Shown: positions 1-22,007 of the stretch, in pieces
Position numbering within the stretch: the first letter of the stretch is position 1
Layout of the letters: each line of letters begins with the position of its first letter
Assembly: GCA_027001525.1 (NCBI GenBank)
Contig: JALTMR010000526.1
Span: 1-22,007, forward strand
DNA length: 22,007 nt
Source of the DNA: Gammaproteobacteria bacterium
GTDB taxonomy: Bacteria; Pseudomonadota; Gammaproteobacteria; Tenderiales; Tenderiaceae
Direction: 5' to 3'
Made by a program: the position numbers and the translations under genes
The notes under the pieces: model-generated
What the model saw: only the letters and a program-made list of their open reading frames with translations
What the model was told of the DNA's origin: nothing
Database searches by the model: none

Positions 1-738
1 GCCGGGGGCTTTCGTATCGACACCGATAAGGAGACGCTTCAGGCCCGCAATGTCGTCGTCTCCGCCGGGGGCCACAGCCTGCTCTTTGCTCAGGCTATGG
101 GTTATGGCCAGGAGTATGCCTGCCTGCCCATCGCCGGCAGCTTTTACTTCACCCCGAATCTGCTCAGAGGCAAGGTCTATACCGTACAAAATGACAAACT
201 CCCCTTTGCGGCCATTCACGGTGACCCGGACATTCTGGTCGATGGCAAAACCCGCTTTGGCCCCACCGCACTGATGCTGCCGATGCTGGAGCGATACAAC
301 TACAAAAGCATCCCCGATTTTTTCAGAACATTCAGTTTCGACAAGGGGGTCAGGAAAACGATGTTCGACCTGCTGAGCGTCGCTGATGTGCGCAACTACA
401 TGATCAAAAACATCCTCTTTGAGATCCCCTACATCCGCCAGCGCCTGTTCCTCAGCGACGCCCGTAAAATCATCCCCACCATGTCACTGTCCGACCTCAG
501 CTTTGCCAAAGGCATCGGCGGCGTGCGCCCGGTAATGATCGATAAAAACAACGCCAGACTCCACCTGGGCGAGGCAAAAATCAACCCGGGCAACGGCATT
601 ATCTTCAACATGACGCCCTCCCCCGGCGCAACCAGTTGTTTGGCCAATGGTGAAAAAGACCTGCGCAGTATTGTGGCGCAACTGGGGTGTCAATTTGATG
701 AAGAGGCGCTGGCCAGCGAGCTCAAACAAGCGCCCTGA
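1..738 (+). CDS. mqo: Malate:quinone oxidoreductase-like FAD enzyme, C-terminal part (5' end outside window)
   Basis: The reading frame is open from base 1 (Ala-Gly-Gly-Phe) to TGA at 736-738, so about 245 C-terminal residues are visible and the N-terminal Rossmann FAD-binding motif is off the window. Visible landmarks are VVSAGGHSLLFAQAMGYG, LPIAGSFYFTP, KVYTVQNDKLPFAAIHGDPD, GKTRFGPTALMLPMLERY, and near the end SFAKGIGGVRPVMIDK followed by NGIIFNMTPSPGATSCLANG. As I recall the family, these match membrane-associated, FAD-dependent malate:quinone oxidoreductases of the epsilonproteobacterial type, which oxidise malate to oxaloacetate and reduce quinone. The closing GGVRP and TPSPGATSC segments are the usual C-terminal FAD contact region. 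The gene is convergent with nusB, 50 bp away. A related 2-hydroxyacid:acceptor oxidoreductase cannot be excluded without the N-terminus. Confidence 0.75.
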   Translation, partial: AGGFRIDTDKETLQARNVVVSAGGHSLLFAQAMGYGQEYACLPIAGSFYFTPNLLRGKVYTVQNDKLPFAAIHGDPDILVDGKTRFGPTALMLPMLERYNYKSIPDFFRTFSFDKGVRKTMFDLLSVADVRNYMIKNILFEIPYIRQRLFLSDARKIIPTMSLSDLSFAKGIGGVRPVMIDKNNARLHLGEAKINPGNGIIFNMTPSPGATSCLANGEKDLRSIVAQLGCQFDEEALASELKQAP

Positions 739-763
739 AACGGGCACGGACGGAAACAGAAGA

Positions 764-785
764 CAGGCCAGAAGCCTGCCCCCGG
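764..785 (-). terminator. Weak candidate terminator after nusB / mqo
   Basis: The 50-bp gap between the convergent mqo and nusB genes holds a short inverted repeat, caggc (764-768) and gcctg (774-778), with a 5-nt loop. Read on the - strand it is followed by a pyrimidine-rich stretch (TCTTCTGTTT). The stem is only 5 bp, so this is a weak call; no better terminator is visible for either gene. Confidence 0.25.
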
Positions 786-788
786 GTA

Positions 789-1217
789 TTAGCGACGCTT
801 TTTAATCTCGACCTCACGCGCCTGCTGTGCCACCCGGTCCAGCACACCATTGACGTATTTATGACCCTGGTCGGCACCAAACAGCTTGGCCGCTTCAACG
901 GCTTCGTTAATGGCGACGCGGTAGGGAACTTCGGGTTTGTGGATCAGCTCAAAGGCGCCCAGACGCAATACGGCACGCTCAACGGGGTCAACCTCTTCCA
1001 TGGGACGATCGAGGTAGGGCTGCACCTGTTCATCCAACTGGACGAGGTTTTCAACCACGCCAAACAGGAGTTCTTTGAAATACTCGGTATCAAATTTGGT
1101 GGTATTGCGCTCCACCAGGAACTGCTTGAAAATCTCTTCCACATTGTTGCCGCTTATCTGCCACTCATACAGCGACTGAACAGCACAATTGCGTGCTTTG
1201 GAACGTGCCCGACTCAA
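789..1217 (-). CDS. nusB: Transcription antitermination protein NusB
   Basis: NusB binds boxA RNA together with S10/NusE and supports antitermination on rRNA operons. The 142-residue product has the family length and landmarks: an Arg/Lys-rich start (SRARSKARNCAVQSLYEWQ), LDRPMEEVDPVERAVLRLGAFEL in the middle, VPYRVAINEAVEAAKLF, and the closing KYVNGVLDRVA. The start codon is TTG at 1215-1217, preceded by a good Shine-Dalgarno (AGGAG, 7 bases upstream); no nearby ATG gives a full-length protein. It is the last gene of the rib block. The usual gammaproteobacterial followers thiL and pgpA are absent; the convergent mqo-like gene comes next. A MITE-like element separates it from ribH. Confidence 0.95.
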   Translation of the reverse strand: MSRARSKARNCAVQSLYEWQISGNNVEEIFKQFLVERNTTKFDTEYFKELLFGVVENLVQLDEQVQPYLDRPMEEVDPVERAVLRLGAFELIHKPEVPYRVAINEAVEAAKLFGADQGHKYVNGVLDRVAQQAREVEIKKRR

Positions 1218-1284
1218 AGGACTCTCCTAGTATTAAAGAACGAAATAACAACTGGCACACAACGCCCGTTCGGCGCTGCGCGAT

Positions 1285-1288
1285 TTAC
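1285..1288. repeat. Target-site duplication, left copy (TTAC)
   Basis: TTAC abuts the left terminal inverted repeat. The matching copy abuts the right one at 1448-1451. Without element and duplication the ribH-nusB gap would be 67 bp instead of 230 bp. Confidence 0.6.
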
Positions 1289-1447
1289 GGGCACCTCTAT
1301 TAATTCATGAATGGGCATCTTAAACCCCAAATCCGCCACATCGGCGTTGCAAATTTTGGCAATAGTCCCGCTATTACCCGCAATTTGCGCCTGGATGTAA
1401 CGAATTTGGGATTCAATCTGCCGCACCCAGAGTTAATAGAGGTGCCC
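1289..1447. mobile_element. 159-bp MITE-like imperfect palindrome with 15-bp terminal inverted repeats
   Basis: The element starts GGGCACCTCTATTAA (1289-1303) and ends with the exact reverse complement TTAATAGAGGTGCCC (1433-1447). The two 77-bp arms are the same length and match at about two thirds of positions by hand alignment without gaps. They meet at a centre AATAG-tcccg-CTATT (1361-1375). TTAC occurs directly on both sides (1285-1288 and 1448-1451), as expected for a 4-bp target duplication. It encodes no transposase. Short open frames crossing it start or end in flanking DNA and look like chance. I read it as a non-autonomous element (MITE) that can fold into a long hairpin in the ribH-nusB transcript. 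The parent transposase family is unknown to me; the identity as a mobile element is inference from the ends and duplication. Confidence 0.75.
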
Positions 1448-1451
1448 TTAC
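1448..1451. repeat. Target-site duplication, right copy (TTAC), containing the ribH stop codon
   Basis: On the - strand this copy reads GTAA: the last base of the ribH Met codon plus its TAA stop. The insertion therefore duplicated the stop codon and left RibH intact. Confidence 0.6.
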
Positions 1452-1927
1452 ATCTTGTCGATGTTGTCCAGCAGGCTGACCATCTCAATGGCCGAGAGCG
1501 TGGCCTCCACCCCTTTGTTGCCCGCCTTGGTGCCGGCCCGCTCAATGGCCTGCTCGATGGTATCGACCGTCAGGACACCGAAGGCGATGGGCAGGTCGTG
1601 CTCCAGGCTGACGCTGGCCAGCCCCTTGGTGCATTCCCCTGCGACATAATCAAAATGGGGCGTACCACCGCGGATGACGGCACCGAGGGCGATCACGGCG
1701 TGGTGGGCTTTTTTCGCCGCAACGCGCTTGGCCAGCAGCGGCAGTTCGTAGGCGCCGGGGGCATAGAAAACGTCGATATCATCGACGCGACCACCGTGCC
1801 GGACGATGCAGTCGATGGCGCCGCTGACCAGGTGGTCGACAACGAAGCTGTTAAAACGCCCGGCGATGATCGCAAAACGTCTACCTGTGGCATTAAAATC
1901 ACCTTCTATACGAGTGACATCAGTCAT
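1448..1927 (-). CDS. ribH: 6,7-dimethyl-8-ribityllumazine synthase
   Basis: RibH condenses 5-amino-6-ribitylamino-uracil with 3,4-dihydroxy-2-butanone 4-phosphate to give lumazine, the penultimate riboflavin step. The 159-residue product is of normal length and very like enterobacterial RibH. It has the [15 protein letters not shown] start region, YAPGAYELP (around residues 55-63), the [14 protein letters not shown] catalytic loop with His91 as the likely catalytic base, and the closing [18 protein letters not shown] at 1925-1927 is preceded by AAGGA about 9 bases upstream. It lies 53 bp after ribB on the same strand. Its TAA stop sits inside the duplicated target of the adjacent MITE-like element, so the coding sequence ends exactly at the insertion. 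Confidence 0.97.
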
Positions 1928-1980
1928 CGAACATATCCTTTAATTCATCGGCATCACAATTGGCCGCTATTGTAACCGCG

Positions 1981-3078
1981 CTACACATATTCCACTACTT
2001 CGAGATCAAAACCGGACAGGCCGTGGAGCTTGCGCGGAGCCCCCATGACCCGCATCTTCTTCACCCCCAGATCAGCCAGTATCTGCGCCCCGGCACCGTA
2101 GGTTCTCAAGTCCTCACTGGGCTCGGGCCTGGGCAGATTCACGCCGCGATCCTGAAGCTGGTAGTCGCGAATACGGCGTACAATTTCCGCCGGGGGCTCC
2201 TGGTGTTGCAATAATACGGTCACAGCGGATTTCTCTGCCGCCAGGCGGGCCATGGCCGCTTTCAATGGCATACCGCAATCGTCCCGCTTGGCGCCGAACA
2301 GGTCGGTAAAGGTATCGGCCAGGTGGACTCGCACCAGTGTCGGCGTATCGGCATCGATGGTCCCCTTCACCAACGCCAGGTGGAGCAGCTTTTCGATGCT
2401 GTCCTGATAGGCCACCAGGTGAAACTCACCATACTCGGTAGGCAACTGGCACTCGGCCACGCGCTCCACCGTTTTCTCGTTTTGGCGGCGATAGCGGATC
2501 AGATCAGCCACGGTACCGAGTTTCAGGTGGTGCTGTTTGGCAAAGACTTCCAGCTGCGGCCGCCGCGCCATGGAGCCGTCGTCGTTGAGGATTTCAACAA
2601 TCACCGAGGCCGGCTCGAAGCCCGCCAGACGCGCCAGGTCGCACCCCGCTTCTGTGTGTCCGGCCCGCGCCAGGACGCCGCCCTCTTGCGCCATGAGGGG
2701 GAAAATATGACCGGGCTGGACGATATCTTCCGGCCGGGCGTCGGCCTTCACCGCGGCCAGCACGGTCGCTGCACGATCAGCCGCCGAAATGCCGGTGGTC
2801 ACCCCCTCTGCCGCCTCAATGGAGACGGTGAAGTTGGTGGCGTGTTTGTCGCCGGTGGTGGTGACCATCAGCGGCAGACGCAGCTGCTCGCAGCGCTCCC
2901 GGGTCAGCGGCAGGCAGATCAGCCCGCGGGCGTAACGGGCCATGAAGTTGATCGCCTCGGGCGTCACCCGCTCCGCTGCCATGATGAGATCGCCCTCGTT
3001 CTCGCGATCCTCATCGTCCATCAAAATCACCATTTTGCCCTGGCGGATGTCTTCAATAATTTCTTCGGGACTATTCAT
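1981..3078 (-). CDS. ribB: 3,4-dihydroxy-2-butanone 4-phosphate synthase with a degenerate GTP cyclohydrolase II-like domain (RibB-X type)
   Basis: The first ~200 residues are a full DHBP synthase, converting ribulose 5-phosphate to 3,4-dihydroxy-2-butanone 4-phosphate and formate. The acidic [17 protein letters not shown] loop is at residues 20-36, followed by [11 protein letters not shown] and [16 protein letters not shown]. The remaining ~165 residues are collinear with GTP cyclohydrolase II but lack its active site. Of the three zinc cysteines (C-x10-C-x-C), the first two align with Asp255 and Asp266 and only Cys268 remains ([19 protein letters not shown]). The QEGRGIGL motif is replaced by QEPPAEIV. 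This is the known proteobacterial RibBX arrangement, so a separate ribA should exist elsewhere in the genome. It starts 34 bp after ribE; no clear Shine-Dalgarno is visible. Confidence 0.9.
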
Positions 3079-3112
3079 ATTGTTTGAACGCGCAACTCTC
3101 CGGTTCGGGGCA

Positions 3113-3772
3113 CTATTTCAGAAATCCGTTGGTCGCCAAAAAAGCCAGATCGATGTTGCCATGTTGGCTCCGGGCCGCCTCATCTCCCAGCAGCAACCGC
3201 TCCAGATAGCGGGCAATCAGATCCACCTCGATATTGACCTTGCGACCCACCTGGTAGCTCTCTATGGTGGTGATCTGCGCCGTGTGGGGGATTATATTGA
3301 GATCAAACACCGCCCCATCGACAGCGTTCACCGTCAGGCTCACACCATCGACACAGACAGACCCTTTATGGGCAATATACCTGGCCAGCTCATCAGGCAC
3401 CCGCACACGAAAGTGAATGGAGTCACCCACCGGTTCGCGGCACTCGACGATGCCGATGCCATCCACATGGCCACTGACCAGGTGCCCGCCCAAACGGGTC
3501 GTGGGCGTCAGGGCCTTTTCCAGGTTCACCTGCCGCCCCACGCTGAACTCCCCGAGAGAGGTTTTACTCAGTGTTTCGGCGGAGACGTCCATGGCGATGG
3601 AGTGCGGGTCAAACTGCACCACGGTAAGGCAGACGCCATCTGTGGCGATACTGTCCCCCAACTGCACGTCTGACATATCCAGTCCACCCACGTTGACCCG
3701 AATGCGCCAGTCGCCCGCGTTGCGGCTAATGTCGGCAATGGTGCCGGAGGCTTCGATAATTCCTGTAAACAT
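3113..3772 (-). CDS. ribE: Riboflavin synthase, alpha chain
   Basis: This enzyme dismutates two lumazine molecules into riboflavin and the ribityl-diamino-uracil that RibH reuses. The 219-residue protein shows the two tandem lumazine-binding barrels. The first begins [15 protein letters not shown] and carries [13 protein letters not shown]; the second carries [13 protein letters not shown] and [16 protein letters not shown] chose the ATG at 3770-3772 because MFTGIIE is the near-invariant N-terminus of the family. The open frame reaches back to 3856, but that would overlap the end of ribD and add unrelated residues. The chosen start lies 10 bp after the ribD stop, which suggests coupled translation. 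A C-terminal tail of about 20 residues ([20 protein letters not shown]) follows the core fold. Confidence 0.95.
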
Positions 3773-3782
3773 AGCTCTGCCG

Positions 3783-4892
3783 TTAGGTTGATTGCAGTCG
3801 TGCAGTGAGACGGATATCCGGCCCGACACTGCGGATGTCACGGATATCGAGGGCAATACGCTGCGCCATGGTGGTCAGACCCGGCAGATGAAGCAGCCCA
3901 CGCGCCTCACTGCCCATCAGATGAGGTGCCATGTAGATCACCAGTTCATCCACCAGCCCGGCGGCCACCATGGCACCACTGAGGGTCGGCCCGGCCTCGA
4001 CCAACACCTCGTTGATCGACTTATCCGCCAGCGCCACCAGCAGGGCATCAAGATCCAGCCCCGCCATACTGCCGCGCCGGGGGGGGAGGTCGATAATCTC
4101 CGCGCCGGCCAGACGCAGACGCTCCTGCTGACCGCTGTGCCCCTTCTCGGTAGCGATCCACACCTCCCCGCCATCCGTCAGCATTTTGGCCGTCAGGGGG
4201 AAGCGCAACTGGCTGTCCAGCACCACCCGCACGGGCTGTTTAACCGCCTCGTCGAGACGGACATTCATTTGCGGATCGTCCGCCAGCACCGTACCGATGC
4301 CGGTCACAATCGCCGAACTGCGGGCCCGCAGGCGCTGCACATCCTGACGCGCCTGGGGAGAGGTAATCCACTTGCTCTCCCCTGACGCCATGGCGGTGCG
4401 ACCGTCCAGACTCATGGCAATTTTGCAGCGTACGTAGGGACGCCCTTGTCGCTGGCGGCGGAGAAAACCGGGGTTTAGCGCTTCAGCCTGCTCCCCCATC
4501 AATCCGCAAGCCACCTCAATGCCCGCCGCCTGTAACTGCGCCATGCCCCGGCTGGCCACCCGGGGAAAGGGGTCTTTTATCGCCACCATCACACGCGCCA
4601 CGCGCGCCTTTACCAACGCCTGGGCGCAAGGCGGCGTACGCCCATGGTGGCTACAAGGTTCCAGCGTGACGTAGGCGGTGGCCCCCTGGGCCTGTTCACC
4701 GGCCTGGCGCAGTGCATGAACCTCGGCATGGGGCTCCCCTGCCGCTACATGCCAACCCTCACCGATAATTTCACCGTTGCGAACGATGACGCACCCGACC
4801 CGCGGGTTGGGGTCAGTGGTATAGCGCCCACGCTCAGCCAGCTGGATGGCTCGCGCCATGAAACGATGGTCATCCGCAGTAAAGGTAGACAT
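3783..4892 (-). CDS. ribD: Bifunctional riboflavin deaminase/reductase RibD
   Basis: RibD deaminates the pyrimidine product of GTP cyclohydrolase II and then reduces its ribosyl side chain with NADPH. The N-terminal cytidine-deaminase-like domain carries the zinc site: His55-Ala-Glu57 (the Glu is the proton shuttle), Cys80 and Cys89 in LEPCSHHGRTPPCAQAL. The C-terminal reductase domain begins near residue 145 with YVRCKIAMSLDGRTA and continues through WITSPQARQDVQRLRA and VEAGPTLSGAMV. Length is 369 residues from ATG 4890-4892; an in-frame TTG one codon upstream is possible. The usual substrate loop DPNPxVxGxG appears as DPFPRVASRG, a modest deviation. It lies 48 bp after nrdR and 10 bp before ribE. 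Confidence 0.96.
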   Translation of the reverse strand: MSTFTADDHRFMARAIQLAERGRYTTDPNPRVGCVIVRNGEIIGEGWHVAAGEPHAEVHALRQAGEQAQGATAYVTLEPCSHHGRTPPCAQALVKARVARVMVAIKDPFPRVASRGMAQLQAAGIEVACGLMGEQAEALNPGFLRRQRQGRPYVRCKIAMSLDGRTAMASGESKWITSPQARQDVQRLRARSSAIVTGIGTVLADDPQMNVRLDEAVKQPVRVVLDSQLRFPLTAKMLTDGGEVWIATEKGHSGQQERLRLAGAEIIDLPPRRGSMAGLDLDALLVALADKSINEVLVEAGPTLSGAMVAAGLVDELVIYMAPHLMGSEARGLLHLPGLTTMAQRIALDIRDIRSVGPDIRLTARLQST

Positions 4893-4940
4893 CAATGAGT
4901 TGGGGTACCTGACATAGTTGGAATGGTGGCCAAACCGGAG

Positions 4941-5489
4941 TTACTCTTTCTCTCTGCCGCCATCATCGGGGCTGGCATCATCAGGCCGGGCATCACCGGG
5001 CAGGAGGGAAATCTGCTGCTTTTTAAGCCGCGCCGGGGGTTCGTTCTCAAGCCGATCGATCACCTCGCGAAAGGCACTCACGTCTTCAAAGCTGCGATAG
5101 ACCGAGGCGAAACGAATATAGGCCACCTGATCCAGCTCCGCCAGGGCATCCATTACCCGTTCGCCCACCTGACGGGAGTCGATTTCGCGCTCACCCGTGG
5201 CCCGTAGCTGGCTTTTGATGCGGTTGATGGCGGCCTCTACTGCTTCGGTATCGACAGGGCGTTTCTCCAGCGCCCGCATCATGCCGGCCCGCATCTTCTC
5301 TTCATTAAAGGGTTCGCGCGAGCCGTCCTGCTTCACTAATCGGGGCAACGCCAGCTCTGCGGTTTCAAAGGTGGTAAAGCGCTCACTACAGCTCAGGCAC
5401 TTGCGCCGCCGACGCACGCTGTCCCCCTCGTTGGCGAGGCGGGAGTCGATCACCTTGGTCTCATCGGCACCGCAAAATGGGCAACGCAT
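4941..5489 (-). CDS. nrdR: Transcriptional repressor NrdR of ribonucleotide reductase genes
   Basis: NrdR senses ATP/dATP through an ATP-cone and binds NrdR boxes to repress nrd genes. The zinc ribbon is visible at the N-terminus (Cys3, Cys6, Cys31, Cys34: [17 protein letters not shown] and KCLSCSERF). The ATP-cone follows from about residue 47 ([19 protein letters not shown]) to about residue 137, ending with [19 protein letters not shown]. Total length is 182 residues, longer than the usual 150-170. The extra part is a charged, Pro/Asp-rich tail ([20 protein letters not shown]) with no motif I recognise. The gene stands between glyA and ribD, the common gammaproteobacterial position. Confidence 0.96.
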
Positions 5490-5529
5490 GGTGTTTCCCC
5501 AATAAAGCCAGACAAATTTCTGAGCAGAG

Positions 5530-5557
5530 CGCCGCGCTCAGCCAACAGCGCGCGGCG
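5530..5557. other. GC-rich stem-loop in the glyA-nrdR gap
   Basis: An 8-bp inverted repeat, CGCCGCGC (5530-5537) and GCGCGGCG (5550-5557), with a 12-nt loop lies just after the glyA stop. On the - strand no U-tract follows, so it is unlikely to be a full intrinsic terminator. It may stabilise the glyA 3' end or attenuate read-through into nrdR. The repeat is visible; its role is inference. Confidence 0.35.
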
Positions 5558-5572
5558 TTTCCGACGCTGCAA

Positions 5573-6826
5573 TCAGGCGTAGACAGGTAACCGCTTGCAG
5601 ACTTCGGCACCTTTGCCTTTAACCTCGGCAATCACCTTCTCATCCCCTTTGGAATCGATGATGTCACAGATCCAGGTCGCCAGATCACGGCACTCCGCCA
5701 CACCAAAATCACGACTGGTGATGGCGGGCGTGCCGATGCGAATACCGGAGGTCACAAACGGAGACTGCGGATCGTTGGGCACGGCATTTTTATTGACTGT
5801 GATATGGGCCGCCCCCAACCAGGCATCCACCGCTTTGCCTGTCAGCCCCTGCTTGATGAAGCTGACCAGAAAAAGGTGGTCATCCGTACCACCGGAGACC
5901 ACGTCGTAGCCGCGCTCAACAAAGACCTCAGCCATGGCCTTTGCATTGGCGACCACCTGTTTTTGATACTCTGCAAACTCAGGCAGCAGAGCCTCTTTGA
6001 AAGCCACGGCTTTGGCGGCGATAACGTGCATCAGCGGCCCGCCCTGAATGCCGGGAAAAATGGCGGAATTGAGTTTTTTCTCGATCTCGGGATTGGACCT
6101 GGCGAGAATAATGCCGCCACGAGGACCCCGCAGGGTCTTGTGCGTCGTGGAGGTGGTCACATCGGCAATCTGTACCGGGCTGGGGTAGATACCCGCCGCC
6201 ACCAGGCCGGCAACGTGGGCCATATCCACCAGCAGGTAGGCGCCCACGGCGTCGGCGATGTCACGAAAACGCTGCCAGTCCACCACCCGCGAGTAGGCGC
6301 TAAAGCCGGCAACAATCATCTTCGGCTTGTGCTCCTGAGCCAACCGCTCAACTTCCTCGTAGTCGATCTCGCCGGTCTCTTCATTCAGACCGTACTGCAC
6401 GGCGTGGTAGGTCTTGCCGGAGAAGTTGACATGAGAGCCATGAGTCAGGTGGCCGCCGTGAGCCAGACTCATCCCCAGCACGGTATCACCGGGTTGCAGC
6501 AGCGCCATGTAGACCGCACCGTTGGCCTGGGAACCGGAGTGTGGCTGCACATTGGCGTAATCCGCCCCGAACAGCTCTTTAACACGATCGATAGCCAATT
6601 GCTCGGCCACATCAACGTATTCACAACCGCCGTAATAGCGCTTGCCGGGGTAGCCTTCAGCGTATTTGTTGGTGAGGGCAGAACCCTGAGCTTCCATCAC
6701 GCGGGGGCTGGTGTAGTTTTCAGAGGCGATCAGCTCGATGTGCTCTTCCTGACGCACACGTTCTTTCTCCATCGCGCCCCACAATTCATCATCAAATCCC
6801 GCGATGGTCATCTCTTTGCTAAACAT
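5573..6826 (-). CDS. glyA: Serine hydroxymethyltransferase
   Basis: This PLP enzyme interconverts serine plus tetrahydrofolate with glycine plus 5,10-methylene-tetrahydrofolate, the main C1 entry. The 417-residue length from ATG 6824-6826 equals the typical bacterial size. The open frame extends to 6877, but those 17 residues are not family-like. Landmarks: [70 protein letters not shown], and the PLP-binding [15 protein letters not shown] with Lys at about residue 230. It is first in the - strand block and divergent from the diguanylate cyclase. An 83-bp gap separates it from nrdR, so nrdR could have its own promoter as well as read-through. Confidence 0.98.
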
Positions 6827-6911
6827 GGCTGAACAAGTACTCCGGTTTAAGATATTGCGATTTGGAAAAAGGCGCATAGGATACCCGATTCCGCCAATTT
6901 CTGCATTCTGG

Positions 6912-6917
6912 TATAGT
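6912..6917 (+). promoter_or_regulatory. Candidate extended -10 promoter for the diguanylate cyclase gene
   Basis: TGGTATAGT (TATAGT at 6912-6917) fits an extended -10 box; no convincing -35 box is present. It would give a leader of about 160 nt before the TTG start at 7087. The rest of the 260-bp divergent region (6827-7086) must also hold the glyA promoter, which I could not place. Confidence 0.3.
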
Positions 6918-6984
6918 CCGCCTTTCCCCGGTCGATTATTGCGCCATAAGACGCAAGGCCCTCCGGGGAGCAGAACACCCCACC

Positions 6985-7027
6985 ATCAAGTTAAGAAAAG
7001 AGCGGCAACTGCTTTCCCTTGATTTTT
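6985..7027 (+). other. Terminator-like stem-loop in the diguanylate cyclase leader
   Basis: ATCAAG (6985-6990) pairs with CTTGAT (7018-7023), and TTTTT (7023-7027) follows on the + strand. A smaller AAA..GC/GCTTT stem can form inside the loop. It lies 60 bp upstream of the start codon, where an attenuator could act. The stem is short and AT-containing, so chance is possible. Confidence 0.25.
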
Positions 7028-7086
7028 GTGCTCAAATAGGGGAAACCGGGGCCTTCGTACGAACTTGGGAAACAAGGACGTTAAAA

Positions 7087-8445
7087 TTGGCGGAAACAAC
7101 GACACCATCGACATCCATATCAGCCAGCAACCGGATTCTGAAGTTGCTCAAAGGGCTGTCCGCCACACCCACCGGGCAGAAGGTCTACAGCCACATCCGT
7201 CGCAATCTGGAGCAACTGGAACAGGGCAAGGCCAAGACAGAGCAGGCCTACATGGACCTGCTCAACGCGCTGCTGGACATTGCCACCTCCCACTTCCCCG
7301 AGGGCTCGGAACAGGGCATCGAGCTGCAGCTCATTCGGCTGAGCCTGGTTGAGGGCATCAGCACGGAGGAGCTGCACCAGCTCACCAGCCAGATCCGCAC
7401 CGTGGTTCAACCGCAGCCGGCGGAAAAGCAGGAACCCGATTTTCTCGCCCAGGCCATCAGCCCCTTGCTGCTGGCCCAAAACAACACCCAGGCGCTCACC
7501 CCGCCCACACGGGCAGATGACGAACAGCCCCACGAGGCCAACGAGCTGCACACCATCAGACCGAGCCAGCAGATTGACCTGATCTACCAGAACCAGCTCG
7601 ACAGAACCCGGGACTCGATCCAGACCATTCAGAATCAGCTTGGGGAGGAAATTGTCACCTCCATGCAGATCAACGATGAGCTGGCGGCCCTGCTCAAAGA
7701 TACGATGCAGACCCTCACCACCTTCAAGAGTGACGACGACACCGAGCAGGCACTGCGCAACGGCTACATCAAACAGTGCACCGAGCTGCTGACACGCCAC
7801 CACAGCCTGGTATCCAAGCTGGACAAGAGCTACAACAAACTGCACCTGCTCGAATCCACCAGCCAGCACCTGGACGACGAGCTGACCCACCTGCACCGCT
7901 TGAGCCTGACCGATGAACTCACCGAACTGCCGAATCGGCGCGCCTTTATCCGCCGCCTGGAGGACGAGGTTGCCAGAAGCCAGCGCTATAAAACGCCTCT
8001 GGCCCTGGCCATCATCGATCTCGATAAATTCAAACGCATCAACGACCAACACGGCCACGCGGCAGGCGACACGGTATTGCAGTGTTTCGCCAGGAACATG
8101 CTGTCCGTATTCCGCCACCACGACACCACAGCCCGTTATGGCGGTGAAGAGTTTGCGGTACTGATGCCAAACACGGATATTGATGGCGCATTCAGGGCGC
8201 TGGAGAAGATTCGCTATATCGCCAAGGAGAGCACCTGTACGCTGGATAACGGCGAAGAGATTCCCATGCCCAGTTTTTCTGCCGGTGTGGCGCTCTATAC
8301 CGCCGACGAAAGCCAGGACGAGCTACTCAACCGGGCCGACATGGCCATGTACCGGGCCAAACAGATGGGGCGTTCCCGCATCGAGGTGCACTCCACCTTG
8401 TCCGATCAGAAAAATATCAGCGAGGCACAAAAAAACCCGTCTTAA
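7087..8445 (+). CDS. Soluble diguanylate cyclase (GGDEF domain) with coiled-coil sensor part
   Basis: The protein should make cyclic di-GMP from two GTP. The GGDEF domain occupies about residues 275-440. It begins LSLTDELTELPNRRAF, and its active-site loop is GGEEF at 352-356. The inhibitory I-site RHHD (343-346) lies exactly five residues before it, so both catalysis and product inhibition look intact. The N-terminal ~270 residues have no membrane segment. They are Leu/Gln/Glu-rich, with likely coiled coils around residues 160-270, and match no sensor domain I know. The start is TTG (7087-7089), with AAGGA about 8 bases upstream; no ATG in frame would give this N-terminus. It is divergent from glyA and convergent with secF. 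Its stop codon lies in the loop of a terminator for the opposite strand. Confidence 0.93.
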   Translation: MAETTTPSTSISASNRILKLLKGLSATPTGQKVYSHIRRNLEQLEQGKAKTEQAYMDLLNALLDIATSHFPEGSEQGIELQLIRLSLVEGISTEELHQLTSQIRTVVQPQPAEKQEPDFLAQAISPLLLAQNNTQALTPPTRADDEQPHEANELHTIRPSQQIDLIYQNQLDRTRDSIQTIQNQLGEEIVTSMQINDELAALLKDTMQTLTTFKSDDDTEQALRNGYIKQCTELLTRHHSLVSKLDKSYNKLHLLESTSQHLDDELTHLHRLSLTDELTELPNRRAFIRRLEDEVARSQRYKTPLALAIIDLDKFKRINDQHGHAAGDTVLQCFARNMLSVFRHHDTTARYGGEEFAVLMPNTDIDGAFRALEKIRYIAKESTCTLDNGEEIPMPSFSAGVALYTADESQDELLNRADMAMYRAKQMGRSRIEVHSTLSDQKNISEAQKNPS

Positions 8446-8454
8446 ACAGACGGG
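8429..8454 (-). terminator. Rho-independent terminator of the queA-tgt-yajC-secDF unit, overlapping the 3' end of the diguanylate cyclase gene
   Basis: CCCGTCT (8436-8442) and AGACGGG (8448-8454) form a perfect 7-bp stem with a 5-nt loop. Read on the - strand the stem is followed by seven T (complement of A 8429-8435), a classic intrinsic terminator about 42 bp past the secF stop. The + strand gene's last codons and its TAA (8443-8445) lie inside this structure. On the + strand the stem is followed only by CTCTTGATCTT, so it is weak in that direction. Confidence 0.85.
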
Positions 8455-8495
8455 CTCTTGATCTTCAGTGCCTCCAGGGCCGTGCCAGATTGGCG

Positions 8496-9431
8496 CTACG
8501 GAAGCGCGTCCTCCTCGGCATCAGCGCCCTCTTTCTCAACCGGCATAAGATCTTCCTTGCTCACACCCAGGATCAACGCCAAGCTACTGGCGACATAGAT
8601 CGAAGAGTAGGTCCCCACCAGCACACCAATAATCAACGCCTGGGAGAAGGCATGAATAATCTCCCCCCCAAAGCTGAAGAGTGCAATCAGTACCAACAGT
8701 GTTGTTACCGAGGTCATGATGGTACGCGACAGAGTTTGGGTCACGGAGCTGTTGATGATCTGCTCCGAGGTGCCTTTACGCATTTTGCGGAAATTTTCCC
8801 GAATCCGGTCGTAAACAACGATGGTGTCGTTTAACGAATAACCGATAACGGCCAGCACCGCTGCCAGTACTGTCAGATCAAATGGCAGCTGCATCACGGA
8901 AAAGACGCCCAGCGTGATCACAACATCGTGCACCAGGGCCATCACCGCACCGAGGGAAAAACGAATTTCAAACCGCAGATAAACGTAGATCAAAATACCC
9001 GCCAGGGCGGCCAACATAGCCAGGCCCCCGTCTTCAGCCAGCTCGTCACCCACCTGGGGCCCGACAAATTCGACCCGCCTCAGCTCGATGCTCCCGTCAT
9101 CATTCAGAGCATCCAGCACTCGCGTACTCAGATCCGCAGAGCTTTCACCCGTTGGGGCAAGACGAATCAAAACATCCTGAGAGGTACCAAAGTGCTGCAC
9201 GGTTGCGCCACTAAAACCGGCATCATCCAGCTCCTGACGTACAACAGAGAGATCCGCCGAGGCCGGATAACCCAGCTCAATCAAGGTGCCACCGGTAAAA
9301 TCGATGCCAAAGTTCAACCCCCGCGTCGCCAGGGAGGCAATGGAGATGAGCAGCAAGATAACGGAAAGCGAAATCGCCAGCTTCCGCTTGCTCATGAAAT
9401 CGATAGTATTTTTAGGATCAATCAGTTGCAT
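8496..9431 (-). CDS. secF: Protein translocase subunit SecF
   Basis: SecF forms the inner-membrane SecDF complex, which uses the proton gradient to draw exported proteins through SecYEG. The 311-residue product has one N-terminal membrane helix (about residues 17-36) followed by NFGIDFTGGTLIELGYP, the typical start of its periplasmic domain. A five-helix RND-like bundle follows from about residue 130, with GYSLNDTIVVYDRIRENFR and the conserved SRTIMTSVTTLLVLIAL. The start MQLIDPKNTIDFMSKRK is like other SecF N-termini; a later Met at residue 13 would cut this off. It follows secD by 35 bp. A charged tail (KEGADAEEDALP) ends the protein. Confidence 0.97.
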   Translation of the reverse strand: MQLIDPKNTIDFMSKRKLAISLSVILLLISIASLATRGLNFGIDFTGGTLIELGYPASADLSVVRQELDDAGFSGATVQHFGTSQDVLIRLAPTGESSADLSTRVLDALNDDGSIELRRVEFVGPQVGDELAEDGGLAMLAALAGILIYVYLRFEIRFSLGAVMALVHDVVITLGVFSVMQLPFDLTVLAAVLAVIGYSLNDTIVVYDRIRENFRKMRKGTSEQIINSSVTQTLSRTIMTSVTTLLVLIALFSFGGEIIHAFSQALIIGVLVGTYSSIYVASSLALILGVSKEDLMPVEKEGADAEEDALP

Positions 9432-9466
9432 TGGTGTATACCCTGTTCCTGTTCTCGTCCGCCACT

Positions 9467-11326
9467 CTAGATAGACAGCGCCTTAACACGGCGGCCACCG
9501 TACGTTACGTTAGCCAGTGCCCGCGTCACCATAATGGCGGTGAACATGGAGGCCAAAATACCGATAGACAACGTCACAGCAAAGCCCTTTACCGGGCCAG
9601 CTCCCAATGCAAACAGCACAATAGCCGCAATGAAAGTGGTGATATTGGCATCCACGATGGTGGCCGCCGCCTTCTCGTAACCGGAGTTAATCGCCGCTTG
9701 CGGGGTGACGCCGTTTTTCAGTTCTTCGCGAATACGCTCAAAGATCAGCACGTTGGCATCCACCGCCATGCCCACCGTCAGGACGATACCGGCAATGCCC
9801 GGCAACGTCAGTGTGGCCTGCAACATGGAGAGCACCGCAATGATAATGACGAGATTCAACGCCAGTGCCACGTTGGCCATCATGCCAAACCCTTTGTAGT
9901 AAATCGCCATGAATACCAACACCAGCAGGAAGCCGATAATGACCGACTTAACGCCCTTGTCGATATTGTCTTGCCCCAAACTTGGCCCCACGGTTCGTTC
10001 TTCAATAATTTCGATAGGAGCGGACAGCGCGCCGGCGCGCAGCAACAGGGCCAGATCACGCCCCTCTTCGGCGCTGTCCAGGCCCGTGGTCTGGAAACGC
10101 TTACCAAATGGTTCGCGGATGGTCGCCAGACTGATCACCTCTTCCACCACCCGTTTGGTTTTAACCACCTCGCCATCAACCACCTTGGTATCAATTTTGT
10201 TCTCGATGTAAACAACCGCCATCAACTTGCCAACATTCTCCTTGGTGTTGTTGAGCATCTTCTTCGCGCCTTTGGCATCCAAAATCACGGTCACCATGGG
10301 GCTGCCATCCTGGGTATCGATGCCGGAGCGAGCATCGACGATGGAATCGCCGGTCACAATAATGCGATTTTTCAGCAGCACGTAGCCGCCTTCACGCTTT
10401 TTATAGAGCCGCGTTCCCGCCGGCACGCGACCATTAATCGCATCCTGCACGTCATGAGACTCATCGGCCATGCGATATTCCAGCGTGGCTGTCGCGCCCA
10501 GGATCTCCTTGGCGCGTGCCGTGTCCTGCACCCCGGGCAACTGGACGACGATACGACTCTCACCCTGACGCTGGATCAACGGCTCGGCCACGCCCAGCTC
10601 GTTGACACGATTACGCAAAGTGGTGATGTTCTGCTGCACGGCGAAGCTGCGGGTTTCACGGATTTCAGCCTTACCAAGCTTGAGTTTGAGGAAGTAGGCA
10701 TTACCGCCCTCACTCTCCTCTACGATCAGATCGCGATACTCCTTGCGGATCAGGTTTTCTGCTTTGGCCCTGACGTCAGCAGTGCGGAACTTAATATCCA
10801 CGCCCCCCTGGGGGTTGCGCTTGATGGTGAGGTAACGAATTTTCTCACCCCGCAACAACATCCGGAAATCCCCGACATAGCGCTCCTCGGCCATGGCCAC
10901 GGCGGCATCCGTATCCACCTCCATCAGGAAGTGGACCCCGCCGCGCAAATCCAGCCCCAGATACATCGGCTGCCCACCCATGGCCCGAAGCCAGTCGGGC
11001 GTCGCCGGTGCCAGGTTCAGAGCCAGAATATAACCCTCGGTCAACACCTTCTCCAGGTTATCTCTGGCTCTGAGCTGATCTTCAGTGTTGGCGAAACGCA
11101 CGATCAGCCCCCGGTCAGTCATCTCCATTCTCTTGTCATCGATGCCGATGCGCTTGAGCTCTGCCCGCACAGTCTCGACCGTGGCGTCATTGATGCTGAC
11201 ACCACGATTTGAGGAGATCTGCACCGCAGGATCTTCGCCATAGAGGTTCGGCAGTGCATAGAGGGCACTGACCAGCACAACGACGACGATGAGAAGATTC
11301 TTCCACCAGGGGTATTGATTAATCAT
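9467..11326 (-). CDS. secD: Protein translocase subunit SecD
   Basis: SecD is the larger partner of SecF in the proton-driven export accessory complex. The 619-residue length is normal. The start MINQYPWWKNLLIVVVVLVSALYALPNLYG gives the first membrane helix. A large periplasmic part follows, with MYLGLDLRGGVHFLMEVDTD near residue 120, VVQLPGVQDTARAKEILG, and a P1/head region. The five C-terminal helices begin near residue 450 and include VGMAVDANVLIFERIREEL, whose Asp is the conserved proton-relay residue, and TTFIAAIVLFALGAGPVKGFA. It lies 27 bp after yajC and 35 bp before secF. The region around the start lacks a strong Shine-Dalgarno. Confidence 0.98.
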   Translation of the reverse strand: MINQYPWWKNLLIVVVVLVSALYALPNLYGEDPAVQISSNRGVSINDATVETVRAELKRIGIDDKRMEMTDRGLIVRFANTEDQLRARDNLEKVLTEGYILALNLAPATPDWLRAMGGQPMYLGLDLRGGVHFLMEVDTDAAVAMAEERYVGDFRMLLRGEKIRYLTIKRNPQGGVDIKFRTADVRAKAENLIRKEYRDLIVEESEGGNAYFLKLKLGKAEIRETRSFAVQQNITTLRNRVNELGVAEPLIQRQGESRIVVQLPGVQDTARAKEILGATATLEYRMADESHDVQDAINGRVPAGTRLYKKREGGYVLLKNRIIVTGDSIVDARSGIDTQDGSPMVTVILDAKGAKKMLNNTKENVGKLMAVVYIENKIDTKVVDGEVVKTKRVVEEVISLATIREPFGKRFQTTGLDSAEEGRDLALLLRAGALSAPIEIIEERTVGPSLGQDNIDKGVKSVIIGFLLVLVFMAIYYKGFGMMANVALALNLVIIIAVLSMLQATLTLPGIAGIVLTVGMAVDANVLIFERIREELKNGVTPQAAINSGYEKAAATIVDANITTFIAAIVLFALGAGPVKGFAVTLSIGILASMFTAIMVTRALANVTYGGRRVKALSI

Positions 11327-11353
11327 GACCGGTTTCGTCCCGAAACTTCGCTG

Positions 11354-11704
11354 TTAGGATGATTTGTTTTCTTTCTCAACTTTCACCGTACCCTTGGGCA
11401 GCAGCGAAGCAACGGCGGTCCGCTGAACCTGAACCTGCACGCCATCAGCGATCAGCAGGGTCACAAAACTGTCATCCAGCTTGGTGATGCGACCGGCAAT
11501 GCCACCACTGGTGACGATCTCATCGTGTTTGGACAAGGTTTCAGTCATTTTCTTGTGTTCTTTCTGGCGCTTGATCTGCGGCCGCAGCAGCAAAAAATAG
11601 AAAACCAGAAAGATCAGAATCAGGGGAATGAAGCCGGCCAGACCCGGATCACCGGCAGCACCTGCTGCATCCTGCGCCACAGCATCAGAAATAAAGAAAC
11701 TCAT
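11354..11704 (-). CDS. yajC: Sec translocon accessory subunit YajC
   Basis: YajC is a small inner-membrane protein that associates with SecDF and SecYEG. The 116-residue product has a short N-terminal segment, one membrane helix at about residues 22-41 (GFIPLILIFLVFYFLLLRPQ) and the conserved RPQIKRQKEHKKM junction. A cytosolic part follows with GDEIVTSGGIAGRI-like residues, here KHDEIVTSGGIAGRITKLDD. ATG 11702-11704 has a strong upstream AGGAAGG about 7 bases away. It precedes secD by 27 bp. A 92-bp gap (11705-11796) separates it from tgt; I see no terminator there, so read-through from tgt is likely. Confidence 0.97.
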   Translation of the reverse strand: MSFFISDAVAQDAAGAAGDPGLAGFIPLILIFLVFYFLLLRPQIKRQKEHKKMTETLSKHDEIVTSGGIAGRITKLDDSFVTLLIADGVQVQVQRTAVASLLPKGTVKVEKENKSS

Positions 11705-11796
11705 TTTTTGCCTTCCTCAATGAAAATTTCGACCACATGAAACACGACCAACGGGGGCTATCTCACTCGACAACCACCCCAGCATAAAGCGCGCAA

Positions 11797-12915
<1,119 letters not shown>

Positions 12916-12922
12916 TCAATAA

Positions 12923-13978
12923 CTACTCGCTGAGATCGGATGCGCGAGCGCCCTTTTGGGGGAAGATCAACATCGCATCACCGTAACTGAAGAATCGGTA
13001 ACGCTCGGTCACCGCATGCCTGTAGGTCGCCATTGTATGCTCATAACCCCCAAAGGCAGAAACCAGCATCATCAAGGTGGACTCTGGCAGATGAAAATTG
13101 GTAATCAACACGTCCACTGATTTGAAGGTGTAACCCGGTGTAATAAAAAGCCTGGTCTGCCCGGCATAGGGAATCAATTTACCGCTCTGGGAAGCTGACT
13201 CCAGGCTCCTCACAGCGGTGGTGCCCACCGCCACCACGCGGCCACCGTTTTTGCGGGTTTGGCGAATTTTCTGACACACCTCTTCGCTTACATCAACATA
13301 CTCGCCATGCATGACATGATCTTTCAGATCATCCGCCCGCACCGGCTGGAATGTGCCGGCCCCCACATGCAGCGTGACAAAAACCGTCTCCACCCCCTTG
13401 CGACGCAACGCTTCAAATATCGCCTCATCGAAATGGAGACCCGCTGTTGGCGCTGCCACGGCTCCGGGCTTGTCGGCGTAGACGGTTTGGTAGCGCTGAT
13501 GATCGCTCAACTCGTCAGGGCGCTGTATATAGGGAGGCAAGGGGATGTGCCCATACTGCTCCAGGACGTCAAACACGTTGCGATCAGTCTGAAATTCCAA
13601 CTCGAACAACTCGCCTTGACGCCCCTTCATCAGCACCTCCAGCTCGCCCTCCAGCGTCAACCTCGCCCCGGCCTTGGGGGCTTTGCTGGCACGCAGGTGG
13701 GCGTGGACAGTCTTGTCCGAAACAACCCGCTCCACCAGGACCTCGACTTTACCGCCGGTCTCCTTCTGGCCGTGCAGGCGGGCAGGAATAACGCGCGTGT
13801 CATTCAGCACCAGAACATCGCCCGGATTAAGAAACTCGATGATGTCGCTGAACTGGCGATCTTCATAGGTTTTTTGAGCACCATCCATCACCAGTAAACG
13901 GCTCGCGGATCGCACCTCCAGCGGCTGCTGGGCAATCAGCTCGGGCGGTAATTTATAATTAAAATCACTACGTTGCAT
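12923..13978 (-). CDS. queA: S-adenosylmethionine:tRNA ribosyltransferase-isomerase
   Basis: QueA transfers and isomerises the ribosyl group of S-adenosylmethionine onto preQ1-tRNA, giving epoxyqueuosine. The 351-residue product starts [20 protein letters not shown], the standard family start, so I use ATG 13976-13978; the frame runs on to 14044 without homology. Other landmarks: [65 protein letters not shown], and [19 protein letters not shown] near the end. It heads the queA-tgt-yajC-secD-secF unit and is divergent from the tRNA-Leu gene; its promoter must lie in 13979-14146. Confidence 0.98.
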
Positions 13979-14032
13979 GGCGGGCGATGTTATCAGGTTA
14001 CGTTGGTGCGGGCGAGTACGGGGGCTCCCCAC

Positions 14033-14060
14033 TTGTCCTTTCAAACAAATGAGTTATAAT
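14033..14060 (+). promoter_or_regulatory. Strong promoter of the tRNA-Leu gene
   Basis: TTGTCC (14033-14038) and a perfect TATAAT (14055-14060) are separated by 16 bp and followed by a GC-rich GCGCAGC discriminator. That discriminator is typical of stable-RNA promoters under growth-rate/stringent control. The transcript would have a leader of about 80 nt before tRNA-Leu. Confidence 0.75.
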
Positions 14061-14103
14061 GCGCAGCTCTTGGGAAACGGGGCTTCCACCAGGCCCAATA
14101 TTC

Positions 14104-14117
14104 GTCGCCATGGCGAC
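14104..14117. repeat. Perfect 14-bp palindrome GTCGCCATGGCGAC in the tRNA leader
   Basis: The palindrome lies between the promoter and the tRNA, flanked by loosely symmetrical ATATT/AATAT sequences. It could be a hairpin in the precursor, a processing signal or a protein-binding site. None of these is shown by the sequence. Confidence 0.5.
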
Positions 14118-14146
14118 TCAATATCATCCCTGATGACTCGCTCTCT

Positions 14147-14232
14147 GCCGGAGTGGTGGAATGGTAGACACGTTGGATTCAAAATCCAATGCTGGCAACA
14201 GCGTGCCGGTTCAAGTCCGGCCTCCGGTACCA
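14147..14232 (+). tRNA. tRNA-Leu (anticodon CAA)
   Basis: The 86-nt sequence folds as a class II tRNA. The acceptor strands are GCCGGAG and CTCCGGT (first pair G-U), followed by an encoded CCA end. The D arm region is TGGTGGAATGGTAGACAC and the anticodon stem TTGGA/TCCAA. Its loop TTCAAAA places CAA at 34-36. A long variable arm (TGCTGGCAACAGCG) and a T arm GCCGG-TTCAAGT-CCGGC follow. The long variable arm and anticodon fit tRNA-Leu reading UUG codons. Confidence 0.97.
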
Positions 14233-14242
14233 TATTTAGAAA

Positions 14243-14272
14243 GTCGTGCTGCTTCTGTGGCACGGCTTTTTT
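14243..14272 (+). terminator. Rho-independent terminator after tRNA-Leu
   Basis: GTCGTGC (14243-14249) pairs with GCACGGC (14260-14266), including one G-U pair, and is followed by six T (14267-14272). It lies 10 bp past the tRNA CCA end. Confidence 0.85.
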
Positions 14273-14487
14273 ATTGCCTGTTATATGCAAAATAGTTCGG
14301 GAGAAATACGCCGCGCTAAAGATTCCCACAAGCGGGCCGTTCACAAACAGGTCAAACAAATTCACAACAGCACAAAAAAAGCACGACGGACGTTACGTTA
14401 GGCTGACCTCAATTTAGCCATGCAGGATGCAAACAACCCAGGCCACCAGGCTGGTGCTGACATCGACAAACCGCATGGAGATTCGCT

Positions 14488-14850
14488 ATGAAACGCAGTT
14501 CAAAAACAGTTCTGGCATTGCTTCCCGCCTTGTTCACCCTCTCTTTCAACGCCGCGGCCTGCAACCCAATTGGTCACAACGATCTTGATGGCGTCAAAAT
14601 GAATGCTATTGCCATGATGCAGGAGGGCACCGAGGCCACGCTGTGGAACTTCCATACAAACCGCTGCCAAAAACTGTCTCAGGCGGTTAGCGATTTGAGT
14701 CACAGTAACTTCCTGCCCCAGGATGAGACATCGCAAGGCCTCTACAATCACTACCGCTCCCAGGGTTCAACTCAGCAAGCGGCGCTGCAACGTGTTTACA
14801 ATTTTCAGCTGATTGAACAGTACACTGTTCAAGTGGCCTCCAGGCGCTAA
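14488..14850 (+). CDS. Small exported protein of unknown function
   Basis: I do not recognise this 120-residue protein. It begins with a clear Sec signal peptide: basic MKRSSK, a hydrophobic stretch at residues 7-20, then NAAAC with likely cleavage before Cys25. The residue at -3 is Ala, so this is a poor lipobox; a lipoprotein is possible but a soluble periplasmic protein is more likely. The mature part is about 95 residues, Gln/Asn-rich and mostly helical in appearance, with a second Cys in TNRCQKL that could pair with Cys25. ATG 14488-14490 has GGAG 7 bases upstream. The 215 bp before it (14273-14487) hold no gene I can support, only a small CACCAG-g-CTGGTG inverted repeat at 14444-14456. 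A strong terminator follows, so it looks like a single-gene transcript. Confidence 0.75.
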   Translation: MKRSSKTVLALLPALFTLSFNAAACNPIGHNDLDGVKMNAIAMMQEGTEATLWNFHTNRCQKLSQAVSDLSHSNFLPQDETSQGLYNHYRSQGSTQQAALQRVYNFQLIEQYTVQVASRR

Positions 14851-14852
14851 AT

Positions 14853-14889
14853 AAAAAAGGCCGGAGCAGTATGGCTGCCCCGGCCTTTT
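14853..14889. terminator. Bidirectional terminator between the small exported protein gene and malQ
   Basis: AAAAGGCCGG (14855-14864) pairs perfectly with CCGGCCTTTT (14880-14889). An inner GCAG/CTGC pair (14866-14869 with 14875-14878) extends the stem. T-runs follow in both directions, so it can end both the + strand gene (stop 14850) and the - strand malQ (stop 14910). Confidence 0.9.
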
Positions 14890-14909
14890 CTCTCTCCGGG
14901 CATAAGACG

Positions 14910-16391
14910 CTAACACCGGCCATATAACTCAACCAGCTGGCGCAGGCGCGATGCAAGCCCTCCATCAACCTGCTCCCATTTGAAGCGCCACTGCCAGTTA
15001 CCCTCAGCCACACCGGGGATATTCATTCGATCTTCAGCCCCCAGACACAGCACATCCTGCATCGGGATGACAGCCAGGCGTGATACGGAAGCGAAGGCGC
15101 TACGAATCAGTAGCCAGGGCATAACCTCATCGGGGTGGCCATAGTACTCGGCAATGCGCATTTTCTGACTTTCGTTCAACTCGTCGTACCAACCCAGGGT
15201 CGTGTTGTTATCGTGCGTGCCGGTATAGACCACCGAGTCCAGACTGTGATTGTGTGGCAGATAGGGGTTAGTGGCGTCCCCATCAAAGGCAAATTGCAAT
15301 ATCTTCATCCCTGGCAGGTTATATTTTTTCCTGAGGGCATCGACCTCATCGGTGATAATACCCAGATCCTCCGCCACCAGCGGCAATGACTCAAAGGCCT
15401 CTTGCAGGGCGGCAAACAAGGCGTCCCCAGGCGCTTTTACCCAGCGGCCATTGATGGCCGTCTCTTCGTGGGCGGGAATTTCCCAAAAGGCTTCAAAGCC
15501 ACGAAAATGGTCGATACGCAACCAGTCGAACATCTCCAGCTGGGTAGCAAAACGCTGCTTCCACCACTTGAAACCATCCTCCTCCATTCGATCCCAGCGA
15601 TAGTGAGGATTGCCCCACCGCTGACCCGTTTCAGAAAAGTAATCGGGCGGGACACCTGCTACCGTCTGGGCATTCCCATGCTCGTCCAGCGTAAAATATT
15701 CGCGATGACACCACACCTCGGCACTGTCGTGGGCCACAAAAATCGGTACATCGCCAAACAGTTTTACACCGTGATGGCGGGCGTGATCGTGCAGTTCACG
15801 CCACTGCATGAAAAAGACAAACTGCTCGAAACACGTCTGTTCAGTCTCATGAAACAGCAACGCCTGAATCTCACGCAGAGCAGCAGGCTCCCGGTCACGC
15901 AACGGTTCAGGCCAATCAAGCCAGTGACGACAACCTTGATGCCTCCGGATGGCTTCAAACAGTGCGTAATCAATCAACCAATGGTCGTGCTTGGCTCGAA
16001 ACTGTTCGTAGGCGACTTTATCATCGTCGGAAATATGGAGCAGAAAACCATCGCGCGCAGCGATCAGCCGTTGCTGACGGTAGCTGGCGAGATCCTCAAC
16101 CACCACCTCTTCGGGCTGCAACCAGCCACGCGCTTCCAACCACTGCAAACTGATAAGCGAAGGGTTGCCGGCGTGAACAGACAGGGCAGTATAGGGTGAA
16201 AGATCACCGTGGGTCGGGGCAATCGGCAACATCTGCCAGGCCGCCATGCCCGCACTGGCCAGGAACTCGACAAAACGATGAGCTTCGAAACCTATGTCAC
16301 CATTGCCCAGCCCACCGGGCAAGGAGGTGGGATGCAATAAAACAGCTGCACGACGGTCACACGTCGGGCACGGACAAATATCACTACTCAC
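14910..16391 (-). CDS. malQ: 4-alpha-glucanotransferase (amylomaltase, GH77)
   Basis: MalQ disproportionates maltodextrins by moving 1,4-linked glucan segments and releasing glucose, which recycles products of glycogen or starch breakdown. The 493-residue protein begins with family-typical RRAAVLLHPTSLPGGLGNGDIG. It carries the GH77 catalytic triad by position and motif: Asp294 in LRIDHFRG, Glu341 in VAEDLG and Asp394 in GTHDNNT. AGVPPDYFSETGQRWGNPHY is the conserved 250s loop region. Its length is that of the short amylomaltase type. The start is GTG (16389-16391), overlapping the TGA of the upstream GH57 gene (GTGA), so translation is coupled. A Cys-rich start (CPCPTC) precedes the fold. 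Confidence 0.96.
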   Translation of the reverse strand: MSSDICPCPTCDRRAAVLLHPTSLPGGLGNGDIGFEAHRFVEFLASAGMAAWQMLPIAPTHGDLSPYTALSVHAGNPSLISLQWLEARGWLQPEEVVVEDLASYRQQRLIAARDGFLLHISDDDKVAYEQFRAKHDHWLIDYALFEAIRRHQGCRHWLDWPEPLRDREPAALREIQALLFHETEQTCFEQFVFFMQWRELHDHARHHGVKLFGDVPIFVAHDSAEVWCHREYFTLDEHGNAQTVAGVPPDYFSETGQRWGNPHYRWDRMEEDGFKWWKQRFATQLEMFDWLRIDHFRGFEAFWEIPAHEETAINGRWVKAPGDALFAALQEAFESLPLVAEDLGIITDEVDALRKKYNLPGMKILQFAFDGDATNPYLPHNHSLDSVVYTGTHDNNTTLGWYDELNESQKMRIAEYYGHPDEVMPWLLIRSAFASVSRLAVIPMQDVLCLGAEDRMNIPGVAEGNWQWRFKWEQVDGGLASRLRQLVELYGRC

Positions 16392-18100
16392 TGGGCCTCC
16401 TGGCCTTGGCGCATGGTTCCACTTACGGCAGGATCACCCCCACCGTAGCTAAAAGTCTGAGAAAGATAAGCCGGGGGCTCCAGCTTTAACATGCGATAGA
16501 GCGTGGTTAACTGAATACGGTAAAGCCGCTCGAAATCGCTGACAGCATCCGTCGCATTGTAATCACCGAACCACCAAAACCAGTCCGAACCTTCGCACAC
16601 CGCCAACTGACGCTCCAGCGCCGTCATCTCCTGTTCGGGCAACTCTGCTTCTGCCATCACACGATCGTAGGCCTGCTTGGCTTCGATCAACATATCCCAA
16701 CCGCGGTTCTTGTCTTTCTCACCAATCCAGGTGGAAAATGTGCCGTAGACCCAACTACCCGCGACCACTTTGGGCAACGCATGAGAGGGAGCAATCACAT
16801 CAAGACAATCACTAAACGTTGTCATCTCAATGGCGGGGTGTGCAGATAGTCTTTTATACAGCGCACTCAGAAAATCATAAGCGTTTTCGGGGTAGGATTC
16901 CCAGGCATTTTCGCCATCAAGAATGATGGAAACAACCGTATCCTCACTCCCGGCGCAGGCGTCATGAATATTTTCCAGGTGGTGAACTAAATTCCCCACT
17001 GCATCCTCGCTCTGCCAGCCTGAGTAGGTAAAACCAATCAGGTCGGAAAGCCCGTCATCCCGAAAAAAGCAGCTCATCCGTTTGTCGGCCACCAAATAGG
17101 GGCGATGAAGACAGCCGTGTTCGCCAACCTCGGCGGGGACCTCCTTCCGGGCCAGGCTGTTACGCATGACACTTTCACCACTGGCGGCCCAGCGTATGCC
17201 TTCGTCGGCCATCACGCTTAGCGTTTCATCACTTACCGAACCTTCTGACGGCCAACAACCCTGTGGCTTAAAACCAAAATGCTGCTCAAATACCGCCAAC
17301 CCTTTGCGAATATGCCAACGCACCCTCTCCTCACCACCGGGGTAGGCTTTCTCCTCCGGCAACGGAGCATCAGGCATTGCCTCGTGGGCTGTTTCAAGGT
17401 CAAGCAACAACGGCATAATGGGGTGGGCATAGGGCGTAAACGACAATTCAATCTGCCCCTGCTGCGCTAACTTGCGATAGCGCGCCAAAACGCCACTGAG
17501 CTGTTCACTGATAATCTGAAGCAGTAGGACGCGATCATCAAACGAAAAACCACGCGCTTTTTCCATCAACGATTTCACGCGACCATCACGACGACGAACC
17601 GTTTCACCAAGCCAGCCCAAGTGATACCAGACCAGAAGATCTGCAATATACTGATCGCTTAGATAGAAAAACTCATCACTGGCATCAGACAGCCGCGCTG
17701 CCATGTCAGCCAACAGCTGGTATTGGGGAAAACGCCGAATGACCGTCTCGTGATTGACTCGTAAACAAGCCTTGACCAGCTCAAATCGCCGGCCTTGGTC
17801 AGATGGCATGTCGAGGGAGATCAACGCGCCCAGCAGCGGATCCTGCAATCTGTCTCCGGCATTGAGATAACGATTAACTTGCTGGGCGTAATCGTCAATT
17901 TGTTCCAACAGAATCGGTGCGAAGTTTACAACAACACGAGCCGCCGGCACGGCCTCCAAATGAGCCACCATATCCACGTAATCTTTAATAACGTGGAGGT
18001 AAGTCCAGGGTAGGTCGTACTGTTTTTTAACCGGATCAAAATAGTTAGGCTGATGCATGTGCCAACACAGCACCAGCCTCAGTCTGGAACTATCGGACAT
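16388..18100 (-). CDS. GH57 glycoside hydrolase (alpha-glucan enzyme; amylase or branching type)
   Basis: All conserved GH57 regions are present in the 570-residue product. Region 1 is [14 protein letters not shown] near the N-terminus and region 2 is [16 protein letters not shown]. Region 3 is [14 protein letters not shown] with Glu286 as likely nucleophile. Region 4 is [12 protein letters not shown] with Asp395 as likely acid/base. The family includes alpha-amylases, glucanotransferases and glucan branching enzymes; the sequence alone does not decide. The glgC-GH57-malQ setting suggests work on glycogen or maltodextrin. I chose ATG 18098-18100 ([18 protein letters not shown]), which gives an 11-bp overlap with glgC. 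The open frame extends to 18154, but those residues are inside glgC and not family-like. No signal peptide is visible, so it is cytoplasmic. Confidence 0.9.
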
Positions 18101-19358
18101 AGTGAAGCTCTTGACCCAGCATCTCGGGGGTAACCAACACGACGCCACCGTCACTCACCTCAAACCGCTCGGCATCCGCCACCGGATCTTCGCCAATCAC
18201 AGTGCCCGGCGGGATTTTGCAGCCCTTGTCGATAACTGCTTTTTTAATTCGGCAATGACGACCGATCTCTGCATTTGGCAAAACAACGCTATCCTCGACC
18301 TGGGCAAAAGAGTGAACCCGCACATTGGAAAACAACAGTGATTTTTTCACCAATGCGCCTGAAATAAGACAGCCACCGGAAACCATGGAATCAATGGCCT
18401 GACCACGCCGGCCTTCATCATCAAACACAAATTTGGCGGGGGGAAGCTGCGCCTGGTATGTCCAAATAGGCCAGTCCTTATCATATAGGTTGAGATCGGG
18501 GGTGATGGAAACCAATTCTATGTTTGCCGCCCAAAACGCATCTACCGTCCCCACATCGCGCCAGTAACTTTGCTTTCCGGTTTGCACGTCTTTAAATGCG
18601 TAGGAAAAAACGCGGTACGTATCGATCACATTGGGAATAATATCGTTTCCGAAATCGTGAGTGGAAGCGGGCGTATCCGCATCACGAATCAACTGTTCGT
18701 ACAAAAACTTTGTGTTGAATACGTAAATCCCCATCGAAGCCAGCGCCACACCATCCTTGCCTGGCACAGGCGTTGGGTTCGATGGCTTTTCCTCAAAACC
18801 GATGATTTGGTTGTTTTCATTTACCCCCATCACACCAAACGACTTGGCCGTTTCCAGCGGTACTTCAAGGCAACCAATCGTCATATCAGCACCATTTTCC
18901 ACGTGCTGAGCCAACATCGGACCATAGTCCATTTTATAAATATGATCGCCCGCCAGGACGAGCACATAATCGGGGTTATGCCCCCGAATGATATCGATAT
19001 TCTGATACACAGCATCAGCGGTACCGGTGTACCAACTGGATTCATCTATTCGCTGCTGAGCCGGAAGCGCCTCAACAAACTCGCCAAATTCACCACGAAA
19101 ATTACCCCAACCCTGCTGTATATGACGCAGTAACGAGTGTGATTTATATTGGGTTACAACGCCGATACGCCGTATTCCGGAATTCATGCAGTTGGAGAGA
19201 GGAAAATCGATTATCCTGAATTTTCCGCCAAAGGGTACCGCCGGTTTGACTCGCCAAGTGGTCAATTGCTTTAGGCGAGTCCCTCGCCCTCCCGCCAAAA
19301 TTAACGCTAACGTACCTTTGGTTAACCGACTTACAAAACGGGTATCCTCTTGCGACAT
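18090..19358 (-). CDS. glgC: Glucose-1-phosphate adenylyltransferase (ADP-glucose pyrophosphorylase)
   Basis: GlgC makes ADP-glucose from glucose 1-phosphate and ATP, the committed step of bacterial glycogen synthesis. The 422-residue protein has the nucleotidyltransferase start [18 protein letters not shown], the substrate/activator segments [20 protein letters not shown] and [12 protein letters not shown], then [11 protein letters not shown] and FEEKP. The C-terminal left-handed beta-helix includes [22 protein letters not shown] and [21 protein letters not shown] 19356-19358 is preceded by AAAGGTGGAG. It heads the three-gene glucan unit and overlaps the GH57 start by 11 bp. The 230-bp AT-rich region upstream (19359-19588) must contain its promoter; several TATA-like hexamers occur there, but I cannot choose one. 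The enzyme is normally allosteric; no other regulation is visible. Confidence 0.97.
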
Positions 19359-19588
19359 GGCTCCACCTTTGCTGTCTTTACGACTTATTTATATGTGTAT
19401 ACCAAGCATACTACCTGCTTGCTTTATACGCCACGAGAGCTTCGACCTAAATGCGAAATAGAACAGAAAGTTCGAAATAAACCTCACATGAAGACGGCAC
19501 AATTTCAAAGAAAATTGGGTGTAGCAAAAAGAGGATATAAATAGGCAGGCTGATAGAAGCCCGGTTTTTCAGGGGAAAAGCTCTAACT

Positions 19589-20272
19589 TCAGGCTAGGAG
19601 ATTTATTAACACCATCGACACGAATAAAGCCAGAGGGATACTCCATTGCCACGAAGGGGGGGCATCATCCAGGCTCAAATCAACCGTAACAAGCCGCCGG
19701 TCGTGAGCCCGAAACACGACATTAGAGATCAGATCTGCTACCGATTTTGCCAATCCCACCACTTTCGATGACTGTACCGAATAACGCTCTCTGGCCTCCC
19801 CAGCCAATACCTGCACTTCAGCCACAGACTCCAGCACCAGGAAAATCCTCACCGCCAGGCGCTCCCTGGAAATACCCAACAAACCAAGAGGAAAGAAGAG
19901 CCAGTAAATTGCAGAGATTAACTGATCGCGTTTTGTAGTCAAGATCAACAGCTGAACGCCAAGCACAAGCATCACCAGGACGACCACCCGCTGAAGGCCA
20001 CCCACCACACCTTCCCATGTTGGCAACCAGGCATAACCCAAGCCTCCAACAATAGGTTCCCCAGGAGTCATCCAAAAGTAGATTATAAAAATCGACAGAA
20101 AAAACCAGCGCATTCGCCACAACATTGGACGCGCTCGATGATAATATTCAAGCCCCAGATAAAAATAGCTTCCTACAATGAGAAAGGAGGCAAACACCAA
20201 TATGGCGTTGCCCCCCCAAGATACAAACAACCCGAACACTAGAAATAGAATAATACGAATAACGGCGTGCAC
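19589..20272 (-). CDS. Small membrane protein resembling EcfT/CbiQ (orphan ECF-transporter T component-like)
   Basis: The 227-residue protein has hydrophobic helices at roughly residues 4-20, 22-40, 55-70, 90-112, 120-137 and 208-225. A cytosolic helical part (about 138-205) contains RERLAVRIFLVLESVAEVQ and LAGEARERYS. This layout, with WMTPGEPI after the third helix and paired Arg-rich coupling helices, recalls EcfT/CbiQ proteins, which couple ABC ATPases to substrate-binding S components. No ATPase or S component is in the window. The assignment comes from memory of the family and is moderate. The start is GTG (20270-20272), 18 bp after the fimV stop, with no good Shine-Dalgarno and a run of seven T in the gap, so expression is probably coupled to fimV or low. 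The product could also be an unrelated integral membrane protein. Confidence 0.55.
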   Translation of the reverse strand: MHAVIRIILFLVFGLFVSWGGNAILVFASFLIVGSYFYLGLEYYHRARPMLWRMRWFFLSIFIIYFWMTPGEPIVGGLGYAWLPTWEGVVGGLQRVVVLVMLVLGVQLLILTTKRDQLISAIYWLFFPLGLLGISRERLAVRIFLVLESVAEVQVLAGEARERYSVQSSKVVGLAKSVADLISNVVFRAHDRRLVTVDLSLDDAPPSWQWSIPLALFVSMVLINLLA

Positions 20273-20276
20273 TGCT

Positions 20277-20283
20277 GAAAAAA
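20277..20283 (-). other. T7 run between fimV and the EcfT-like gene
   Basis: On the - strand seven T follow the fimV stop. The only nearby stem is a 4-bp CAGC/GCTG pair around the fimV end, too short for a convincing terminator, so at most partial termination or slippage is expected. Confidence 0.3.
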
Positions 20284-20290
20284 ACCACTA

Positions 20291-22007
20291 TCAGCCAATT
20301 TGCTGCATTAACTGCTCCGCTTCCTCCCGCTGAGTATCACTACCCTCTTTCACCACTTCGTCAAGAATAGAGCGCGCACCATCCTGATCACCCATATCGA
20401 TGTAGGCCTTGGCTAGATCCAGCTTGGTACCGACCACATCGTCAGTGCTTTCAAAAAGACTGTACTCTTCATCCATCTCGCCAAAACTGGAAATCGCTGG
20501 CTCAATTTCCCAATTTGTCGGCTCTGCAGAAGCCTCATCAGCTACTTCTACTTCACCCGACTCTGTGCTATCAACGAGATCCAGCGACATGCTATCGGCC
20601 TCATCTCCCAGGGAAGTGGCCAAGCCCTCTAGTTCACCATCCAGCCCAGACAACGTCTCGCCAGGGATCTCACTTTCGTTTAATGCAGTTTCTGGATTCT
20701 CAAAATTAATAACATTATCTAAATTAGCCGATTCTTCGATGAAATCGTCAGCTAAAACATCACCCGTGCCGATAGGCTCATCATCCAGGCCAATAAAGTC
20801 ACCGCTCTCGGTTATCTCATCATGGTTCAGATTATCAATCACAGGCGAGCCCGCTTCCTCTTCAACCCCCAGGCCTAATTCAAAATCGGTTTCTACCAAT
20901 ACATCCGAAGCTTCATCAGCCTGACCTGAGCTGAGTTCGACTTCAGCCTCTTTGTTTTCAAAATCAGATAAATTCAAGTCCAGGTCAGCAAATTCATCAA
21001 TCACATCAGCAGAATCGGAGCCCTCACTGCGGCCCGTTTCGGAGCCAAGCAAATCAGAACCGCTGTCCAGACTGGGGGCCATTTCGTTAAAAACAGCACC
21101 ATCAGCCAAACTACTATCATCCAGGCCAAGCTTGATATCCAGCTCTGCCTCTTCTGACAAGGGCTGGTCCAGATTCAAATCTAAATCGTCAGTAATTTTC
21201 TCCGCTGATGGCTCACGCAACCCCTTGTCGGTCTCAAACTCTTCGAGCAATGAACTATCCAGGTCCAAACCCAAATCACTACTTTCCGCAGTTAAGACGT
21301 CATCCGACAATGGCTCACTAAGATCCAGGTCAAATTCGCTCCCATCTTTGGAAAATTCATCCGGCTCACCACTACGGAGTGGCTCGGGTTCAGGCTCGGA
21401 AAGAGACTCAAAATCTAAATGCTCGTCCTGCGAAGTTGCTGCGACATCATCATCCCCGAGATCGAGAATATCGCCATCACTCTGATCAACGCTATCATCA
21501 AGAACACCGCCAGACTCCGAAAACAGAGGATGATCAGGGCATAGTTCTTTACCCATTTCTACGGCTTGACTCCAGAGCGCTTCATCTGCCCCCCCAGAGG
21601 CCGCGTAAAATGCCTCGGCCTGAGCCTCAAAGGCCTCCTGATCCTTGGTGGTGTAGTAAATCTCCATGAGCTTTAACTTCAGCTCGGGACGGGTGTCATC
21701 CTGCTGAATGGCTTCTTTCAATAACGACTCTGCCTGCTCGTAGCGACGATAGGCCAAATAAACATCGGCCTCGGCAATCGGATCGATCTCACTTTCATCG
21801 GCATGAATCGTGCCGAGTTCATCACCAAAACCACCGTATTCGTCAATATCCCCGACAGCCTCACCTAACCCACTTTCCTCCTTCGTAAGATCATCGGAGA
21901 TTATTGGCTGGTCACTGGCTGTCGCAGCGGAAGAGGCAACAGCAACCGAAGAGGCCACCGCAGCTGTACTCGCGCCAGCGCCGCCTACCGGAGCACTGGA
22001 GTCAAAT
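20291..22007 (-). CDS. fimV: FimV-family protein, C-terminal part (5' end outside window)
   Basis: The frame is open to the window edge, so about 570 C-terminal residues are visible; the LysM and membrane-anchor part is missing. The visible start is Ala/Ser-rich. Next comes a TPR-like segment typical of FimV (DPIAEADVYLAYRRYEQAES, then LKLMEIYYTTKDQEAFEAQA). A long, highly acidic, repetitive region follows (units such as FDLDLSEPLSDD, DLDLNLDQPLSEE, ADLDLNLSDFENKE). The conserved FimV C-terminal domain ends the protein: TKLDLAKAYIDMGDQDGARS and EVVKEGSDTQREEAEQLMQQ. FimV is a polar inner-membrane/peptidoglycan hub for type IV pili, twitching and, in some species, cAMP or chemoreceptor polarity. 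In many gammaproteobacteria truA follows fimV; here an EcfT-like gene follows. Confidence 0.92.
   Translation of the reverse strand, partial: FDSSAPVGGAGASTAAVASSVAVASSAATASDQPIISDDLTKEESGLGEAVGDIDEYGGFGDELGTIHADESEIDPIAEADVYLAYRRYEQAESLLKEAIQQDDTRPELKLKLMEIYYTTKDQEAFEAQAEAFYAASGGADEALWSQAVEMGKELCPDHPLFSESGGVLDDSVDQSDGDILDLGDDDVAATSQDEHLDFESLSEPEPEPLRSGEPDEFSKDGSEFDLDLSEPLSDDVLTAESSDLGLDLDSSLLEEFETDKGLREPSAEKITDDLDLNLDQPLSEEAELDIKLGLDDSSLADGAVFNEMAPSLDSGSDLLGSETGRSEGSDSADVIDEFADLDLNLSDFENKEAEVELSSGQADEASDVLVETDFELGLGVEEEAGSPVIDNLNHDEITESGDFIGLDDEPIGTGDVLADDFIEESANLDNVINFENPETALNESEIPGETLSGLDGELEGLATSLGDEADSMSLDLVDSTESGEVEVADEASAEPTNWEIEPAISSFGEMDEEYSLFESTDDVVGTKLDLAKAYIDMGDQDGARSILDEVVKEGSDTQREEAEQLMQQIG

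Follow-up and report, generated by a model that had tools for sequence, protein, structure and literature searches.

The common view of palindromic MITEs is that they are passive remnants in which the hairpin merely follows from the ends; YTAR is the target rule of the IS5 group. Like the MITEs mobilised by IS5-family transposases, the element between ribH and nusB described here is short, carries no gene of its own, has ends common to IS5-family elements of other genomes, is flanked by a 4-bp duplication that is mostly YTAR-like across its copies, and occurs in many copies together with internally deleted forms. It differs from them in that its family has a conserved, strand-specific fold of fixed length, and in that the core is also found behind other ends (L258, L259, see below). 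ERIC repeats, compared here by description, differ from it in length and in sequence. They resemble it in being a palindromic MITE (127 bp) with orientation-dependent effects on neighbouring transcripts, according to the passages on them in PMC2229807. QMITE1 and QMITE2 of Coxiella are gammaproteobacterial as well, and the relevant sections of PMC5896051 describe a full-size and a small form, transcripts that fold strongly and copies overlapping the 3′ ends of genes, and speak of purifying selection on the stem; the 7–9 bp duplications given there for QMITE2 set it apart, this comparison also being made by description. Correia elements (CREE, NEMIS) of Neisseria are of similar size, have two size forms (PMC2229807) and give foldable transcripts that RNase III can cut (PMC10969869), but have other ends, with TA at the termini (PMC2229807), as far as the sections of these papers on the elements go. 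No paper describing the present element family was found among open-licence PMC papers.

The window, that is, the whole stretch of 22,007 nucleotides that was analysed, contains one copy of the element, whose features are collected in Table 1.

Table 1. The element and its neighbourhood in the window, in window positions.
Feature	Positions	Strand	Remarks and basis
MITE, 159 bp	1289..1447	-	strongly folding strand (strand Y) is minus, sense for ribH-nusB
Terminal inverted repeat GGGCACCTCTATTAA	1289..1303	+	
Second terminal inverted repeat	1433..1447	-	matches the first exactly as its reverse complement
Target-site duplication TTAC, copy 1	1285..1288	.	GTAA on the minus strand
Target-site duplication TTAC, copy 2	1448..1451	.	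holds the ribH TAA stop
Internal loop, 5′ side	1389..1394	-	CCAGGC in the window copy, CAAGGC in most members; sequence and alignments
Internal loop, 3′ side	1346..1348	-	AAC bulge of AACGC; sequence and alignments
Conserved apical hairpin TAATAGC-loop-CTATTG	1359..1376	-	alignments and fold
ribH, upstream of the insertion	1448..1927	-	ORF list, RibH comparison
nusB, downstream of the insertion	789..1217	-	TTG start as listed; ORF list

The first-pass annotation had proposed a 159-bp MITE-like element at this place, which is borne out by its multi-copy state, its ends and its flanking repeats. The 15-bp ends are exact inverted repeats and the arms are of equal length, as had been stated; the pairing of the arms is imperfect, an inverted-repeat search giving arms of 61 nt with 74% complementarity. 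Insertion at the ribH stop, with the stop copied and RibH left unchanged, is confirmed by the TTAC (GTAA) on both flanks, which contains TAA: the ribH reading frame ends with the TAA within the right-hand GTAA of the minus strand. The widening of the ribH–nusB gap from 67 to 230 bp also agrees with the arithmetic (230 = 67 + 159 + 4).

In the predicted fold of the minus-strand RNA the element pairs over nearly its whole length, with -95.6 kcal/mol and a z of -12.15, and none of 200 shuffled sequences folded as well; the plus-strand fold is weaker (-70.1 kcal/mol, z -8.37). On this model the ribH–nusB mRNA should carry a strong hairpin, as the annotation had suggested. No T run was seen by eye 3′ of the hairpin, where the minus strand reads GTAAATCG (directly adjacent, GTAAATCGCG), so that it does not look like an intrinsic terminator. 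Searches of Rfam 15 gave no match for window positions 1200–1520 at E up to 1, and none at the gathering score for nine other element loci. A coding origin of the element was considered and set aside: open reading frames are present on both strands, but the alignments appear to vary by pairing.

The assembly that holds the window (2.75 Mb in 583 contigs, 88.3% complete) contains 23 stretches of the same family of at least 133 bp, the window copy included; 2 are truncated and 21 essentially full length (89–100% identity), and the search of the host genome that had been proposed as a check thus shows the element to be multi-copy. An exact 4-bp repeat flanks 16 of the 21 full-length copies, L020 being counted after a 2-base shift of its end. 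The same genome also has short, internally deleted forms of 44–75 bp that lack the core. Of 11 short forms examined, 7 have an exact flanking repeat, so that the core is not essential for insertion. The 74–75 bp forms have a nearly identical internal junction, which means that a short form has spread in its own right. BLASTN of the element against plasmids gave no match.

Across 11 genomes, 53 of 101 copies have an exact 4-bp repeat, which is YTAR in 34 of these 53; the TTAC/GTAA of the window copy falls outside this pattern. The family has inserted at stop codons repeatedly: among 52 copies there are 12 whose duplicated 4 bp overlap a called stop, where T..A sites in the non-coding parts of the same loci would lead one to expect 4.2. 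The YTAR preference, which holds TAA and TAG, must itself account for some of this excess.

The first-pass annotation had suggested looking for a transposase gene with matching ends. A transposase search in genomes with the same ends led to two IS5-family elements in other genomes, L187 and L190. L187 is 1272 bp long, has exactly GGGCACTTCTATTAA at both ends and is flanked by repeats of ATTA; L190 is 1254 bp long, has the ends GGGCACCTCTATTTA and GGGCATCTCTATTTA, which differ from each other by one base, and is flanked by repeats of ATAA. Their transposases pass NF033581 with 295.4 and 242.7 bits, respectively (cut-off 140), and both contain PF01609 and PF05598. A PF01609 search in genomes of the family also yielded the IS5-like elements L116 and L120, whose ends are related, not equal. 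In the host assembly there is one PF01609 protein, without matching ends, and the L187 transposase has no match in that genome; elsewhere it is found partially in G002 (pieces 58–59% identical) and more weakly in G006, G007 and G010. The suggestion therefore held for other genomes but not for the host assembly, from which a repeat such as the IS can be missing because it consists of 583 contigs. With ends common to autonomous IS5 elements, a 4-bp duplication, multiple copies, no transposase gene inside and empty sites in relatives, the element is, judged by its sequence, an IS5-type MITE whose mobilisation by an IS5 transposase is probable.

The ribH–nusB gap was compared in 10 relatives from the same family, a check that had also been proposed. 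None of the 10 has the element there, their gaps being 21–105 bp; the element is therefore neither single-copy everywhere nor present at the same site in all relatives, two circumstances that would have spoken against a mobile element. The ribH stop of the relatives is TAA in 5 and TAG in 5. The single GTAA target expected of element-free relatives is present at the stop in 2 of the 10 and lacking in the other 8, and their RibH proteins are 71–80% identical to that of the window, so that the exact empty target is seen only indirectly. A comparison of RibH with viral contigs gave no relative.

In two of the relatives, other family members lie elsewhere in the rib operon. With gene names assigned by reading, a family member is located between ribE and ribBA in L054 (G010; 1494–1651) and a 73-bp form between ribBA and ribH in L060 (G009; about 1461–1535). 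Among the 11 genomes, the rib operon thus has three separate element insertions, that of the window included.

Conservation of the fold was studied in two alignments. The first, A1, comprises 32 copies from 11 genomes, found by BLASTN or by the end pattern and aligned with MAFFT without structure. It leaves out 15 of the 21 host-genome copies for balance, six loci with inserts or with ends that were hard to place (L055, L060, L066, L067, L068 and L146), and L182, which is located where its contig stops; L065, L070, L074 and L076 were not extracted, and the start of L056 was placed by hand. RNAalifold assigned 61 pairs in A1, 42 of them with double changes. In an APC-corrected G-test 28 of the 61 pairs exceeded the 99th percentile of other column pairs and 17 the 99.9th, and the ten top-scoring column pairs of the whole alignment were all structural; after moving the partners by 1–3 columns, 1 to 7 (of 58–59 pairs or fewer) remained above the 99th percentile. 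A covariance model, R1, was built from A1. The second alignment, A4, has one copy each from 32 genomes, 28 of the 32 rows being picked by this model, which favours paired copies. It gave 64 pairs, 55 with double changes; 45 of the 64 lay above the 99th percentile, compared with 2 to 4 after a shift by 1–2 columns, and 92.8% of its cells were paired, against 73.0% when shuffled and 35–43% when slid. Copies in A4 are 156–161 nt long, and the common fold spans about 160 nt, with the internal loop CAAGGC/AACGC and with pairing that runs through the ends.

The pairing is markedly unequal between the strands. With the outer 18 pairs left out, G-U pairs outnumber A-C 201 to 24 in A1 (G-U more frequent in 11 of 11 genomes) and 171 to 26 in A4 (in 32 of 32 rows). 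The same strand is the more stable one in 101 of 101 copies from 11 genomes, of which 80 were model-picked, leaning to the fold, and the 21 host-genome copies and A1 were not. With a DNA energy model this strand is favoured in 99 of 101 copies, at a mean difference of -6.4 kcal/mol against -22.2 with RNA parameters. In MITEs that have these ends but other cores the strands do not differ steadily, for example in a 121-bp cyanobacterial one (-33.4/-32.5 and -34.3/-34.3) and a 247-bp one from Sedimenticola (-99.3/-98.4 and -104.5/-106.2). Elements of 263–281 bp that hold two oppositely directed cores are close to balance or favour one strand or the other. Pairing is kept on one strand only, apparently by selection. 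Given compensatory changes above background and strand-specific wobble pairs, the inside of the element, and not its ends only, is by these comparative data a conserved strand-specific fold.

When this selection may act is suggested by the distribution of derived states at paired sites. Of the states common to at least two copies, 62 preserve pairing on the favoured strand alone, 16 on the other strand alone and 23 on neither; for private states the corresponding numbers are 70, 61 and 109; the difference between 62:16 and 70:61 has a Fisher p of 1.9e-4 (0.0027 without the host genome), with shared and private states called within genomes against the majority consensus and not on a tree. As shared states keep the fold and private ones do not, selection seems to act while the element spreads: private changes, mostly arising after landing, look neutral, and the spreading lineages would have kept the fold.

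Orientation relative to genes is also biased. Genes were called by a home-made program that uses codon usage. Of 56 copies between tandem genes, 43 have the favoured strand antisense and 13, the window copy among them, have it sense (p 7e-5). G024 (4 sense, 1 antisense) and G237 (2 to 1 sense) are exceptions, and a cruder pooled test made earlier, on copies that were in part the same, came out at 20 to 11 (p 0.15). A GC-skew (replication-strand) bias was not seen around 40 copies (15 vs 25, p 0.15), so the orientation bias follows genes and not replication. The proposal in the first-pass annotation that such elements can be genome-wide regulators of 3′ ends, taken here as regulation by a sense hairpin, is not supported, the strong strand being antisense in most tandem cases.

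The exact 15-base ends are present in 15 of 369 genomes of the class. R1 matched 88 of 274 class genomes at E ≤0.001 and 34 at E ≤1e-15; we relied on these 34 as members and did not count weak R1 matches. Among 249 genomes of the phylum, 19 matched at E ≤1e-12, 17 of them in one family of another class. R1 matches on a Gallionella contig (14–34 bits, G+C up to 0.73) look like unrelated hairpins and were rejected. An 18-base end pattern also matches elements with other cores in Cyanobacteria, Fibrobacteres and Methylotenera, so that ends alone do not define the family.

Several related elements deserve mention in their own right. On the chromosome of a Gloeomargaritales cyanobacterium (OV696605.1) the loci L295, L302, L321, L324, L334 and L338 contain a 121-bp MITE with the same ends and another core. 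L144, L145, L156 and L164 (G140, G265) are 263–281 bp long with the same 15-bp ends, several of them with two R1-like cores on opposite strands, and elements of this type fold at about -155 to -175 kcal/mol. L172 (G067; 2094–2334) has one element of a related type inside another: a GGGAACCTCTGATTAA element has entered the loop of a GGGCACC one, at CTAG. L258 (1501–1656) has the same core between GAGACCTTTGCACG-type ends with 24 exact inverted bases, and L259 (1501–1661) has it between other inverted ends with at least 40 exact bases. The occurrence of one core behind different ends suggests that the core outlives its ends.

We consider it probable that the element is a MITE moved by an IS5-family transposase, whose conserved one-strand fold helps its propagation or its toleration, most likely as RNA. 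The transposase would act on the 15-bp ends and duplicate 4 bp, often YTAR, and one such event, as the sequence shows, struck GTAA at the ribH stop, duplicating the stop and leaving RibH intact. The fold would serve the propagation of the element, or its toleration as it spreads, and not the host at each site. It most likely acts as RNA from the favoured strand, probably recognised via the loop CAAGGC/AACGC; the same data allow single-stranded DNA, and RNA is preferred in view of the size of the asymmetry under RNA parameters and of an orientation bias that goes with genes. That this strand is usually antisense to its neighbours would then be explained by selection against strong hairpins in mRNA. 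Several points count against this explanation: transcription of a full-length RNA would have to begin outside the element, the folding strand is mostly antisense, the host assembly has yielded no transposase with matching ends, core-less short forms have been inserted, the orientation bias is uneven, A4 and 80 of the 101 copies were chosen by a covariance model, the DNA energy model shows the asymmetry too, and the repeat at the window copy is not YTAR.

More tentatively, we speculate that the family could be one of transposons whose spread depends on a strand-specific fold, likely RNA with a recognised CAAGGC/AACGC loop, and whose core swaps ends between transposase systems, with Correia elements perhaps a distant branch. 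The gonococcal L372 has CAAGGCG and CAACGC placed as in the internal loop of the element. R1, run on two gonococcal stretches, gave 9.0 bits (E 0.041 in 828 bases) on one, and the element was not found on the other; with these values and with different ends, the window element was rejected as a Correia element, and the likeness is only a lead from sequence. In both L371 and L372 of Neisseria gonorrhoeae the CAAGGCG/CAACGC motif flanks the Correia core at the position of the internal loop. Separately, NZ_CP119142.1 and NZ_CP119140.1 are 2.17-Mb gonococcal records filed as plasmids, whose size looks chromosomal.

The integron attC site offers a comparison for single-strand folding. Somewhat as there, the selected form could be single-stranded DNA of one strand, for example in replication or repair, with the paired ends giving the transposase a duplex to cut. 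Pairing that passes through the ends, selection that shows on propagating copies and the agreement of the DNA model on the favoured strand (99 of 101 copies) are consistent with this. Yet the transposases of the IS5 family belong to the DDE enzymes (PF01609), RNA parameters give a far larger asymmetry, the orientation bias follows transcription and shows no GC-skew counterpart (15 vs 25 of 40), and short forms without the core have also been inserted, all of which makes selection on single-stranded DNA rather improbable.

We give still less credence to an origin of the pattern in template switching between the arms, correcting an old palindrome with no selection on the fold. The element family is palindromic, and template switching needs no selection to produce double changes. 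Monttinen and Loytynoja 2022 (PMC8794818) propose that this process maintains RNA stems and explains asymmetric base-pair frequencies. Acting on both strands, it should however make G-U and A-C match in elements of both orientations, which 171 against 26 does not; it should also reach private changes, which break the pair about half the time, and other MITEs with the same ends, the 121-bp cyanobacterial and the 247-bp Sedimenticola ones, have no steady strand difference.

Least credible is a host regulator whose 3′-end hairpin serves as a processing or attenuation signal, as the first-pass annotation had proposed: the -95.6 kcal/mol hairpin that the window mRNA should carry, the stop overlap of 12 of 52 against 4.2 expected, and RNase III cleavage of Correia transcripts and orientation-dependent ERIC effects in the pertinent parts of PMC10969869 and PMC2229807 would suit it, but in 43 of 56 tandem cases the strong strand runs antisense, private changes do not preserve the fold, the site is empty in relatives and no T run follows the hairpin.

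The inside of the element, besides its ends, bears the marks of a conserved, one-strand structured molecule in 34 of 274 class genomes and, in another class, in 17 genomes of a single family. Comparing shared with private changes makes it possible to ask at what stage a MITE is under selection, during its movement or at the site where it is seated. If the fold matters for movement, it would provide a testable link of RNA or single-strand folding to DDE transposition. For ribH and nusB, the result amounts to a concrete prediction that a strong hairpin should lie between the two genes.
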